A DNA stretch of 64,000 nt from Oscillospiraceae bacterium (GTDB lineage: Bacteria; Bacillota; Clostridia; Oscillospirales; Oscillospiraceae), in the NCBI GenBank assembly GCA_015068025.1, contig SVLH01000003.1, positions 27,018 through 91,017 on the forward strand. The letters run 5' to 3'. This document shows, one piece after another, positions 1-64,000 of the stretch (position 1 is the first letter of the stretch; every line of letters begins with the position of its first letter). The notes beneath the pieces were generated by a model. The model made no database searches, was not told the origin of the DNA, and was given only the letters and a program-made list of their open reading frames with translations. The position numbers and the translations under genes were made by a program.

Positions 1-640
1 GCATATAAACGATAACACCGCGGTAGCTGTCATACTGGCTGTCGAAGATCAGGGCTTTCAGGGGGGCGTCAGGGTCGCCGGTGGGGGCCGGGACGTTCTT
101 CACGATGTCCTCCAGCACGGAGTCGATGTTGATGCCCATTTTGGCGGAGATCTCCGGCGCGTCCATGGCCGGCAGGCCGATAATGTCCTCCACCGCCTGC
201 TTGGCCATGTGGGGGTCGGCGGCGGGCAGGTCGATCTTATTGAATACCGGCAGAATCTCCAGATCATGCTCCATGGCAAGATAAGTGTTGGCCAGGGTTT
301 GAGCCTCCACACCCTGGGTGGCATCCACTACCAGCACCGCGCCCTCGCAGGCGGCAAGAGAACGGGAGACCTCATAGTTGAAGTCCACATGACCCGGCGT
401 GTCAATGAGGTTGAGGGTATACACTTCCCCGTCCTGCGCCGTATAGTCCATGCGGACGGCGCGGGCCTTGATGGTGATGCCGCGCTCCTTTTCCAGATCC
501 ATGTTGTCCAGAATCTGGGACTCCATCTGGCGCTGTTCCACTGCGCCGCACAGTTCGATCATGCGGTCGGACAGAGTGGACTTGCCGTGGTCGATATGGG
601 CAATGATGGAAAAATTGCGAATGTTTTCCTGTTTGGTCAT
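1..640 (-). CDS. lepA: Elongation factor 4 (LepA), N-terminal part
   Basis: Ribosome-associated translational GTPase that back-translocates or rescues stalled ribosomes (family knowledge). About 213 residues are visible; the rest lies beyond the window edge, so the gene is partial only because of the window. The G1 loop AHIDHGKST is at residues 14-22, DTPGH at 80-84 and NKID at 134-137, and the LepA-specific stretch [14 protein letters not shown] follows. The ATG at 640 has a GGAGG 10 bases upstream. It lies 30 bp downstream of the SGNH gene and is probably the last gene of the XRE-MBOAT-SGNH transcript. The ORF track misses it because it has no stop in the window. Confidence 0.97.
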
Positions 641-670
641 ATCCGATAAACCTCCATGAGGGCTTCAAAA

Positions 671-1753
671 TCACGTCTTTGCCCGGGCGGCGTTCCATTC
701 CTCCCAGAACGCCTGATCCCAGAATTTTTCGTAGTCATAGTCTACCACAAACTGCCGCCAGTTGGCGAGAGTTTCTGCGGTATTTTCCGCCGTCAGGCGG
801 CCTTCCCCGGCAGCCAGCTTCGCCAGCACCCGGTCACCCATCTCCGTGGAGTGGTGGAGGTGGTCACAGTAGTTGTCCAGATCGTCCACGAATTCCGTAT
901 CCATCAGGTATCCGTAGAGGGCGGCGTTCTCGTGCCGCACCAGCGTTTCGCAGGTCAGCTCCATGGCGGCAAGCACCGCCTCCGTCTGCCCCAGCCGCGC
1001 CGTCTTGTCCCAGAACAGCATACTGTACGGCGAGAGGAAAATCTCAAACTTCGTGTCAGGATGTTCCGTGATCCACGATTCGATCACGGCCAGATTTCTG
1101 CGGACATTTTCCAGATACGCGTCCGCGGACAGACTCTCGCCGGTCGGCTCCGGCCGGGCGTAGCCCGCCAGCGCCGTGATGTGGTTCCACCAGATGCCCT
1201 CGTCCCAGACAAAGCTCTCATCCAGCGTCTCCGTGGTGCCCCACTCCCGATTCTTCAGCACAAAAAAGCTGTAATACAGCGCGTCTTTGTTCAGCAGATA
1301 CCGAACATCATCCACCGGATTACGGTTGTACAGATATTCGGGCATCGCGTCGGTGACGCCGCTGTCATCCCGGGTCAAGATGTTCATGTCCAGCACAAAG
1401 ATCACACGTTCGGGTTCCTGTTTGCGAAACAGTACGTCCATTACCCGGTCAAACTCGCTGATATACCCATCGGGAAGGGTGATGCGTCCGCCGCTTGTGT
1501 CGAAGGCCGCGCCGATGGCGGAAGGCCGGTAATTGGCTGCCATGGAGGTGCCTATCAGCACGGTGTCTGCCTTCACATTTCGGGCAAGGCCGGCGCTCTG
1601 GTAGCGCTCATTGAAAAAGACCGCCTCGCCTTCGGCAGGCATCCGGTAATAGCAGGCCGGATCCACGGCATACACCATCGCCGCTGCCGCCGTCAGCAGC
1701 AGCAATACCCCGGCAAGTAGACCGCAGGCACAGCGTCTGTATCGTTTGTCCAT
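671..1753 (-). CDS. SGNH-like hydrolase partner of MBOAT acyltransferase
   Basis: 360-residue protein with an N-terminal membrane anchor (about residues 9-30) and an extracytoplasmic SGNH/AlgX-like domain. The presumed nucleophile is Ser70 in LIGTSMA, with a late Asp-His pair around residues 297-301 (CDHLHH). Such proteins accompany MBOAT acyltransferases and are thought to transfer or remove O-acyl groups on cell-surface polysaccharide (inference from the DltD/AlgJ/AlgX families). It starts 9 bp after the MBOAT stop, and the stop region of MBOAT overlaps its AAGGAGG ribosome site, so the two are co-translated. The polymer acted on cannot be read from the sequence. Confidence 0.8.
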   Translation of the reverse strand: MDKRYRRCACGLLAGVLLLLTAAAAMVYAVDPACYYRMPAEGEAVFFNERYQSAGLARNVKADTVLIGTSMAANYRPSAIGAAFDTSGGRITLPDGYISEFDRVMDVLFRKQEPERVIFVLDMNILTRDDSGVTDAMPEYLYNRNPVDDVRYLLNKDALYYSFFVLKNREWGTTETLDESFVWDEGIWWNHITALAGYARPEPTGESLSADAYLENVRRNLAVIESWITEHPDTKFEIFLSPYSMLFWDKTARLGQTEAVLAAMELTCETLVRHENAALYGYLMDTEFVDDLDNYCDHLHHSTEMGDRVLAKLAAGEGRLTAENTAETLANWRQFVVDYDYEKFWDQAFWEEWNAARAKT

Positions 1754-1762
1754 ACGGCCTCC

Positions 1763-3187
1763 TTAAAAGTTGGAATAGATAAAGGTGGTCACGCCGGTGA
1801 AGGAGAGGATCGCCCACGCCGCGGCCACCGCCAGCAGCGCGCAGCGCAAAAAGCCGAAGCAGCGGCCCTCCTCCATGTCCCGTGCCGCACTGCGGGGATA
1901 CAGCGCCACCGCCGCGCCTGCGCCGTATAGAACGGACACCAGCAGCGCGTTGAGCTTCGGTGCCATGTCCGGCCGCAGCAGCTGCAGCGCCGCTCGCTCT
2001 TTGGGAAACAGTCCCGCCGCCAGCGTGGGAAGGGACAAACCGACTTCGCCAGTAAAGGCGGTTTGCAGCAGCGCCCATGCAGAGGAAAGATCCGGCGCGC
2101 GGAAAAAGACCCACGCCAGATTCACAAACAGGAACGTCAGCGCCCAGCGCAGCGCCTTGGGCAGCCGCTGTGGAGCTTTGCCCAGCAGTCGCTCCGTGAT
2201 CTGGGCCAGTCCGTGGAGCAGACCCCACACGATGAAGGTCCAGCCCGCGCCGTGCCAGATGCCGCTGATGAGGAACACGATCAGGATGTTCAGGTATGCC
2301 CGTGCCGCGCCCTTTTTGCTGCCGCCCAGGGGGAAGTAGACACATTCCCGCAGGAAGGTGGTCAGGGTAATGTGCCAGCGTTTCCAGAACTCGGTAACGG
2401 AAAGGCTGCGGTAGGGGGAATCGAAGTTCATTGGCAGGCGGATGCCCAACAGCCGGGCGCAGCCGGCTGCAATATCGCAGTAGCCGGAGAAGTCGAAGTA
2501 CAGCTGCATGGTGTAGCCGAGGATGGTCAGCCACGCGGCAGGTGCGGAAGTCGCCGCGCCGTTCCAGCCGTTGTTCACCACCACGCCGAAGGCGTCTGCC
2601 AGCAGCACCTTTTTCGCCGTACCCACGCAGATGCCGCAGATGCCTGCGGTAGCATCCTCCCAGGTGGGCCGCAGGAAGCCCTCTCGGCGCAGTTGGGGAA
2701 AGAATTTACCGGGACGCAGGATGGGGCCGGAGGTCACAGAGGGGAAAAAGAGGGCGTAAAGCAGCAGGTCATCGCCCCGCTGCGGCACATATTCCCGGGA
2801 GTAGACCTCCTTGAGCAGCCACAGCTGCTGGAAGGTAAAAAAGCTCAAGCCCAGCGGCACCCAGCCCACGGAGACTGCCCCGCCGGTCACAAAGCCGGTG
2901 TATTTGAAGACCGCCAGCACGCCGATGTGCCACGCCGCCGCGGCGGTCATCACCGCCCGCCGCTGCTTCTGCGGTCTGTCGGCGGCCAGGAATTTCACCG
3001 CCGCCCAGCTGACCGCCGCGCCGCAGCACAACACAGCAAAACCCCGAAGGCCGGCGTCAAGGCAGAAGCCGATGCACCCAAGCGCCAGCAGCAGCTTCGC
3101 CGCCCACGGCTTCCATCGGCCAACCAGTAGGCACACCGCTGTCACCGCCGCCACGAAGGCCAGAAAGTCCAGAGATTGAAAACTCAT
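1763..3187 (-). CDS. MBOAT family membrane-bound O-acyltransferase (AlgI/DltB-like)
   Basis: Polytopic membrane enzyme of about 474 residues that moves acyl groups across the membrane to an extracellular polymer. The MBOAT signature is clear: FDFSGYCDIA at 231-240, FWKRWHITL at 267-275 and the presumed catalytic His312 in SGIWHGAGW. The ORF track starts 16 codons upstream; the ATG at 3187 (MSFQSLDF) is preferred because GAGG lies just upstream and the following hydrophobic segment begins there. It follows the XRE gene by 7 bp and precedes the SGNH partner, so the three form one acyl-transfer operon. No dltA/dltC or alginate genes are near. Confidence 0.9.
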   Translation of the reverse strand: MSFQSLDFLAFVAAVTAVCLLVGRWKPWAAKLLLALGCIGFCLDAGLRGFAVLCCGAAVSWAAVKFLAADRPQKQRRAVMTAAAAWHIGVLAVFKYTGFVTGGAVSVGWVPLGLSFFTFQQLWLLKEVYSREYVPQRGDDLLLYALFFPSVTSGPILRPGKFFPQLRREGFLRPTWEDATAGICGICVGTAKKVLLADAFGVVVNNGWNGAATSAPAAWLTILGYTMQLYFDFSGYCDIAAGCARLLGIRLPMNFDSPYRSLSVTEFWKRWHITLTTFLRECVYFPLGGSKKGAARAYLNILIVFLISGIWHGAGWTFIVWGLLHGLAQITERLLGKAPQRLPKALRWALTFLFVNLAWVFFRAPDLSSAWALLQTAFTGEVGLSLPTLAAGLFPKERAALQLLRPDMAPKLNALLVSVLYGAGAAVALYPRSAARDMEEGRCFGFLRCALLAVAAAWAILSFTGVTTFIYSNF

Positions 3188-3194
3188 GGGTTCC

Positions 3195-3863
3195 TCACTT
3201 TTCTGCCAACGCAGACAGCCGCTTGTCCGCCGCACTCAAAACCTGCGTCAGGCTCTGGCTACGGCCGGGATAGGCCTCCGCCACCGCTTCGGCAGAGAGG
3301 TCGGGGAAATCGCCTTTCTGCTGCCGCAGGGCGCGGACATACCGAGTCTCCGCCAGCTTGGCGTCCGCCTCGGACACACCCATGGCGCAAAGCTCCGCAT
3401 CCAGCGCAAAATACTGCTCGTTGGCGCCGGCGGCACGGTAGAGATGGCGGTAAAGCTGGTAAACGCCGCCGCCCAGATGCTCCGCCGCGGCATTGATGGC
3501 CGCCTTGTCGCCCAGCTTGCCCAGCAGGCCGAACAGCACGCCGATGGCGCCGGAGAGCAACTTGCTCTGGAGGGTGGCCATGACGCTGCCCTGCAGCACC
3601 TTGCTCTCGTCCGCGGCGCCCAGGATCTCCTCGCTGGTCAGCATGCCGCCCTCTCTGGACAGGGTACGGCCCAGAATGAAGTCCGCCGATACGTGATAAT
3701 AGTCACAGGCCTTGACCACAAAGGGCAGGCCCGGCTCGCGCACGCCCTTTTCGTAATGGGACAGCAGCGCCTGGGAAATGCCCAGATCCGCCGCTGCGGT
3801 GCGCTGGGAAACGCCCCGCTCCCGCCGCAGCAGGGAAAGCGTTCTCGAAAATTCAGAAGTCAT
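3195..3863 (-). CDS. XRE-family transcriptional regulator with helical C-terminal domain
   Basis: 222 residues. The first 65 residues are a helix-turn-helix of the Cro/CI type (RRERGVSQRTAAADLGIS, then LLSHYEKGVREP). The remaining 150 residues are mostly helical, contain no recognised enzyme motif, and may sense a ligand or mediate oligomerisation. It heads the operon XRE-MBOAT-SGNH-lepA, with the next gene starting 7 bp after its stop, so it probably controls surface acylation. Its own promoter would lie in 3864-3965, an AT-richer stretch of about 100 bp. Confidence 0.85.
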   Translation of the reverse strand: MTSEFSRTLSLLRRERGVSQRTAAADLGISQALLSHYEKGVREPGLPFVVKACDYYHVSADFILGRTLSREGGMLTSEEILGAADESKVLQGSVMATLQSKLLSGAIGVLFGLLGKLGDKAAINAAAEHLGGGVYQLYRHLYRAAGANEQYFALDAELCAMGVSEADAKLAETRYVRALRQQKGDFPDLSAEAVAEAYPGRSQSLTQVLSAADKRLSALAEK

Positions 3864-3965
3864 GGTGTTCTCCTTTCTCCGTCCGCCAAACCGCGGCGGG
3901 CGCAGACAATACAGTTTGTATATTTTATCAGGAAAGCTACACTCTGTAAAGAGGCGACAGAAAAA

Positions 3966-3989
3966 GCACGCGGAATTTTCTCCGCGTGC
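3966..3989 (-). terminator. Intrinsic terminator of the HAD gene
   Basis: On the minus strand a 9-bp perfect stem (GCACGCGGA) with a 6-base loop is followed by TTTTT. It lies about 20 bp beyond the HAD hydrolase stop and separates that gene from the XRE operon. Confidence 0.85.
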
Positions 3990-4010
3990 GTTCAGCTTTT
4001 TTCGGTATGT

Positions 4011-4892
4011 TCAGAACAGTTCCACCTGATCGGGCAGTACATCGCCGCCCAGACAGCGCAGCTGCTGGGAGTTTTCCGTCCAGAGCCGGTCGGCAATGGC
4101 CATTTTCCGGATAATGTTCTTCACCGTCAGATCCAGCGGCGTTCCCTCGCTGTAATCGGCCTTGAAGATGAAGTCCACCCGCCCCTTGGACAGCAGATCC
4201 TCCACGCCGGCGCGGTTGCTCTCCTGATAGACGGCGATGGCCTGTCCGCCGTAGGCGCGCATCATCTTCATGCAGGGAACGTCCGAAAGGCCGTCGCCCA
4301 CATAGATCATATTGACGAAGGGCACACGCTTGGAATCGTCCGGCATGGAATCATTCAGCGTCTTGTCGTCGGACACATCCAGCACGCCCTTGTTGATGCG
4401 GTAGACGAACTGGGTCTTTGCCGTGAAATTGACCGCCAGCTTGGGCCAGACAGGGTGGCCGGCCTCGTCATAATAGAACTCGCTGGCGTAGACCTCCTTG
4501 AAGGCGCCGTTGATGGAGGATCCCTCGATGATCTCGCGCAGGCCGGAGGAAATGATGTAATGCTCCACCTGCACGCCCAGACTGTCGCCAAAGGCATTAA
4601 TGCGGTCAAACCAGTCCTGCACGCCGGGGAACAGCACGATGCTCTTGCCCTTTTCCACCAGATCCTCCCGGGTGAAAGGCACGCCCTTGCGTTGGGATTC
4701 CTGGATCATGGTGTACATATAGGCGAGAATGCCGTCGATGCGGTTGGCGCGACCAAAACCGTTGGCCAGCGCCCAGAACTCCGCCGGCGTCATGCCCAGA
4801 GAGGGGATAAAGGCATAGTTCTGCATATCCGTGGTGCAGAGGGTCTTATCAAAGTCGTACAGAAATGCCACGATGGGGCGCTGATGTTCCAT
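4011..4892 (-). CDS. HAD-superfamily hydrolase
   Basis: 293 residues. HAD motif I is DFDKTLC at residues 13-19 (nucleophile Asp13, acid/base Asp15), and motif IV is VGDGLSDVPC in the second half, so this is a phosphatase or phosphotransferase of the haloacid dehalogenase superfamily, cytoplasmic, with no signal peptide. The long insert between motifs I and II suggests a C1-type cap. The substrate is not predictable. It is a single-gene unit: the divIVA terminator sits directly upstream and overlaps its ribosome-site region (AAAGGA), and its own terminator follows. Confidence 0.85.
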   Translation of the reverse strand: MEHQRPIVAFLYDFDKTLCTTDMQNYAFIPSLGMTPAEFWALANGFGRANRIDGILAYMYTMIQESQRKGVPFTREDLVEKGKSIVLFPGVQDWFDRINAFGDSLGVQVEHYIISSGLREIIEGSSINGAFKEVYASEFYYDEAGHPVWPKLAVNFTAKTQFVYRINKGVLDVSDDKTLNDSMPDDSKRVPFVNMIYVGDGLSDVPCMKMMRAYGGQAIAVYQESNRAGVEDLLSKGRVDFIFKADYSEGTPLDLTVKNIIRKMAIADRLWTENSQQLRCLGGDVLPDQVELF

Positions 4893-4910
4893 AAGCCCAT
4901 CCTTTCCGAA

Positions 4911-4938
4911 AAACAGCGGCTCCGGAGAGCCGCTGTTT
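4911..4938 (-). terminator. Terminator of the mutS-divIVA run
   Basis: A 12-bp perfect stem (AAACAGCGGCTC with its complement) and 4-base loop, followed on the minus strand by TTTTT. It lies 5 bp after the divIVA stop and ends the long minus-strand gene run. Confidence 0.9.
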
Positions 4939-4942
4939 GCTT

Positions 4943-5683
4943 TTAGTTGTCTTTGCTGTAGTTGCGGCCGAACTTCAAATCATCCAGATTGATGCGGCGG
5001 GTGGCAGTCAGATCCGGCTCGTCCTCGAAGGGGTTGCCCTCGGGATAGTCGGGGGTCTCCTCCTCGGCGGCCGTCTCTTCTTCGATGGACTCCTCGAGTG
5101 CTTCCTCAACGACTTCCTCGGCAGCAGGCTCTTCCGCCTCCATACCCTCGACCATCTGCATGGCCTCCAGCACCAGTTCGCCGATCTCATCCACGCTGAT
5201 CTCCTCGGCGGCCGGTTCTTCTTTGGTGACCACTTTCAGTTCCGTAAGCTGATCCAGATACTGCAATTCCTGGGCGCACAGGGCGCGGCTGGCGGCGATG
5301 AAGCGGGCAAGTTCTTCCTTGCCCTGACGGAGACGCTCCTCGGTCTCCACCAGTTCGCGGCGGTAGTTGGCGATCTGGATCTCGGCGTCGCTTCTGGCGT
5401 CGGAGAGCATCTGCTCGCGCTTCTGCTCTGCCTCGTGGATGATGGAGTCCGCCATCTTCTGAACGGACAGCAGCGTGGCGCGCATGGAATCCTCCGTGGC
5501 GCGGTACTCCTCCACCTTTTCCACCAGAACCTTCATTTTGGCCTTCAAGCCGGCATTTTCCTTATAGAGTGCGGTGTAATCGTCGGTCAGCTCGTCCAAA
5601 AACTCGTCGACCATGGCCATGTTGTAGCCACCCATGACCGCCTTGGTAAAAGAGCGGCTGGAAACTTCCTGCGGTGTCAGCAT
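4943..5683 (-). CDS. divIVA: DivIVA-domain cell-division protein
   Basis: 246 residues. The N-terminal 60 residues are the DivIVA lipid-binding domain (LTPQEVSSRSFTKAVMGGYN), which recognises curved membrane at poles and septa. A long coiled coil follows (about residues 35-165), then a very acidic Glu-rich tail ending with a short conserved basic/aromatic end. The tail is unusually acidic for the family. Known role: a polar scaffold for division-site placement and cell-wall growth. It follows sepF by 18 bp in the classical ylm cluster, but ylmG and ylmH, which usually lie between sepF and divIVA, are absent. Confidence 0.93.
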   Translation of the reverse strand: MLTPQEVSSRSFTKAVMGGYNMAMVDEFLDELTDDYTALYKENAGLKAKMKVLVEKVEEYRATEDSMRATLLSVQKMADSIIHEAEQKREQMLSDARSDAEIQIANYRRELVETEERLRQGKEELARFIAASRALCAQELQYLDQLTELKVVTKEEPAAEEISVDEIGELVLEAMQMVEGMEAEEPAAEEVVEEALEESIEEETAAEEETPDYPEGNPFEDEPDLTATRRINLDDLKFGRNYSKDN

Positions 5684-5701
5684 AATTCGATGAACCTCCT
5701 A

Positions 5702-6136
5702 TCAGAAGTACAAGCCGTTGTTTTCCAGCTCGTCAATGAGATCACCCTCAAGTTCCACGTGGTAGGGCGTGATGATGTACGTATTGGCAGCCACTTTCTT
5801 GATCTTGCCCTCGCCGGCATAGGCCACGCCGGACAGGAAATCGATCAGGCGGCGGGCGACATCCTTGTTGGTGGACTCCAGATTCAGCACCACGGTGCGC
5901 TTTTCCTTGAGCTGGTCGGCGATCTCGGAGGCGTTTTCAAAGCGCTCCGGCTTCACCAGAACCACCTTCAGCTGGGTGGTGGCGTGGATATTGACCACCT
6001 TGCTGCGGCGATCCTCCGTCTTGCTGCGGCGGTCTTCGAAGGACTGGCGGGGGGGCACTTCTTCGAATTCTTCCAGTTCATCGTCCTCATCCTCATAGGG
6101 GTGAGTCAGCTTTTTCAGCTCGTCCAAAAATCCCAT
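5702..6136 (-). CDS. sepF: Cell-division protein SepF
   Basis: 144 residues, the usual family length. It has a short amphipathic N-terminus (MGFLDELKKL) for membrane binding, an acidic and Arg/Lys-rich linker, and the compact C-terminal SepF domain from about residue 55 (LKVVLVKPERFENASEIADQL, ending in a GDL-type C-terminal strand). SepF bundles FtsZ filaments and tethers them to the membrane. It sits between yggS and divIVA in the ylm cluster and is part of the eleven-gene minus-strand run. Confidence 0.96.
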   Translation of the reverse strand: MGFLDELKKLTHPYEDEDDELEEFEEVPPRQSFEDRRSKTEDRRSKVVNIHATTQLKVVLVKPERFENASEIADQLKEKRTVVLNLESTNKDVARRLIDFLSGVAYAGEGKIKKVAANTYIITPYHVELEGDLIDELENNGLYF

Positions 6137-6161
6137 GACACGGCCTCCTTAACGGATGTTT

Positions 6162-6854
<693 letters not shown>

Positions 6855-6881
6855 GGTTTCGCTTTCCTCTCTTATCGTTGA

Positions 6882-8165
6882 TCAGCCAAGAACTTTTCCG
6901 TCATACAGATCCCGCGCCAACACGATGACCTCGTCGCCGGGACGGAGTTTCAATGTCTCGTTGCCCGCCGGGGCGGCAGCGCGCACCAGCACGAACCCGT
7001 CGCCGCTGTACAGGATCTCCACCGGCTTGAACCGGGCCTCCATTCCCACCACGCAGTACAGGCCAGTGACCTGCACGGTCTTTTCCGTGCCGTCCTCGGC
7101 AGTTTTCTTCATCGTCACCATGCGCAGCGCCGATTTCGGCACGCGGATGCCCTCATAGGTGCGGGTGACCAGCTGGGCACTCTGGCGGCGCAGCAAGGTC
7201 AGCTGCGGCAGATAGGTGGAGCCGCAGAAGGTGACCACGCACTTTCCGTCTTCTTCCGGGCCCACAAAGGCCACCGTGACCGGAAGATCCCGCTCCACGC
7301 TTTTGGCAAAGCGCAGCGTCAGGGTCTGCTGCTGTTTTTCCAGCGCCGCAGAACGCTCCGACACCTCTTTTGCCTCCTCCATGGTCATCACCACGGAATA
7401 GTACCAACGGTCACCCAGGATCAGCTTGCCCAGCTCCGCGCCCGTGGAGTTCTCCGCCCGGAGCGCCTCCAGGCCGGCGGGTGTGAGCGCAGAAAGGCTC
7501 TCCGGCCTCAAAACCGATTCATAGCCATCCACTGCGGCGGAATACAGCCCGGAACGCGGGGCGTTGATCGTGCGCACCGAACCGGTGGCCTGCTTTTTCA
7601 GCTCCTTGGCGCGGCTCTCCAGCTGCTGGATGCGGGATTCAAAGTCCTCACTCTCCGAGGCGGAAAAATCCCGCTTCATCACCAGCGCGCGCAGTTCCCT
7701 GCCCTCTGTCTCCGACTTGGACAGCTGTCCTGCCGTCACATAGCGGCGGTAATCCAGAATGCTCTGCTCGATCTGGGCATCCAGCTTCAGCGCGGCCTCC
7801 GGGGACGCCAGCGTTTCCTGGGCGTAACGCAGCTGCTCGATCTGGGCGTCGATCGCTTCGATCTGTGTGTGGATATCCTTCGCGTCCCGGCTGGCATAGA
7901 TCTCCGCCACCGTTCCGCCGGTGCCGACCCGCTCGCCCTCTTCCCGGCGCAGCTCCACGATGCCGTCGCCGCTGGCGGGGAGCAGCTGCTCATCCCGCGT
8001 TACCCAGCCGGAAAGGGTCGCACCCTCCTCCACCTGATAGCTGTATGCAAGGGTGGTGGAAAAGGGGTCGTTGAAGTAGCGGTAGGCCTGAATGGCGAAA
8101 TAGCCTACCACCAGCAGCGACATTCCCGCCGCCCACAGTTTTGTTCCAAGGGAGTGTTTCCTCAT
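6882..8165 (-). CDS. HlyD-like membrane-anchored adaptor protein
   Basis: 427 residues. One N-terminal membrane segment (about 9-27) is followed by a barrel/lipoyl-like region (YSYQVEEGATLSGWV, then a glycine-rich REEGERVGTGG turn), a long coiled-coil hairpin (about 95-190) and C-terminal beta domains. This matches periplasmic-adaptor (HlyD_D23) architecture, but no transporter or outer-membrane partner is nearby. It lies between hfq and yggS with gaps of 45 and 27 bp. A role in cell-envelope assembly at the division site is an inference from position only. Confidence 0.75.
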   Translation of the reverse strand: MRKHSLGTKLWAAGMSLLVVGYFAIQAYRYFNDPFSTTLAYSYQVEEGATLSGWVTRDEQLLPASGDGIVELRREEGERVGTGGTVAEIYASRDAKDIHTQIEAIDAQIEQLRYAQETLASPEAALKLDAQIEQSILDYRRYVTAGQLSKSETEGRELRALVMKRDFSASESEDFESRIQQLESRAKELKKQATGSVRTINAPRSGLYSAAVDGYESVLRPESLSALTPAGLEALRAENSTGAELGKLILGDRWYYSVVMTMEEAKEVSERSAALEKQQQTLTLRFAKSVERDLPVTVAFVGPEEDGKCVVTFCGSTYLPQLTLLRRQSAQLVTRTYEGIRVPKSALRMVTMKKTAEDGTEKTVQVTGLYCVVGMEARFKPVEILYSGDGFVLVRAAAPAGNETLKLRPGDEVIVLARDLYDGKVLG

Positions 8166-8210
8166 GCTCGTTCCTCTCGCTATGTAGCGCTCCCCCGAAA
8201 CGGCTCTGCG

Positions 8211-8441
8211 TTACGAGGGATCTTCCGTCAGTTCCACCGGGCGGACGGGGGCGATGGTGGAGATGGCGTGCTTGTAGATCAGCTGCTGCTTGCCCTCGCT
8301 GTCCAGCACCACCGCAAAGGCGTCAAACCCGGTGATGACGCCCCGCATCTGAAAGCCGTTCATCAAAAACATGGTGACCGGCAGCTTGTCCCGTCTTGCC
8401 CGAAGAAGAAAAATGTCCTGTAAATTCGCTTTTGTCTGCAT
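8211..8441 (-). CDS. hfq: RNA chaperone Hfq
   Basis: 76 residues, the compact Gram-positive form. The Sm1 region is [24 protein letters not shown], and the Sm2 motif is YKHAIST, with the conserved Lys-His needed for the U-rich RNA pocket. Hexameric Hfq pairs small RNAs with mRNAs. It follows miaA by 49 bp, the widely conserved miaA-hfq order, with AAAGGAG upstream of the ATG at 8441. Confidence 0.97.
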
Positions 8442-8490
8442 AGTATCCGCTCCTTTTCTTTATCGAAGCGGATCGTTTCCCGCTTCAGGC

Positions 8491-9453
8491 TTATCGTAAG
8501 CCTTCCGCGGTAAGGATTTCTGTCGAAACCTGCAAGGCTCGCTCAAAATCCCGTTCTTTTTCCCACTCTATCCAGTGAATTTTGTCGTTTTTCCGCAGCC
8601 ATGTCAGCTGCCGCTTGGCATACTGCCGGGAGCGGAGCTTCACCTCCGCCACAGCCTCTGCCACGGTGGCGGTGCCGTCCGCCACGCCCAAAAATTCCTT
8701 GTAGCCGATGGCCTGCCACGCCGTTGCCGTCCGGGGTAAGCCGCTTGCCAGCAGCGACTGCACTTCCTCCAGCAGTCCCTCCTCCACCATGTTGTCCACA
8801 CGGCGGTCGATGAGGGCCTTCATATCCTCCCGGTCGGCGAAGCGCAGACCGATCCACACGGCGTCATACCGGGGCGGGACAGCTTTCGTCTCCTCATTGT
8901 GGGCGGTGATGGTCTTTCCCGTTTCCAGATACACTTCCAGCGCCCGCAAAATCCGTTTTTCATCGGCCGGGTGCAGCCGCTCCGCCGCTTCGGGATCCAC
9001 CTGCCGCAGCCGCTCCAGCAAAGGCGCGATGCCGCCCTCCTCCAGCCGATGCTGCAATTCCTGCCGCACCCTGCCGCCGGCGCAGCCGCCGGCAAAGCGC
9101 CTGCCCTGCACCACGGCGTCCAGCCACAAGCCCGTGCCGCCCACCAGAATGGGCAGCTTTCCTCTTGCCAGAATGTCGTCGATGATGGGGATGGCCATCT
9201 CCGCATAGCGGGCGGCAGACCACTGCTCCTCCGGCTCTGCCACGGCCACCATGTGGTGGGGCACGCCGCCCATCTCCTCCGCTGTGGGGGCGGCGGTGCC
9301 GACGGTCATGCCTTTGTAGATCTGCATGGAGTCCACGGAGACCACTTCCCCGTTGAATTTCTTCGCCAGCAGCACGCCCATTTTCGTTTTTCCACAGGCG
9401 GTCGGGCCTGCCACACATACAATTTTCGGCGCCACGGTCTCCCTCCTCTCCAT
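8491..9453 (-). CDS. miaA: tRNA dimethylallyltransferase MiaA
   Basis: 320 residues. The P-loop GPTACGKT is at 16-23 and the catalytic-region motif SVDSMQIYKGM follows near residue 40. The enzyme adds a dimethylallyl group to A37 of tRNAs that read UNN codons, the substrate that MiaB (also in this window, 16680-18092) then methylthiolates. It lies in the mutS-mutL-miaA-hfq run, 24 bp after the DUF6440 gene. Confidence 0.97.
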   Translation of the reverse strand: MERRETVAPKIVCVAGPTACGKTKMGVLLAKKFNGEVVSVDSMQIYKGMTVGTAAPTAEEMGGVPHHMVAVAEPEEQWSAARYAEMAIPIIDDILARGKLPILVGGTGLWLDAVVQGRRFAGGCAGGRVRQELQHRLEEGGIAPLLERLRQVDPEAAERLHPADEKRILRALEVYLETGKTITAHNEETKAVPPRYDAVWIGLRFADREDMKALIDRRVDNMVEEGLLEEVQSLLASGLPRTATAWQAIGYKEFLGVADGTATVAEAVAEVKLRSRQYAKRQLTWLRKNDKIHWIEWEKERDFERALQVSTEILTAEGLR

Positions 9454-9477
9454 CGCTGGGTTCCTATGCGGGCGGCC

Positions 9478-9675
9478 TTACTCCTCTTTCGGCAGCACGG
9501 TGGTAACGACCGGCGTGCCATCCCGGTTCAGCAGCGGAGTCAGTCCGCCGCCGTAGCCCGCAGAGTGATACAGGTAGTTCACGCCGGTCTCCTTGTCCAC
9601 CCAGATCTCGCTCGCGCCGGAAAGCTTGCTCTCGCTGTGGACGCGGACGAAGCGGTGATCCTTTTTCTTTGCCAT
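9478..9675 (-). CDS. DUF6440-type small protein
   Basis: 65 residues from the ATG at 9675, chosen over the longer ORF start because GGAGG lies 5 bases upstream. It is a small soluble beta-rich protein with the pattern WVDKETGVNYLY and GGGLTPLLNRDGTPV, which resembles the DUF6440 family; function unknown. It sits between mutL and miaA in the run and is probably a passenger of that operon. Confidence 0.75.
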   Translation of the reverse strand: MAKKKDHRFVRVHSESKLSGASEIWVDKETGVNYLYHSAGYGGGLTPLLNRDGTPVVTTVLPKEE

Positions 9676-9695
9676 ATTGTCCTCCTTCGGGCAAA

Positions 9696-11702
9696 TCATG
9701 CCCGTTTGAACATCTTTTCCAGTTCGTATTTTGTCAGTTTCACCGCCACGGGGCGTCCGTGGGGGCAGTATTTCACTTCACCGCGCTGCACCTTTTCCAC
9801 CAGCACTTCCAGTTCCTTGCGGTCGCTGACCCAGCCGCCCTTGATGGCGGCCTTGCAGGCCATGGTGTGCAGCAGGTTTTCCCGCTTCTCGTTCAAATCG
9901 CGGCCACGGCGCAGGTTCTCCGCAAACTCCTCCAGCGTGGAGACGGTATCCGCCGCATCAATATCTGCCGGCACTTCCCGCACCAGAACGGCGCTGTCAC
10001 CGAAGTCCTCGCAGGCAAAGCCAAACTGTTCCAGCAGCGCCGCGTTTTCCAGCAGCAGCGCGCCGTCCTCACGGGTCAGTTCCGCCACGATGGGCGCAAG
10101 CAGGGTCTGCCGCATGGGCGGCTCGGCCGCGGCTTTCAGGCGATCAAAATTCACTCTCTCATGGGCGGCGTGCTTGTCGATGAGATAAACGCAGCCATCC
10201 TCGCTCTCGCAGACGATGTAGGTGTTCAGCACCTCACCGGCGATGCGCCAGGGGGCTTCTTGGCGCGGCTCAATGGTCTGCTGCTCCGGCAGCTCCAAGG
10301 TTTCCTGCGGAATGGCAGGGATGATGGGTCTGCGCTCCTGCACCGGCTGGGGACGGGGCGCTTCTTCTCGTTCCGGTTTCAGGGCGGGAACGGGCTGTCC
10401 TGCGGCAGGGGCTTCCTCCTTCCGCCCCGTCACGGAGGCAGGAGGCTTGCCGAAGGCCGCGCCGGCGGGTTTTTCCAGCGGGCGGAAGGCCTGATAGCCG
10501 GCAGGCTTCTGCACGACATCCGCCACAGCAACAGACTTCTTCCGCTCGGTGTCCCAGACGGGCTTTTTCGGCGTCGCAGGGGCAGGCTGCACCGCCGGCT
10601 TTGCGGCAGGCTTCGCAGCTTCCTCCCGATAGGTTTTGGCATCCATGGTGCGGAAGAAATCACCCCGGGGATTCATGGCCTGCTCCACCGCTTTTACGGG
10701 TTCTGCCGTGCGGCCTCTGCCGTCCAGGCAGTCCATCACGGTGTGGTACACCGCATCGAACACTTCCTTTTCCCGGGCAAACTTCACCTGGGTCTTGGCG
10801 GGATGGACGTTGACATCCACCAGTTCCGCCGGCAGCGTCACGCACAGCACGCAGCCGGGGAATTTCCCCTTCATGATCTGATTGCGGTAGCCCTCCTCCA
10901 GCGCCGCCGTCAGCAGTTGGGACTTGATGAACCGGCCGTTGACGAAGAACACCTGCATGGATCGGGAACCGCGGCCCATCAGCGGTGCGGTGACGAAGCC
11001 CTTGACCTCCACCTCGCCGCCGCAGCCTTCCACGGCGACCAGAGATTTGGCAAAATCGCGGCCCAGCGCCGCGTACACGGCGGATTCCAGCTTTCCGTCG
11101 CCGGGGGTATGGAGGGTGTCCTGCCCGTCCTTGATAAATTTGAAGGAAATATCGGGGTGGGACAGCGCCAGATGCTGCATCAAGCCCGCCACGGCGGCGG
11201 TCTCGGCGCTGTCCTTTTTCATGAATTTCAAGCGGGCGGGGGTGTTGTAAAACAGGTCGCTCACCGTGATGGTGGTGCCCTCCGGCGCACCGCACTCCCG
11301 CACATCACCGGGGACGCCGCCCTCCAGATGGAGCGCCGCACCGCTTTGCGCACCGGTCTGGCGGCTCAAAATGTCCAGCCTGCTCACGGCAGAGATGGCC
11401 GCCAAGGCCTCGCCGCGGAAGCCCAGCGTACCGATCTTGCCCAGATCCTCGGCAGAGCGCATTTTGGACGTAGCGTGGCGCAGGAATGCCGTGGGCAGTT
11501 CCTCCGGCGCGATGCCGCAGCCGTTATCCGTCACACGGATCATACCCATACCGCCCCGCCGGATCTCCGTCACGATGGCGGTGGCGCCGGCATCGATGGC
11601 ATTCTCCACCAGTTCCTTGACCACGCTGGCAGGCCGTTCCACCACCTCACCGGCGGCGATCAGGTCTGCCACGTGGGGCGCAAGCTGCTGAATGTGTGGC
11701 AT
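9696..11702 (-). CDS. mutL: DNA mismatch repair protein MutL
   Basis: 668 residues from the ATG at 11702 (GGGAGG upstream; the ORF track start is 13 codons too early). The GHKL ATPase motifs are present: ELVENAIDAGAT, DNGCGI and GFRGEALAAI. A long Pro/Ala-rich linker follows, then the C-terminal dimerisation/nuclease domain with DKHAAHERVNFD, matching DQHA(X)2E(X)4E except that the last Glu is Asp, and CPHGRPVA near the end. MutL couples MutS mismatch recognition to strand incision. Two unrelated membrane-protein genes separate it from mutS. Confidence 0.97.
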   Translation of the reverse strand: MPHIQQLAPHVADLIAAGEVVERPASVVKELVENAIDAGATAIVTEIRRGGMGMIRVTDNGCGIAPEELPTAFLRHATSKMRSAEDLGKIGTLGFRGEALAAISAVSRLDILSRQTGAQSGAALHLEGGVPGDVRECGAPEGTTITVSDLFYNTPARLKFMKKDSAETAAVAGLMQHLALSHPDISFKFIKDGQDTLHTPGDGKLESAVYAALGRDFAKSLVAVEGCGGEVEVKGFVTAPLMGRGSRSMQVFFVNGRFIKSQLLTAALEEGYRNQIMKGKFPGCVLCVTLPAELVDVNVHPAKTQVKFAREKEVFDAVYHTVMDCLDGRGRTAEPVKAVEQAMNPRGDFFRTMDAKTYREEAAKPAAKPAVQPAPATPKKPVWDTERKKSVAVADVVQKPAGYQAFRPLEKPAGAAFGKPPASVTGRKEEAPAAGQPVPALKPEREEAPRPQPVQERRPIIPAIPQETLELPEQQTIEPRQEAPWRIAGEVLNTYIVCESEDGCVYLIDKHAAHERVNFDRLKAAAEPPMRQTLLAPIVAELTREDGALLLENAALLEQFGFACEDFGDSAVLVREVPADIDAADTVSTLEEFAENLRRGRDLNEKRENLLHTMACKAAIKGGWVSDRKELEVLVEKVQRGEVKYCPHGRPVAVKLTKYELEKMFKRA

Positions 11703-11724
11703 AGGAAGCACCTCCCAAACGAAA

Positions 11725-12633
11725 TCAAAGGAGCATAGCAACGAGGGGAATCGTCACCATGGACAAAAGCGTGGAAAGCAGAATGACCTGCGTGATGCAG
11801 TCCACGTCGCCGCCGTACTGCAAACTCAGCATGGTACCGCTGATGGCAGAGGGCATACCGCCCTCCAACACGCCGACGCCCATCACCAGACTGTCCATAT
11901 GCAGCGGGCGCATGACCAGCAGCATCACCACCGGCAGCACCAGCAGGCGGATCAGGGAAAGGATCCAGATGCGGGGGGAGGTCAGCGCGCCCCGGATGGA
12001 TGTGTTGGCCAGCACGCTGCCCAGAACCACAAGGCTCATGGGCATAGCCGCCTCGCCCACAAAACTCACCGTATTGCCCACGAGGGCCGGAGCCTGCACG
12101 CCCACAAGGGCGATGACCAGACTGACGAAGGAGGCGATGACACAGGGAGAGAAGCTCTGTTTCAGACTGAATCGGCGCTGACCCGCCAGCAGCAGGGGCG
12201 CCATGGAGTAGTTCAGCAAATTGAAGGGCAGGTTCAGCAGCACGGCGTAAAACACCGCGCCGGCGCCGTACATCGTCTCAATGACGGGATAGCCCACAAA
12301 GGCGGTGTTGGGGAACATCATCACATAGCGCCACACGCCCTTCTGCTTGTCCGTTCCGCCCAGAAGGAGGGGAACGATCATCAGAAAGACGGCGCCCGTG
12401 CCGTAAAATACCAGGGACATTTTCAGCACTTCCAGAATGATACCCACGGAGGGCAGCTCCGTTCCGTTGGTCACAGAGGCCAGGATCTTGCAGGGCATCA
12501 GGAAGGTCAAAACCAGATTGGTGAGATAGCGGGTGGTCTCCTCGGAGAGGATTTTCATCTTCCGGGCGGCAAAGCCCACCGCCACAGCGAAGAAGATGAC
12601 CACCATCTGCTCCAGCGTATCAAAAAAACTCAT
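11725..12633 (-). CDS. AEC family (auxin-efflux-carrier type) permease
   Basis: 302 residues from the ATG at 12633, with AAAGGA upstream; the ORF-track extension of 62 codons lies inside the upstream CPBP gene and is rejected. About ten hydrophobic helices occur in two five-helix halves. Typical AEC features are a small first helix with FFAVAVGFAARK, LTFLMPCKIL, and the second-half segment GVLEGGMPSAISGTMLSLQYGGD. The family exports or imports organic acids and other small anions; the substrate is unknown. It is inserted between mutS and mutL. Confidence 0.88.
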   Translation of the reverse strand: MSFFDTLEQMVVIFFAVAVGFAARKMKILSEETTRYLTNLVLTFLMPCKILASVTNGTELPSVGIILEVLKMSLVFYGTGAVFLMIVPLLLGGTDKQKGVWRYVMMFPNTAFVGYPVIETMYGAGAVFYAVLLNLPFNLLNYSMAPLLLAGQRRFSLKQSFSPCVIASFVSLVIALVGVQAPALVGNTVSFVGEAAMPMSLVVLGSVLANTSIRGALTSPRIWILSLIRLLVLPVVMLLVMRPLHMDSLVMGVGVLEGGMPSAISGTMLSLQYGGDVDCITQVILLSTLLSMVTIPLVAMLL

Positions 12634-12650
12634 GGGGGGTTTCCTTTCTT

Positions 12651-13355
12651 TCAGCTTCGCGCCCAGATGCTCAGCGCATTGGCAACGGCATGGATGGCAA
12701 AAGGCGACCAGAGGGTGCCGCTGTGGTCGTAGGCCCACGCCAGCACCAGCCCCGGCACCAGATACTGCACCATCAGCAGGAAATAGGTGATGTCCTGCTG
12801 CACCACCGCGAACTGCCACACGTGCAGCGCCGCAAAAAGCAGGCAGCTGATGAGATAGGCCATCAGGCGACTTCTCCCCTTCAGTCCGCCGAACACCAGC
12901 CCGCGGAACAGCACCTCCTCCACGAAAGGTGCCAGCAAAATCACGATCAGCAGGGTCACCCGGGGGGCGTCATTGACCTGTGCGGAGATGGTGGTGTCGT
13001 TGAGGTTGGTGCGGTTTTTCATGATGACGTTGGTCAGGCGGTACACCAGCTCATTGAGGCCGTACAGCGCCACCAGCCCCACCACCGCCGTGCGGCAGAC
13101 GCTGCCCAGATTGTCCAGAAAGCGGCGGGTGGTATTTCCGATGTAGCTGTGGAAGATGATGACGGTGGCGGCAAACAGGGCGTAATTGTAGATCATGTTC
13201 CGCATCGTCTGGGAGATGTCGGTTTTCAGCAGTTTTTCAGCAAGGTTGAAGGTCGGATTCGTGACGAATGGCAGCACCAGCAGATAGATCACGAAAAAGC
13301 ATACGCCGGCCACCTGCTCTCCTGCCGTCATGTATGCAGAAACTTTTTTCGCCAT
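12651..13355 (-). CDS. CPBP family intramembrane metalloprotease
   Basis: 234 residues with about seven membrane helices. The three ABI/CPBP motifs are intact: EEVLFRG (EExxxR), FAALHVW (FxxxH) and HAVANALS (HxxxN), so the glutamic-type or metal-dependent active site looks functional. Family members process prenylated or bacteriocin-related proteins, or act in signalling. It lies 16 bp after mutS and 17 bp before the AEC permease, in the mismatch-repair run, with no bacteriocin gene nearby. Confidence 0.88.
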   Translation of the reverse strand: MAKKVSAYMTAGEQVAGVCFFVIYLLVLPFVTNPTFNLAEKLLKTDISQTMRNMIYNYALFAATVIIFHSYIGNTTRRFLDNLGSVCRTAVVGLVALYGLNELVYRLTNVIMKNRTNLNDTTISAQVNDAPRVTLLIVILLAPFVEEVLFRGLVFGGLKGRSRLMAYLISCLLFAALHVWQFAVVQQDITYFLLMVQYLVPGLVLAWAYDHSGTLWSPFAIHAVANALSIWARS

Positions 13356-13371
13356 AGAAGCACCTCCCCTT

Positions 13372-15975
13372 TCAGGTCAATTTCTGTTTCAATTCGTAAA
13401 GGAATTGCATCGCCTCAATGGGCGTGAGGGTGTCGGGTTGGCAGCGGCGCAGCGCATCCAGCACCTCACCCTCGCCGATGGCATCCAGAGAGACCTGTTC
13501 CGTCTCCTGCCGGGGGGCGGTGTACTGCACGCCGTTTTCTTCCTCCAGTTCCTTCAGAACCGTCTTGGCTCGCTGCACCACCTTGTCCGGCAGGCCCGCC
13601 AACCTGGCCACTTCGATGCCGTAGCTGCGGTCGGCGCCGCCGGGGATGATCTTGCGCAGGAAGATGATGTCCTCGCCCCGGGTCTTGATGGCGATGTTGT
13701 AATTCACGGTGCCGGGCAGGGTGTTTTCCAACTCCGTCAGCTCGTGGTAATGGGTGGCAAACAGGGTCTTGGCGCCCAGCAGCTTCCGGTCGGCGCAGTA
13801 TTCCAGCACCGCGCGGGCAATGGACATGCCGTCAAAGGTGGAGGTACCCCGGCCAATCTCATCCAGGATCAGCAGAGAATTCTTCGTGGCGTGGCGCAGA
13901 ATATCCGCCACCTCCGTCATCTCCACCATAAAGGTGGACTGACCGGCGGAAAGGTCGTCGCTGGCGCCGATGCGGGTGAAGATGCGGTCCGTCACGCCGA
14001 TGCGGGCGTATTTGGCCGGCACGAAGCAGCCCATCTGCGCCATCAGAACGATCAGCGCCACCTGACGCATGTAGGTGGATTTACCCGCCATGTTGGGGCC
14101 GGTGATAATGGCCACCCGGTCGTCCTTTTCACCCATAAAGGTGTCGTTGGGGACGAACAGGCTGTCTTTCAGCACCTTTTCCACCACGGGGTGGCGTCCC
14201 TCCCGGATCTCGATGACGCCGGATTCGTCCACTTCGGGGCGGCAGTAATTGTTCCGCACGGCTACGGAGGCAAAGGACGCCAGTGCGTCCGCCTCGGCCA
14301 CCACGGCCGCCGTCTGCTGGATACGGACTGCGGCGGCGGAGATCTCCTGCCGCAAGGCGGTGAACAGCTCGTATTCCAGCGCCACCACGCGATCGGACGC
14401 CGTCAGGATCTCGTGTTCCAGTTCCTTCAGGTCCTGGGTGATAAAGCGCTCGCCGCCCACCAGCGTCTGCTTGCGGATATAGGTTTCGGGCACCTGCTCC
14501 TTGAAGGAGTTGGACACCTCGATGTAGTAGCCAAAGACTTTGTTGAAGCCGATTTTCAGGGTGCGGATGCCGGTGCGCTCCTTCTCCTGTGCCTCCATTT
14601 CGGCAATGACGCCCTTGCCGCCCTTGAGGATGTGGCGCAGGCGGTCCACTTCTTCGTCGAAGCCGTCCCGGATGAAGCCGCCCTCTCGAACGGAGAAGGG
14701 AGGCTCGTCGCAGATGGTCTCGGCGATCCGTACGCCCAGATCGTCCAGCGTGTCCAGCGCCGCCGTCAGTTCAGCGAGGCGGCGGTCGTTCAGAGCGGCA
14801 AGCTGCGCCTTTATCTCCGGCAGTTTTTCGATGGCGGCGCGGAGTGAGGCCATATCCCGTCCGCCGGCGGTGCCGTAGACGATGCGGCCGATCAGGCGCT
14901 CCATGTCGCCAAGGCCGGTCATGGCAGCGATCAGCTCCTCGCGGACGATGGTGTTGTCCACCAGCGCGCCCACGGCGGAGAGGCGGCGGGAAATGGCGGT
15001 GACGGACAGCAGCGGGCGCTCCAGCCAGCTTCGGATGCAGCGGCCGCCCATGGGGGTTTTCGTCTTGTCCAGCACCCAGAGGAGACTGCCCTTCTTCTCC
15101 TTGCCCCGGAGGGTCTCCGTCAGCTCCAGATTGCGGCGGGCAGTCAGGTCCAGCTCCATAAAGCGGCCCTGCTCGTAGTAGTCCAGGTCGTTGATGTGGG
15201 ACAGGTCAGTCTTTTGGGTCTCGTATAAGTAATGCAGCAATCCGCCCAGCGCCATGGCAGCGGCGGGATTGCCGGCAGGCAGGTTTTTCTGTGCCTCCTC
15301 GCCGAACTGGCGGCGGATGTTCTTCTCGGCCTCGTTCAGCAGGAAGCGGCGCTCGCCGCCGTTTTCGATGCGGCATCGAAATTTCTCCCGCAGGGTCTCC
15401 GTCAGCGCGGCTTCAGAGAAGGCGCCGTCGTTCAAAATGGCTTCCACGGGGTTGAAGCGGCCCAGCTCGTTGATGACATGCTCCACGGCCTCTTTGCTGG
15501 CGAAGGCAGTGAGATGGGCCTTGCCGGTGGTAATGTCGCAGAAGGCCACGCCGGCACCGCGGGAATCCAGATAAATGCCGCAGATGAAGTTGCCGGCCTT
15601 GTCGTCAAGACAGGCGGCGTCGATGACCGTGCCGGGGGTGACCACACGGATGATGTCCCGCTTCACCAGCCCCTTGGCCGTTGCCGGGTCTTCCACCTGC
15701 TCGCAGATGGCCACCTTGTAGCCCTTGGCAATGAGGCGGGCGATATAGGCTTCGCTGGCGTGGTAGGGGATGCCGCACATGGGCATCTTTTCCTCGGCGC
15801 TCTTTTTCGGATCCTTGTCCCGGGTGGTCAGGGTCAGATCCAGTTCCCGGGACGCCGTGCGGGCGTCATCAGAAAACATCTCATAGAAGTCGCCCAGCCG
15901 GAAAAACAGGATGGAATCCGGGTTGTTGGCCTTGATCTCCAGATATTGTTTCATCATGGGGGTCAGCTCCGCCAT
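13372..15975 (-). CDS. mutS: DNA mismatch repair protein MutS
   Basis: 867 residues, a typical MutS1. The mismatch-binding motif FFRLGDFYEMF is near residue 25, with Phe and Glu as the mispair-contacting residues. The Walker A GPNMAGKST lies near residue 615, and the ABC-type signature region STFMVEMTEVADIL and LLILDEIGRGTSTFDG follow. The C-terminus keeps the MutL/clamp-contacting helices. The ATG at 15975 has GAGGTGAG upstream. It is the first gene of the minus-strand run down to divIVA. Recognises mispairs and small loops. Confidence 0.98.
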   Translation of the reverse strand: MAELTPMMKQYLEIKANNPDSILFFRLGDFYEMFSDDARTASRELDLTLTTRDKDPKKSAEEKMPMCGIPYHASEAYIARLIAKGYKVAICEQVEDPATAKGLVKRDIIRVVTPGTVIDAACLDDKAGNFICGIYLDSRGAGVAFCDITTGKAHLTAFASKEAVEHVINELGRFNPVEAILNDGAFSEAALTETLREKFRCRIENGGERRFLLNEAEKNIRRQFGEEAQKNLPAGNPAAAMALGGLLHYLYETQKTDLSHINDLDYYEQGRFMELDLTARRNLELTETLRGKEKKGSLLWVLDKTKTPMGGRCIRSWLERPLLSVTAISRRLSAVGALVDNTIVREELIAAMTGLGDMERLIGRIVYGTAGGRDMASLRAAIEKLPEIKAQLAALNDRRLAELTAALDTLDDLGVRIAETICDEPPFSVREGGFIRDGFDEEVDRLRHILKGGKGVIAEMEAQEKERTGIRTLKIGFNKVFGYYIEVSNSFKEQVPETYIRKQTLVGGERFITQDLKELEHEILTASDRVVALEYELFTALRQEISAAAVRIQQTAAVVAEADALASFASVAVRNNYCRPEVDESGVIEIREGRHPVVEKVLKDSLFVPNDTFMGEKDDRVAIITGPNMAGKSTYMRQVALIVLMAQMGCFVPAKYARIGVTDRIFTRIGASDDLSAGQSTFMVEMTEVADILRHATKNSLLILDEIGRGTSTFDGMSIARAVLEYCADRKLLGAKTLFATHYHELTELENTLPGTVNYNIAIKTRGEDIIFLRKIIPGGADRSYGIEVARLAGLPDKVVQRAKTVLKELEEENGVQYTAPRQETEQVSLDAIGEGEVLDALRRCQPDTLTPIEAMQFLYELKQKLT

Positions 15976-16000
15976 GGTCTCACCTCGCTGTCGTTTTCTT

Positions 16001-16147
16001 TTCCCCTCCGGGAGGGAAGTCCAAAGGGGAGGGGCCGCAGCCCCGTCTCTTTGTGTCGGTTCAAGGGGGGCGGGGGGGAAATCGAAATCCCCCCGGGTTT
16101 CTCTTTTGGGTGCGGGGATTTTCTCTTTTCAAAAGAGAAAATCTCCG
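16001..16147 (+). repeat. GC-rich palindromic repeat, copy 1
   Basis: Non-coding block between mutS and the XRE gene that is strongly similar to 34561-34697. Shared segments include TCTTTGTGTCGGTTCAAGGG, a stem GGGGGGA/TCCCCCC around AATCGAAA, and the palindrome CTCTTTTCAAAAGAG. Orientation is drawn so that both copies read on the plus strand. No ORF in it looks real. Confidence 0.75.
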
Positions 16148-16151
16148 CAAA

Positions 16152-16352
16152 TCAGCGCTCTCTGCAAACCAGCTCGTCCAGAGAGATCTGGTAAAAGTCC
16201 GCAAGGGCGATCAGCGTGGACAGCGTCGGCTCCCTCTCGCCATATTCATAGCGCTGATAGGTGTGTACGCCCAACGTTAACTGCTTTGCCAATTCTTCTT
16301 GGGAAAGACCTCTTCCTTTTCGCAGTTTCAAAAGATGCTCCGAAAATGTCAT
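16152..16352 (-). CDS. Small XRE-family repressor (module A)
   Basis: 66 residues, made up almost entirely of a Cro/CI helix-turn-helix (LRKGRGLSQEELAKQLTLG, then TYQRYEYGEREPTLSTL). It is divergent from the 81-aa gene at 16438. Between them are two near-identical inverted repeats placed on the plus-strand promoter, so it is very probably the repressor of that gene and of itself. AGAGGAG precedes its ATG. Its stop is 4 bp from repeat copy 1. Confidence 0.88.
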   Translation of the reverse strand: MTFSEHLLKLRKGRGLSQEELAKQLTLGVHTYQRYEYGEREPTLSTLIALADFYQISLDELVCRER

Positions 16353-16364
16353 AGCGTTCTCCTC

Positions 16365-16421
16365 TTGACATTCCCGAACGGGAATGGTATTATCATATCA
16401 AATCTATTCCCGTTTGGGAAT
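16365..16421 (+). promoter_or_regulatory. Sigma-A promoter with twin operators (module A)
   Basis: The plus-strand promoter is TTGACA (16365-16370), 17 bp, TATTAT (16388-16393). Operator 1, ATTCCCGAACGGGAAT (16370-16385), fills the spacer; operator 2, ATTCCCGTTTGGGAAT (16406-16421), covers the start-site region. Centres are 36 bp apart. The repressor is presumably the adjacent XRE protein. Confidence 0.85.
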
Positions 16422-16437
16422 ATTCTGGGAGCGTTTT

Positions 16438-16683
16438 ATGGAAGATTATATCGACGCCCTGCTGCTGTATCTGGACGAGCAGCGCTCGTCCGTGATGAGC
16501 GGCGAATACGTTTCCCGCCTTGCACGGGAGGAGGCGGCTGCCGAAGCCCTGTGCCGCACCTTCACAGAAGAACAGCGCCAGCTCTTTCTCTCTTACGACA
16601 ATGCCAGAAGCGCCACCGCCTCCGCCGCAGAGGACGAATACGCCCGCGCCGCCTTTCTTCTGGCAAAGGAGATCTTTTCTTAA
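16438..16683 (+). CDS. Small helical protein of unknown function (module A)
   Basis: 81 residues from the ATG at 16438 (GGGAG upstream); the ORF-track start 18 codons earlier lies inside the promoter. It is predicted all-helical, acidic, with no signal or membrane segment. The layout, a Tyr-rich start, a charged helix with FTEEQRQLFLSYDNA, then a final helix, resembles the DUF6809 group loosely, but I would not assign it. It is controlled by the divergent XRE repressor. Its stop overlaps the miaB stop by 3 bp in convergent orientation. Confidence 0.7.
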   Translation: MEDYIDALLLYLDEQRSSVMSGEYVSRLAREEAAAEALCRTFTEEQRQLFLSYDNARSATASAAEDEYARAAFLLAKEIFS

Positions 16684-18092
16684 ACCGTTTCGCCGTACAG
16701 CGCCCAGGTGTTGCTGCCTGTGATCTTCACGTCCACGAACTGCCCCAGCAGGCTTTCGTCACCCTTGAGCCGCACCAGACGGTTGCCCTCGGTACGGGAG
16801 GCAAGGGGGAAGTCCGGATCGTCGCTCCTGCCGTCCACCAGCACGCGGACGGTTTTGCCGATATACGCGGCGTGGAGCTTGGCGCTCATCGCGTTCTGCA
16901 CCTCCAGCAGCTTGTCGAACCACTTCTGCTTCTCCTGCCGGGTGGCAGGGTCAGGCATCTCCGCCGCCTTCGTGCCGGGGCGGGGAGAATAAATGAAGGT
17001 AAACAGGGCGTCGAAGCCCACCTCCTCCACCAGAGAAACGGTGTCCATCGCCTCCGCCTCCGTTTCGCCGGGGAAGCCGATGATGACGTCGCTGGTCAGC
17101 ACCAGATCCGGCATGACGGATTTGGCATAGCGGATGAGGTCGAGATACTGTTCCCGGGTGTAGCGGCGGTTCATCTCTTTGAGCACCCGGTCATTGCCGG
17201 ACTGGAAGGGCAGGTGCAGCTGGTGCGCCACATGCTTACTGGCCGCCATCGTATCAAAGAGCTTCTTTGTGGCGTCCTTGGGATGGCTGGACATGAAGCG
17301 GATGAGATACTCGCCCTCGATCTTGTCGATCTCGGCCAGAAGGTCGGCAAAGTCATAGCCGATACCCAGATCGTTGCCGTAGGAGTTGACGTTCTGACCC
17401 AGCAGGGTGATGTCTTTGTGCCCGGCGGACACCAGCTCCCGCACTTCCTCGATGACGCACTGGGGGTCGCGGCTGCGCTCCCGGCCCCGGACGTAGGGCA
17501 CGATGCAGTAGGAGCAGAAGTTGTTGCAGCCGTACATGATGGACACCCAAGCCTTGACGCCCTTTTCCCGGACGACGGGAATGCCCTCGGCGATGGTGCC
17601 GTGCTCGTCATCCACAGAGAACACGCGCTTGCGGCTCTTGTATACCTGCCACAGCAGCTCCGGGAATTTCCAGAGGGCGTGGGGGCCAAAGACGAGATTT
17701 ACCAGCGGATAGGACTTCTTGATTCGCTCGGAGACCCGCTGCTCCTGCGCCATGCAACCGCACAGGCAGATGACCATCTCCGGATTCTCTTTTTTTGCGT
17801 GGGTCAGGGCGCCCAGATTGCCGAAGACCCGATCCTCGGCATGCTCGCGGACAGCACAGGTGTTCAGAATGACCAGATCGGCCTCCTCCGCCTTGTCGGT
17901 GAAGGTGAAGCCGCACACTTCCAGCATACCCATGAGTTTCTGGCCGTCGGCCACGTTTTGCTGGCAGCCGAAGGTGTCGATACAGGCCACGGGATGCGCC
18001 TCCCGGGCGGCAAACATATCAAATATTTTTTGTTCAAAGTCCCGCTGGCGGGCAAGGTCCGCCTCGCTGACCAGTACGTTGTTCCGTTCCAA
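16680..18092 (-). CDS. miaB: tRNA-2-methylthio-N6-dimethylallyladenosine synthase MiaB
   Basis: About 470 residues. The N-terminal UPF0004 domain has the three cluster cysteines (TFGCQQN, NTCAVREHA, CGCMAQE), the radical-SAM motif is CNNFCSYC (CxxxCxxC), and a C-terminal TRAM domain ends the protein. It methylthiolates i6A37 made by MiaA. The start is unusual: the ORF track uses a TTG at 18107 with no ribosome site, whereas a TTG at 18092 has GGAGG 8 bases upstream and is preferred. An out-of-frame ATG at 18097 lies between. Transcribed alone, from a promoter near 18115-18145. Confidence 0.96.
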   Translation of the reverse strand: MERNNVLVSEADLARQRDFEQKIFDMFAAREAHPVACIDTFGCQQNVADGQKLMGMLEVCGFTFTDKAEEADLVILNTCAVREHAEDRVFGNLGALTHAKKENPEMVICLCGCMAQEQRVSERIKKSYPLVNLVFGPHALWKFPELLWQVYKSRKRVFSVDDEHGTIAEGIPVVREKGVKAWVSIMYGCNNFCSYCIVPYVRGRERSRDPQCVIEEVRELVSAGHKDITLLGQNVNSYGNDLGIGYDFADLLAEIDKIEGEYLIRFMSSHPKDATKKLFDTMAASKHVAHQLHLPFQSGNDRVLKEMNRRYTREQYLDLIRYAKSVMPDLVLTSDVIIGFPGETEAEAMDTVSLVEEVGFDALFTFIYSPRPGTKAAEMPDPATRQEKQKWFDKLLEVQNAMSAKLHAAYIGKTVRVLVDGRSDDPDFPLASRTEGNRLVRLKGDESLLGQFVDVKITGSNTWALYGETV

Positions 18093-18216
18093 GACATAAT
18101 CCTCCAAGTTAAGATACTATATCTATAATAACATACCACATTCCACGGCAAAGTACAAGAAAAAAGAGTTTCCGGCAAAGCGCACTCTCTCCCCCTGTTT
18201 TCCGGCAAAAGGGCGC

Positions 18217-18248
18217 AAAAAAGCCGCCGCGAGTTCCCTCGCAGCGGC
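18217..18248 (-). terminator. Terminator directly after a promoter, upstream of miaB
   Basis: On the minus strand an 11-bp stem (GCCGCTGCGAG, one G-U pair) with a 4-base loop precedes TTTTTT. It begins about 5 bases after the predicted start of the promoter at 18260-18289, so it would end a transcript of roughly 35-40 nt unless bypassed. Confidence 0.75.
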
Positions 18249-18259
18249 CCAACATATTC

Positions 18260-18289
18260 AGTATAGCAGAGGTCGACCTCTTCTGTCAA
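18260..18289 (-). promoter_or_regulatory. Promoter with palindromic operator in the spacer
   Basis: Minus-strand TTGACA (18284-18289), 18 bp, TATACT (18260-18265). The spacer contains the perfect 14-base palindrome AGAGGTCGACCTCT, a likely repressor site. No coding region follows before the terminator at 18217-18248. Confidence 0.7.
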
Positions 18290-18354
18290 TGCCCGGGAAC
18301 GGATTTCTCCGTTTTCCACGATTCGGGCCGCGCAGGTTTATGCGCTATCCCATC

Positions 18355-18388
18355 TTGTGCAAACCCCCCGGCCATGCTATATTATAAT
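18355..18388 (+). promoter_or_regulatory. Promoter of a short structured transcript
   Basis: Plus-strand TTGTGC (18355-18360), 17 bp, TATATT (18378-18383), overlapping a second TATAAT at 18383-18388. It drives the short transcript that ends at 18556. Confidence 0.65.
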
Positions 18389-18391
18389 CAG

Positions 18392-18556
18392 AAAGGGTGA
18401 TTCCAATGTACAGGTAAATCTCCCCGACTTTTCAATAGATCGGAAAGTCCACCCCGCAGAAAGAGAGGTTAAACGATGTTAGATATTAAGAATTCAGAGA
18501 AATGACCCTTGACCGTATGAGAGACAACGTACCGGTCAAGGGTCATTTCTTTTTTT
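18392..18556 (+). ncRNA. Candidate small RNA / leader-peptide transcript with strong terminator
   Basis: About 165 nt bounded by the promoter at 18355 and a terminator with a 17-bp perfect stem (18499-18515 with 18533-18549) and a T run. It contains two tiny reading frames with ribosome sites: a 3-codon frame at 18406-18417 (Met-Tyr-Arg) and a 9-codon frame MLDIKNSEK at 18476-18505 after AGAGAGG. Possible internal pairing is GGGTG with CACCC and GACTTT with AAAGTC. No known riboswitch or RNA family was recognised. The rest of 18108-18627 holds only the divergent promoter and terminator described separately. Confidence 0.5.
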
Positions 18557-18627
18557 GCTTTTTTCGCCTGAAAGGGCGTTTTTTTATGTCTTTTTCGCCG
18601 GAAGCAAGCGGTGATCGGGCGAGCCGT

Positions 18628-19140
18628 TCACCTGACCGCCTGCACCTGTTTGCCTGTGGCCGCCTCAATGAAACGGCGAAACGCGTCCGCGGTGCCGCCC
18701 TGCAGCGTCCGTTTGTCGTACAACTGCGCGTGGCTGGCGCTGAAAATAAATACAAAGAAGTCGGCCGTTTCCGCGATGACGGCGATTTTTTCGTAATTCC
18801 ACTCGGATCTGCCGAGTTCCGTGGTGGACGCAAATCCGCTTTCGGAAAAGACCGACACAGCCCTTTCGGTGCCAGCAAGCAGCCGCTTTTTGGCGATGGC
18901 TCCGTTGAGCCTGTCCTCAAAAAGCAGCGAGGCCAAAACCGCCAGGAGCGCGAGAGACGTAACAACGGCGCGGAAATCAAAGGCGGAGGCCTTTACCATC
19001 AGCAGCAGGCCAAAGGCGATCACGATCCAGCCAACAATGTGAGAACGGCGGCTGTGCTTTTTCCGGATCGTCTTTCGCAACGCTTTCGCCATAGCAGTCA
19101 ATGCTTTGGCGTTGTATTCCGTTTCAAAGGTAAATTGCAT
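18628..19140 (-). CDS. YcxB-like membrane protein
   Basis: 170 residues with a cytoplasmic N-terminus, two adjacent membrane helices (about 35-53 and 58-77) and a soluble C-terminal domain with the YcxB-like pattern ending in a region similar to FRRFIEAATGK. The family is of unknown function. It lies 49 bp downstream of rluD and may be the last gene of the acyltransferase-lspA-rluD transcript. Confidence 0.7.
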   Translation of the reverse strand: MQFTFETEYNAKALTAMAKALRKTIRKKHSRRSHIVGWIVIAFGLLLMVKASAFDFRAVVTSLALLAVLASLLFEDRLNGAIAKKRLLAGTERAVSVFSESGFASTTELGRSEWNYEKIAVIAETADFFVFIFSASHAQLYDKRTLQGGTADAFRRFIEAATGKQVQAVR

Positions 19141-19189
19141 CGTGTTGTCCTCCTTTTTCGTTCTCTTTCAGCAGGTAAAACCCGAGGCG

Positions 19190-20107
19190 CTATTGCCGGT
19201 TTTCCAGTTTTCGGAGTTGGGCGGCAAATTCCTCCGTCAGGGGGCAGGACAGTTCCACCATTTCGCCGCTTGCGGGGTGGACGAACCGCAGCCCCACGGC
19301 GTGGAGGCACTGCCCCTGCAGGCCGTTCACGGGCTTTTTGTTACCGTACACCGTGTCGCCCAGAATGGGGCGGCCGATATGGGCCATGTGGACGCGGATC
19401 TGATGGGTGCGTCCCGTTTCCAGCTTACAGCGCACATGGGTAAAGCCGTTATAGCGGGCGATGACCTCCCAATGGGTCACGGCCTCCCGTCCGCCTGCGA
19501 TGACGGCCATCTTCTTGCGGTCGGTGGGATGGCGGCCGATGGGGGCACTGACGGTGCCGGTATCCTCTCTCAAATTGCCGATGACGATGCACTCATAGGT
19601 GCGGGCAAGGGTATGGTTCTGCAGCTGGGCGGCAAGACGCTGGTGGGCGGCGTCGTTTTTTGCCGCAATGATGAGGCCGGAGGTATCCCGGTCGATGCGG
19701 TGGACGATACCCGGCCGCTTTTCTCCGCCGATGCCGGAGAGACTGTCGCCGCAATGGTAGAGCAGCGCATTGACCAGCGTGCCGTCCGGGTGGCCGGGGG
19801 CAGGATGCACCACCAGCCCCTTGGGCTTATTCACCACGATGACGTCGGCGTCCTCATAGACCACGTCCAGCGGGATGTTCTGGGGCACAAGATCCGTTTC
19901 TTCCACTTCCGGCAGCGCCACCTCGATGGTCTCCCGGCCGGTGAGCTTGTAGTTCTTGGCCAGCAGCTTTCCGGCGCAGGTGACCTGTCCCTCCTCCAGC
20001 AGCCGTGCGGCGGCGGAGCGGGTCATGCCCTCCACTTCGGCGGCCAGCCACGCGTCGATGCGCTTGCCCGCGTCGGCGTTATTTACTTGGAGCGTCAGGA
20101 TCTCCAT
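19190..20107 (-). CDS. RluD-family 23S rRNA pseudouridine synthase
   Basis: 305 residues from the ATG at 20107 (AGGAG upstream; 51 codons of the ORF-track frame are rejected because they lie inside lspA). An N-terminal S4 RNA-binding domain (about 15-75) precedes the RluA-type catalytic domain with HRIDRDTSGL, whose Asp is the nucleophile, and HQIRVHMAHIGRPILGD. It converts uridines in large-subunit rRNA. It overlaps the end of lspA by 29 bp, the common lspA-rluD arrangement. Confidence 0.94.
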   Translation of the reverse strand: MEILTLQVNNADAGKRIDAWLAAEVEGMTRSAAARLLEEGQVTCAGKLLAKNYKLTGRETIEVALPEVEETDLVPQNIPLDVVYEDADVIVVNKPKGLVVHPAPGHPDGTLVNALLYHCGDSLSGIGGEKRPGIVHRIDRDTSGLIIAAKNDAAHQRLAAQLQNHTLARTYECIVIGNLREDTGTVSAPIGRHPTDRKKMAVIAGGREAVTHWEVIARYNGFTHVRCKLETGRTHQIRVHMAHIGRPILGDTVYGNKKPVNGLQGQCLHAVGLRFVHPASGEMVELSCPLTEEFAAQLRKLENRQ

Positions 20108-20591
20108 TCGCCTTCTCCTCTGCCCTTTTCTGGTCATATTTCTCGTAGAACCACAGGTAATACACCGCACCCAGCACGGCACCCACGACCACGCAGATGT
20201 CCGCCACGTTGAACACGGGATAGGACTGCCAGAACTCGAACTGGAACATGTCCACCACATAGCCCAGACGGATGCGGTCGATCAGGTTTCCAATGCCGCC
20301 GGAAAGGATGAGCAGTCCCGCTGCCACGCCCAGCGGATGGCGCACGATGCGCCGCACCAGCAGATACGCCACCGCCAGTACGATAATCCCGGTCACGCCC
20401 AGCAAGAACCAGCGCTGTCCGGAAAAGCTGGACCACGCCGCGCCGTAATTGTGGACGGTATGCAGCTCCACCACCCCCGGCCAGAGGGGCATACGCTGTC
20501 CCAGAGGGAGGTTGTCCGTGATCCAGAGTTTCACCCACTGGTCCAGCGCCAGCAGCGCCGCCGAAAGGGCGGCAAAGATTGCAAAAAACAT
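20079..20591 (-). CDS. lspA: Signal peptidase II (lipoprotein signal peptidase)
   Basis: 170 residues with four membrane helices. The two catalytic aspartates lie in the conserved blocks GNLIDRIRLGYVVDMF and FNVADICVVVGA, and the N-terminal DQWVKLW block is present. The enzyme cleaves prolipoprotein signal peptides ahead of the lipidated Cys; a lipobox-bearing candidate substrate is encoded at 41732-42025. Its tail has extra charged residues. It is transcribed with the upstream acyltransferase and overlaps rluD. Confidence 0.97.
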   Translation of the reverse strand: MFFAIFAALSAALLALDQWVKLWITDNLPLGQRMPLWPGVVELHTVHNYGAAWSSFSGQRWFLLGVTGIIVLAVAYLLVRRIVRHPLGVAAGLLILSGGIGNLIDRIRLGYVVDMFQFEFWQSYPVFNVADICVVVGAVLGAVYYLWFYEKYDQKRAEEKANGDPDAPSK

Positions 20592-20606
20592 GGTTTTTCT
20601 CCTAAA

Positions 20607-21674
20607 TCAAATCAGGTATTGATTCACCACCGGGATGCGCCGCAGCACCAGCCACACGGCAAAGCCCGCCGCGAACATCACCGCCACCAGCACGGGAACC
20701 ATCCAGACGGGCGGATAGATGCCGGCGGCGATGCCTCGTTCCACCAGAAAATCGAGGAAGAACAGATGCACCAGATAGATGCAGAAGGAAGCCTTGGAGA
20801 TGGTCTCCACCACCGGCCACTTCTCCCTGCGGGAGAAGGCGCTGACGCAGAAGCCGTAGATGCCGGCTGCCTGCAGGCAGACACCGGGGGAATTGCCCTG
20901 CAGCAGGGTCTGCACCAGTGTGCCCGCACGCAGGGACAGCATCAGCGTACCGCCGAAGGTCACGGCAAAGCCTGCCAGATACACCAGCGCGAACACCCGG
21001 GGACGGTACTTCCCCGCCTCCTTCGACAGCACATAGCCCAACAGCCCGTAGCCCACGGCGCCCCATGTCAGGTTGATGGCGTACTGGGCGGGAATGCCGG
21101 TCAGCGCGGAGAGGGGCTTGAAGGCGCGCAGCATGGGCAGCAGGCTGCTCAAAACGAACCACAGCACCAGCGCATAGCGCATCAGCTTCGCGTCCGCCTT
21201 TTCTACAAACAGCCGGGTGATGGGCAGCATGGCATAGACCAGCAGGATAATATGCAGGTAGTAAAGATGGGACTTGTGCTGGAACAGCAGCAGATTGCGC
21301 AGCGCCTGCTTGATGGCCACCATCTCCACGATGCCGGTGCGCAGCTTGGTCTGCACAAGGCTCCAGCCGGCATAAGCCGCCGCCCAAAACAGCAGTGCAA
21401 TCAGGATGCGCAGAATGTATTTTGTCCAGACAACCTTGGTCGTCACCTGCTTTTCGGGCGGCAGCAGCAGCGCACCGCTGCACAGGAAAAACACCGGCAC
21501 GGCACAGCGAACGAGGGTATTCCAGAACAGGGCGGCTGTCCAGCCGAAGCTGCCCGCCGCCCCGGCAAAGCCGCCGGCAGCAGAGGCATGGATCAGCAGC
21601 GTGCCGAGGATGGCCACCACCTTGGCGGCGTCCACGGGGATGCTGCGCACTTTTTCAATCGTTTTTACGGGCAT
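20607..21674 (-). CDS. Acyltransferase-3 family membrane protein
   Basis: 355 residues from the ATG at 21674 (GAAAGGAG upstream). About ten membrane helices; the N-terminus VDAAKVVAILGTLLIHAS keeps the first-helix His of the acyltransferase-3 (NodX/OafA-like) family, and RCAVPVFFLCSGALLL is the second signature. These proteins O-acylate cell-surface sugars using cytoplasmic acyl-CoA. Located between the ECF S-component and lspA, with its own promoter at 21716-21744. Confidence 0.85.
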   Translation of the reverse strand: MPVKTIEKVRSIPVDAAKVVAILGTLLIHASAAGGFAGAAGSFGWTAALFWNTLVRCAVPVFFLCSGALLLPPEKQVTTKVVWTKYILRILIALLFWAAAYAGWSLVQTKLRTGIVEMVAIKQALRNLLLFQHKSHLYYLHIILLVYAMLPITRLFVEKADAKLMRYALVLWFVLSSLLPMLRAFKPLSALTGIPAQYAINLTWGAVGYGLLGYVLSKEAGKYRPRVFALVYLAGFAVTFGGTLMLSLRAGTLVQTLLQGNSPGVCLQAAGIYGFCVSAFSRREKWPVVETISKASFCIYLVHLFFLDFLVERGIAAGIYPPVWMVPVLVAVMFAAGFAVWLVLRRIPVVNQYLI

Positions 21675-21715
21675 AACAGGCGCTCCTTTCGTTTGCGCAT
21701 ATTCATACAGGATAC

Positions 21716-21744
21716 AGTTTACACGCAAAGGGCAGCGGATGCAA
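21716..21744 (-). promoter_or_regulatory. Promoter of acyltransferase-lspA-rluD
   Basis: Minus-strand TTGCAT (21739-21744), 17 bp, TAAACT (21716-21721), just beyond the ECF-gene terminator. Confidence 0.6.
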
Positions 21745-21759
21745 GCATTGCAAAGAAAA

Positions 21760-21782
21760 GACCGAAAGCTCTGCTTTCGGTC
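21760..21782 (-). terminator. Terminator of the ECF S-component gene
   Basis: A 10-bp perfect stem (GACCGAAAGC) with a 3-base loop followed on the minus strand by TTTTCTTT, 8 bp after the stop codon. Confidence 0.85.
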
Positions 21783-21789
21783 TTTCGGT

Positions 21790-22350
21790 TTATCCGCGTA
21801 GTTTTTTCAGCAATCCGTTGCGGTTCAGCGCAGCACGCAGTGCCGTATACAGAACAGGCGCCGCCACCATCGCTGCCAGTGCATTGATGAGGGACGCAGG
21901 CAGCTTGCTGCCCATGGTGAGCCACACCGTTTCCATGGGATACCCATAGACAAACTTCTGGAACACAAAGGTCTTGCACATATACAGCGCCACATAAGTC
22001 AGTGCGCCCACAACAGAAGCCACCACATTCCAGACAGGCTTTCCAGCCTCCTCGTCGGCAGCAAAGGCGATCTTCGCGCAGACCCACGCCATGGCAAACT
22101 TGGACACAAAGGTCACCAGACATTCCACGACGCCGTAGCCGCCCAGCAGCGCATCATACAGCGCGGAACCCAGACCTGCCGCCAGACCGCCGGCCACAGG
22201 CCCCATCAGCAACCCGCTCAACAGACACACGGCGTTGGCCAGATGCACTTTGGAGCCCAGCAGGGGGAAACGGTACAGCGTCACCACGCACACCAGCGCC
22301 GCAAGCATGGCCATAAATACGATTTTGGATACATTCCACTTCTGTTTCAT
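21790..22350 (-). CDS. ECF transporter substrate-binding (S) component
   Basis: 186 residues from the ATG at 22350 (AAAAAAGGAG upstream). Six membrane helices; the segment KVHLANAVCLLSGLLMGPVAGGLAAGLGSALYD is typical of the ECF S-component group around PF07155. It would capture a vitamin or similar micronutrient and use shared EcfA/EcfT modules encoded elsewhere; the substrate cannot be told. Upstream, arms CTGACCTT and AAGGTCAG (22403-22447) could pair, but no known riboswitch was recognised. It has its own terminator. Confidence 0.85.
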   Translation of the reverse strand: MKQKWNVSKIVFMAMLAALVCVVTLYRFPLLGSKVHLANAVCLLSGLLMGPVAGGLAAGLGSALYDALLGGYGVVECLVTFVSKFAMAWVCAKIAFAADEEAGKPVWNVVASVVGALTYVALYMCKTFVFQKFVYGYPMETVWLTMGSKLPASLINALAAMVAAPVLYTALRAALNRNGLLKKLRG

Positions 22351-22454
22351 GGGAAATTCTCCTTTTTTCGTCAGTTTTTGCGAATTTACTATATTCCCAA
22401 CCTGACCTTTCTTAAATATCCAGATTTCCAAAATTTTATAAGGTCAGTTAGTCC

Positions 22455-22486
22455 GTAAAAAGACCGCCCTTTGCGGGCGGTCTTTT
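22455..22486 (-). terminator. Terminator of ileS
   Basis: Symmetric hairpin with stem AAAAAGACCGCCC and loop TTTG/CAAA, T run on the minus strand, directly after the ileS stop. It is symmetric enough to act in both directions. Confidence 0.88.
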
Positions 22487-22493
22487 TGGTTGA

Positions 22494-25253
22494 TTAGAAC
22501 TGAGGGATCTTGGCGACGACGCTGGCGCAGCGGGGGCAGAGGTCGTCGGTACCGGCGGCGGTGCTGAACTTCCAGCAGCGGGGGCACTTGGCGCCCTCGG
22601 CGCTCTCCACGGCAACAGCCAGCTCGGTGCCCACGGTGACGGACACCTGGGAGACGATGAGCAGGTCGGCCAGCATGGCGGCATCCATCTCGGTCAGGAA
22701 GGCGTCGGCGGCGGGCACGGTCAGGGCGATCCTGGCTTCCAGAGCCTTACCGATCTTCTTCTCATTGCGGGCGGTTTCCAGCGCACCGTTGACGGCGTCG
22801 CGGACGGCGATGACGCGGTCCCACTTGGCCATCTCGGCATCGGAGAGGGCATAGTCGGCAAAGACGCCGTTCATGTCGTTGAACAGCACGTTGCGTGCAT
22901 CGTCACCCTCGCGGTGGGTCATGGCCTGCCAGATCTCATCGCCGGTGAAGCACAGGATGGGCGCCATGATCTTGGTCATGGTATCCAGAATAAGATACAG
23001 GGCGGTCTGGGCGCTGCGGCGCAGAGCGCCGTCGGTCTCCTCGCAGTAGAGGCGATCCTTGATGATGTCCAGATAGAAGTTGGACAGCTCGACGACGCAG
23101 AAATCGTTGACGGCGTGGGTGATGACGAGGAACTCGTAATCGTTGTAAGCCTCGGCGCACTTCTCGATCAGGGCGTTGAGGCGGGTGATGGCCCAGCGGT
23201 CCAGAGCCTCCATCTCTTCGGGAGCCACCAGATTGTTGGGGTCGAAGCCGTCCAGATTGCCCAGGCAGTAGCGGGCGGTGTTGCGGAACTTCAGGTAGTT
23301 CTGGCTGAGCTGCTTGAAGATGTTGTCGGAGCAGCGGACGTCGGCATGATAGTCGGCGGAAGCGGCCCACAGACGCAGCAGGTCGGCGCCGTACTTCTCC
23401 ATGATCTCGGCGGGATCCATGCCGTTGCCCAGAGACTTGTGCATGGCGCGGCCTTCGCCGTCCACGGTCCAGCCGTGGGTCAGGCACTCACGGAAGGGAG
23501 CCTGTGCCTTGCCGGTGGAGCCGACGGCGGTCAGCATGGCGGCCTGGAACCAGCCGCGGTACTGGTCGAGACCCTCGATATACATATCGGCGGGCCAGAA
23601 GCCCTGATCGCGCTTCATGGATGCGAAGTGGGAAGAACCGGAGTCAAACCAGCCGTCCAGGGTGTCGGTCTCCTTCTCGAAGCCTTCGGCCTTACCGCAA
23701 TGGGGGCAGGTGAAGCCGGCAGGCAGGATCTCGGCGGCTTCTTTGGCGAACCATGCGTTGGAGCCTTCGGCGGCGAACAGGTCGGAGATGGCGGCGATGG
23801 TCTCGTCGGTGACGATGGGCTTGCCGCAGTCCTTGCAGTAGACCACGGGGATGGGCAGACCCCACTTGCGCTGACGGGAGATGCACCAGTCGGTGCGCTC
23901 ACGGATCATGGCCTTCATGCGGTCAATGCCCCAGCCGGGCACCCAGCGCACATCGTCGCAGGCGGCGCAGGCGTCATCCTTAAAGGCGTCGACGGAGCAG
24001 AACCACTGGGGGGTGGCACGGAAGATGATGGGGTGCTTGCAGCGCCAGCAGTGAGGATAGCTGTGGACGATATCCTCGGCGGCAAACAGCGCGCCGGATT
24101 CCTTCATATCTGCCAGAATGACAGGGTTGGATTCCTCGGTCTTGAGGCCGGCGTACTTGCCGGCATAGTCGGTGTGGCGGCCCTGATCGTCCACGGGCAC
24201 CACCATCTCCATGCCGTAGCGGCGGCAGGTCTGATAGTCGTCCGCACCGAAGCCGGGAGCGGTATGGACGCAGCCAGTACCGGAGTCCATGGTGACGTAG
24301 TCGGCGTTCACCAGACGGCTCGTCTTGGGCAGGAAGGGATGGTCGGCCAGCATGTTCTCGAAGAACTGACCGGGGTGGGTCTCCACGATCTCGTAGTTCT
24401 CCACGCCGCCAACGCCCATGACCTTCTCCACCAGAGCCTCGGCCACGATGTAGATCTCGCCGTTGTCGGTGTTCTTCACCAGAGCGTAGGAATCCACAGG
24501 GTGCAGGGCGATGGCCAGGTTGCCGGGCAGCGTCCAGATGGTGGTGGTCCAGATGACGAAGAACAGCTTGCTCTTGTCATAGGCGCCCAGCTTGCCGCAG
24601 TCGTCGTTCATGGGGAACTTGACGTAAACGGTGGTGCAGGGATCGTCTTTATACTCGATCTCGGCTTCTGCCAGAGCGGTCTCGTCGTGGGCGCACCAGT
24701 ACACGGGCTTGAGGCCCTTGTAGATGTAGCCCTTCTTGTACATCTCACCGAAGACCTTGACTTCCTCCGCCTCGAAGGAGGGGTTCATGGTCAGGTAGGG
24801 ATGCTCCCAGTCGCCGATGACGCCCATGCGCTGGAAACCCTTCATCTGAATATCCACATACTTCTGGGCGTAGGCATGGCAGGCGGAGCGGAATTCGGGC
24901 ACGCTCATGGCCTTGTGGTTGAGCTTCTGCTCCTTGATGATGGCAGACTCGATGGGCATACCGTGGTTATCCCAGCCGGGGATGTAGGGGGTATAGTGGC
25001 CGCGCATGGCGTAGGAACGAACAATGATGTCCTTGAGGCTCTTGTTCATGGCGTGACCCATGTGGGGGTTGCCGTTGGAAAACGGAGGGCCGTCGTGCAG
25101 AGAGAAGCGGGGCTTGCCCTCGTTCTTCTTGAGCAGCTCGTTGTAGATGTCCATTTCCTGCCAGCGAGCCAGCATCTCCGGCTCACGCTTGGGCAGGCCT
25201 GCTCGCATGGGGAATTCGGTCTGCGGCAGATTGATGGTCTGATTATAGTCCAT
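22494..25253 (-). CDS. ileS: Isoleucyl-tRNA synthetase
   Basis: 919 residues. The HIGH motif appears as HMGH (PHMGHAMNKSLKD), the KMSKS loop as the divergent MHKSLGN, and the C-terminal zinc-binding CPRCWKF and CPRC pairs are present. The CP1 editing domain has TTTIWTLPGNLAIA. It charges tRNA-Ile and edits Val. It is the second gene behind an Ile-specific T-box; a DUF2726 gene lies between. AGGAG precedes the ATG at 25253. In related genomes lspA and rluD follow directly; here an ECF gene and an acyltransferase intervene. Confidence 0.98.
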   Translation of the reverse strand: MDYNQTINLPQTEFPMRAGLPKREPEMLARWQEMDIYNELLKKNEGKPRFSLHDGPPFSNGNPHMGHAMNKSLKDIIVRSYAMRGHYTPYIPGWDNHGMPIESAIIKEQKLNHKAMSVPEFRSACHAYAQKYVDIQMKGFQRMGVIGDWEHPYLTMNPSFEAEEVKVFGEMYKKGYIYKGLKPVYWCAHDETALAEAEIEYKDDPCTTVYVKFPMNDDCGKLGAYDKSKLFFVIWTTTIWTLPGNLAIALHPVDSYALVKNTDNGEIYIVAEALVEKVMGVGGVENYEIVETHPGQFFENMLADHPFLPKTSRLVNADYVTMDSGTGCVHTAPGFGADDYQTCRRYGMEMVVPVDDQGRHTDYAGKYAGLKTEESNPVILADMKESGALFAAEDIVHSYPHCWRCKHPIIFRATPQWFCSVDAFKDDACAACDDVRWVPGWGIDRMKAMIRERTDWCISRQRKWGLPIPVVYCKDCGKPIVTDETIAAISDLFAAEGSNAWFAKEAAEILPAGFTCPHCGKAEGFEKETDTLDGWFDSGSSHFASMKRDQGFWPADMYIEGLDQYRGWFQAAMLTAVGSTGKAQAPFRECLTHGWTVDGEGRAMHKSLGNGMDPAEIMEKYGADLLRLWAASADYHADVRCSDNIFKQLSQNYLKFRNTARYCLGNLDGFDPNNLVAPEEMEALDRWAITRLNALIEKCAEAYNDYEFLVITHAVNDFCVVELSNFYLDIIKDRLYCEETDGALRRSAQTALYLILDTMTKIMAPILCFTGDEIWQAMTHREGDDARNVLFNDMNGVFADYALSDAEMAKWDRVIAVRDAVNGALETARNEKKIGKALEARIALTVPAADAFLTEMDAAMLADLLIVSQVSVTVGTELAVAVESAEGAKCPRCWKFSTAAGTDDLCPRCASVVAKIPQF

Positions 25254-25276
25254 AATTTACACTCCTAACAATTTAT

Positions 25277-25813
25277 TTAACTTTCAATAAATTTTAAAAT
25301 CTCTTCTTCTGAAACTTCTTTTGTCCGAAACACTTTATATCCGCACAAAGTCAACACTTTGTCGACAAACTCATCTCGCTCAGCCCGTTCTTTGTTCTGG
25401 TGACTGTTATCATCCAGCTCGATCACATACCGCGCAACCAAGTTGCTTTTCGCCAGAACAAAATCCACATGCTTTGCCTGAATTCTGTAAAGATTGCTCT
25501 TATATTTCGGATGGTTTCGAATAGGCTCTACCAAATCAAACAAGCGCACTTTCGCAAACACAATCAAATCATGTTTTTTTGCAATTTCATTCAACTTGTA
25601 ATACGCGCGTTTCTCATTCTGCGAGAACATCCATTTGGATTGATATGCGCCTTCAACCAAAACATCTTCTTTAAGCGCATCGTCAGGCGCGCACTCATTG
25701 TCCACAGCCTGTTTATTTGCCGTTTTCGGCTTTTGGCCACCTGCTCCCCCGCCTGTTCTCAATTTTACAAGTGCAAAAAAAACAAACGCCAAAATCAATA
25801 CCCAAACAAACAT
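25277..25813 (-). CDS. DUF2726 domain protein with N-terminal membrane anchor
   Basis: 178 residues from the ATG at 25813 (GAAAGGAG upstream). A membrane helix at 2-16 is followed by a low-complexity linker and a DUF2726-like domain from about residue 65 (LNEIAKKHDLIVFAKVRLFDLV, HVDFVLAKSNLVARYVIELDDNSHQN, CGYKVFRTKE). DUF2726 is a restriction-endonuclease-like fold; the D-(V/I)-E-(L/D)D pattern fits a PD-(D/E)XK core, but activity is unproven. Base composition is visibly richer in A+T than its neighbours, which suggests acquisition. It sits between the Ile T-box and ileS. Confidence 0.8.
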   Translation of the reverse strand: MFVWVLILAFVFFALVKLRTGGGAGGQKPKTANKQAVDNECAPDDALKEDVLVEGAYQSKWMFSQNEKRAYYKLNEIAKKHDLIVFAKVRLFDLVEPIRNHPKYKSNLYRIQAKHVDFVLAKSNLVARYVIELDDNSHQNKERAERDEFVDKVLTLCGYKVFRTKEVSEEEILKFIES

Positions 25814-25834
25814 TGTAGCGCTCCTTTCGCAAAA

Positions 25835-26120
25835 CAAAAAACGCTTCATCTCTTTTTCAAGAGACAAAGCGTTGTGAAAACACTCTGCGGTACCACTCTC
25901 GGTTGCCGTCCCCTTGCGGAAACGACCGCTTATCGCCTGCGATCACAGGCCGATGCTGTAACGGGCATCAACCGTCCAAACCTACTCGCGTCGTCTTTCA
26001 GCCGGAGGCTCCAAGGTGATTTTCACGCTCCGTTTCTCTCCGTCTTACACCGACCGACGGCTCTCTTCGCAGAAACCAAAGGGTTACTCGTCCTTATCTA
26101 CACCAAACATATTCAATTAC
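25835..26120 (-). promoter_or_regulatory. T-box leader, isoleucine type, upstream of DUF2726-ileS
   Basis: Minus-strand leader with Stem I elements GATAAGGACGAGTA and AGAGAGCCG, a specifier region GTGAAAATCACC with codon ATC (26018-26020), the T-box AGAGTGGTACCGCAG (25885-25899), and a terminator (25840-25873, T run on the minus strand). Uncharged tRNA-Ile would stabilise the antiterminator and permit transcription of DUF2726 and ileS. Confidence 0.92.
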
Positions 26121-26126
26121 CGCACT

Positions 26127-26154
26127 ATCATATCATGTTTTTGCCGTTTGTCAA
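26127..26154 (-). promoter_or_regulatory. Promoter of the Ile T-box operon
   Basis: Minus-strand TTGACA (26149-26154), 16 bp, TATGAT (26127-26132), about 10 bases ahead of Stem I. Confidence 0.75.
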
Positions 26155-26253
26155 CGGATATCCGTTGCATTTTGCGGCTTTTTCCGCCTTTTTGCCCACC
26201 GATCACCCCTCCGCTGCCCGCAGATCCGCACTTTTCCGCCCGCAAAAAGCAGA

Positions 26254-26275
26254 AGCCGACCCTTTCGGGTCGGCT
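26254..26275 (-). terminator. Terminator after the 56-aa gene
   Basis: A 9-bp perfect stem AGCCGACCC with a TTTC/GAAA tetraloop; a TTTTT run follows 5 bases later on the minus strand. It probably ends the GntR-ABC-amidase transcript. Confidence 0.75.
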
Positions 26276-26282
26276 CTGACTG

Positions 26283-26453
26283 TTACTGATAGCGGTACTG
26301 CCGTCCTGTGTACTGATCCACGCAGGCAAGGAACATCTCCTTGCTGCGAAATTCCATCAGCTGGCAGCCTTCCTCCTCGTGGAAGGACACGATGCGGCGG
26401 GCATTGTCCACCCACACGCGGAACACCTGATCGTTACATACGGTCTTTTCCAT
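26283..26453 (-). CDS. Conserved small protein of unknown function (56 aa)
   Basis: 56 residues from the ATG at 26453, with AAAGGAG upstream, hidden in the track inside a longer spurious ORF. It contains FRVWVDNARRIVSFHEEEGC and ends CVDQYTGRQYRYQ, a clearly protein-like, beta-rich composition with an early Cys. I recall near-identical small proteins in related gut Clostridia but no function. It lies 97 bp downstream of the amidase gene on the same strand. Confidence 0.72.
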   Translation of the reverse strand: MEKTVCNDQVFRVWVDNARRIVSFHEEEGCQLMEFRSKEMFLACVDQYTGRQYRYQ

Positions 26454-26550
26454 GAGCGAAAGGCTCCTTTCTGTTGAATGGGGTCTGCTTATTAGACGGC
26501 GTCCGGGTCGGTTTTGTTGCAGGAAATCCCAAAAATTTTCGGAACGGCTT

Positions 26551-27204
26551 TTACTTCTCCTCTTGTGCGGCCACACCCGCCGCCACATCCGCGCGAAACG
26601 CATCCCACGCCTGCGGCTGCTCCACATAGTACAGCGGACAGCGCTTGCCGGTAACGTCGTAATGGCGGATGACGTCCTCCGCCGGATCCAGCGCAAACTG
26701 TCGGCACAGCCACGCCGTCAGCTCCACGGTCCGCGCATAGGTCACAGGGGAAAAGATGCCCGTTTCATCGTTGTGGCAAACCTCAACGGCCACCGTGTCG
26801 CCGTTGCGGCCGTTGGAGGCGTAGGCGATCTCCGTCAGAGGAATGCACTGAACCACCTCCCCCTCCAGCCCTACGATGAAGTGGCTGCTGGCGTAGGTCT
26901 TGTTCCTCCCCAGCGCCAGAGATGCGAAATAATTGCGGTTTGCCTGCGCCGAGGTGCCGGGGTTGCCTACATAATGGATAACGACACCTTTAATGTTCCT
27001 CAAGGTGCTGCCAGAGCGGGAATATCGGTTTTTCGGCAGGAAATCCGCCGTCACATAGTCCGGCACGGCCACGCCCGCCGCTTCCGCCCCCGCCCCACCT
27101 GCAAGGCGGAGCACCAGCAGCACACTGTTGGCCAGCACCAGCGCGGCCAGAATGCATAACAGCACGAATTGAGGCCGGAGCCGCCGTCTTTTGTGTCCTT
27201 CCAT
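26551..27204 (-). CDS. N-acetylmuramoyl-L-alanine amidase (Amidase_2 type)
   Basis: 217 residues: an N-terminal membrane anchor (about 12-34), then an Amidase_2/PGRP domain. Zinc-ligand candidates are His in VVIHYVGN and His in IRHYDVTGKRCPLYY, with the usual Cys near the third ligand position. It would cut the MurNAc-L-Ala bond in peptidoglycan on the outer face. It starts 3 bp after the ABC permease stop without a good ribosome site, so translation is probably coupled to that gene. Confidence 0.88.
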   Translation of the reverse strand: MEGHKRRRLRPQFVLLCILAALVLANSVLLVLRLAGGAGAEAAGVAVPDYVTADFLPKNRYSRSGSTLRNIKGVVIHYVGNPGTSAQANRNYFASLALGRNKTYASSHFIVGLEGEVVQCIPLTEIAYASNGRNGDTVAVEVCHNDETGIFSPVTYARTVELTAWLCRQFALDPAEDVIRHYDVTGKRCPLYYVEQPQAWDAFRADVAAGVAAQEEK

Positions 27205-27207
27205 GGC

Positions 27208-29346
27208 TCAGCCGCCGGTGACATAGACCGCCGTGGGGCCGTCGGCGCCGCCGATGATGCCCACGGAGGACTCGCTCACAGCGCCGGCGATGATGTCCTC
27301 CACAGTGGGAGCGGAATTTGGGTTCGGGGTGACGTCCTCCGTTGAGGGAATGGGGCGGGGCACATAGGAGGCGCTGTCGTACACATCCTCATAGGCGATG
27401 CCGAACTTCTCCTCCCAGAGCTTGATCTCCTCCATTTTCAGCAGTTCCTCGTCGGTGTACTGCTCGGGATAGAGCTGCTGGTAGGTTACCAGCTGATCCG
27501 GTGTCACCAGCCCCAGCGCCAGCAGCGCATCCACGGTGTGTGTCATCCCGGGGCGGATGTTGATATCCAGATAATCGTGCAGGGTGAAGTCCGCGCCAGC
27601 TTCCGTATATTCTTTCTTCACGAATTCCAGAGAAAGGCTTACGGCGTATTCCGCGGCGTTGCTGCGGTCAAACCAGTTATAGGTGCCCCAGGTGCCCGCC
27701 TTGGCGTCCAGACACACGGCCTCCCAGATGGCACGAGCCTCCCGGTCGCTGAGTGAGAACGCCTCCTGCTTCTTTTCCACATACAGGTTTCCGCTCTCCA
27801 CGACATAGCCGCTGCCGCCGCCATGGAGGCGCTTGGTCTTCATCTCGGCACTGTTCACAAGGCGATCCAGCACGAAATCGTAGGTGCCGGGCGTTTCCAT
27901 GCGCTCCGGCGTCACCACCAGAGAATAGCGGCGGGAGAGTGTCGTTCCGTTCCGCAGATTGTAGGTAAGGCGGACGGTGGTGGTCGTGACAGAGCTTCCG
28001 TTACGCCCCCGCTCGTCATAGGCCCGGGCGGCGTAGTCCGCATCCTGCGCGATAGCCAGATGTGCGGCACGCACCTGCTCCAGCAGTGCATCCTCCTCGC
28101 CGGGATAGAAGGTGTAGTTGTTGCCGGCGGCGTAGAAGGTGACGCTCTTCACCTCCCGGATCTTCGGCACGCGTTCCTCTACGCCCAGCAGGTCGAAGTG
28201 CAGCACGCAGCAAACTGCCGCGGCAAACACGGCCGTAGCCGCCAGGCCCTTCAGGCTGCCCCGGAATACCCGCAGGGATTTTGCCAGCAGCATACTGGCA
28301 GTGTAATAGCCGATGGCGCCGGAGATCAGCATGCACACAGCCATAGGGAAAGCCTCGTAATACTTGCCGTACTGGAAGTTCCGCCAGAATATCTCATACA
28401 GGGCAATGCCGCCCAGCATGGCGCTGCAGACGGTAACGCCCCAGCGGAATACGGGTTTCATCCAGCGAACCGACACCACATCGCCGGCGCTCTCGCTGCG
28501 GCGGCGGCTGTACAGCAGCCACGCCGCGCCCAGCAGCGCCAGGCCTGCCAGCGCATAGACCGCGATGAGCCAGCCGTTTTCCAGCGTGACGGCAGAGATC
28601 TCGCTCCTCCAGTAGCCGCCGAGGCGGTGGCTGGAGTCTTCTATGAACCGCTCGGTATACTCACTATGGGTGCTGACATGCCGCATCAGGTACACCGTGG
28701 GGGATAGAAACTCCGCCGTGCCGGTATAGCTGCCGGATACGCCGAACAGGAAGCCCTGCGCAAACAGGCACACCAGCGCGTCCAGCGCAACCGCCAGGAA
28801 GTGGAAGACGAAGTACAGCACCGGCATGGCAAAAAGATTGCCGGTGACGAAGGCCACCGCCGTGGCAGAGGCAAAGTAGAACAAGCTCTCGCCGACGACT
28901 GCCAGAATGGTCACAAGGATGCCCACCGGCTCAAAGCCGCCGAAGCAGGAAAAGATCAGGATGGCAAGGCCGCCGGTGATGACATAGGGGATGAGCATCA
29001 TGGCCATGCCGGAGAGGAAGTTCGTGACAAACAGTCCCTCACGGCGGATGGGCAGGGTGTGCATCAGTCCCACGCCGCGGGGGTTGAACAAATAGCTCCA
29101 CACCGCAACGGCCACCAGAATGGCGTAGATCAGAGAAACGATGGGCACGCCGTAGGCCACGATGCCGTAATAGATCTCCGTGGCCGACAGCGGTTTCATC
29201 CAGCTGTCATTGTAGCGCAGCAGCTGCGTCAGTGCCGCCAGCGGAAACAGTGCGCCGATGAAAGAAGGCGCGGCCCACAGCGGCCAGAACCGGGTCAGAT
29301 TCTTACGAAACAGCGTTGCATTAAAGAACGATCTCTTTGACAGCAT
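27208..29346 (-). CDS. ABC-2 type transporter permease, large
   Basis: 712 residues from the ATG at 29346 (GGGAGGT upstream; ORF-track start 7 codons earlier rejected). Six or seven membrane helices in the first 290 residues, two or three more near 310-400, then a long C-terminal part that lacks strong hydrophobic segments and ends in a Ser/Asn-rich and Gly-rich tail (GIIGGADGPTAVYVTGG). It pairs with the ATPase whose gene overlaps it by 26 bp. Likely exports or senses a membrane-active compound, as in GntR-controlled Ytr-type systems; substrate unknown. Confidence 0.85.
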   Translation of the reverse strand: MLSKRSFFNATLFRKNLTRFWPLWAAPSFIGALFPLAALTQLLRYNDSWMKPLSATEIYYGIVAYGVPIVSLIYAILVAVAVWSYLFNPRGVGLMHTLPIRREGLFVTNFLSGMAMMLIPYVITGGLAILIFSCFGGFEPVGILVTILAVVGESLFYFASATAVAFVTGNLFAMPVLYFVFHFLAVALDALVCLFAQGFLFGVSGSYTGTAEFLSPTVYLMRHVSTHSEYTERFIEDSSHRLGGYWRSEISAVTLENGWLIAVYALAGLALLGAAWLLYSRRRSESAGDVVSVRWMKPVFRWGVTVCSAMLGGIALYEIFWRNFQYGKYYEAFPMAVCMLISGAIGYYTASMLLAKSLRVFRGSLKGLAATAVFAAAVCCVLHFDLLGVEERVPKIREVKSVTFYAAGNNYTFYPGEEDALLEQVRAAHLAIAQDADYAARAYDERGRNGSSVTTTTVRLTYNLRNGTTLSRRYSLVVTPERMETPGTYDFVLDRLVNSAEMKTKRLHGGGSGYVVESGNLYVEKKQEAFSLSDREARAIWEAVCLDAKAGTWGTYNWFDRSNAAEYAVSLSLEFVKKEYTEAGADFTLHDYLDINIRPGMTHTVDALLALGLVTPDQLVTYQQLYPEQYTDEELLKMEEIKLWEEKFGIAYEDVYDSASYVPRPIPSTEDVTPNPNSAPTVEDIIAGAVSESSVGIIGGADGPTAVYVTGG

Positions 29347-30217
29347 AGTCCACACCTCCCAGTTCATAGATAAAGATCTCCTCCAGCGTCAGAGGAATGG
29401 CATCCACCAGCAGCGGCGCATAGGGCGCAAGCCGTGCCGTGGCCTCCTCGGCACCTGCGCGCAGGATGATGGTATGCACCCGGCCGATACGGGACGTATG
29501 CAGAGCGCCCAACTCGGCAGGGACTTCCTCCATGCCCTCGCCAAACACCACCTGCAGCTTCACCATGTTGTCCTGCAGCTGCACAAGACTGCGTTCCAGC
29601 AGCACCTTGCCGTGTTCCATAATGCCTACATGGTCGCAGACATCCTCCAGCTCCCGGAGGTTGTGGGAGGAGACCAGCACCGTGGTGCCCCGCTCTGCCA
29701 CATCGCCCATCATCAAGCTCCAGATCTGGCGGCGCATCACGGGGTCGAGACCGTCCACCGGCTCGTCGAGGATCAGATAGTCCGGCATGCAGGAAAGCGC
29801 CAGCCAGAAGGCCACCTGCTTCTGCATACCCTTGGACAGGCGGCGGATGGCGCGCTTTTCGTCAATGGGAAAGACGTTCTTCAGCTTTTCGTAGCGCTCT
29901 GTGGAAAAGCTGGGGTAAACACCTTTATAAAACCGCATCATGTCCGGGACATTGGCCTGATTAAAATAGTACCAGTCATCGGGAATGGCCGCAATGCGCG
30001 CCTTCAGCGCCGCGTTTTCCCAGATGTCCTGTCCGTCCACGGTGATGACGCCCTCATCCTGCCGGTAAATGCCCGTCAGGTGGCGGATCAGCGTGGACTT
30101 GCCGGCGCCGTTGGGGCCAACTAAACCATATACGCTGCCGGTGGGAACGGTCAGCGTGGCGCCGTCCAGCGCCGCAAAGCCGTCAAAGGTCTTGACGACG
30201 TTTTTTACTTCGATCAT
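29321..30217 (-). CDS. ABC transporter ATP-binding protein
   Basis: 298 residues. Walker A GPNGAGKST, the signature appears as RLSKGMQKQ (a variant of LSGGQ), Walker B YLILDEPVDGLDP, and the switch His in VSSHN. The start ATG at 30217 overlaps the GntR stop in an ATGA junction and has AGGAGG upstream; the ORF-track start 15 codons earlier is rejected. It energises the adjacent permease. The family with this signature commonly serves bacitracin-like or cell-envelope-stress exporters. Confidence 0.93.
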   Translation of the reverse strand: MIEVKNVVKTFDGFAALDGATLTVPTGSVYGLVGPNGAGKSTLIRHLTGIYRQDEGVITVDGQDIWENAALKARIAAIPDDWYYFNQANVPDMMRFYKGVYPSFSTERYEKLKNVFPIDEKRAIRRLSKGMQKQVAFWLALSCMPDYLILDEPVDGLDPVMRRQIWSLMMGDVAERGTTVLVSSHNLRELEDVCDHVGIMEHGKVLLERSLVQLQDNMVKLQVVFGEGMEEVPAELGALHTSRIGRVHTIILRAGAEEATARLAPYAPLLVDAIPLTLEEIFIYELGGVDYAVKEIVL

Positions 30218-30609
30218 ACAGGTTCCTCCTCTCCTGTTCCCTTGGAGAAACTTGCGGGGCACTCCTTCACCAGCGCCGCCAGTTCCTCCTCGTCCACACC
30301 CAGATACCGCAGCTCCGCTGCCAGTTCCCGGATCTTCTCCACCAGTTCCCGCTTGCGGCTCTCGCCTCCGTCCACCACGGCGGCGGCAAAGCTGCCCTTG
30401 CCGGGGATGGAGTAGATAAAGCCCTCATTTTCCAGCTCGTTATACGCCCGCTGGATGGTGTTGGGATTGATGGAAAGCTGCTGCGCCAGCGCACGGACCG
30501 AGGGAAGCTTCTCATCCGGCGACATGGCGCCGCTGACGATCAGCTTTTTCAGTCCGTCGCGGATCTGCTCATAGATCGGGCGGGAATCCCGATAATTCAG
30601 CGTGAGCAT
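30214..30609 (-). CDS. GntR/YtrA-family transcriptional regulator
   Basis: 131 residues. A winged helix at 8-75 (PIYEQIRDGLKKLIVSGAM, LPSVRALAQQLSINPNTIQRAYNELENEGF) and a short helical C-terminal dimerisation region, the YtrA subfamily layout. It should repress its own operon through the palindrome at 30836-30853. Two membrane microprotein genes precede it, and their AGGAGG stop-codon context supplies its ribosome site. It is translationally coupled to the ATPase gene. Confidence 0.92.
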   Translation of the reverse strand: MLTLNYRDSRPIYEQIRDGLKKLIVSGAMSPDEKLPSVRALAQQLSINPNTIQRAYNELENEGFIYSIPGKGSFAAAVVDGGESRKRELVEKIRELAAELRYLGVDEEELAALVKECPASFSKGTGEEEPV

Positions 30610-30613
30610 CCCC

Positions 30614-30715
30614 TCACCTCCTGCTTAAAAAAATCACCAGCGCCACAAGACCGGTCACGGCGGCCGCCACCGCCACACCCAGCGCGATCAATCTCACCAT
30701 AGGAACGCGAACCAT
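30614..30715 (-). CDS. Membrane microprotein 2 (33 aa)
   Basis: 33 residues, below the ORF-track limit. It begins with MVRVPMVRLIAL, forms one hydrophobic helix rich in Ala, Val and Leu, and ends FLSRR. Start ATG at 30715 is preceded by GCAGGAGGTGA, which is also the end of the preceding microprotein gene. Its own last codons AGG-AGG-TGA form the ribosome site of gntR. Predicted single-span membrane peptide, possibly a subunit or regulator of the downstream ABC transporter. Confidence 0.75.
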   Translation of the reverse strand: MVRVPMVRLIALGVAVAAAVTGLVALVIFLSRR

Positions 30716-30719
30716 TTCG

Positions 30720-30806
30720 TCACCTCCTGCTCAAAAAGAATACCAACAGTGCAAATACTGTAAACAAAACGACGCCGCCGATCAGCGCCAGAGGAACTAT
30801 CGCCAT
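30720..30806 (-). CDS. Membrane microprotein 1 (28 aa)
   Basis: 28 residues, the first gene of the GntR-ABC transcript. MAIVPLALIGG is followed by a hydrophobic helix and the ending FFLSRR, identical in its last four residues to microprotein 2. GGGAGGTGA lies upstream of the ATG at 30806. The last codons AGG-AGG-TGA double as the ribosome site for microprotein 2, 4 bp away, so translation is tightly coupled. Confidence 0.75.
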   Translation of the reverse strand: MAIVPLALIGGVVLFTVFALLVFFLSRR

Positions 30807-30835
30807 ACAGGTCACCTCCCGTGTCAAACTGTATC

Positions 30836-30882
30836 AACTGTATTAGTACAGTTAGGCTATCACGGCGAGGAACCGCTGTCAA
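30836..30882 (-). promoter_or_regulatory. Promoter and GntR operator of the microprotein-ABC operon
   Basis: Minus-strand TTGACA (30877-30882), 17 bp, TAGCCT (30854-30859). Adjoining the -10 on the start-site side is the palindrome AACTGTATTAGTACAGTT (30836-30853), typical of YtrA-type operators, followed by an extra half-site AACTGTAT at 30827-30834. The remainder of 30883-31046 shows no gene. Confidence 0.75.
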
Positions 30883-31046
30883 TTACAATTTGGTAACAAT
30901 GGAACTTTTTTGCTTTTGCGCCGCTTTCTTGTGGTCGGCGCGCCGCGGAAACACTATCTGTGGTGCGCAGTGCAAAAAAATTGGCAAAGAAACGGAATTT
31001 GTCCGGGAAACGCGGATAAAATTGTTCAAAAATAAGAAAAATCCTC

Positions 31047-31075
31047 TTTACATCCGCACTTTTGTATGGTATGGT
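31047..31075 (+). promoter_or_regulatory. Promoter of rpsO
   Basis: TTTACA (31047-31052), 17 bp, TATGGT (31070-31075), about 110 bp upstream of the start codon. Confidence 0.55.
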
Positions 31076-31184
31076 ATTTGGGCACGCGAATGTGCGAAAC
31101 AGCCCTGAAGCTTCGTTTTGCGGATTGTTCACCTGTCCCGGGACGCAGTTTTGCGGGTAATATTTATGAAAGGTGGAAACTACC

Positions 31185-31451
31185 ATGCTGCGCAAAGAAC
31201 AGAAGACTGCTATCATCGACGCCAACCGTACCCACGAGACCGACACCGGCTCCCCCGAGGTTCAGATCGCTATCCTGACCGAGCGGATCAATGTGCTCAC
31301 CGAGCACATGCGCGCCAATCCCCAGGACAAGCACTCCAACCGCGGCCTGCTGAAGATGGTCGGTAAGCGCCGCAGCCTGCTGGATTACCTGCAGAAGAAG
31401 GACATCGAGCGCTATCGTGCTCTGATCGCCAAGCTGGGCATCCGTAAGTAA
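31185..31451 (+). CDS. rpsO: 30S ribosomal protein S15
   Basis: 88 residues from the ATG at 31185, with AAAGGTGG upstream; the GTG at 31173 would sit inside that ribosome site and is rejected. Typical S15: [25 protein letters not shown] and the 16S-rRNA-binding region [17 protein letters not shown]. It binds the central domain of 16S rRNA early in 30S assembly. The rpsO-pnp order is conserved across bacteria. Confidence 0.98.
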
Positions 31452-31461
31452 GCAGCAACCG

Positions 31462-31491
31462 GGGTGACGGAGGCAACTCCGTCACCCTTTT
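31462..31491 (+). terminator. Terminator after rpsO
   Basis: An 11-bp perfect stem GGGTGACGGAG with a GCAA loop and a short TTTT run. The T run is short, so partial readthrough into pnp is possible. Confidence 0.75.
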
Positions 31492-31646
31492 CTGCAATTT
31501 TTCCCGAAAAAACCGTGTATTCGCCGGGAGACGCTGCCTTTTGTGTTTGAAACTGTGCCTGAAATCACGAGGATTTTCCTCCGCTTCGGACATGCTTTCA
31601 AATACGAAAAGCGCGCTCCCGAGCACCAAAGAAAAGGAGCAACTCT

Positions 31647-33797
31647 ATGTCTACCATTATCACCCAAAGACAGTACCCCGGCTACCGCAAGTATGAGATG
31701 GATCTGGCCGGCCGCCCCCTGACGCTGGAAGTCGGCAAGATCGCCGAGCTGGCCAACGCCGCCGTCATGGTCGGCTACGGCGACACCCGCGTGCTGGTGT
31801 GCGCCACCGCTGCCCCCCGTCCCCGTGACGGCATTGACTTCTTCCCTCTGTCTGTCGACTTTGAGGAGAAGATGTACGCCGTGGGCCGCATCCCCGGCAG
31901 CTTCAACCGCCGCGAGGGCCGTCCCGGCGAGAAGGGCATCCTGACCAGCCGCGTCATCGACCGCCCCATCCGCCCCCTGTTCCCCTATGACTTCCGCAAC
32001 GATGTGTCTATTATGGCCACCGTGATGGCTGTTGACCACGACTGCTCTCCCGAGATCGCCGCTCTGATCGGCACCTCCGCCGCTCTGGCCATCTCCGACA
32101 TCCCCTGGAACGGCCCCGTGGGCGCCGTGAAGATGGGTCTGGTGGACGGCAAGCTGGTCATCAACCCCAACGCCGAGGAGAACAAGGTTTCCGATCTGGA
32201 CGTCACCGTGGTCTCCACCGGCAAGAAGGTCGTCATGATCGAGGCCGGCGCCAACGAAGTGCCCAACGACAAGATGTTCGAGGCCATCCGGCTGGCCCAC
32301 GAGGAGAACCAGAAGCAGATCGCCCTGATCAACCAGATGGTCACCGAGATCGGCAAGGCCAAGTTTGACTATCCCCACGCCGACTTCGATCAGGTCCTGT
32401 TCGACAAGATCGTTGCTGACTTCATGGACGAGGCCAAAGCCGCCATGGACACCGACGACAAGAACGTCCGTGAGGCTCGTTGGAACGCCATGATCGAGAA
32501 GTGGCACGAGAAGTATCTCGAGGAGCATCCCAACATGGATCAGTACCTCGAGGAGATCACCTACAAGTTCCAGAAGAAGATCGTCAAGGCATGGCTGCTG
32601 CAGGGCCACCGTGTTGACGGCCGTCAGAAGAACGAGATCCGCCCCCTCAGCGCCGAGGTTTCCGTTCTGCCCCGCGTCCACGGCTCCGGCCTGTTCACCC
32701 GCGGCCAGACGCAGGTTCTGTCCGTTGCCACCCTGGATACCCTCTCCGCCAACCAGAAGCTGGACACCATCTGGGAAGAGACCGAGAAGCGCTATATGCA
32801 CCACTACAACTTCCCCGGCTACTCCGTCGGCGAAGCAAAGCCCTCCCGCTCCCCCGGCCGTCGTGAGATCGGCCACGGCGCTCTGGCCGAGCGTGCCCTG
32901 CTGCCCGTGATCCCCTCTGTGGAGGAGTTCCCCTACGCCATCCGCGTGGTCTCCGAGGTCGTTTCCTCCAACGGTTCCACCTCCCAGGGCTCCATCTGCG
33001 GCTCCACGCTGGCTCTGATGGACGCCGGCGTGCCCATCAAGGCTCCTGTTGCCGGTATCTCCTGCGGTCTGATCCAGGACGATGACGGCTCCTTCACCAC
33101 CTTCATCGACATCCAGGGTGTTGAGGACTTCCACGGCGAGATGGACTTCAAGGTCGCCGGTACCAAGGCCGGTATCACCGCCATCCAGATGGACCTGAAG
33201 AACGACGGTCTGACCATGGAGATCATCAAGGAAGCGCTGGACACCACCTATGACGCCCGCGTGCAGATCCTCGACCAGATCATGCTGCCCGTCATCGCCG
33301 AGCCTCGTGCCGAGGTGAGCAAGTATGCTCCCAAGATGCTGACCATGCACATCGATCCCGACAAGATCCGTGACGTTATCGGCAAGGGCGGCTCCGTCAT
33401 CCAGAAGATCGTGGCCGACACCGGCGCCAAGATCGACATCAACGACGACGGTTCCATCTTCATCGCCGCTCCCAACCCCGAGAGCTGCAACGCCGCCAAG
33501 AAGTGCATCGACGACATCGTGTTTGTGCCCGAAGTCGGCGCCCTGTACTATGGCCGCGTTGTCCGCCTGATGACCTTCGGCGCCTTCGTGGAGCTGGCTC
33601 CCGGCAAGGACGGTCTGGTCCACATCTCCAAGCTGGCCGAAAAGCGCATCGAGAAGGTGGAGGACGCCTGCAAGATCGGCGATATGATGTGGGTCAAGGT
33701 CACCGAGATCGACGAGAAGGGCCGCGTGAACCTCTCTCACAAGGACGCTCTGCGTGAGATCGCCGAGAAGGAAGCCAACGGCGAGCGCGTAAAGTAA
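31647..33797 (+). CDS. pnp: Polyribonucleotide nucleotidyltransferase (PNPase)
   Basis: 716 residues. Two RNase PH domains (about 10-230 and 320-550), the first with [12 protein letters not shown], the second with [20 protein letters not shown], then a KH domain ([20 protein letters not shown]) and a C-terminal S1 domain ([26 protein letters not shown]). It degrades RNA 3' to 5' with phosphate and can add tails. AAAGGAG precedes the ATG. Codon use is strongly biased to C/G-ending codons, as in highly expressed genes. The 155-bp leader contains a GAGGA/TCCTC hairpin. Confidence 0.98.
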
Positions 33798-33819
33798 GGT
33801 TTTCCCATCCGAATACAGA

Positions 33820-33850
33820 AAGGACGAGCCATACGGCTCGTCCTTTTTTT
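33820..33850 (+). terminator. Terminator of pnp
   Basis: Stem AAGGACGAGCC with an ATAC loop and a TTTTTTT run, 23 bp after the stop codon. Confidence 0.9.
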
Positions 33851-33884
33851 GTGTTAAAAAAACGCCCTCCTCTTTGAAGGCCAC

Positions 33885-34070
33885 TTAAGCGGTTTCCGCC
33901 TCTGTTGCGGGGGCGGCGGCTCCGCCTGCCGAGATATATTGTTCCTCCGTCTGCTGCTGGGCGCGGATGAGGACGGACTTTGCTGCGCCGAAGTTCATCT
34001 GCTCCATCGCCTCCACCGCATCGGTGCAGGCGTTGAACAGCCGCGTGTATAGTTTCTGATAGTCCGGCAT
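33885..34070 (-). CDS. Small helical protein of unknown function (module B)
   Basis: 61 residues from the ATG at 34070; the TTG start of the track 6 codons upstream is less likely. Predicted helical hairpin with YQKLYTRLFNACTDAVEAMEQ and GAAKSVLIRAQQQTEEQYI, then an Ala-rich tail. Similar short proteins occur in Clostridia and their phages, with no function known to me. It is divergent from an XRE repressor gene and shares its twin-operator control region. Confidence 0.7.
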   Translation of the reverse strand: MPDYQKLYTRLFNACTDAVEAMEQMNFGAAKSVLIRAQQQTEEQYISAGGAAAPATEAETA

Positions 34071-34087
34071 AAAATTACCCCGAGCCA

Positions 34088-34131
34088 AGTTTAGGACATA
34101 TTGTCCAGAAAGCCAATAGGACGTATTGTCC
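34088..34131. promoter_or_regulatory. Divergent promoters with twin operators (module B)
   Basis: Two inverted repeats, GGACATATTGTCC (34094-34106) and GGACGTATTGTCC (34119-34131), are 25 bp apart. The plus promoter TTGTCC-17-TATTGT (34101-34129) places its -35 in the first and its -10 in the second. The minus promoter TTGGCT-17-TAAACT (34116 to 34088) spans the first site. An XRE dimer pair could shut both off. Confidence 0.8.
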
Positions 34132-34152
34132 TGCGCTATGCTGATTTTGGTG

Positions 34153-34377
34153 ATGCTTGTGACATTAAGAATTCGTGATTTGCGAGAAGATGCAGATTTA
34201 AAACAACGCCAATTGGCCGAACTTCTGCACTGTGACCAGTCTCTTTATTCCAAATACGAGCGGGAAGATCGTCCGTTGCCGTTGGAGTATGCCGAAAAAC
34301 TGGCAGACTTTTACAATGTCAGCGTGGATTATCTGCTGGGCCGCACGGCAATCAAGACCCCATATCCGAAAAAGTAA
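34153..34377 (+). CDS. Small XRE-family repressor (module B)
   Basis: 74 residues from the ATG at 34153; a GTG at 34159 with GGTGAT upstream is an equally good start, and the TTG of the track lies inside the -10 box. The helix-turn-helix is LREDADLKQRQLAELLHCDQSLYSKYERE, followed by a region with VSVDYLLGRTA typical of these repressors. It faces the 61-aa gene and should bind the twin operators between them. A terminator follows immediately. Confidence 0.88.
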   Translation: MLVTLRIRDLREDADLKQRQLAELLHCDQSLYSKYEREDRPLPLEYAEKLADFYNVSVDYLLGRTAIKTPYPKK

Positions 34378-34407
34378 GAGGAAGGCTTCCGCCTTCCTCT
34401 CTTTTCT
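34377..34407 (+). terminator. Terminator of the module B XRE gene
   Basis: A 10-bp perfect stem AGAGGAAGGC with a TTCC loop, then CTTTTCTT. It overlaps the stop codon region. Confidence 0.85.
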
Positions 34408-34429
34408 TAAAAAATGTTGGGGAGAGATC

Positions 34430-34697
34430 TTTGGCGCAAAGCCCCCTCCCCAACACCCCTCCAGAAACGTGGGGGCGTTTCGCCTTCGCCCCCACACCCC
34501 CTAACGACTCAAAAGAGGGGGCTGCGGCCCCCTCCTTTGGATTCCACCCCCATGGGGGCGTTCTCCCGGAGGGGATTCCAAAGGGGAGGGGCGCCCCCCT
34601 CCTCTTTGTGTCGGTTCAAGGGGGTCCGGGGGGAAATCGAAATCCCCCCGGGTTTCTCTTCGCGGGGTTTGGGGGCGGTTCTCTTTTCAAAAGAGAA
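34430..34697 (+). repeat. GC-rich palindromic repeat region, copy 2
   Basis: Non-coding 270-bp block. Its right half (34561-34697) matches 16001-16147. Its left half holds further hairpins (GGGGGCTGCGGCCCCC, CCCCCATGGGGG) and at 34508-34542 an inverted partial copy of the same element. It accounts for most of the gene-free stretch 34378-34821; the remainder holds the mnmE promoter. Confidence 0.75.
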
Positions 34698-34773
34698 TGG
34701 CCCCCAAGCGTTCCTTGCCTCAGGCAAATGAGCGACCGGCTTTCAAATGCCCGTGGTTTTTTTCGCTTCCTTG

Positions 34774-34782
34774 TGCTACAAT
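34774..34782 (+). promoter_or_regulatory. Extended -10 promoter of mnmE
   Basis: TGCTACAAT is an extended -10 box 40 bp upstream of the start codon; no convincing -35 box was seen. Confidence 0.45.
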
Positions 34783-34821
34783 ACCGTCAGAAACGTTGAT
34801 TTTTGCAAAGGATGTGACTTT

Positions 34822-36210
34822 ATGGACATCATCGCCGCCATTTCCACCGGAAATTCCGTCTGCGCCATCGGCATCGTCCGCGTGTCCGGCGCGGGCTGCT
34901 TTGAAGCGTGCGACAAAGTCTTTCGCGCCATGAACGGCAAGGCCTTTTCCGCCCAGACGCCCAGAACGATGATCTACGGCGACATGCTGGACGCCGAGGG
35001 TCGGCTCCTCGACCGGGGACTGGCCGTCCGCTTCCCCGCTCCCCACAGCTACACCGGCGAGGACAGCGCCGAGTTCCACTGCCACGGTTCCCCCGTGGTA
35101 CTGCGGGAACTGCTCTCCGCCCTGTTTGCCGCCGGTGCACGGCAGGCAAGAAAAGGCGAATTCACCCGCCGCGCCTTTTTGAACGGGCAGCTGGATCTGA
35201 CACAGGCCGAGGCGGTCATCGACCTCATCGACGCAGAGACGGCTGCCGCCGCCCGCAACGCTGCCGCCCAGCTGGACGGCGGTCTGCGCCGGGTGCTGGA
35301 GCCGATTCAGGATACGCTGCTGGACATCTCCTCCCGCTTCTACGCCGTGGTGGACTACCCCGACGAGGACATTGAGGATATTCGTCCGGAGGACATTGCG
35401 CAGGCACTGGCCTCCGCCGACAAGTCCCTGACCCGGCTGCTGGCTACCTGTCGGCGGGGCACGGTTCTGAAATCCGGTGTGCGCACCGCCATCGTGGGTC
35501 GCCCCAACGCCGGCAAGTCCTCGCTGCTCAATGCGCTGGCCGGTTTCGACCGCGCCATCGTCACCGACATTCCCGGCACCACCCGGGACACCGTGGAGGA
35601 AAGTGTCCTCTGCGGCGGTACGCTGCTGCGGCTCATCGACACCGCAGGCATCCGTGACACGGAGGACACCGTGGAGCAGCTGGGCGTGGAGCGCTCCCGC
35701 GCCGCTATGGAAAGCGCCGAGCTGGTGCTGGCCGTGGTGGACGGCTCCGCCCCCGTAACGGAGGCGGATATGCCCTTCCTCCTCTCTGCTGCAAAGAAAG
35801 CTTCGTGGATCCTGGTCTGGTCCAAGGCGGACATCACGCCCGCCGATGCCTTTCTCGATTTTCCCATGCCCCTTTCCGCGGAATATCACGCTCCCGCCGC
35901 CGTGGTGCAGCTCTCCTCCGTCACCGGAGCAGGGCTGGATACGCTGGAGCAGGCCGTTTCCGCCCTGTTTCCCGCCGAGGGTGGCGCAGACGCCGGCACC
36001 CTCCTCACCGACCGCCGACAGGAGGAATCGGCACTGCGCGCCCGGGATGCGGTGCGCCGCGCGGCACAGGCGCTGGAATGTGGCCTGACCCCCGATGCCA
36101 TCCTCACCGATGTGGAGGAGGCGCTGGACGCACTGGGCGAGCTGACCGGCCGCAGCGCAAAAGAGGAGATTGTCTCCCGCATTTTTTCCCGCTTCTGCGT
36201 CGGGAAATAA
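34822..36210 (+). CDS. mnmE: tRNA modification GTPase MnmE
   Basis: 462 residues from the ATG at 34822 (AAAGGATG upstream; ORF-track extension of 25 codons rejected). N-terminal folate-binding domain (IAAISTGNSVCAIGIVRVSG), central helical domain, an inserted G domain with GRPNAGKSS, DIPGTTRDT, DTAGIRDTED and WSKAD, and the invariant C-terminal FCVGK carrying the catalytic Cys. With MnmG it makes the 5-carboxymethylaminomethyl group at wobble U34. mnmG, its usual neighbour, is not in the window. Confidence 0.97.
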   Translation: MDIIAAISTGNSVCAIGIVRVSGAGCFEACDKVFRAMNGKAFSAQTPRTMIYGDMLDAEGRLLDRGLAVRFPAPHSYTGEDSAEFHCHGSPVVLRELLSALFAAGARQARKGEFTRRAFLNGQLDLTQAEAVIDLIDAETAAAARNAAAQLDGGLRRVLEPIQDTLLDISSRFYAVVDYPDEDIEDIRPEDIAQALASADKSLTRLLATCRRGTVLKSGVRTAIVGRPNAGKSSLLNALAGFDRAIVTDIPGTTRDTVEESVLCGGTLLRLIDTAGIRDTEDTVEQLGVERSRAAMESAELVLAVVDGSAPVTEADMPFLLSAAKKASWILVWSKADITPADAFLDFPMPLSAEYHAPAAVVQLSSVTGAGLDTLEQAVSALFPAEGGADAGTLLTDRRQEESALRARDAVRRAAQALECGLTPDAILTDVEEALDALGELTGRSAKEEIVSRIFSRFCVGK

Positions 36211-36231
36211 AGACAATATTAATTTCCATGG

Positions 36232-36267
36232 AATATGGTTTACAAAACCATATTTCTGTGATACAAT
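36232..36267 (+). promoter_or_regulatory. Promoter and palindromic operator of DUF1836-degV
   Basis: TTTACA (36239-36244), 17 bp, TACAAT (36262-36267). A perfect inverted repeat with arms AATATGGTTT and AAACCATATT separated by ACA (36232-36254) covers the -35 box, a probable operator. Confidence 0.75.
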
Positions 36268-36306
36268 GCGTTTCGAAGCGAACTTTTACCGTTAGGAGGC
36301 TTCTCC

Positions 36307-36855
36307 ATGGAGGATTTGACTGCCCTGCAAGAACGGCTGCGCCAGCAGCGGCCGGTGGACTGGGATCATCTGCCGGATTTTGCGCTTTACATGGATCAGG
36401 TACTCAGCTATATGGATCGGCAGGTTCTGCGCTTTGACGAAAGCGATGCCCTTACCGCGGCCATGGTGAACAACTACACCAAAAGCGGCCTCGTCCCCCG
36501 GGCCGAGGGAAAGAAATACAACCGGGAGCATCTGGCCTATCTCACCGCCATCTGCGTGCTCAAGCAGGTGCTTTCCGCCAAGGATATCGATCTGCTGATC
36601 CGGGAGTCCATTCAGGGCGCATCCACCGTGGAACAGGGCTACGCCAGCTTCTGCACCGGTCTGGACAAGGCGCTGAACGCCGTGGCGGACGAGATGGCAG
36701 ACCGCTCTGTGGATTCACTGGCTTACGAGGCCATCCACTTTGCCCTTCTCAGCTACGCCGCCGGCGTGGCATGCAACCGCTATGTGGCGCTGCTCCGGCA
36801 GGAAAAGGGCGTCGAGGCCCCCGCCGCAAAAAAAGCCCGGAAGGAGAACGATTGA
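36307..36855 (+). CDS. DUF1836 (MerR-like HTH) protein
   Basis: 182 residues with the DUF1836 pattern: ALTAAMVNNYTKSGLVPRAEGKKYNREHLAYLTAICVLKQVLSAKDI. The domain resembles a MerR-type winged helix, so a DNA-binding role is likely; the C-terminal half is helical. AGGAGG lies upstream. It is followed at once by degV. The perfect palindrome over its promoter suggests autoregulation, which is an inference. Confidence 0.85.
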   Translation: MEDLTALQERLRQQRPVDWDHLPDFALYMDQVLSYMDRQVLRFDESDALTAAMVNNYTKSGLVPRAEGKKYNREHLAYLTAICVLKQVLSAKDIDLLIRESIQGASTVEQGYASFCTGLDKALNAVADEMADRSVDSLAYEAIHFALLSYAAGVACNRYVALLRQEKGVEAPAAKKARKEND

Positions 36856-36856
36856 G

Positions 36857-37729
36857 ATGAGAGAATTTGTCATCATGACCGACAGCTGCTGCGACCTGAC
36901 AGCAGAAATGGCCGCCGATCTGGAACTGGAAGTCCTTCCTCTGCGGCTTTTGATGAACGAAAAGGATTACCGCAACTATCTGGACGGCCGGGAGATCGGC
37001 TTCAAGGCGTTTTATGACTGCATGCGCAGCGGCAGCATGGGCGCTACCTCCGCCGCCAGCGTGGGTGAATTCGAGGACGCCATGCGCCCCATTCTGGCCA
37101 CCGGCAAGGACATCCTGTACGTCGGCTTCTCCTCGGCTCTGTCCACCACGTATCAGTCCTCCGTGATCGCCGCGGAGCAGCTGCGGGAGGAGTTCCCCGA
37201 CGCGGACATCCGCGTGGTGAATTCCAAGTGCGCTTCCATGGGTCAGGGTCTGCTGGTCTGGCTGTGCGCGCAGCAGAAGAAGGCAGGCAAGTCCCTTGCC
37301 GAGGTTTGCGAATACTGTGAAAAAAACATCCCCTCCCTGTGTCACTGGTTCACCGTGGACGATCTGTTCCACCTCAAGCGTGGCGGCCGTGTCAGCGCCG
37401 CCACGGCACTGGTGGGCACCATGCTCTCCATCAAACCCGTTCTTCATGTGGACGACGAGGGCCGCCTTATCAACGTGGGCAAGGCTCGCGGCCGCAAGGC
37501 CTCTCTGCTGGCTCTGGTGGACAACATGGAAAAAACCGCTGTTGACCCCGCCAATCAGACCGTGTTCATCTCCCACGGCGACTGTCTGGCGGACGCGCAG
37601 TTCGTAGCCGCCGAAGTCGAAAAGCGCTTCGGCACCCGTGACATCCGCATCAGCTATGTGGGCCCTGTCATCGGAAACCACACCGGCGCCGGCGTGGTGG
37701 CGCTGTTCTTCCTGGGCAGCAAGCGGTAA
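36857..37729 (+). CDS. DegV family fatty-acid-binding protein
   Basis: 290 residues from the ATG at 36857, 1 bp after the DUF1836 stop (AAGGAG 10 bases upstream). DegV features: VIMTDSCCDLTAEMA at the N-terminus, ATSAASVGEF, VGFSSALSTTYQS, and FHLKRGGRVSAATALVGTMLSIKPVL. DegV/FakB proteins bind a fatty acid and present it to the kinase FakA; fakA is not seen here. Family function in this genus is not established. Confidence 0.92.
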   Translation: MREFVIMTDSCCDLTAEMAADLELEVLPLRLLMNEKDYRNYLDGREIGFKAFYDCMRSGSMGATSAASVGEFEDAMRPILATGKDILYVGFSSALSTTYQSSVIAAEQLREEFPDADIRVVNSKCASMGQGLLVWLCAQQKKAGKSLAEVCEYCEKNIPSLCHWFTVDDLFHLKRGGRVSAATALVGTMLSIKPVLHVDDEGRLINVGKARGRKASLLALVDNMEKTAVDPANQTVFISHGDCLADAQFVAAEVEKRFGTRDIRISYVGPVIGNHTGAGVVALFFLGSKR

Positions 37730-37760
37730 ATTCGTCTTTCCAAACATCCGTGTATGTGAT

Positions 37761-37806
37761 AAAATCCGTTTGAGGGCCGGCGCAGCCGCCTTCAAACGGA
37801 TTTTTC
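37761..37806 (+). terminator. Terminator of degV
   Basis: Long stem AAAATCCGTTTGA pairing with TTCAAACGGATTTT around a GC-rich loop that itself can pair (GGC/GCC), then a T run. Confidence 0.85.
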
Positions 37807-37858
37807 TGCTGCCTTGCTGCGGCGTTTCTCAACAAACCGATTGGGAGGTTTCTGTACA

Positions 37859-38821
37859 ATGAATTGGCTGGAACTGCACATTGACACCGTCCACGCCGGA
37901 CTGGACACCGTGGTGGAGCTGCTCTCTGCCCACGGCATCGACGGCGTGGTCATCGACGACGAAACGGACTTTCAGGATTTTCTGGAAAACAACCACCAGT
38001 ACTGGGACTATGTGGACGAGGATCTGGAGAAGGCCATGCAGGGCAAGTCCCGCGTTACCTTCTATCTGACGGCAGATGACGAGGGCTTCGCCAAGCTGGG
38101 CGAGGTGCGCATCGCCCTGCAGGAACTGAAGGAAACACGCACCGACTGCGGCACGCTGCTGATGACCATGAACAACTTGCAGGAGTCCGACTGGGAGAAC
38201 AACTGGAAGCAGTACTACAAGCCTATGGAGATCGGCGAGCGGCTGCTGGTCATTCCCGAGTGGGAGCAGGAAAATGCGCTGGGCAAGAAGAAGTACGCCG
38301 GCCGTGTGCCTCTCATTCTCGAGCCGGGCCTGACCTTCGGCACCGGCAGCCATGCCACCACCCGACTGTGCCTGACGGCACTGGAAAAAGCCGTTCACGG
38401 CGGCGAGCAGGTGTTGGATCTTGGCTGCGGCAGCGGTATTCTCTCCATTGCGGCGCTGAAGCTGGGCGCGGCCCACGCCTTCGCCTGCGACATCGACGAA
38501 AAGTGCCTGACGGTGGCCTATGACAACGCCGCCCTCAACGGCATCGGCCGTGATACCTACACCGTGGCGGTGGGCGACATCCTCTCTGACACCGAACTGC
38601 AGCAGCAGATCGGAACCGGCTACGATGTGGTGCTGGCCAACATCGTTTCCGACGTCATCATCGCCCTGACCCCGGCGGTGCGGGGACTGCTGAAACCTGG
38701 CGGCGTGTTCCTCTGCTCCGGCATCATCGACGATCGGGCGGAGGAGGTTGCCGGCAAACTGCGTGAAGCCGGTCTGGAGATCACAGAGACACGCAGCAGC
38801 GAGGGCTGGTTCGCCTACACC
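37859..38821 (+). CDS. prmA: Ribosomal protein L11 methyltransferase PrmA
   Basis: About 323 residues from the ATG at 37859 (GGGAGG upstream; 15 codons of the track frame rejected), stop at 38828-38830. The SAM-binding motif LDLGCGSGILSIAAL and the substrate motif LANIVSDVI (the NPPY-like position) identify a class I methyltransferase; the N-terminal ferredoxin-like L11-recognition domain is present. It trimethylates ribosomal protein L11. It stands alone between two terminators. The CDS including the stop codon ends at 38830. Confidence 0.94.
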
Positions 38822-38843
38822 TGCAAATAACCGTTCTTCTTTG

Positions 38844-38872
38844 AAGTGCGCGGCGTTGCCGCGCACTTTTTT
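38844..38872 (+). terminator. Terminator of prmA
   Basis: An 11-bp perfect stem AAGTGCGCGGC with a GTT loop and TTTTTT. Confidence 0.9.
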
Positions 38873-38965
38873 GCGCTTTTTTTGCCCTTTGGCCGACCTT
38901 CGACAATTCCCGCCATTCTTCTCCCCGCCGACGGACTACAATGAAACAAACCGGAGGTGGTCTTT

Positions 38966-39772
38966 ATGACAACATACGAGGACAAGCTGCTCCTCTCCCT
39001 CTCCCCATCGGAGATTCGCCCTAATCCCCGCCAGCCCCGCCGGGTCTTTGATTCCCAGAGGCTGGAGGAACTGGCGGAGTCCATCCGCACCCACGGCATC
39101 ATCCAGCCGCTGACGGTGCGCGCCACGGACACGGGCTGGGAACTGATCGCCGGGGAGCGGCGGCTGCGCGCCGCCATGCTGGCGGGTCTGGAGGCTGTCC
39201 CCTGCGTGGAAGCAAAAGCGGACGACGAAGCCTCTGCTGTTCTTGCGCTGGTGGAAAATTTACAGCGGCAGGATCTGCACTATTTTGAAGAAGCCGCTGC
39301 CATCGCGGACTTTCTGGCCGAAAGCGGGGTGACGCAGGAGGCGGCCGCCGCGGCGCTGGGGCGCTCCCCTTCGGCGCTGGCCAACAAACTGCGGCTGCTG
39401 CGGCTCTCCCCCGCCTGCCGGGACAAACTCTCCGCCGCCGCGCTCACCGAGCGCCACGCCCGGGCCCTGCTGCGGTTGGAAGCGGAGGAAGAACGGCTCG
39501 CGGCACTGGAACACATCGTCAAACGCGGGCTGAATGTGGCCCAGACGGAACAGTACATCGACCACCGGCTCATGGCACTGCAAACCACGCCACCCGCAGG
39601 GCGCAGGACCTTTGTTCTCAAGGATGTGCGGCTGTTCCTCAACAGTCTGGAACGCGGTCTGCGGATGGTGCGGGAGGCCGGCGTGGACGCTCACACAGAG
39701 CGCACCGACACCGACGACGCCATTCTCCTCACCATCCGCATCCCGAAGCAGCGGCAGAACGAGCGGGCATGA
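38966..39772 (+). CDS. Noc/Spo0J-like ParB-family protein
   Basis: 268 residues from the ATG at 38966 (GGAGGTGG upstream). The ParB N-domain has IRPNPRQPRRVFD, IIQPLTVR, the CTP-binding GERRLRA and ENLQRQDLHYFEEA. The HTH is VTQEAAAAALGRSPSALANKLRLLRL. The second ParB homologue at 56969 is the canonical Spo0J, so this one is the Noc-type paralogue, which would link nucleoid DNA to division control. It lacks an adjacent ParA gene. No Noc-type site (ATTTCCCGGGAAAT) was noticed in the window. Confidence 0.82.
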   Translation: MTTYEDKLLLSLSPSEIRPNPRQPRRVFDSQRLEELAESIRTHGIIQPLTVRATDTGWELIAGERRLRAAMLAGLEAVPCVEAKADDEASAVLALVENLQRQDLHYFEEAAAIADFLAESGVTQEAAAAALGRSPSALANKLRLLRLSPACRDKLSAAALTERHARALLRLEAEEERLAALEHIVKRGLNVAQTEQYIDHRLMALQTTPPAGRRTFVLKDVRLFLNSLERGLRMVREAGVDAHTERTDTDDAILLTIRIPKQRQNERA

Positions 39773-39833
39773 ATCCCGCCCCCTGCCGCATAGTCTGGAA
39801 GCAGACAGCAGTTCCCAGCAACAGGAGGTTCTT

Positions 39834-41579
39834 ATGGAACAGGCGCTGAACACGCCGCCCACACCGCAGGCGAACCCATCACGAAGCCGCGTACTGATCG
39901 CCATACTCGTCCTTTTTTTACCCCTGCTTCTGGCCTATTTCGGTCTGTGTCTCTGCGCCGAATACCGCAGCACCTTCTATCCCAACACCACCGTCAACGG
40001 TACGACGGTGGGCAGCCTCACCGAAACACAGGCGCAGGCGCTGCTTATGGACGATCTTCCCCGCCGTCCGCTGACCCTCGCGGACGGCGAGACCGGCGAG
40101 GCGCTTCTGACCGTGCCTCTCTCTGCTCTGGGCTATACGGCAGAAACCTTTGCGTCTCTGGCGCAGACCGCCCTTCAACAGCAAAGACAGACCGCCTTTT
40201 TCCTGAAAGGATGGGGGCTTCTTTCCGCGCTGATGGGAAATGCCCCGGCGGTGCAGGCTTGGCCGCCGCCGAACAACGATGCTTTTGAGGCCGCAGCCGA
40301 GCGCCTGGCAGAGCGCCTCTCTCTGCCCCCCATCCACGGCGCCTATGCCCCGGCACAAAACGGCATTGCTGTCACCTGTCCCAGGGACGGCCGCGCCATC
40401 ACCGCCGCGGCGCTGGACTGTTTGCGCGACCCTGCCCTCTGGCAGGAATCCTTTCGCGCAGACCTGTCCTTTTCGGTCATCCCCGCCCAGACGCTGACCG
40501 CCCGAGACATCGCCGCCGACCTCTGCGGCGAGGCACAAAATGCAGGATACGACCCCACCACAAACACCATCACCCCGGAGCGTCCTGGGGTGTCCTTTGA
40601 CACGGAGGCGGCGCAGCAGCTCATGGACGCCGCTCCACCGGGCAAGACCATTCTGCTTCCGGCTGACATCCGGCCGCCCGCCGTCACCGCCGAGCAGCTG
40701 CGCCAGCTTCTGTTTCGCGACGTGCTGGGCGAATGCCGTACCGTGGTTTCCGGTACGGCGGCACGAAAAAACAACGTCCGGCTGGCTGCCAATGCCATGG
40801 ACGGCACGGTGCTGAACGCCGGAGAGACCTTCTCCTTCAATGAAACCGTGGGACAGCGGACAGCGGCACGGGGCTACCGGGCGGCGCCCGCCTACGTCCA
40901 GGGCGAAACGGTGGATGAGATCGGCGGCGGGATCTGCCAGACCTCCTCCACCCTGTATCTGGCCTGTCTGTACGCCAATCTGCAGATCACGGAGCGCTAC
41001 GCCCACCGCTATACGCCCTCTTACATCGATTGGGGCATGGACGCCACCGTATCCTGGGGCGGCCCGGACTATCGCTTTACCAACAACACCGACTATCCCG
41101 TGAAGATCTCCACCGCCTATGAAAACGGGCAGCTGACGGTGCGCCTGCTGGGCACGAACCTCTCCGGCATCACCGTAAAAATGACCGGCGAGACCGTTTC
41201 CAAAACGCCATGGAAGACTGTTTACCAGGAGGACGCCTCCCTTGCCCCCGGCACGGAGCAGGTCAAGACCTCGCCCCACGCCGGCTGTACGGTCAAGACC
41301 TACCGCACCCTCTACGCCGCCGACGGGCAATGGCTCTCTACCACCTACGAGGCCACCAGCAGCTACAAGAGCCGCGACCGGGTCGTCCTCCGCGGCCCGG
41401 AGACCGAAGCACCACCCGCCGTCGGCACAGAACCCCTGCCTGCCGACCCGCCGCTGCCGGAGGTTCCCTCGGTTCCCACGGCGGAAAATGTGCCGCTGCC
41501 CGCCGCACCCACAGAGCCCGCCGAACCGGCCGAAACGCCTCCGGATGCCGCCGCAGCGCCTCCGGAACCAACATCGTAA
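39834..41579 (+). CDS. VanW-family surface protein
   Basis: 581 residues from the ATG at 39834 (AGGAGG upstream; 100 codons of the track frame lie in the Noc-like gene and are rejected). N-terminal membrane anchor (about 20-42), a region similar to peptidoglycan-binding YkuD-N repeats (about 45-300), the VanW domain with AGETFSFNETVGQRTAARGYRAAP and GGGICQTSSTLYLACLYANL, a beta-rich domain, then a Pro/Glu-rich tail. Despite its name the family is broader than vancomycin resistance; an extracellular cell-wall role is likely. Function unproven. Confidence 0.88.
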   Translation: MEQALNTPPTPQANPSRSRVLIAILVLFLPLLLAYFGLCLCAEYRSTFYPNTTVNGTTVGSLTETQAQALLMDDLPRRPLTLADGETGEALLTVPLSALGYTAETFASLAQTALQQQRQTAFFLKGWGLLSALMGNAPAVQAWPPPNNDAFEAAAERLAERLSLPPIHGAYAPAQNGIAVTCPRDGRAITAAALDCLRDPALWQESFRADLSFSVIPAQTLTARDIAADLCGEAQNAGYDPTTNTITPERPGVSFDTEAAQQLMDAAPPGKTILLPADIRPPAVTAEQLRQLLFRDVLGECRTVVSGTAARKNNVRLAANAMDGTVLNAGETFSFNETVGQRTAARGYRAAPAYVQGETVDEIGGGICQTSSTLYLACLYANLQITERYAHRYTPSYIDWGMDATVSWGGPDYRFTNNTDYPVKISTAYENGQLTVRLLGTNLSGITVKMTGETVSKTPWKTVYQEDASLAPGTEQVKTSPHAGCTVKTYRTLYAADGQWLSTTYEATSSYKSRDRVVLRGPETEAPPAVGTEPLPADPPLPEVPSVPTAENVPLPAAPTEPAEPAETPPDAAAAPPEPTS

Positions 41580-41608
41580 CAGCCCCAAAAGCCGCTTCAG
41601 AGAACAGC

Positions 41609-41641
41609 AAAAGCCAAGCCGCGTCTTGCGGCTTGGCTTTT
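41609..41641 (+). terminator. Terminator of the VanW gene
   Basis: A 14-bp stem AAAAGCCAAGCCGC with a 5-base loop. The trailing T run is contained in the stem end (TTTTAT). Confidence 0.75.
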
Positions 41642-41731
41642 ATACACAGCAGGGGTCTATGGCGTCTTTTTCATCCGCCAAAGCGACGCAATCAGCATGG
41701 CAACGGAATCATTCCTTTGTGAAAACGAAAC

Positions 41732-42025
41732 TTAACCGCCGGGGCGATCGCCTTCCTCGCACGCAATCGCGATTCCGTTTTCATCAAACGTGATAAAAAG
41801 CAAAACTTCCGGAGCTGTCCTCAAAAATCCTTTTTCCCGCGCTTTTATCGTATATCCGCATCGACAGTTTCGATATAAACCGTCTTCACCCGCAGGCATT
41901 CCCACACAGTCAAATGCGCCAAGAGCATTCTCAATTTCTGCCGATGTTTTTCCGATAAATTTGTCTTCGTTATCCTTGCTGCCGCACCCCAAAAGGGAGA
42001 GCAAAAAACCGCACAAATAAAACAT
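41732..42025 (-). CDS. Small lipoprotein, apparently frameshifted at its signal peptide
   Basis: 97 residues. The frame contains a perfect lipobox, LSLLGCGSKDNED, and a mature part of about 82 residues with FIGKTSAEIENALG and two Cys (NCRCGY), resembling small SmpA/BamE-like lipoproteins. Its own ATG at 42025 has no ribosome site, but a second frame starting at 42045 encodes MKKKLAACF behind AAAAGG. Joining the two frames within the TGTTTTATTTG stretch would give a normal signal peptide, so a one-base indel is likely. Only sequencing reads can tell mutation from error. Confidence 0.6.
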   Translation of the reverse strand: MFYLCGFLLSLLGCGSKDNEDKFIGKTSAEIENALGAFDCVGMPAGEDGLYRNCRCGYTIKAREKGFLRTAPEVLLFITFDENGIAIACEEGDRPGG

Positions 42026-42236
42026 GCTGCTAATTTCTTTTTCATATGCCCTGCCTTTTTGTCAAATTCTTGTTATCGTCTTCTTTAATCCATATTACCA
42101 TGCAAGGGAACAGCATACAACAGGCACAGCAGATCATGCTATGCCTGTTCTCTGTTTTGCGGACACCCGCCGGCACGGTTTCTTTTTTCGCGCTTTTGCG
42201 CATACTAACGGGGAAATTCGACGATGGAGGGCTTCT

Positions 42237-42875
42237 ATGAAGCGTTGGGTTCTCCCGCTTGTTCTTCTTTGCGCCGGGCTGGCCGCCGCGTGGCCGCTGC
42301 GGCGCTACCTCACCGCCGAGGCCATTGCCGCCCGATCGCCCGGGCAGACCGGGCTGGCCGCCGCCTTTCTGCTGGCGCTTTACGCGGCAAAAAGTCTGTC
42401 TGTGGCCTTTCCGCTCTCCGCCCTGACGGCAGCAGGCGGACTGCTCTTCCCCCTGCCCGTGGCACTGGCGGTGAATCTGACGGGGACGGCCATCGTGCAG
42501 CTGCTCCCCTTTCTGCTGGGACGGCGGCAGCGCGCCGACTTCTCCGCCCTGCGTCAGCGGTATCCCCGCCTCGGGGCACTGGCAAATATGACGCAGCACC
42601 CCCGGCGGACCGTCTTTCTGCTGCGGCTGGGCGGGGCAACCCCGGGGGATCTGGTGAGCATGTTCCTTGGTGCGGCGGATGTTCCTCTGGGAAGCTATCT
42701 CACCGGCGGCCTTCTGGGTGCGGCGCCCAGAGTGCTCTGTGCCACCCTGCTGGGCGCCGCCCTGTGGGAGATCGGCGGGCGGCGGTTCTGGCTGTCCGTG
42801 GGTACGGGGGCACTCCTTACTGTGACGGCGGTGATTTTGTGGCGGTTTCTTTCCGCAAGAGAGCAGCAAGCATAA
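42237..42875 (+). CDS. TVP38/TMEM64 (DedA-superfamily) membrane protein
   Basis: 212 residues from the ATG at 42237 (GGAGG upstream). About five membrane helices; the central segment FPLSALTAAGGLLFPLPVALAVNLTGTAIVQLLPFLLGRR matches the SNARE-associated/VTT signature of the TVP38 family. These proteins move lipids between leaflets or support membrane homeostasis. It is a stand-alone gene facing dnaI across a shared terminator. Confidence 0.85.
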   Translation: MKRWVLPLVLLCAGLAAAWPLRRYLTAEAIAARSPGQTGLAAAFLLALYAAKSLSVAFPLSALTAAGGLLFPLPVALAVNLTGTAIVQLLPFLLGRRQRADFSALRQRYPRLGALANMTQHPRRTVFLLRLGGATPGDLVSMFLGAADVPLGSYLTGGLLGAAPRVLCATLLGAALWEIGGRRFWLSVGTGALLTVTAVILWRFLSAREQQA

Positions 42876-42902
42876 AAAACCGACCCTTTCGGGTCGGTTT
42901 TA
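42876..42902. terminator. Bidirectional terminator between TVP38 and dnaI genes
   Basis: Hairpin AAAACCGACCC / GGGTCGGTTTT with a TTTC/GAAA loop, usable from both convergent genes; A run on one side and T run on the other. Confidence 0.85.
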
Positions 42903-43898
42903 TTACTTTTTTTCCTTTTTCAGCTTGCGGATGTCTTCGCCCACAAAAGCCAGCAGATCATACTCTCCCTCAATGCGCGAGGCCAGCTGCGGCGTATATC
43001 GCTGCGCCAGCTTCTCCGGCGAAAGATTTGTGCTGATGATCGTGGAACGTTTTTCCACCAGACGGGTATTGACGATCTGGTACAGCGCGCTCTGGACAAA
43101 GGCGGTGGTCATCTCCGTTCCAAGGTCGTCCAGGATCAGCAGATCGCAGTTGAGGATCCGCTCCACATCAGAATCTGCCTGCTCGTCCTCCCGGCTGAAC
43201 TTCCGCGTCTCAAACCGGTCAAACACCTGGCCGGCCGTGTCATAAACCACGGACCAGCCTTCTTCGCTGATATGCCGCGCGATGGCCGCGGACAGGTGTG
43301 TTTTTCCAAGGCCCGGTGCGCCAAACAGCAGCAGGTTCCACGGTTTCTCCCCAAAGCGGTGGGCATATTGGATGCAGGTCTCGTAAACCTTTTCCTCCAT
43401 ATGCTGTCGGGCCGTTTTGGTTTTCCCGGGGATCTGATCGTCGGGATACCAATCCAGATCAAACGTATCAAAGCTCTGGGTGCCCAGATCCAGCATGCGG
43501 GAAAGCTCTTTTTTCTGCTCCCGGGCGTAGTAGCTCTTCAGGCAGCGGCACACATTGCCATCCCGATAGCCGCTGTCGTCACACAGCACACAGGCAGGCC
43601 GCTCCTCCAGCGCATCCTCCGGCAGACTCATTTCCGCCAGCAGGCGGCGTTTTTCCTCCTGCAGGCTCAAATTTTCGTCCCGCAGGCGCTCCACCGCCGG
43701 ACGGGGATCGGTTCCCCGCCGCAGAGCGCTGGCAATGATGCGGCTCATGGTGCCTTTCAGCTCCGTTTCGATCTCTTTCAGGCGGGGCTGGCGGCGGAAA
43801 ATGGACTCCCTGCGTTCCTGCAGACGCGCATTCCGCTCTGCCTTGTCCTCCTCAAACTGCATTTGCGCCCGGCGCATGATCTTTCCGTCATATGCCAT
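42903..43898 (-). CDS. DnaI/DnaC-type helicase-loader ATPase
   Basis: 331 residues from the ATG at 43898; the GTG of the track 9 bases upstream would directly abut the AGGAG ribosome site. N-terminal helical and zinc-finger-like region with CVLCDDSGY and CRCLK, then an AAA+ ATPase domain with Walker A FGAPGLGKTH, Walker B LLILDDLG and an arginine-finger region. It loads the replicative helicase with the DnaD protein encoded upstream. Stop TAA overlaps the shared terminator region. Confidence 0.9.
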   Translation of the reverse strand: MAYDGKIMRRAQMQFEEDKAERNARLQERRESIFRRQPRLKEIETELKGTMSRIIASALRRGTDPRPAVERLRDENLSLQEEKRRLLAEMSLPEDALEERPACVLCDDSGYRDGNVCRCLKSYYAREQKKELSRMLDLGTQSFDTFDLDWYPDDQIPGKTKTARQHMEEKVYETCIQYAHRFGEKPWNLLLFGAPGLGKTHLSAAIARHISEEGWSVVYDTAGQVFDRFETRKFSREDEQADSDVERILNCDLLILDDLGTEMTTAFVQSALYQIVNTRLVEKRSTIISTNLSPEKLAQRYTPQLASRIEGEYDLLAFVGEDIRKLKKEKK

Positions 43899-43924
43899 GG
43901 TTTTCACTCCTATTTATCCCGGTG

Positions 43925-44821
43925 TTACACATAATTCCATGCGTCATCAACGGTTTTCTTTCCGCTTTCCATCGGTTTTGCGGCCCGCTTGTCTCCCGCT
44001 TCAATTTCCTCCACGGTATGTAGCCCCTTTTCGTGCCACTTTTTCAAAATGCCGTTGCAGTAAGGCCACTTCAGCTCGTGGCACTTCATCACCGTCTTGT
44101 CATAGGCCAGCGCAACCGCCTCCGGGCCGAAGCCCCATTCCTGCCACGCCGTCAGGTACTTTTCTTCCGAGGCCACCGGGGCGCGGTCGCCCAGCTGCAG
44201 CGCCCGCATATAGGCGGGCAGGGTCTCCTGCCGGTGGGCATAGTGTTTCAGGTACTCCGCCGCGGCGCGCTGGGTGTCGATGCCCATGCGGGCCCAGGCG
44301 TAGCCTTCCTTCTCGATCTGGCGCATGGCGGGACGGCGTCCCTCTCCGTATCGCCGCTTCACCCGCTCGGCACAGTGGTTCACCAGCAGATAGATCACAT
44401 CCGCCGGCAACCCCAGATAGTCGTTCAGTCCCAGCAGAACACCCACATCCGGCGTGGTCAGCTTCTTGCCCAGCTTCTTTTCAACCTCTGTCACCAGAGC
44501 ACGGAACTCATCGCTGCCTTCCAGGCGCCGCGCCACGTCATCCCGCTGATAGGCGGGGCGCTCGTCGGCAGGCTCCGGCACGGTCACTTCCGCAGGGGCG
44601 ATGAGCCCCATGGCGCGGAGGGCTTCCTCTGCCGCCTCGATGCGGCCCTTGTCCCAGCGCAGTTCGCCGGCAAGAGAGCGGGGCTGCACCGTTCCATGGC
44701 GGCGCAAAAGAGCCAGATACAGCAGCGCCGCGTCGCCGTTGCCGCAGTCCAAAAGCCGTTTTGCCGCCTCTGCCGTCATGGTGACGGACATGTCCGTTGT
44801 GTGGAGCAGTACACTTGCCAT
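43925..44821 (-). CDS. DnaD-domain replication protein
   Basis: 298 residues: an N-terminal winged helix (about 10-85), then two DnaB/DnaD C-terminal-like (DnaB_2) helical domains, the second with YCNGILKKWHEKGLHTVEEIEAG, the YxxxIxxxW signature of DnaD. It precedes the helicase-loader gene by 26 bp, forming the primosome pair of Clostridia. Known role: opening and remodelling DNA at replication start and restart. Confidence 0.9.
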   Translation of the reverse strand: MASVLLHTTDMSVTMTAEAAKRLLDCGNGDAALLYLALLRRHGTVQPRSLAGELRWDKGRIEAAEEALRAMGLIAPAEVTVPEPADERPAYQRDDVARRLEGSDEFRALVTEVEKKLGKKLTTPDVGVLLGLNDYLGLPADVIYLLVNHCAERVKRRYGEGRRPAMRQIEKEGYAWARMGIDTQRAAAEYLKHYAHRQETLPAYMRALQLGDRAPVASEEKYLTAWQEWGFGPEAVALAYDKTVMKCHELKWPYCNGILKKWHEKGLHTVEEIEAGDKRAAKPMESGKKTVDDAWNYV

Positions 44822-45064
44822 ATGGCCCCTCCCCTCTCTCGTTGGTGTTTTCTTATTCTACACGAAAATCCTGCCGCCGACAAGTCCCGGACGAAACCTT
44901 TTAAAAGACTTCTTTTTCGTTTCTTTGTGATTTTTTTGAAAATCCTTGGATTTTTCCTTTCCCTGCTTCGCAGGCTATGGTATACTATAAGCTGTAAAAA
45001 TGGGCAAGGTATGCCCTGCCATCGAAAACAGAAACAGAACAGACAGAAAGAGGAGGAACGTTTT

Positions 45065-45394
45065 ATGGCAAACCGTGTTGTGGTGAGCATCTGCGGCGAG
45101 GACTACACCTTTGTGGCGGAGGAGACCGCTTCCTACATGCAGAAGGTGGGAACCTATGTGGGCGACAAGATGTTTGAGATCCTGAACGGCGCCAAAGTGG
45201 GCCGCACCGACGCCGCCGTTCTCACCGCCGTCAACATCGCCGACGAACTGTTCAAGGCACAGGCCTCCGCAGAGCAGCTGCGCAGCCAGATCAAGGGCTA
45301 TCTGGATGAGGCCGGCCGCGCACAGGCCGAGGTCAGCGAACTCAAGCGGGAAATTTTCCGCCTGCAGCAGAAGCTGGAAGGCCGCAGCCGTTGA
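45065..45394 (+). CDS. zapA: Cell-division protein ZapA
   Basis: 109 residues from the ATG at 45065, with AGGAGG upstream; the track frame starts far inside the opposite dnaD gene. ZapA features: VVVSICGEDYTFVAEETASYMQKVG, then a region with TDAAVLTAVNIADELFK, and a C-terminal coiled coil (about 70-109). It cross-links FtsZ filaments. It is coupled to the U32 peptidase gene by a 4-bp overlap. A candidate promoter box TATACT is at 44981-44986. Confidence 0.93.
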   Translation: MANRVVVSICGEDYTFVAEETASYMQKVGTYVGDKMFEILNGAKVGRTDAAVLTAVNIADELFKAQASAEQLRSQIKGYLDEAGRAQAEVSELKREIFRLQQKLEGRSR

Positions 45395-47502
45395 AAAAGC
45401 CTGAGCTGCTCGCCCCCGCCGGGTCGCCGGAGTCCCTTCGCGCCGCAGTCCAAAACGGCGCCGATGCGGTCTATCTCGGCTGGGGCGACTTCAACGCCCG
45501 CCGGAGCGCCAAGAACTTCTCGGACGAGGAGTTTGCGGAGGCTCTGGCTTATTGCCATGCCCGGGGCGTCCGGGTCTTTTTGACGCTCAACACCCTCCTC
45601 ACCGACCGCGAGCTTCCGAAGGCGCTGGAAACCGCCGCCGCGGCCGGCCGGCTGGGCGTGGATTCCGTTTTGGTGCAGGACTGGGGCCTCTTTGACCTGA
45701 TCCGCAAGAGCCTGCCCGACCAGCCCATCCACGCCAGCACCCAGATGAGCGTATTCACCACCGGCGGCGCCGCCACCCTTGCCGCAGACGGCTGCGAGCG
45801 GGTGGTTCTGGCCCGGGAATGCTCCGCGGAGGACACGAAAACCATCTGCGATGCCTGCCCCGCCGAGGTGGAGATCTTTACTCACGGTGCGCTGTGCATG
45901 TGCTATTCCGGCCAATGCACCATGAGCGCCGTGGTGGGCAGCCGCTCCGGCAACCGGGGCCGCTGCGCCCAGCCCTGCCGCCTGCCCTACGGCTTCAACG
46001 AACCGGCGGGGAAGCGCTATCCTTTGAGCCTGAAGGATAACTGCCTTGCCGACGCCCTGGGCGAGATGGCGGAAATGGGCGTTTCCTGCCTGAAACTGGA
46101 AGGCCGCATGAAGCGGCCGGAATATGTGGCTGTTGTCACCCGCATCTACGCCGGATTGCTGAAAGAGCGCCGCCGTCCCACTCCCGCCGAACGCGCGGAA
46201 CTGGAACAGGCCTTCTCTCGCTCTGGATTTACCGACCATTACTGGGCAGGCAAGCGGGGCAAGGGAATGTTCGGCGTGCGTCCGGAGTCCGCACAGGACC
46301 CCAAAGAACTGTTTGACGCTGCCCGCGCCGCCTACGAAAAGGACGATCTGCGCACCGTGGCGGTGGACTTTTCCTGCGCCATCGAGACCGGGCTGCCCAG
46401 CCGCCTCACCGTTTCCGACGGAGAGCGTGATATCACCGTGGAGGGCCCTGTGGCCGAAGCCGCCCGCAACCGCGCCCTGACGGGACCCGAAGTCGAAGAA
46501 CGCCTGCGCAAAACCGGCGGCACCGCCTATCGGGCGGATACTGTGGTCACGCTGGTGGATGACGGCCTGTCCCTCCCTGCCAGCGCCATCAACGACCTGC
46601 GCCGCCGCGCCCTTGCCGCCCTGACGGAGGCCCGCACCACCGTTCCTCATCGCCGGGAGCTGCCGGCTCCCCCTCTGCCGGACGCGGACTGCAGCGAAAG
46701 CACGCCCGCCTTTACCGTGTCAGTCGCTTCTGCCGCCCAGCTTTCCTCCGAATTGCTTTCCCTTGCTCCGGCTCGGGTCTATGTGCCCCTGGAGGAGCTT
46801 GCCGCAATGGACACCCTCCCCTCCTTTGACGGAGAGTGGTGCGCCGTGCTGCCCCGCATCTGGCGGGATCGGGACGAGACAGAACTTCGCGCGATGCTGG
46901 AACGTGTGCAGACCATAGGCGTCACCGCCGCACTGCTGGGCAACATCGGCCATCTGTCCCTGACAGAGGGGCTGGAACTGCGCCGCCACGGCGACTACGG
47001 ACTGAATGTGTTCAACAGCCGTTCGGCTGCCTATCTGCGGGAGAAGGGGCTGGATTCCGTCTGCCTGTCCTTTGAGCTGCGCTTTGCCCAGCTGCGGGAT
47101 CTGAAGAAAATTTTGCCTGCCGAGGCCATTGTCTACGGCCGACTGCCCCTGATGGTGACAGAAAACTGCCTCGTACAGAACGAGACCGGCTGCCATCTGG
47201 ACACCGTCGGCCGCACCGTGCCCCAAAACGCCCCCTGCCGCCGACTCAACACCCTGCAGGATCGCACCGGCGCCGCCTTCCCCCTGCTGCCCGTATGGGG
47301 ACACCGGACGGAGGTGCAGAACAGCCGCCCCCTGTGGCTGGCTGACCGCCCTGACTGGACGCGGCTGGGACTGACTTACGCCCGTCTGCGCTTCACCACC
47401 GAATCGGCAGAGGAGTGCGTGCGCGTGTTCAAAGCCTATCTCTCCGGCGAAAGTGCCCACGGGGAGTTCACCCGCGGTCTTTACGAGCGCGGCGTGGAGT
47501 GA
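45391..47502 (+). CDS. U32-family peptidase / ribosomal-cysteine-hydroxylation-like protein
   Basis: 703 residues, TTG start that overlaps the zapA stop (TTGA). The U32 domain has LLAPAGSPESLRAAVQNGADAVYLG, ARECSAEDTK and the iron-sulfur cysteine cluster region HGALCMCYSGQCTMSAVVG...RGRCAQPCR. A C-terminal DUF3656-like extension makes it long. U32 proteins in other species cleave collagen or act in tRNA/23S rRNA hydroxylation; which role applies here is not clear. The zapA-U32 order is common in Clostridia. Confidence 0.9.
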   Translation: MKKPELLAPAGSPESLRAAVQNGADAVYLGWGDFNARRSAKNFSDEEFAEALAYCHARGVRVFLTLNTLLTDRELPKALETAAAAGRLGVDSVLVQDWGLFDLIRKSLPDQPIHASTQMSVFTTGGAATLAADGCERVVLARECSAEDTKTICDACPAEVEIFTHGALCMCYSGQCTMSAVVGSRSGNRGRCAQPCRLPYGFNEPAGKRYPLSLKDNCLADALGEMAEMGVSCLKLEGRMKRPEYVAVVTRIYAGLLKERRRPTPAERAELEQAFSRSGFTDHYWAGKRGKGMFGVRPESAQDPKELFDAARAAYEKDDLRTVAVDFSCAIETGLPSRLTVSDGERDITVEGPVAEAARNRALTGPEVEERLRKTGGTAYRADTVVTLVDDGLSLPASAINDLRRRALAALTEARTTVPHRRELPAPPLPDADCSESTPAFTVSVASAAQLSSELLSLAPARVYVPLEELAAMDTLPSFDGEWCAVLPRIWRDRDETELRAMLERVQTIGVTAALLGNIGHLSLTEGLELRRHGDYGLNVFNSRSAAYLREKGLDSVCLSFELRFAQLRDLKKILPAEAIVYGRLPLMVTENCLVQNETGCHLDTVGRTVPQNAPCRRLNTLQDRTGAAFPLLPVWGHRTEVQNSRPLWLADRPDWTRLGLTYARLRFTTESAEECVRVFKAYLSGESAHGEFTRGLYERGVE

Positions 47503-47663
47503 CCCCGTTTGCGGTTCATACCGCCGAAGGGGCATCCAAACACCGGAGGCTGGTATCACACAGCCATCACGAGCCGGAACAGACGAATGCCGTCGGGCTT
47601 CGTGCCAAATCAGGAATATTTGTGCGGCGCAGGATGCGGCGCACGGAAAGCACAATGAGGTAA

Positions 47664-49232
47664 ATGATGATGAACCGATGGATGTCTTTGCTGCTGGCAG
47701 TTGCTTCTCTTTTACTGCTGGGCGGATCTCTTTTTCTGCTATACGAGCACGAACAGAACACCAACCCCTGGCAGGAGCAGTATGATTTGGGCGTCCGCTA
47801 CTTATCTGACGGCGATTACGAAGAAGCCATTATCGCGTTCAAAGCCGCGATTGAAATCGATGCCAAGCGCTCGGAAGCACATCTGGGATTGGCAGAAACC
47901 TATGTCAAGCTGGAGCGGTATGACCGGGCAATCAAAACGCTGAAGAACGCGGTCGAAGAAGCGGACGATTACGAGGAAGTGCAGGAGGCTCTGGATGAGC
48001 TGCTGTTGTTGGAGCAGGAGCAGGATCGGGAGCAATCGTCCCCGGGGCATTCCTCTGGGGCAGAGTCGGATCGCCCTTCCGCATGGGATCCCACGCATCC
48101 CTCCGGATCGGGCCCGAACGATCCTTTTGCGCCAGATGCGGGTCTTGTCGGTTCGGGAACAAGAATCCCCGCCGTCCTGACATACAGCAACTGGGGACAA
48201 GTGGAAGACTATCGTCCCTACATCGCATTTAACCAGGATATGACCTGCGAAGTGCGAATCACAGAGCCGGAACTGGTGTTTTCCTGTGACGCAACGTATG
48301 AGGTTTTTACCTGCCGAGATGGAACACGGCTGATTAAGGTCAGCGGTATTGACGATGGATGGGATAAACCCACAGACTGGTTTTATCTGATTGAAACCGA
48401 AGACGGTCTCTGGGATTTCTGGGGAGAAACCTACGGGGTCATCTCCATGTACTTCGATTCCCAATACGAAGCAGAGGGCGATGAACAGATCCGCGTCAAG
48501 GCAGACCGCCTCACGGAAACCACCGGCCTGACAGGCAAATATCAGGACGTTGAATTTTCTTGGAACGATTTGGATGTTGTGGAGGAGCAGGGCGATTGGA
48601 TCACCTTCAACGTCTTCTGGTACCGAACATGGAGCATTGACGGCGCGGTTGGCCGCCGTTACGGCAATTTGGTGTTTTTTGAGGAACAGCCCGATCCCGA
48701 TGATGAACACAAAAACTATGGCGTTCTGGAGTTCCGCCAGGACGGCACGGCCATTCTGACACTGCTGGACTCCTTGAATTCACGCTATGGTTACATCGAG
48801 GCAGGCTCATATACCTATCAGTTTGTCTCTGAAGAGGAGCTGAGCCGGCAGCTGGATAGCCAGTATCTTTCCTATCTGCAGTTGAGCGACGAGACCAACG
48901 GCTGGCTTCGGCGCGAGCCGGATAAATATATCGAATACGATTCGTTAAGCGGTGTCTATATGCACTTTGACGAAAACGGCAAGGTCGCTTTTGCGTACAC
49001 AACGGATGACCTTCTCGGCGCCGAGATCGCGTATGAACAATATGTTCTCGATTATCGCGTAGAGGATCAGATCCTGTATGTTGGCGACAGCGCCTACAGC
49101 CTTTACATGTACTCTACCGGAGTCACCTATATGGAGTTAACAGCGCTGTATCATTCCGGCATCGACCTGAGCGGAGAGTATTATCTGGAGGAGGACCACC
49201 GCTATCAGGCTCTCGTTCCCGATATCGTGTGA
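47664..49232 (+). CDS. Membrane-anchored TPR protein of unknown function
   Basis: 522 residues. N-terminal anchor (about 6-26), two or three TPR units (YDLGVRYLSDGDYEEAIIAFKAAIEIDAKRSEAHLGLAETYVKLERYDRAI), a Ser/Pro/Gly-rich low-complexity linker (about 125-165), then a roughly 350-residue acidic, aromatic-rich beta domain I do not recognise. Composition is more A+T-rich and codon use less GC3-biased than in neighbours, suggesting acquisition. Upstream 47503-47663 has no gene or recognised RNA. GAGG precedes the row of ATG codons. Confidence 0.75.
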   Translation: MMMNRWMSLLLAVASLLLLGGSLFLLYEHEQNTNPWQEQYDLGVRYLSDGDYEEAIIAFKAAIEIDAKRSEAHLGLAETYVKLERYDRAIKTLKNAVEEADDYEEVQEALDELLLLEQEQDREQSSPGHSSGAESDRPSAWDPTHPSGSGPNDPFAPDAGLVGSGTRIPAVLTYSNWGQVEDYRPYIAFNQDMTCEVRITEPELVFSCDATYEVFTCRDGTRLIKVSGIDDGWDKPTDWFYLIETEDGLWDFWGETYGVISMYFDSQYEAEGDEQIRVKADRLTETTGLTGKYQDVEFSWNDLDVVEEQGDWITFNVFWYRTWSIDGAVGRRYGNLVFFEEQPDPDDEHKNYGVLEFRQDGTAILTLLDSLNSRYGYIEAGSYTYQFVSEEELSRQLDSQYLSYLQLSDETNGWLRREPDKYIEYDSLSGVYMHFDENGKVAFAYTTDDLLGAEIAYEQYVLDYRVEDQILYVGDSAYSLYMYSTGVTYMELTALYHSGIDLSGEYYLEEDHRYQALVPDIV

Positions 49233-49283
49233 TCTACGCGGCACACGGAAGCAATCATGAGGGTAGCTTTGCCCAAAAATCGA

Positions 49284-49313
49284 TTGAAATCAGTATAATC
49301 TTTTAACTATATT
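49284..49313 (+). promoter_or_regulatory. Promoter of dut-maf-mreCD-pbp2
   Basis: TTGAAA (49284-49289), 18 bp, TATATT (49308-49313), 29 bp upstream of the dut start. Confidence 0.5.
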
Positions 49314-49342
49314 ACTAATAGTATTCGAATTTGGAGTTTCAC

Positions 49343-49774
49343 ATGGAAGAAATCAAGGTAAAATACTACTATGACGATATGGAAGAGCTGTGCTATGTGG
49401 ACGGCAAATCCGACTGGATCGACCTGCGCATCGCGGAGGAAGTGACGCTGAAGGCCGGCGAGTTCCGCCTGCTGCCGCTGGGTCTGGCCATTGCGCTGCC
49501 GGAGGGCTACGAGGCACATCTGGCGCCCCGCAGCTCCACCTTTAAGAATTACGGCATCCTGCAGACCAACTCCGTGGGCGTGGTGGATTGCTCCTACTGC
49601 GGCGACGGCGACGAGTGGAAGATGCCCGTCTACGCCACCCGGGACGTGACCATTGAGCGCCACGCCCGCATCTGCCAGTTCCGTATCATGAAAAACCAGC
49701 CCAAGCTGCACTTCACCCGTGTGGAGCATCTGGAAGGTGCCGACCGGGGCGGCTTCGGCTCCACAGGCAAGTAA
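49343..49774 (+). CDS. dUTP diphosphatase-like protein
   Basis: 143 residues from the ATG at 49343 (TTTGGAG upstream). The dUTPase fold motifs are visible: LPLGLAIALPEGYEAHLAPRSS (motifs 1-2), YGILQTNSVGVVDCSYCGD (motif 3 region) and the C-terminal RGGFGSTG (motif 5). It hydrolyses dUTP to dUMP. The GLTVLN sequence of motif 3 is changed to YGILQTN, as in the phage/Firmicute trimeric subgroup. It precedes maf by 13 bp; both are nucleotide house-cleaning enzymes. Confidence 0.88.
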   Translation: MEEIKVKYYYDDMEELCYVDGKSDWIDLRIAEEVTLKAGEFRLLPLGLAIALPEGYEAHLAPRSSTFKNYGILQTNSVGVVDCSYCGDGDEWKMPVYATRDVTIERHARICQFRIMKNQPKLHFTRVEHLEGADRGGFGSTGK

Positions 49775-49787
49775 AGGAGTTTCTTTC

Positions 49788-50366
49788 ATGGCAAAGATCG
49801 TTCTGGCCTCCGCTTCTCCTCGTCGGCAGGAGCTGCTGCGCCGCATCGGCATCGCAGACTTTGACATCCGCATCCCCGAGGCGGACGAAACCTACCCCGC
49901 GGATCTGACGCCCCAGGGCGTGGTGGAGCATATCTCCCGGAAAAAGGCCGAGGCAGCGGTCGCCCTCTGCACGGAGGACGAGATCATTATCACCGCCGAC
50001 ACCATGGTGTTTCTGGACGATCAGCGTCTGGGCAAGCCCACCGACGAGGCGGATGCGCTGCGGATGCTCTCTGCTCTGCAGGGACGGCACCACACCGTCT
50101 GCACCGGCGTTACGGTGCGGCAGGGCGGCCGCGCCATCACCGAATCCGAGACCACGGAGGTCTATTTCCGTCCCGCGTCCAAGACGGAGCTGCGCGCCTA
50201 CATCGCCACCGGCGAGCCTATGGACAAGGCCGGCAGCTACGGCATTCAGGAAAAGGGTGCGCTGCTGGTGGAGAAGATCCACGGCGACTATTTTAATGTG
50301 ATGGGGCTGCCCGTCCTGCGCCTGAGCCGGATGCTGCAGCAATTCGGCGTCACATTTTTTCAGTAA
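49788..50366 (+). CDS. maf: Maf-family nucleoside triphosphate pyrophosphatase
   Basis: 192 residues from the ATG at 49788 (AAAGGAG upstream). Maf motifs: ASASPRRQELLRRIG, ISRKKAEA, ITADTMVFLDDQRLGKP, GSYGIQEKGALLVEKIHGDYFNVMGLPV. It hydrolyses dTTP, UTP or modified pyrimidine nucleotides to the monophosphate and is linked to septum control. The maf-mre order is conserved in Firmicutes, though radC and mreB, which commonly lie between maf and mreC, are missing. Confidence 0.95.
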   Translation: MAKIVLASASPRRQELLRRIGIADFDIRIPEADETYPADLTPQGVVEHISRKKAEAAVALCTEDEIIITADTMVFLDDQRLGKPTDEADALRMLSALQGRHHTVCTGVTVRQGGRAITESETTEVYFRPASKTELRAYIATGEPMDKAGSYGIQEKGALLVEKIHGDYFNVMGLPVLRLSRMLQQFGVTFFQ

Positions 50367-50397
50367 ATCCACTTAAACACACAGAGAGGGCATCGAA

Positions 50398-51243
50398 TTG
50401 AAGAATTTTCTGAAGAACAACGGATTATGGATCCTGTTCGCCGGGGCGGTGGTCGCCGTGGCGTTGGCCGTCATGTCCGTTTTCAGCGCCAATTCCTCCC
50501 CTCTGGTCAATGCGGCGGAGACCATTACTGCCCCGCTGCGCTTTGTCAGCACCGCTGTGGCCAACTGGTTCAACGACCGGCAGAACTATTACCGTGACAC
50601 TACGGCGCTGGAAGCGGAAAACGCCGAATTGCGCCGCCGTCTGGCCGAGATGGAGGCCGCCGTGCGGCAGGCGGAAAAGGACAGCGCCGAAAACGCCCGG
50701 CTGCGGGAGCTGCTGGAGCTGCGTAAGCAGCGCCGTGACCTGACAAGCGACATGGAGGCCGCCTTTGTCACGGAACACGCCGTGACCAACTGGACCTCCT
50801 CCCTCACGCTGGACAAAGGCACCCGTCATGGCGTGGAGAGCGGCGACTGCGTCATTGACGAGACCGGCGCACTGGTGGGTGTCATCAGCGAATGCGGCAC
50901 AAACTGGTCCACCGTGCTGACGATTATCGACACCGACGTATCCCTTGGCGCCCAAGTGTTTCGCACCAAAGATCTGGGACTTGCCCAGGGCAATTTCTCC
51001 CTGATGGGTCAAAACCGCCTGCGGCTGGATTACCTGCCCACGGAGTGCCGTTTGCTCAGCGGCGACCTGGTGGTTTCTTCGGGTCTGGGCGGCTACTTCC
51101 CCGCAGGTCTTGTTATTGGCAGCGTGGAGGAAGTCCAGCGCAACGACGCCGGCTCCGCCTCCTACGCCATCCTGATCCCCAGCGTGGATTTCGACGCGCT
51201 GGAGGAGGTCTTTATCATCAAATCCTTCGACATCGTTACCTGA
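50398..51243 (+). CDS. mreC: Rod-shape protein MreC
   Basis: 281 residues with a TTG start at 50398 (GAGGG upstream). One N-terminal membrane helix (about 10-30), a coiled coil (about 65-110) and the two beta-barrel domains of MreC. It scaffolds the elongasome on the outer face of the membrane. mreD follows after 42 bp; mreB is not next to it in this window. Confidence 0.95.
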   Translation: MKNFLKNNGLWILFAGAVVAVALAVMSVFSANSSPLVNAAETITAPLRFVSTAVANWFNDRQNYYRDTTALEAENAELRRRLAEMEAAVRQAEKDSAENARLRELLELRKQRRDLTSDMEAAFVTEHAVTNWTSSLTLDKGTRHGVESGDCVIDETGALVGVISECGTNWSTVLTIIDTDVSLGAQVFRTKDLGLAQGNFSLMGQNRLRLDYLPTECRLLSGDLVVSSGLGGYFPAGLVIGSVEEVQRNDAGSASYAILIPSVDFDALEEVFIIKSFDIVT

Positions 51244-51285
51244 TCTGACATTCTGCCCCATCTCTGCCCGAAAGGAGGCGCCGCC

Positions 51286-51798
51286 TTGCTGGTCAGAAAC
51301 GAAGTTCTTTTCAAATGGTCGCTCTACGGCGCCGCAGCCGCGCTGTGCATCGCCGTACAGATGGCGCTGCTCCAACGGTTCTCCATCTGGGGCGTGATCC
51401 CCTTTATCTACCCGCTCATTGCCGTGATCCCCGCCACCTACGAAGGCCCAAAGGCAGGCACGGTCTTTGCGCTGGCCATGGGTGTGGTGTCCGACCTGCT
51501 GCTGCCGGCACCCCTGCCCTGCCTGTACACGCTGCTGTTCCCTGCAGCAGGTTTGTTTGCGGCGCTGATGGCACAGAGTGTGCTGCATTCCGGCTACCTC
51601 TGCTCCCTTGCCGGCGGCTTTCTTGCCTTCTTGCTTACCGGCACCTTCTCCTGCCTGCTGCTGTGGCTGAAAAGCGCGCCCGCCTGGGCCGCAGGCAGCT
51701 TCGTCCTGCTGCGGGAGACCTGTATCTCCCTGCCCCTTGCCTTCCCTGTCACGGCGCTGTTTGCCGCCGTTCACCGCCGCGTTCACCGCTACGACTGA
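51286..51798 (+). CDS. mreD: Rod-shape protein MreD
   Basis: 170 residues, TTG start at 51286 behind AAAGGAGG. Five or six membrane helices with the MreD pattern GPKAGTVFALAMGVVSDLLLPAPLP. Partner of MreC and PBP2 in side-wall synthesis. PBP2 follows after 38 bp. Confidence 0.93.
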   Translation: MLVRNEVLFKWSLYGAAAALCIAVQMALLQRFSIWGVIPFIYPLIAVIPATYEGPKAGTVFALAMGVVSDLLLPAPLPCLYTLLFPAAGLFAALMAQSVLHSGYLCSLAGGFLAFLLTGTFSCLLLWLKSAPAWAAGSFVLLRETCISLPLAFPVTALFAAVHRRVHRYD

Positions 51799-51836
51799 CG
51801 CGTTGTTTCCGCCCCATCCCATAATAAGGAGCCCCC

Positions 51837-54032
51837 ATGGATCAAAACGAACATCCCCGCGCCCGCCTGTATCTTCTGGCGGTCTTTCTCATCGTGATAC
51901 TGCTTGCCTACCTGGGTGTCCTGTTTGACACGCAGGTGCTTCATCATGAAGAATATCTGGCGCGCTCCCTCCACTCCATCGCCAGCGAGGAGACGGTGGA
52001 GGCCTCCCGGGGGCTCATCACCGACCGTAACGGCCGCACGCTGGTTTCCAACGCCTCTGCCTACGACCTGACCTTCGACGCCGGCGCGCTGAAGGAGGGG
52101 CAGGATCAGAACGAGGCCATTTTGCGGCTCATCCGCCTGTGCGAGAGTCAGAATGTGATTTGGGAGGAAAACCTCCCCATTTCCGGCGCGATGCCCTATA
52201 CTTATACCCTCCACACCAGTTCCGACATCCAGAAGGGGCGGTTTCTGACCTACCTGCTCTCCATTAAAGAAACGAAAAAAGCCCTTGGAGAGTATCTGCT
52301 GGCCCATCCCGAGCTGGTGCCGACGGCAGAGGAGGAATCGCCTGCCGAACCGGCGGCCGACGGGGACGATGTGCCGGCCTTTACCCCGGAACAGCAGGCC
52401 GCAGAGGCGCTGAAGCGCTTCCCCGCCTCCGCCCTGACCGCCAAGCTGCTCAACGACGCGGGCATCACAGCCCATTACGTCATCACGCTCATGTCCGAAG
52501 CGATGGGGCTGCCGGAGAGCCTGTCCCTGACGGAGCAGCGGCAGGTGCTGGGCGTCCGGTATGAGCTGGCGCTGCGCAAACTGGACAATTACAGCAGCTA
52601 TGTGCTGGCGGAAAACGTGGACATTGCCTTCATTTCCATGATCAACGACGGCGCCTACGCCGGCGCCAAGATCACCACCTCCACCACCCGCCAGTATGAG
52701 ACCGCCTACGCCGCCCACATTCTCGGCACGGTCAGCCGCATCTACCGCGAGGATCTGGAACGCTTGCAGGGCAAGGGGTACGACGGAAACGACTGGATCG
52801 GCAGAAGCGGCGTGGAGGCCGCCTTTGAGGACTATCTCCGGGGCACGGACGGCCGCCGGGTGGTATCCGTCAACAGCGACGGCAAAATCACCGGCGAATA
52901 CTACGAAAAACAACCCAGACCCGGGCACACCGTGGAGCTGACCATCGACCTGCGCTTCCAGCAGGCGGTGGAGGACGCGCTGGCGGAGACCGTTTCCGCC
53001 ATGAACGCCGAGGATGGACTTGACGATCGTGGCGCAGGCGCCGCCGTCATCAAGGTCGGTACCGGTGAAGTGCTGGCCATTGCCTCCTATCCCACCTATG
53101 ATCTTGCCACTTACCGTCAGGAGTACGAGACGCTGGCCGCCGATCCCGCCAACCCCATGTTCAACCGCGCCACACAGGGCACCTACGCCCCCGGCTCCAC
53201 CCTGAAGCCCCTCACCGCCGTGGCGGCGCTGGAGGAAGGAAAAACCACCCTGACAGAACGGATCCGCGACACCGGCCGCTGGGTCTATCCCAACGACCCC
53301 ACCGAAAGCGGCGCCTGGTGCTGGAACCGCTACGGCCACGGGCTGGAAAACGTGACCTCCGCCATCACGGATTCCTGCAACTACTTTTTTGCCGAGATGG
53401 GCTACCGTCTGGGCATGACCAAGCTGACAGAATACCTCTCCGCCTTTGGTCTGGGTGAAAAAACAGGCATCGAGATCGGTGACCGCGCCGGTACCCTGCC
53501 CCAGAACCAGCAAGGCGAGGATCAGACCCCCTGGGCGGCCTTCGGTCAGGGCAACCAGCTCTACACCCCCCTCCAGCTGGCCAACTACATCGCAACGCTG
53601 GTCTCCGGCGGCGAGCATTGTGACGCTCATCTGCTGAAATCCGTAAAAACCTACGACAACACCGAGATCGTGGCCCTGGGCAACACCACCCCTACCAACA
53701 CCATTCAAATCAAGGATTCCACCCTCAACGCCGTGAAGCAGGGCATGCGGGATCTGACTACCATCGGCGACCTGAGCGTCTACTTCAAGGACTGTGTGGT
53801 TTCCGCCGGCGCCAAGACCGGCACCGCCCAGGTTGGCAGCGATCAGGTCAACAACGGCGTGTTCGTCTGCTTTGCCCCCTATGACAAGCCGGAGATTGCC
53901 GTTGCCATCGTCATTGAAAAGGGCGGAAAGGGCTCGGCGCTTGCCTCCACTGCCGTCAACATCCTCAACGCATACTTTTCCGCCGACGAGATCGGCCTTG
54001 TCATTACCGGCGAAAACCAGCTGATCCCATAA
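51837..54032 (+). CDS. mrdA: Penicillin-binding protein 2 (class B transpeptidase)
   Basis: 731 residues. N-terminal membrane helix (about 12-32), pedestal domain with RGLITDRNGRTLVSNASAYDL, and the transpeptidase domain with Ser454 in GSTLKP (SxxK), SCN (SxN) and KTGTAQ (KTG). It cross-links peptidoglycan during elongation with MreC/MreD. An inserted stretch around 160-190 is Ala/Glu/Pro-rich and unusual. The opposite strand carries a 1364-codon open frame, a composition artefact. Confidence 0.93.
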   Translation: MDQNEHPRARLYLLAVFLIVILLAYLGVLFDTQVLHHEEYLARSLHSIASEETVEASRGLITDRNGRTLVSNASAYDLTFDAGALKEGQDQNEAILRLIRLCESQNVIWEENLPISGAMPYTYTLHTSSDIQKGRFLTYLLSIKETKKALGEYLLAHPELVPTAEEESPAEPAADGDDVPAFTPEQQAAEALKRFPASALTAKLLNDAGITAHYVITLMSEAMGLPESLSLTEQRQVLGVRYELALRKLDNYSSYVLAENVDIAFISMINDGAYAGAKITTSTTRQYETAYAAHILGTVSRIYREDLERLQGKGYDGNDWIGRSGVEAAFEDYLRGTDGRRVVSVNSDGKITGEYYEKQPRPGHTVELTIDLRFQQAVEDALAETVSAMNAEDGLDDRGAGAAVIKVGTGEVLAIASYPTYDLATYRQEYETLAADPANPMFNRATQGTYAPGSTLKPLTAVAALEEGKTTLTERIRDTGRWVYPNDPTESGAWCWNRYGHGLENVTSAITDSCNYFFAEMGYRLGMTKLTEYLSAFGLGEKTGIEIGDRAGTLPQNQQGEDQTPWAAFGQGNQLYTPLQLANYIATLVSGGEHCDAHLLKSVKTYDNTEIVALGNTTPTNTIQIKDSTLNAVKQGMRDLTTIGDLSVYFKDCVVSAGAKTGTAQVGSDQVNNGVFVCFAPYDKPEIAVAIVIEKGGKGSALASTAVNILNAYFSADEIGLVITGENQLIP

Positions 54033-54053
54033 CTCATCAAAGGAGAGCGCCCC

Positions 54054-55922
54054 ATGAGCGAACCTTTTGTTTTCGATTCCCGCTGTGACCTTTGTAAAAC
54101 GCCCTTCGGCGCCGTGGCCTGCGGCACAGGCGTTACCTTTTCCTGCCGCCCTCTGCTTTCCGAGCAGTTCGACCACTGTGCGCTGGTGCTGCACGGCGAC
54201 TTTTCCGGTGAGATGCAGGAAATCGAGCTGGCGCCCATTCAGGCGGACGGCGATCGCTTCCGCTTCACCTGCACAATGACCGCCCCCGCGGAGCCGGAGC
54301 TGATCTGGTATCATTTCCGCTTCTGGCGCAACGACGGAAGCGGCTGCGTGCTGGACAAAACCGGCTACCGCAGCGACGGCAAGCTCGACCCATGGCAGTT
54401 GACGGTTTATCAGGAAAGCCATACGCCCCAATGGTTTGGCGAAGGCATGGTTTACCAGATTTTTCCAGACAGGTTTTTCCGCACAGCCCTCCCCGACCCC
54501 ACCGGTATGGTAGGCGACCGCACCGTTCACGAAAACTGGGAGGATGCGCCGATCTGGCGCCCCGATGCCCGGGGCATCGTCCGCAACAACGACTTTTTCG
54601 GCGGAAATTTGGCCGGCGTGACGAAAAAGCTGGACGATCTGGCGGCGCTGGGCGTCACCACCCTCTATTTCTGTCCCATTTTTGAATCTGCCTCCAACCA
54701 CCGCTACAACACGGCGGATTACGAGCGCATCGACCCCATGCTGGGCAGCGAGGAGGATCTCCGCACCCTCTGTGAGCAGGCACGGCAGCGGGGCATCCGG
54801 GTAATTCTGGACGGCGTGTTCAACCACATCGGCTCCCAGAGCAAATATTTCAACGAAGACGGCTTTTATCCCACTCTGGGCGCCGCCCAAAGCCAGGAAA
54901 GCCCCTATTTCGACTGGTTCTCCTTCCATCCGTGGCCGGATGACTATGACGCGTGGTGGGGCATCAAGACATTGCCCGCCGTGCGGGAAGATCACCCCGC
55001 CTACGTGGACTACATTATCGAGAACGAAATCTCCATCGTGCGGCGCTGGCTCCGCTGCGGCGCTTCTGGCTGGCGGCTGGACGTGGCGGACGAACTTCCG
55101 GATTGGTTCATCCGCAAGATCCGCACCGCCATGGAGGAGACCGACCCCGACGCGCTGCTCATCGGCGAGGTTTGGGAGGACGCATCCACCAAAATCGCCT
55201 ATTCCCAGCGGCGGCAGTATCTGCTGGGCAGCGAAGTGCATGGCGTGATGAACTACCCCTTCCGCTCCGCCCTGCTGGACTTTCTCAAGGGCGACGGCGC
55301 AGAGAATTTCTGCGAGGCCATGGAGACTCTGCGGGAAAACTATCCGCCCGCAGCCTTCCACGCTGCCATGAACTTCCTGGGCACCCATGACACCGCCCGC
55401 ATCCTGACGGTGCTGGGCGCGGACACGGTTCCCGGCGACAAGGCGCAGCGCGCGGACTTCCGCCTCTCTCCCACAGAGCGGGAGCGCGGCAGTGCCCTTT
55501 TGAAGCTGGCGGCACTGGTGCTGTTCACCTTTCCCGGCGCGCCCACGGTCTATTACGGCGACGAGGCCGGCATGGAGGGTTGGGAAGACCCCTTCAACCG
55601 GGGTACCTACCCCTGGGGCCGGGAGGATCGGAGCCTGAAAGCCGCCTTTACCCTCCTTGCGGCGCTGCGCCGCAGCCGCCCCTCCCTGCACACCGGCTCC
55701 ATCCGCTATCTTCATGCGCGGGGCAGCCTGCTGGTCTTTGAGCGGCAGCTGGACGACGCGCGCTCCGTCACCGTAGTGAACCGAAGCGCCGAGCCCCAGA
55801 CCATCTCCATCCCCTGGAACGCCTCTGCTGCAACGGATCTGCTCACTGGCCAAATCTTCTGCGCCGGTGACGGTCAGCTGCATCTGACACTCCCCCCCTA
55901 CGGCGGACTGCTGCTGGAATAA
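54054..55922 (+). CDS. GH13-family alpha-glucosidase / neopullulanase-like enzyme
   Basis: 622 residues without signal peptide. N-terminal beta domain (about 1-125), a GH13 barrel with DGVFNHIG (region I), GWRLDVADEL (nucleophile Asp), IGEVWEDA (acid/base Glu) and LGTHDTARI (third Asp), and a C-terminal beta domain. It cleaves intracellular malto-oligosaccharide or related alpha-glucans; exact specificity is open. Start ATG at 54054 has AAAGGAG upstream. A strong terminator follows the stop, so it ends the mre transcript or is a separate unit with readthrough. Confidence 0.92.
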   Translation: MSEPFVFDSRCDLCKTPFGAVACGTGVTFSCRPLLSEQFDHCALVLHGDFSGEMQEIELAPIQADGDRFRFTCTMTAPAEPELIWYHFRFWRNDGSGCVLDKTGYRSDGKLDPWQLTVYQESHTPQWFGEGMVYQIFPDRFFRTALPDPTGMVGDRTVHENWEDAPIWRPDARGIVRNNDFFGGNLAGVTKKLDDLAALGVTTLYFCPIFESASNHRYNTADYERIDPMLGSEEDLRTLCEQARQRGIRVILDGVFNHIGSQSKYFNEDGFYPTLGAAQSQESPYFDWFSFHPWPDDYDAWWGIKTLPAVREDHPAYVDYIIENEISIVRRWLRCGASGWRLDVADELPDWFIRKIRTAMEETDPDALLIGEVWEDASTKIAYSQRRQYLLGSEVHGVMNYPFRSALLDFLKGDGAENFCEAMETLRENYPPAAFHAAMNFLGTHDTARILTVLGADTVPGDKAQRADFRLSPTERERGSALLKLAALVLFTFPGAPTVYYGDEAGMEGWEDPFNRGTYPWGREDRSLKAAFTLLAALRRSRPSLHTGSIRYLHARGSLLVFERQLDDARSVTVVNRSAEPQTISIPWNASAATDLLTGQIFCAGDGQLHLTLPPYGGLLLE

Positions 55923-55933
55923 GTTCGTTCTTC

Positions 55934-55968
55934 ACCCCCTGCGCCAAAGGCGCAGGGGGTGTTTTTTG
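55934..55968 (+). terminator. Terminator after the GH13 gene
   Basis: Stem CACCCCCTGCGCC with an AAA loop followed by TTTTTT. Confidence 0.92.
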
Positions 55969-55994
55969 TCCCCAAATCCCCAATCGGCTCTGAT

Positions 55995-56010
55995 TGTTTC
56001 ACGTGAAACA
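55995..56010. other. parS site 1
   Basis: TGTTTCACGTGAAACA, the exact Bacillus-type parS consensus palindrome, about 190 bp upstream of the parA start. ParB (56969) should nucleate here. Confidence 0.95.
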
Positions 56011-56126
56011 TCTGCCTTTTACTCCGGTTTTCGCCGGCGCCTGCCCACCTTTGCGCAAAAAGCCGCTCTCCGCCCCTCAACGGCACTTTTTTCTTTGTGT
56101 TTTTTCGCTTTTTCCCGCTTGCCCTC

Positions 56127-56155
56127 TTGCAAGGCTTTTCCTGCCTTGTTATAAT
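56127..56155 (+). promoter_or_regulatory. Promoter of parA-parB
   Basis: TTGCAA (56127-56132), 17 bp, perfect TATAAT (56150-56155). Start of transcription near 56162 rules out the upstream ATG codons of the ORF-track frame. Confidence 0.8.
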
Positions 56156-56198
56156 ACCAATGTATGTTTATATGGATTCTGGGAAGGTAGGTGCCTTT

Positions 56199-56951
56199 GT
56201 GGCGAAAACTGTTGCGATCGTAAATCAAAAAGGCGGTGTAGGCAAAACCACCACCTGTGTGAGCCTTACCGCCGCGCTGACCGAGGCCGGAAAACGGGTT
56301 CTGCTGTGCGATTTTGACCCCCAGGCCAACGCCACCTCCGGCATGGGCGTGGATAAAACCGTGTCCCGCGGCATCTACGAGGTGGTCATCGGCGGCATTC
56401 CCACAGCGGACGCCATCGTCCACACCCGTTTCGGCGACATTCTCCCTTCCAACAAGGCGCTGGCAGGCGCCGGCATTGAGCTGATCACGCTGGATCGGCG
56501 GGAATTCCGCCTGCGGGATGCGCTTTCTGCCGTGGCAGACCGGTACGACTTCATCCTGATCGACTGCCCGCCCTCTCTGGAATTGCTGACCCTTAACGCT
56601 CTCTGCGCCGCAGACACGGTTCTGGTGCCGGTGCAGGGCGAATATTACGCGTTGGAAGGCCTTTCCGACCTGATGAACACCGTCCGCCGCATCCGCCGCG
56701 GCCTCAACCCCGCGCTGGATCTGGAAGGCGTGCTGCTGACCATGTTCGACGGCCGCACCAATCTGGCGCTGCAGGTGGCGGAGGAAGTGAAGCACTACTT
56801 CCCCGGCAAGGTCTACGCCACCGTGATCCCCCGCAATGTCCGTCTTTCCGAGGCGCCCAGCCACGGAAAGCCCATCACTTCCTACGACCGCACCTCCCGC
56901 GGCGCCGAAGCCTACACAGCACTGGCCGCGGAGTTTCTGAAAAAGCAGTAA
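56199..56951 (+). CDS. Chromosome-partition ATPase ParA/Soj
   Basis: 250 residues with a GTG start at 56199 (AAGGTAGG upstream), giving MAKTVAIVNQKGGVGKTTT as in other Soj proteins; the track start is in the promoter. Deviant Walker A KGGVGKTT, Walker A-prime DFDPQANATSG and Walker B ILIDCPPSL are intact. It moves ParB-parS complexes and regulates DnaA. parB follows after 17 bp. Confidence 0.96.
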   Translation: MAKTVAIVNQKGGVGKTTTCVSLTAALTEAGKRVLLCDFDPQANATSGMGVDKTVSRGIYEVVIGGIPTADAIVHTRFGDILPSNKALAGAGIELITLDRREFRLRDALSAVADRYDFILIDCPPSLELLTLNALCAADTVLVPVQGEYYALEGLSDLMNTVRRIRRGLNPALDLEGVLLTMFDGRTNLALQVAEEVKHYFPGKVYATVIPRNVRLSEAPSHGKPITSYDRTSRGAEAYTALAAEFLKKQ

Positions 56952-56968
56952 CGAAAGGAGCGTCTTCT

Positions 56969-57898
56969 ATGGCATCCAAGAAACCCGCCGGTCTGGGGCG
57001 GGGGCTCAACACCCTGGGACTGGGGGTCGACGCCCTGGGATTGGGGATTGACGCCCTGCTGGGCGATGATGTGCAGAATACCGCCGCAGGCAGTCTTTCT
57101 CTCCCCATTTCGCAGGTGGAAAGCTGCTCCTCCCAGCCCCGCAAGCACTTTGACGAGGCCGCGCTGGCTGAACTGGCCGATTCCATCCGCGAACACGGTA
57201 TTATCCAGCCCCTGACAGTGCGCAAGCTCTCCTCCGGCTATTACCAGATCATCGCCGGCGAGCGCCGCTGGCGTGCCGCCCGGATTGCAGGCCTTTCCGA
57301 AGTGCCCGCCATCGTCATCGAGGCGGATGACCGCAAAGCCGCCGAGCTGGCTATGATCGAAAACCTCCAACGCGAGGATCTCAACCCCATGGAGGAGGCC
57401 GCCGGCTATCAGTCCCTCATCGAAACCTACCACATGACCCAGGAGGAGGCCGCCGCACGGGTCGGAAAATCCCGCAGTTCGGTGACAAACTCCTTGCGGC
57501 TGCTGCATTTGACGCCCGCCGTCCGCACCATGGTGGAGGAGAACAAGCTGTCCGCCGGACACGCCCGGGCGCTGCTGACCCTCTCCCCCGCCCTGCAAAC
57601 GCAGGCCGCGGAAGCCATTGTGAAGAGCGGACTTTCCGTCCGGCAAGCCGAACAGATGGCCAAACGGCTGTCCGCGGAGAAAAAAGCGCCGAAAAAGCCC
57701 GTTACCGGCGCGGTGGACTATACCGCCGAGGCCCAGAAGGAACTCTCCGGCAAGCTGGGACGCGGCGTGAAGATCGTCACCGGCCGCAAAAAAGGCCGCA
57801 TTGAACTGGAATACTACGGTCTGGACGACCTGAACGACCTGCTGGAAGCTTTGAGCCTCCTGAAGATCAGCGGCCAGAAGAAAGGACCCAAGGCATGA
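56969..57898 (+). CDS. Chromosome-partition protein ParB/Spo0J
   Basis: 309 residues. After the ParA-stimulating N-terminus (KKPAGLGRGLNTL), an unusual repeat GLGVDALGLGIDALLGDD follows. The CTP-binding motifs GERRWRAA and ENLQREDLNPMEEA are present, the parS-reading HTH is MTQEEAAARVGKSRSSVTNSLRL, and a C-terminal dimerisation domain closes the protein. It binds the two parS sites at 55995 and 58467. AAAGGAG precedes the ATG. Confidence 0.97.
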   Translation: MASKKPAGLGRGLNTLGLGVDALGLGIDALLGDDVQNTAAGSLSLPISQVESCSSQPRKHFDEAALAELADSIREHGIIQPLTVRKLSSGYYQIIAGERRWRAARIAGLSEVPAIVIEADDRKAAELAMIENLQREDLNPMEEAAGYQSLIETYHMTQEEAAARVGKSRSSVTNSLRLLHLTPAVRTMVEENKLSAGHARALLTLSPALQTQAAEAIVKSGLSVRQAEQMAKRLSAEKKAPKKPVTGAVDYTAEAQKELSGKLGRGVKIVTGRKKGRIELEYYGLDDLNDLLEALSLLKISGQKKGPKA

Positions 57899-58461
57899 GT
57901 CTGGAAACCAAACCGATCGAAGCCGAGGCTCCCGCGCAGGAGTCTCCCGCCCCCGCCAAAAAGGGCGGCCAAGTGCTGGGCTACATCATGATCCTGTTTA
58001 TTGCCGCGTTTTTGCTGATGGCACTGTCCTTCCTGATGCACCAGCGCAGCAACACAGAAGCCATGGGGGAGCTGCAAACCTCTTTTACCTCCACCATTGA
58101 CGACTTGCAAGCCATGCAGGAGCGCATTTTATCCCTGGAAAAAGAGCTGTCCGACGCAAAAGAGACCTTAAGCGACGCCCAGTCCCGCCTGGCGGACGCA
58201 GAAACCGCTTTGCAGAGCACACAGAGTACGCTGGAAGCCGAACAGCTCCGCCAGGAAGCCATGACCCAGCTGTATTGTCTGCAGCAAAAATACGCGGACA
58301 AGCAGTACGAAGCCTGTCAGGCGCTGATCCAATCCATGGAGGAAAGCGGGCTTGTCGACGCACTGCCCTCCACCCCGCTGGATACGGAACACGGCGTCGT
58401 CACCGCCCCCTTTGTCCGCTTTAATCAGTTCAAGGCCGCCGTGCAGAAAGCCGTGGGCTGA
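57895..58461 (+). CDS. Membrane-anchored coiled-coil protein downstream of parB
   Basis: 188 residues, overlapping the parB stop in an ATGA junction, so co-translated. A Pro/Ala-rich N-terminus, one membrane helix (about 29-49), then a long coiled coil (about 58-125) with heptads such as LEKELSDAKETLSDAQSRLADAE. No family was recognised. Position suggests it may tether the partition complex or wall machinery to the membrane; this is inference only. Confidence 0.75.
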   Translation: MSLETKPIEAEAPAQESPAPAKKGGQVLGYIMILFIAAFLLMALSFLMHQRSNTEAMGELQTSFTSTIDDLQAMQERILSLEKELSDAKETLSDAQSRLADAETALQSTQSTLEAEQLRQEAMTQLYCLQQKYADKQYEACQALIQSMEESGLVDALPSTPLDTEHGVVTAPFVRFNQFKAAVQKAVG

Positions 58462-58466
58462 CCTAC

Positions 58467-58482
58467 CGTTTCACGTGAAACA
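58467..58482. other. parS site 2
   Basis: CGTTTCACGTGAAACA matches the parS consensus except the first base, 15 of 16. It lies between the coiled-coil gene and serS. Confidence 0.9.
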
Positions 58483-58519
58483 AAAACACCAAACCATTGA
58501 TATATAAGGAGTCTTTGCC

Positions 58520-59824
58520 ATGCTTGACATTAAATTCATCCGGGAGAATCCCGATCTTGTCAAGGAAAACATCAAGAAAAAATTCCAGGATCACAAGCTG
58601 CCCATGGTGGACGAGGTCATTGACCTGGACGCCCAGCGCCGTGCCGCCATCGTGGAAGCCGACGGCCTGCGCGCCAACCGCAACACCCTCTCCAAACAGA
58701 TCGGCATGCTGATGGGTCAGGCCAAAAAGGATCCCGCAAAGCTTCACGAAGCCGAGGCCGTCAAGGCGCAGGTCAAGGAGCAGGCCGACCGTCTGGCAGA
58801 GCTGGAAGTGCTGGAGGGCCAGCTGGATGAACAGATTCGCAAGATTATGCTCGCCATCCCCAATATCATTGATCCCTCCGTGCCCATCGGTGAGAGCGAC
58901 GAGTTCAATGTGGAGGTGGAACGCTTCGGCGAGCCTGTCACCCCTGACTACGAGATCCCCTACCACACCGCCATCATGGAGCACTTCAACGGCGTGGACA
59001 TGGACAGCGCCGGCCGCGTTTCCGGCAACGGCTTCTATTACCTGATGGGTGACATCGCCCGCCTGCACTCCGCCGTGCTGGCTTACGCCCGTGACTTTAT
59101 GATTAACAAGGGATTCACCTACTGCATCCCCCCCTTTATGATCCACGGCAACGTGGTGGAGGGCGTCATGAGCCAGACCGAGATGGACGCCATGATGTAC
59201 AAGATCGAGGGCGAGGACCTGTACCTGATCGGCACCTCCGAGCACTCCATGATCGGCAAGTTCATTGACCAGATCATTCCCGAGGCCCAGCTGCCCCAGA
59301 CCCTGACCTCCTACTCCCCCTGCTTCCGCAAGGAAAAGGGCGCCCACGGCATCGAGGAGCGCGGCGTCTACCGCATCCACCAGTTCGAGAAGCAGGAGAT
59401 GGTGGTCGTCTGCAAGCCTGAAGACTCCATGGCCTGGTACGAGAAGATGTGGCGCTTCTCCGTGGAGCTGTTCCGCTCTCTGGAGATCCCCGTCCGCCAG
59501 CTGGAGTGCTGCTCCGGCGACCTGGCCGACCTGAAGGTCAAGTCCTGCGACATCGAGGCATGGTCTCCCCGTCAGCAGAAGTACTTTGAGGTCTGCTCCT
59601 GCTCCAATCTGGGCGAGGCACAGGCTCGCCGCCTGAAGATGCGCGTCAAGGGCGAGGACGGCAAGATGTATCTGCCCCACACCCTGAACAACACCGTGGT
59701 GGCCCCTCCCCGTATGCTGATCGCCTTCCTGGAGAACCATCTGCAGGCCGACGGCTCCGTCACCATCCCCGCCGCCCTGCGCCCCTACATGGGTGGCCAG
59801 GAGATCCTCGTTCCCAAGAAATAA
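58520..59824 (+). CDS. serS: Seryl-tRNA synthetase
   Basis: 434 residues. N-terminal coiled-coil tRNA arm (about 30-105), then class II motifs: motif 2 FRKEKGAHGIEERGVYRIHQFEKQEM, and motif 3 near the C-terminus (NNTVVAPPRMLIAFLENH). The enzyme charges tRNA-Ser and tRNA-Sec. AAGGAG precedes the ATG; the codon bias is high. No T-box is visible upstream, only parS site 2. Confidence 0.98.
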   Translation: MLDIKFIRENPDLVKENIKKKFQDHKLPMVDEVIDLDAQRRAAIVEADGLRANRNTLSKQIGMLMGQAKKDPAKLHEAEAVKAQVKEQADRLAELEVLEGQLDEQIRKIMLAIPNIIDPSVPIGESDEFNVEVERFGEPVTPDYEIPYHTAIMEHFNGVDMDSAGRVSGNGFYYLMGDIARLHSAVLAYARDFMINKGFTYCIPPFMIHGNVVEGVMSQTEMDAMMYKIEGEDLYLIGTSEHSMIGKFIDQIIPEAQLPQTLTSYSPCFRKEKGAHGIEERGVYRIHQFEKQEMVVVCKPEDSMAWYEKMWRFSVELFRSLEIPVRQLECCSGDLADLKVKSCDIEAWSPRQQKYFEVCSCSNLGEAQARRLKMRVKGEDGKMYLPHTLNNTVVAPPRMLIAFLENHLQADGSVTIPAALRPYMGGQEILVPKK

Positions 59825-59912
59825 GCCCCAAAAAGCAAAACAAACTGTAATATCCCGATTAAATATTACAGATAGTTTATAAAAATAGAGAGAATTGAGA
59901 GGAGTTTCCATC

Positions 59913-60371
59913 ATGAAGAAGTTTTTTGAAGAGTTCAAGGCATTTGCTATGCGCGGCAACGTGATCGACATGGCAGTCGGTGTTGTCATCGGCGGCGCTT
60001 TCGGTAAGATCACCACCTCCATCGTCAACGACATCATCATGCCCTTCATTGGCGTGCTGACCGGCGGCGTCAATTTCGGTGACTGGAAATGGGTCCTGAA
60101 GGAAGCCGTGGCCAACGCCGAGGGCGTCATCGACCCCGCCACCGAAGTAGCCATCACCTACGGCAACACCATCGCCATCATTATCGACTTTATCATCATC
60201 GCCTTCGCCGTGTTCTGCATGGTCAAGGGCATCAATAGCATGCGCACCAAGGCCGAGGCTCTGAAGAAGAAGGAAGAGGAGGCTGCCGCCGAGGAAGCTC
60301 CCGCCGCACCTCCCGCCCCCACCGCCGAGGAGCTGCTCACCGAGATCCGCGACCTGCTGAAGAACAAGTAA
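59913..60371 (+). CDS. mscL: Large-conductance mechanosensitive channel MscL
   Basis: 152 residues from the ATG at 59913 (GAGAGGAG upstream). [33 protein letters not shown] is the diagnostic first helix; the second helix is [20 protein letters not shown]. The C-terminal tail is longer and more Ala/Glu/Pro-rich than usual. It releases solutes on osmotic downshock. Upstream, arms CTGTAATAT and ATATTACAG (59847-59873) can pair, without a T run. rsmG overlaps its stop by one base. Confidence 0.96.
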
Positions 60372-61066
60372 TGGAACGCCTGCTGGAATCCGGTCTTGCG
60401 GCTCTGGATCTCCCTTGTGACGGCATCCCCGCCCTGCTGCGGTATGCCGACGCACTGGTGGAGAAAAACAAGGTCATGAACCTCACCGCCATTACCGACC
60501 CCGCTGGCATTGCCACGCTGCACTTTCTGGACAGCGCCGCCTTGCTGCGTCTGGCGGACTTTCGCGGAAAAACCGTGGCAGATGTCGGGACCGGCGCCGG
60601 ATTTCCCGGCATGCCTCTGCGCATCCTCGAACCTTCCATCCGCCTGACGCTGCTGGACAGCCTGAATAAGCGCATCGACTTTCTGAAAGAAGTCTGCGCC
60701 GACCTTGGGCTGACGGATGTGGACTGCGTCCACGCCAGAGCAGAGGAGTTTGCCGCCGACCACCGGGAGCATTTTGACATCGTCACCTCCCGGGCGGTGG
60801 CCGGACTGCCGCTGCTCTCCGAGCTTTGTCTGCCGCTGGTGAAGGTAGGCGGGTATTTTCTCGCCATGAAAGCCGTGGACTCCGATGAGGAGCTGCGCGC
60901 CGCCGACCACGCCATCCGCACGCTGGGCGGCAGGCTGGAAAAGACGGCGGATTACACCATTCCCGGCACAGACGTGAGCCATCGTCTGCTGTTTATCAAA
61001 AAAGTGCGGGAAACGCCTGTTAAATATCCCCGCGCTTTTGCGAAGATTAAGAAAAATCCCCTGTGA
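60371..61066 (+). CDS. rsmG: 16S rRNA (guanine-527-N7)-methyltransferase RsmG
   Basis: 231 residues. SAM-binding motif VADVGTGAGFPGMPLRIL and the RsmG patterns VEKNKVMNLTAI and SRAVAGLPLLSELCLPLVKVGG. It methylates G527 of 16S rRNA. It shares the TAATG junction with mscL. In Bacillus rsmG lies beside noc, soj and spo0J near oriC; here mscL and serS separate it from parAB. Confidence 0.96.
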   Translation: MERLLESGLAALDLPCDGIPALLRYADALVEKNKVMNLTAITDPAGIATLHFLDSAALLRLADFRGKTVADVGTGAGFPGMPLRILEPSIRLTLLDSLNKRIDFLKEVCADLGLTDVDCVHARAEEFAADHREHFDIVTSRAVAGLPLLSELCLPLVKVGGYFLAMKAVDSDEELRAADHAIRTLGGRLEKTADYTIPGTDVSHRLLFIKKVRETPVKYPRAFAKIKKNPL

Positions 61067-61114
61067 TCTTTCAGGTTTTTTCTAATATTTTTGCCTGAAT
61101 TCCAAAATTTGAGA

Positions 61115-61143
61115 TTTACAGGCCGCATTCCCTGTGTTATGAT
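61115..61143 (+). promoter_or_regulatory. Promoter of minD-mgsA
   Basis: TTTACA (61115-61120), 17 bp, TATGAT (61138-61143), 35 bp upstream of the minD-like start. Confidence 0.65.
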
Positions 61144-61177
61144 GTCCAGTACAAATGTTTAAGAAAGGAGCCATCAC

Positions 61178-61927
61178 ATGAAAGGACAGTGTATCGCCGT
61201 GGTGTCCGGCAAGGGCGGCACGGGCAAAACCTCCTTTACCGCAGGCGTAAGCGCCGCTCTGGCGCGCAGCGGCAAGCGGGTTTTGTGCATTGACTGTGAT
61301 GTGGGGCTCCGAAATCTGGATCTGGCGCTGGGTCTTTCTGACCGGGCGCTGATGGATTTCTCCGACGTGGCGCAGGACCGCTGCCCGCTGGACGCCGCCG
61401 TGGTGGAGCAGCCGCTCCTGCCCGGATTGTTCCTGCTGACGGCACCCGTCCGCATGCGGGGACAGCCCGTTACCGAAACACAGATGGCCGCGCTGCTGGA
61501 CGCAGTGCGCGCGCAGTTTGACTATTGCCTGCTGGATGCCCCCGCCGGTCTGGGTCTGGGCTTCCGTCTGGCCACCTGCGCGGCAGACCGGGTGGTGGTG
61601 GTCACCACCTCCGATGCCTCCTCCCTCCGTGACGCCCAGCACACCGTCACGGAGCTGCACCGCTTTGCCAGCGGGACGCTGCATCTGGTGGTGAACCGCG
61701 TGCGCAAGAAGCTGCTGCGCAGCATGCACGCCACCATCGACGATGCCATCGATAAAGCCGGTCTGCCCCTGATCGGCGTCGTTCCCGAAGACGACGCCCT
61801 CCCCCTGAGTCTCAACCGCGGCCTGCCCCTGCTGCTGACCGACAGCCAGAGCAGCGCGGCGCTGGCCTACCGCAACATCGCTGCACGTATCCAGGGCGGC
61901 AGAGTTCCTCTGCTGCGTATCAAATGA
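61178..61927 (+). CDS. MinD-like septum-site ATPase
   Basis: 249 residues. Deviant Walker A SGKGGTGKTS, DCDVGLRNLDLALGL (MinD-specific switch region) and CLLDAPAGLGLGF identify a MinD/FlhG-type ATPase; the GLRNLD signature favours MinD. The C-terminus RIQGGRVPLLRIK is short and only weakly amphipathic compared with the usual MinD membrane anchor. minC and minE are not adjacent; mgsA follows 20 bp on, as in Clostridial mre-min clusters. AAAGGAG precedes the ATG. Confidence 0.88.
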   Translation: MKGQCIAVVSGKGGTGKTSFTAGVSAALARSGKRVLCIDCDVGLRNLDLALGLSDRALMDFSDVAQDRCPLDAAVVEQPLLPGLFLLTAPVRMRGQPVTETQMAALLDAVRAQFDYCLLDAPAGLGLGFRLATCAADRVVVVTTSDASSLRDAQHTVTELHRFASGTLHLVVNRVRKKLLRSMHATIDDAIDKAGLPLIGVVPEDDALPLSLNRGLPLLLTDSQSSAALAYRNIAARIQGGRVPLLRIK

Positions 61928-61947
61928 AAGAAAGGAGCGGATCTTCC

Positions 61948-62361
61948 ATGAATATCGCGCTGATGTCCCACGACAACAAAAAAGAGCTGATGGTCCAGTT
62001 CTGCACCGCATATGCCGGCATCCTCTCTCAGCACCATATTTATGCCACCAACACCACCGGCCACATGGTTGCCGAGGCCACCGGCCTGAATGTTCACTGC
62101 TTCCTGTCCTATACCCACGGCGGAAGCCAGCAAATCGGCGCGCGCATCGCCTACAATGAGTTTGATCTGGTCCTGTTCTTCAACGACCCCACCGTAGAAA
62201 ACCTGGCGGACGACGTTTCCTACATCTCCCACCTGTGCGACCAGAACAACATCCCCTTCGCCAGCAACATCGCCACGGCGGAAATGCTGGTGCTGGGTCT
62301 TGCCCGGGGCGATTTGGACTGGCGCTGCATCGTAAACCCCTCCAACCGACCCATCGCTTGA
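61948..62361 (+). CDS. Methylglyoxal-synthase-like protein (MgsA fold), catalytic Asp replaced
   Basis: 137 residues from the ATG at 61948 (AAAGGAG upstream). The MgsA landmarks are present: ALMSHDNKKELM, YATNTTGHMVAEATGL (phosphate pocket) and DLVLFFNDP. The normal GGDQQ block, whose Asp is the catalytic base (Asp71 in E. coli), reads GGSQQ here, while Asp80 and Asp89 match Asp91 and Asp101. Conversion of dihydroxyacetone phosphate to methylglyoxal is therefore doubtful. Placed at the end of the mre-min cluster as in other Clostridia. Confidence 0.85.
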   Translation: MNIALMSHDNKKELMVQFCTAYAGILSQHHIYATNTTGHMVAEATGLNVHCFLSYTHGGSQQIGARIAYNEFDLVLFFNDPTVENLADDVSYISHLCDQNNIPFASNIATAEMLVLGLARGDLDWRCIVNPSNRPIA

Positions 62362-62386
62362 CTTTTTCTTAAAAATTGTATACAAT
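62358..62386 (+). promoter_or_regulatory. Promoter of the hisS T-box transcript
   Basis: TTGACT (62358-62363), 17 bp, TACAAT (62381-62386); the -35 box overlaps the mgsA stop codon. Confidence 0.75.
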
Positions 62387-62392
62387 CATCAA

Positions 62393-62622
62393 ACCGTACT
62401 GATGCCGCAGCAGTAATCCGGATCTCGATCCACAGAGAGGAACACATTGCTGAAAGTGTTCCGTTCGCCCCGGACGAAGGACAGCGGCGGAGCGGGGGCG
62501 GAAACGTCCACGGCACCCTCCCCGTAACAGGAGGCCAAAGGGGACTTTTGTCCCGAATTTGGGTGGCACCACGAAGCAGTCATGCTCTCGTCCCAAAACG
62601 TTGGGATGAGAGCATGTTTTTT
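62393..62622 (+). promoter_or_regulatory. T-box leader upstream of hisS, apparent Asp specifier
   Basis: Compact Stem I with base GCCGC/GCGGC, AGAGAGG bulge and GGAACAC/GTGTTCC distal hairpin. The specifier region GACGAAGGACAGC aligns with the Ile leader as GAA-N-codon-A, which gives codon GAC (62480-62482), aspartate. T-box GGGTGGCACCACGAAG at 62561-62576, terminator stem CATGCTCTCGTCCC (62581-62616) and a T run. A hisS-aspS operon extending past the window would explain it. Confidence 0.85.
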
Positions 62623-62663
62623 ATATGTGATCTAAACTTTTACGATAGAAGGAGACTGTTACC

Positions 62664-64000
62664 ATGGCAAAAATGACCCCCCGGACGCTGTCCGGCTTCA
62701 TGGAGCTTTTGCCCGCACCCCAGCAGCAGATGGAGCGCATCATGGAGATCCTGCGCCGCACCTATTCTCTCTACGGCTTCACTCCGCTGGACACCCCCGT
62801 TATCGAATCCAGCGACGTGCTGCTGGCCAAGGCCGGCGGCGAAACCGAAAAGCAGATCTACCGCTTCACCAAGGGCGACAGCGACCTGAGCCTGCGCTTT
62901 GACCTGACCGTACCTCTGGCCAAGTATGTGGCTCTGCACTACAACGACCTCTCTTTCCCCTTCCGCCGCTACCAGATCGGCAAGGTCTACCGCGGCGAGC
63001 GCGCCCAGCGCGGCCGTTTCCGCGAATTCTATCAGGCCGACATCGACATCATCGGCGACGGCAAGCTGGACATCACCAACGAAGCGGAAATTCCCGCCAT
63101 CATCTACAAGACCTTCTCCACGCTGGGCCTGAAGCGTTTCCAGATCCGGGTCAACAACCGCAAGATCCTCAACGGCTTCTATGCCATGCTGGGCCTGACG
63201 GAAAAGAGCGGCGACATCATGCGCACCGTGGACAAGCTGGACAAGATCGGCGCCGAGAAGGTGAAAGCCATCCTCATGGGCGAGGAGATCGCCCTGAATG
63301 AGGCCGATGCCGACGAGATTTTGAAGTTCATCGCCATCACCGGCAGCAACGAGGAAGTTCTCGCCGCGCTGGAAGGCTATCGCGGCCGCAACGAGATCTT
63401 TGATGCCGGCCTGGCCGAGCTGAACGCCGTGGTGAAGTACCTCTCCGCCTTCGGCATCCCCGCGGAAAACTTCGCCGTGGATCTGACCATTGCCCGCGGT
63501 CTGGACTATTACACCGGTACCGTCTACGAAACCACCCTGCTGGATCATCCCGAGATCGGCTCCGTCTGCTCCGGCGGCCGCTACGACAATCTGGCCGAGT
63601 TCTATACCGACAAGCAGCTGCCCGGCGTGGGCATCTCCATCGGCCTGACCCGCCTGTTCTACGTGCTGGGCGAGCAGAACCTGCTCAACCCCGAACTGCC
63701 CACTGCCCCTGCCGACGTGCTGGTGCTGCCCATGACGGACGATCTCTCCCCTGCCATCTCCATGGCCACGCTGCTGCGTGAAAACGGCATCCGCACCCAG
63801 CTCTACACCGAGCAGAAGAAGTTCAAGGCCAAGATGACCTACGCCAATAACCTCGCCATCCCCTACGTGGTGTTCCTGGGCGAGGACGAGATCAACGCCG
63901 GCGTGGTGGCCTGCAAGGACATGAAAACCGGCGAGCAGACCAAGCTGGAGCCCGCCGCCACCGTCTACCGCATCAAAGCAGGCCTCGCCGAGCTGGACAA
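62664..64000 (+). CDS. hisS: Histidyl-tRNA synthetase, truncated by window end
   Basis: 445 residues visible, the C-terminus beyond the edge. AGAAGGAG precedes the ATG at 62664. Class II motif 2 FRRYQIGKVYRGERAQRGRFREFYQADID, histidine-binding blocks LDYYTGTVYE (HisA) and SGGRYDNL, and the start of the anticodon-binding domain (DVLVLPM...). It charges tRNA-His. The T-box leader upstream points to control by uncharged tRNA, and aspS is expected next. Confidence 0.98.
   Translation, partial: MAKMTPRTLSGFMELLPAPQQQMERIMEILRRTYSLYGFTPLDTPVIESSDVLLAKAGGETEKQIYRFTKGDSDLSLRFDLTVPLAKYVALHYNDLSFPFRRYQIGKVYRGERAQRGRFREFYQADIDIIGDGKLDITNEAEIPAIIYKTFSTLGLKRFQIRVNNRKILNGFYAMLGLTEKSGDIMRTVDKLDKIGAEKVKAILMGEEIALNEADADEILKFIAITGSNEEVLAALEGYRGRNEIFDAGLAELNAVVKYLSAFGIPAENFAVDLTIARGLDYYTGTVYETTLLDHPEIGSVCSGGRYDNLAEFYTDKQLPGVGISIGLTRLFYVLGEQNLLNPELPTAPADVLVLPMTDDLSPAISMATLLRENGIRTQLYTEQKKFKAKMTYANNLAIPYVVFLGEDEINAGVVACKDMKTGEQTKLEPAATVYRIKAGLAELD

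Follow-up and report, generated by a model that had tools for sequence, protein, structure and literature searches.

A DUF2726 gene of ssDNA-element type, probably captured in a variable interval between an isoleucine T-box and ileS in an Oscillospiraceae genome

The window, i.e., the whole stretch of 64,000 nucleotides that was analysed, comes from a metagenome-assembled Oscillospiraceae genome (1.54 Mb, 71% complete, 39 contigs), the one assembly that represents its species. Read along the minus strand, the locus of interest presents a promoter-like site, a T-box leader, a terminator, the Shine–Dalgarno (SD) sequence and ATG of a DUF2726 gene, and then ileS. The DUF2726 gene (25277..25813, minus strand) encodes a TM-DUF2726 protein of 178 aa that matches PF10881 over residues 62-173 (E 8e-20, 71.3 bits against a Pfam cut-off of 24.7). 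Its SD sequence, AAAGGAG, lies at 25827-25821, and its translation most likely begins with the ATG at 25813 and not with the TTG further upstream at which the listed open reading frame starts. Only 23 nt separate its end from the start of ileS (22494..25253, minus strand), which encodes an isoleucyl-tRNA synthetase (IleRS) of 919 aa and has its own SD sequence (AGGAGTG) just 3' of the inserted gene. The initial annotation had described a T-box with an ATC specifier that does not directly precede ileS, the DUF2726 gene coming first, and the locus is indeed built in this way; the span that it had given (25277-26120) covers both the T-box and the gene, but is not that of the gene alone. Downstream of the DUF2726 gene lie ileS and the gene of an ECF transporter S component, and upstream of it lies an amidase gene. 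Within this housekeeping operon, it is unaccompanied by any gene for Zot, Rep, an integrase, or a coat protein.

The T-box leader (25857..26109, minus strand) matches the RF00230 model over its full length (positions 1-219 of 219) with 96.2 bits, which clears the gathering score of 93 bits. Its specifier codon, AUC (26018..26020, minus strand), identified by direct reading of the sequence and by the Rfam alignment, lies directly 5' of a conserved ACC and matches the amino acid of the downstream ileS. The T-box sequence GUGGUACCGC, whose UGGU would pair with the ACCA at the 3' end of the tRNA, and the antiterminator stem (25857..25901, minus strand; −15.7 kcal/mol) overlap an intrinsic terminator with a 15-bp stem and a U run (25840..25873, minus strand; −20.2 kcal/mol, z −6.4). 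In the RNA folding, the strand AACGCUUUGUCUCU is common to the antiterminator and the terminator, which makes them mutually exclusive; because both use this one strand, the switch looks intact. At five ileS loci of relatives, extra sequence has been inserted between stem I and the antiterminator region of the T-box, and the profile matches these leaders in two pieces or over a longer stretch.

The sole good promoter-like site of the locus is a putative sigma-70 promoter (26127..26154, minus strand; TTGACA-16-TATGAT with an extended -10), identified by consensus match only (11/12 matches) and placed upstream of the T-box, the DUF2726 gene, and ileS. We saw no terminator-like site between the DUF2726 gene and ileS, and no separate promoter of the DUF2726 gene was visible; one nearby promoter-like match has its -10 hexamer within the ileS start codon. 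This agrees with the dependence of the gene on the T-box promoter that had been proposed initially. The DUF2726 gene would thus be read as the first gene of a T-box-ileS transcript starting 5' of the T-box. With charged tRNA-Ile, transcription would halt at the terminator (25873-25840); as uncharged tRNA-Ile accumulates, the AUC specifier and the UGGU-ACCA pairing would favour the antiterminator, so that DUF2726 and ileS would both be transcribed. Induction of DUF2726 by uncharged tRNA-Ile is what this anatomy predicts.

The composition of the gene is deviant. Its GC content (0.41, with a GC3 of 43%) is the lowest of the 50 predicted genes of the window (mean 0.60, sd 0.044), in line with the lower GC noted initially. 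The genome has named relatives, among them Oscillibacter sp. 1-3, Candidatus Oscillibacter pullicola, and the metagenome-assembled genome SIG468 (IleRS 95% identical to that of the window over 478 residues). We compared ileS loci in a set of 86 genomes of the genus, as the initial annotation had proposed for close relatives. The DUF2726 gene is absent from every other readable ileS locus of the set, which rules out that the ileS operon contained it ancestrally. Together with the deviant composition, this absence upholds the initial description of a foreign, AT-rich gene captured between the T-box and ileS. Elsewhere in the 86 genomes there are two DUF2726 relatives (G211, 53%; G271, 49%, its frame interrupted by a stop), both away from ileS. 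Sister species whose IleRS is about 95% identical to that of the window differ in what they have in the interval: nothing in G214, a DUF6487 gene in G224, and a non-coding repeat in G221. The sequence upstream of ileS reads ...AAAAGGAGTGCAAATT-ATG in G214 and ...TTAGGAGTGTAAATT-ATG in the window; the SD is nearly the same in both, and this places the insertion after the terminator and before the old ileS SD. At the insertion itself, we saw neither flanking repeats nor an integrase or a remnant of a phage, which counts against a capture. Direct repeats were considered as an insertion scar and rejected, the flanks giving only short pairs of low identity.

The T-box-to-ileS interval in this Oscillospiraceae genus is a recurrently re-used passenger slot. 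Among the 70 ileS loci placed on a tree, the T-box leads directly to ileS in 27, 7 have non-coding inserts (some of them repeat-like), and 36 have one to four genes. Classed by Pfam, with additional members assigned by eye from translations, the passengers comprise, by locus, DUF6487 zinc ribbons (25, one a frameshifted remnant), NTF2-like proteins (9), an unnamed protein of 255 aa (4), acyltransferase-3 (3), GNAT (2), DUF1963 (2), and the DUF2726 of the window (1). By parsimony, passengers were gained or lost at least 19 times over the ileS loci, 15 times for DUF6487 alone, counts that are approximate because the quick tree used has several unsupported forks and a few partial genes. No recognisable passenger in the genus is opposed to the direction of ileS. 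At four loci of neighbouring genera, too, ileS has DUF6487-like passengers. The NTF2-like passengers have a weak resemblance to Imm-NTF2 (E 0.002-0.005). The slots of loci L135-L140 hold up to four co-directional passengers, including DUF1963, the unnamed 255-aa family (MTMDECREYLPESWL...), and NTF2-like genes. The frameshifted DUF6487 gene, in G203, shows a passenger in the course of decay. At five ileS loci from several species, the slot holds a short, repeat-like, non-coding element that contains TTTTTGCCACGTACATGCCGCGGCAAAAA or similar.

The T-box intervals of two other synthetase genes served as controls. About 10-11 of the 28 pheS loci that could be read have genes there, against 1 of 28 for tyrS. 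The passenger frequencies of ileS and tyrS differ (Fisher p 5e-6, in a test that ignores kinship). Since the tyrS interval is nearly never filled, a T-box alone is insufficient for passengers, and since the pheS interval is also variable, the ileS slot is not unique. In the genome of the window itself, the pheS T-box is followed by the gene of a polysaccharide-deacetylase lipoprotein with a long Pro-Glu repeat and then by pheS; related species have a similar lipoprotein gene, other genes, or nothing in this slot.

The window protein consists of a hydrophobic helix (residues 2-20) taken as a putative membrane anchor, a disordered linker (22-57), and a restriction-endonuclease-like domain (62-173). 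All 11 aligned homologues, like the AlphaFold2 model of the window protein, begin with a hydrophobic helix, continue with a linker that varies, and end in a compact domain. The modelled domain (pLDDT 89.8) has the element order H-E-H-E-E-H-H-E-H, as expected for an alpha-beta-beta-beta-alpha-beta core. Fifteen residues are invariant across the 11 homologues: E67, K88, R90, D93, K114, H115, D117, E132, D134, D135, H138, R146, D147, F149, and G158. With respect to the catalytic D-(X)n-(D/E)-X-K motif, D117 and E132 are invariant and the K position is occupied by the invariant D134. Vsr/DUF559-like variants are known with Asp at the K position. The replacement of the canonical Lys by Asp makes catalysis by DUF2726 plausible only. 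Structure comparison with viral models gave matches named restriction enzyme, endonuclease, VSR, and DUF2726 (best E 8.5e-5); against the PDB, DrdV, TnsA, and VRR_NUC led, none of them at E < 0.001. A sequence search of solved structures with the window protein gave no match, and no curated NCBIfam model matched it. Its weak overlaps with other Pfam families are to PF04480 (E 3e-5) and PF18741 (E 3e-4). Hence, the restriction-endonuclease-like core named in the initial annotation is backed by the predicted topology and the invariant acidic residues, but the matches to folds in the PDB are weak. A 2013 survey of the HEPN superfamily described DUF2726 as a DNase with the restriction-endonuclease fold and noted its fusion to AbiJ-NTD3 (PMC3710099). 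We regard the protein as probably a membrane-tethered nuclease with a PD-(D/E)XK/Vsr-like fold.

Most close homologues of the gene belong to mobile elements of the filamentous-phage or CRESS type. We read the neighbourhoods of eight loci of close TM-DUF2726 homologues. Those in G211, G155, G271, and G542 adjoin Rep_trans and/or Zot genes of inovirus-like proviruses, with an integrase in G155, and G031 has two copies, each adjoining a Viral_Rep/helicase Rep with an integrase; G044 and G313 (2 of the 8 loci) show no clear mobile element, which counts against such an origin. The inovirus-like provirus of G542 is flanked by a TM-DUF2726 gene on both sides. Catalogued phages with a DUF2726 relative include Vibrio phage Vaf1 (Inoviridae) and PE002 (Tubulavirales), and in the record of the latter the depositors note that DUF2726 adjoins an export protein gene. 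Distant relatives are common on plasmids, mostly conjugative ones. The homologous genes are mostly AT-rich relative to their own loci. Scans of genome and viral contigs with peptide patterns found no close DUF2726 relative. DUF2726 and the T-box as a recurrent pair were also considered and rejected: there is no T-box near 14 PF10881 matches, nor near the DUF2726 relatives of G211 (16 kb searched) or G271.

We consider it likely that a DUF2726 gene of an ssDNA element was recently captured in the permissive T-box-ileS slot, where it would now be co-transcribed with ileS. A gene of the filamentous-phage or small-ssDNA-element type would have landed between the T-box terminator and the ileS ribosome-binding site, and the original job of the nuclease may have been in element-versus-element or superinfection conflict. 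Induction of DUF2726 by starvation would then arise because of the insertion site and is not evidence of a starvation response; the link was probably inherited from the site and did not evolve for it. The initial annotation had offered an accident of insertion or a starvation-linked defence. The accident fits better, but needs recasting as the recurrent use of a permissive slot. The defence gained no specific support, as the slot holds many unrelated genes in relatives and the DUF2726 relatives found elsewhere have no T-box. Because many unrelated genes use the slot, landing there says little about function. We found nothing that ties DUF2726 to isoleucine in particular and, given the diversity of its fellow passengers, a starvation defence evolved for the purpose, though possible, is not the reading that we favour. 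The adaptive version of this idea, in which control by tRNA-Ile lets isoleucine starvation, or the depletion of charged tRNA-Ile by a phage or toxin, trigger defence or growth arrest, seems unlikely to us. T-box control is anatomically plausible, the predicted active-site residues are intact, the survey that describes the DNase and its AbiJ-NTD3 fusion is focused on defence (PMC3710099), and some other passengers resemble immunity-type families (DUF1963 and, weakly, Imm-NTF2). However, no other examined DUF2726 relative is under a T-box, the passengers have diverse functions (zinc ribbon, acyltransferase, GNAT), the combination of DUF2726 and ileS occurs in one species only, and PADLOC defence models gave the window protein no significant match (best HEC-02B, E 0.0056, over 42 residues). 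We are equally doubtful that the ileS and pheS T-box intervals in Oscillospiraceae are true acquisition and expression slots, which would keep mobile-element passengers of defence or immunity-like kind and switch them on as charged tRNA falls, e.g., under attack on the tRNA or the synthetase, with DUF2726 as one such effector.

A neutral passenger outside T-box control, transcribed from a cryptic internal promoter or scarcely expressed and heading for loss as a transient insertion, is also improbable. Spurious promoters are frequent in AT-rich DNA, passenger turnover in the slot is high, and G203 shows a decayed DUF6487 pseudogene. Against this, the reading frame of DUF2726, its SD, and all of its invariant residues are intact, the search for an internal promoter gave no convincing site, and the recognised passengers of the genus are all co-directional with ileS. 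An artefact of assembly or binning, by which a DUF2726 fragment was joined to the ileS contig, would be compatible with the incomplete, fragmented metagenome-assembled genome and with our having seen no independent assembly of the species, but is very improbable: the gene is internal to a contig of 91 kb and occupies precisely the gap from the terminator to the ileS SD, which in relatives holds passengers as well.

Under the preferred reading of a recent capture in a permissive slot, riboswitch-controlled housekeeping operons can host a fast-turnover slot in which inserted unrelated genes, including phage-type nucleases, would inherit control by tRNA charging. Insertion into such a slot would be a simple, testable route for accessory genes to gain starvation control. 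It also calls for caution, as a preceding T-box alone is a poor ground for assigning an amino-acid function to a gene. That accessory genes and genes of unknown function lie under T-boxes is already known. Wels et al. 2008 found unknown or unrelated genes after 8% of T-boxes and labelled several of the hypothetical genes under T-boxes 'tRNA-ligase related' (PMC2494555). In the openly licensed PMC papers searched, we found no account of a slot with rapid passenger turnover throughout a genus that holds a phage-type nuclease in one of its species.

Three known systems can be compared with the locus. The window protein shares with the DUF559/Vsr/MTES_1575 families a weak Pfam overlap, the D...E-x-D...H motif, the predicted core topology, and the viral fold matches, but differs from them by its membrane anchor and by Asp instead of Lys at the third catalytic position. 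It has the same domain as the DUF2726 proteins of filamentous phages (Vibrio phage Vaf1, Vibrio PE002 elements; PHROG 14167) and the same TM-linker-DUF2726 layout as those of inovirus-like and CRESS-like elements of Oscillospiraceae, its closest relatives (G211, G044, G155, G031) having 39-47% full-length identity to it. The genes of its relatives are mostly AT-rich, as is that of the window, which nevertheless has no Zot, Rep, or integrase neighbour, whereas the homologues in G211, G155, G271, G542, G031, and the Vibrio phages have an element context. With other T-box (RF00230) operons of aminoacyl-tRNA synthetases, the locus shares the anatomy of the leader, the Ile specifier, the terminator/antiterminator switch, and the ileS target. 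It differs from them in that its first gene is a predicted nuclease of the mobile-element type and in that the position after the T-box is, in this genus, a fast-changing slot and not the place of a stable accessory gene.

Follow-up and report, generated by a model that had tools for sequence, protein, structure and literature searches.

Membrane microprotein genes at the head of a GntR-controlled ABC transporter operon in Oscillospiraceae

Two very short genes, mp1 and mp2, precede the repressor gene of an Oscillospiraceae operon for a probable envelope ABC transporter. Comparison with related loci shows that both are genuine, conserved genes for membrane microproteins. We report these genes, their conservation among relatives, the operon and its operator, as found in a window of 64,000 nucleotides (the whole stretch of DNA analysed) that is part of a 1.54-Mb, 71%-complete assembly. 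The initial annotation had proposed two genes of 28 and 33 codons, each encoding one hydrophobic helix and ending FLSRR; frames and helices were confirmed. What is conserved in related loci is the helix with an Arg or Lys end, while the fusion of stop codon and Shine-Dalgarno sequence (SD) seen in the window is a feature of a subset. We give roughly even weight for and against a full reading in which the products are translated, YtrG-like, single-pass membrane microproteins, made with coupled translation from the mRNA of a GntR-repressed envelope ABC operon, and act as optional modulators of the permease.

The operon lies on the minus strand in the order promoter/operator, mp1, mp2, gntR, ABC ATPase, permease, amidase:

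30877–30882, minus strand: -35 hexamer TTGACA of the operon promoter, recognised by sequence, with a 17-bp spacer to the -10.
30854–30859, minus strand: -10 hexamer TAGCCT, recognised by sequence.
30828–30852, no strand assigned: YtrA-type operator, inverted repeat ACTGTA-N13-TACAGT, directly 3' of the -10.
30720–30806, minus strand: mp1 gene, 28 aa, one hydrophobic helix, ending SRR, class A, with SD GGGAGGTGA upstream and class A relatives in the genus.
30720–30728, minus strand: AGG-AGG-TGA, last codons and stop of mp1 and also SD of mp2.
30614–30715, minus strand: mp2 gene, 33 aa, one hydrophobic helix, ending SRR, class B, having relatives with conserved frame.
30614–30622, minus strand: AGG-AGG-TGA, last codons and stop of mp2 and also SD of gntR.
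30214–30609, minus strand: gntR, short YtrA/PmtR-like GntR repressor, 131 aa (PF00392, 1.1e-16; NF047563 PmtR below cut-off).
29321–30217, minus strand: ABC ATPase, 298 aa (PF00005, 2.5e-24), start set from sequence and orthologues.
27208–29367, minus strand: ABC-2-like permease, 719 aa, including a large soluble part, assigned from an AlphaFold model, weak Foldseek matches and Pfam matches in some orthologues.
26551–27204, minus strand: membrane-anchored N-acetylmuramoyl-L-alanine amidase, 217 aa (PF01510, 2.1e-22).

The gntR stop and the ATPase start share ATGA, which leaves the operon tightly packed along its whole length. It had been described as a GntR-ABC-amidase operon, which left the 719-aa permease unnamed as a gene of its own. 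Orthologous loci were gathered with the GntR protein (E ≤ 1e-36) in 73 of the 86 genomes searched of the genus, the Dysosmobacter/Oscillibacter group; the nearest relatives that have names are Oscillospiraceae under the labels Oscillibacter or Dysosmobacter. By a simple pattern, the operator-overlapping -35/-10 pair was matched in 51 of these 73 loci. The N13 inverted repeat was present in 61, and the amidase gene holds the same position in most. The operator half-sites are 13 bp apart, the spacing found in the B. subtilis YtrA operator, AGTGTA-13bp-TACACT (PMC8060467).

The predicted products are MAIVPLALIGGVVLFTVFALLVFFLSRR (28 aa) for mp1 and MVRVPMVRLIALGVAVAAAVTGLVALVIFLSRR (33 aa) for mp2. 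Both end FLSRR, and in both the SRR and stop are written AGC-AGG-AGG-TGA. The peptide helices are uniformly hydrophobic (mean Eisenberg hydrophobicity 0.75–1.02, moment 0.02–0.12). No family in Pfam or NCBIfam covers mp1 or mp2; matches to TM_ErbB1, Fusion_gly, PVV_CTERM and Rumino_NPXTG fell below every cut-off and were set aside as composition matches. PADLOC returned no match for the peptides or the permease; for gntR it gave helix-turn-helix matches, all of them weak. In size, single helix and basic C-terminus the peptides resemble type I-like toxins. We nevertheless find it scarcely credible that they are small hydrophobic toxins silenced by antisense RNA. Rfam gave no match on either strand of 30100–31300 (though it would miss unknown antisense RNAs), and the tandem copies are built into a repressed transporter operon, not a free-standing cassette.

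At both junctions AGGAGGTGA is a full SD, and the next ATG stands 4 nt past each microprotein stop (mp2 start 30715, gntR start 30609). The initial annotation had taken AGG-AGG-TGA to be the SD of the next gene, first mp2 and then gntR, as is indeed seen at both places. A pattern search for the strict form, AGGAGGTGAN3-7ATG, gave five occurrences in the whole 1.54-Mb assembly. Only those at the mp1 and mp2 junctions close long frames, namely open frames of nearly 40 codons holding the microprotein genes; the other three are ordinary intergenic SDs whose upstream open frames run 6–15 codons. Across the genus, fused AGG-AGG-TGA was found at 13 junctions in 11 loci. Where there is no fusion, the same kind of peptide ends in Arg or Lys and the next gene has its SD beyond the stop; one such peptide (locus L193) ends CGG-CGG-TAG, its arginines in other codons. 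Every class A or class B peptide has Arg or Lys as its last residue (classes A–E were sorted by eye from the sequences). Where the SD stands apart, other codons still write the basic end, so C-terminal basicity is held at the protein level. Dual use of AGG-AGG is an economy where a peptide abuts the next gene.

A stop-to-start distance between -8 and +10 nt is taken to predict termination-reinitiation coupling, and gene pairs in this range are enriched for subunits of complexes (PMC10666635). The present junctions share the very short gap of such pairs; coupled pairs usually overlap by 1–4 nt, whereas here the gap is +4 and the stop codon lies within a full SD. This anatomy supports probable translational coupling from mp1 to mp2 to gntR. 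The suggestion that the fused site locks translation together is supported by the 4-nt gap, which falls in the predictive range (PMC10666635); the fusion itself was over-read, as it is not the conserved feature.

We found SD-preceded single-helix ORFs between operator and gntR in 23 of the 73 genus loci (window included), as one copy (12 loci), two (7) or three (4); upstream contig ends are short in L098 and a few others, where peptides may be undercounted. A family-wide sample supplied 60 further loci. Peptides were present in all 11 from sister genera (6/6 in g101, 4/4 in g45, two of these scored by eye for their weak SD, and 1/1 in g50) and in 0 of 49 from other genera of the family. Leaders of paralogous GntR loci of the genus had such an ORF in 0 of 20 cases. 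A scan of genome contigs found one further Oscillospiraceae record (L140) with a similar ORF. The homologues ahead of GntR-ABC operons that the initial annotation had suggested looking for in related genomes therefore exist, with conserved frames. In every locus examined the peptides stand directly before gntR and never beside the permease.

Chance does not readily produce such ORFs: among 6900 dinucleotide-shuffled versions of the 23 leaders with peptides, 12 held a hydrophobic ORF that follows an SD and has a basic C-terminus, versus 23 of 23 real leaders, and none turned up on the reverse strand of 193 upstream regions. Two upstream ORFs were dropped from the set, one in L076 (at -408) that begins far upstream of the leader and one in L273 (at -92) that overlaps the operator region and has no basic end. 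On a 73-row ATPase tree, in which 32 of 70 inner branches are weak and L096 sits on a very long branch, presence and absence of peptides required 4 changes, against about 20 with shuffled labels. Peptide presence follows clades.

Two kinds of leader stood apart. The one in L096 (G070), the locus with the long ATPase branch, has three peptides that do not resemble the rest; what follows the same kind of leader here may be another transporter or an ORF that was miscalled. In L110, L114 and L116 there is a third, longer class upstream of gntR, 42–43 aa (e.g. MQDFLERLPEALPVSLIPYLLFAGGAALTGLFFALAYILNRRE), which has a charged N-terminal stretch and precedes classes A and B.

Selection was gauged by pN/pS (Nei-Gojobori proportions) in close pairs, each offering few codons; distant pairs are saturated. 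For mp2 and its nearest relative, 94% identical in amino acids, the synonymous proportion was 0.33 and the non-synonymous 0.03, a ratio of 0.09, with third positions accounting for 8 of the 11 differences. Class B pairs within the other clade had ratios mostly of 0.16–0.6, and mp2, about 30% identical to the distant class B peptides, is likely homologous to them. Ratios were 0.09–0.22 for class D (g101 and kin), 0.13 for class E and 0.3–0.85 for class A. Evolution of mp1 is fast (48% identity to its closest relative, ratio 0.59), and selection is the weaker evidence for this gene, which is supported instead by its position, its SD, the helix and the basic end. The permeases of sister genomes are 79% identical versus that 48%, and the peptides differ greatly between clades; for a bound subunit this is loose, and it counts against a modulator role.

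In 50 of the 73 genus loci the operon is kept with no detectable peptide. Since this holds for two thirds of the loci, the exporter does not need a peptide, and the peptides are not obligatory subunits of it. The leaders of these 50 loci are short (about 19–53 nt), and 43 of them fold at -8 kcal/mol or lower. In many (L055, L056, L059, L068, L089 and others) a GC-rich hairpin lies between the operator and the gntR SD. Folding relative to shuffles gave a mean z of -1.1, with z ≤ -2 in 11 of 50; when 18 selected leaders were aligned, both sides had changed in 3 of 8 pairs, and loop and stem vary, some of the changes being compensatory. A hairpin in place of the peptide genes is a lead suggested by these leaders, not a result.

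These leaders bear on a cis-acting explanation, in which translation of the ORFs feeds or blocks the gntR ribosome site and sets the dose of repressor, the peptide itself mattering little or only while nascent. The constant position directly before gntR would fit, as would the 4-nt spacing with its fused SD and a hairpin occupying the same place in peptide-less loci, as if hairpin and ORFs were alternatives. However, purifying selection acts at the amino-acid level, the hydrophobic helix and basic end are kept where the SD is not fused, and the hairpin signal is weak against shuffles. We regard this explanation as unlikely.

The AlphaFold model of the permease (pLDDT 82.6) has an ABC-2-like membrane part; its best Foldseek matches in the PDB, to NosY and ABCG proteins, were weak, none at E ≤ 0.001, and PF12679/PF13346 were detected in some orthologues. 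An envelope role like that of ytr would be the natural reading of the amidase together with the YtrA-type repressor and operator. Although it belongs to an ABC transporter, the permease carries at its C-terminus (27208–27300, minus strand) a low-confidence tail, SSVGIIGGADGPTAVYVTGG, matching a motif from the beta subunit of the Na+-pumping decarboxylase (TIGR01109, PF03977). The tail recurs in many orthologues of the genus; others end differently. A DNA pattern for GGADGPT occurs once in the assembly, and a literature text search found no mention of the string. A tight link of the peptides with the tail GIIGGADGPT was ruled out, many loci having the tail and no peptide.

In S. aureus the GntR protein PmtR represses an ABC operon, and small PSM peptides release it directly (PMC5080381). 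The PmtR-PmtABCD/PSM system shares with ours a short GntR repressor of an ABC operon and the involvement of small peptides (PMC5080381). A rival reading would make mp1 and mp2 exported leaderless peptides, PSM- or bacteriocin-like, and substrates of the ABC exporter. They are short, leaderless, formyl-Met peptides beside a pair with weak similarity to PmtR (NF047563) and PmtA (NF047565). The scores are nonetheless far below the curated cut-offs (69.4–70.4 bits against 200 for PmtR, 128.2 against 350 for PmtA), the helices are uniformly hydrophobic rather than amphipathic, and the operon occurs without the peptides. Export is thus very improbable. A sensor role, with the peptides detecting lipid-II or membrane stress and binding or releasing GntR at the membrane to set induction, can also appeal to the PSM precedent (PMC5080381), and to the encoding of the peptides beside the repressor, not the permease, in every locus seen. 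Most genus loci, though, have repressor and operator with no detectable peptide, and we consider sensing quite unlikely. It is the adjacency to gntR rather than to the permease that keeps the sensor and cis-acting explanations alive.

The best precedent, by operon position and helix, is B. subtilis ytrG. It encodes a small transmembrane protein and is first in ytrGABCDEF, ahead of the gntR-type gene ytrA and ABC genes; lipid-II-cycle antibiotics induce the operon, which affects cell-wall synthesis (PMC12772383). The role and localisation of YtrG are elusive (PMC8060467), and by one account predictions do not place it in its transporter (PMC12772383), which counts against a modulator role here. 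Shared with our operon is a gene for a small one-helix membrane protein that follows the operator and precedes a YtrA-type gntR, heading an ABC operon. By contrast, ytrB–F (two ATPases, two permeases and YtrF) are absent here, replaced by one ATPase, one permease and one amidase, and there are one to three very short peptides, with stop/SD fusion, in only part of the genus. The arrangement of small membrane protein, gntR and ABC genes is therefore already known from ytrG, and that the present one is a strikingly variable YtrG-like variant is well supported. Our literature search brought up no small ORFs preceding GntR-ABC operons of Clostridia, and neither it nor Pfam or NCBIfam yielded a description of short tandem peptides with variable number within one genus and SD-stop fusion.

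The peptides are most likely clade-specific small modulators of the exporter, co-expressed with it. We favour a modulator role because the peptides occupy the same operator-gntR slot in 23/73 genus and 11/11 sister loci, are under purifying selection, keep a basic end and belong to an operon of ytr pattern. Transcription would start at the repressor-controlled promoter once the repressor is released, the signal presumably being lipid-II-cycle stress as in Ytr systems. Ribosomes would translate mp1, terminate at a TGA that lies within the following SD and start again 4 nt further along, yielding mp2, then gntR, then the transporter. The basic end of a membrane helix stays inside (the positive-inside rule), and the helices would accordingly enter the membrane with Arg-Arg on the cytoplasmic side. 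The peptides would then act as small, optional modulators bound to the ABC-2 permease, much as the small membrane protein AcrZ binds the pump AcrB (PMC7267776). AcrZ, KdpF and CydX likewise place a single hydrophobic helix next to a larger membrane complex (PMC7267776, PMC6005532); their partners are of other types, and our peptides are missing from most genus loci.

More broadly, and tentatively, mp1, mp2 and their relatives may form a previously undescribed, fast-changing family of 23–43 aa membrane microproteins, interchangeable modules (0–3 copies) that head a single envelope ABC operon within a single gut Oscillospiraceae clade. A leader hairpin would replace absent modules, and the module would tune repressor dose and exporter activity. 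Conserved genes of 28–33 codons in gut bacteria are of a size often missed by the length cut-offs of gene callers. Orthologous operons with zero, one, two or three peptides amount to a natural experiment on the role of YtrG.
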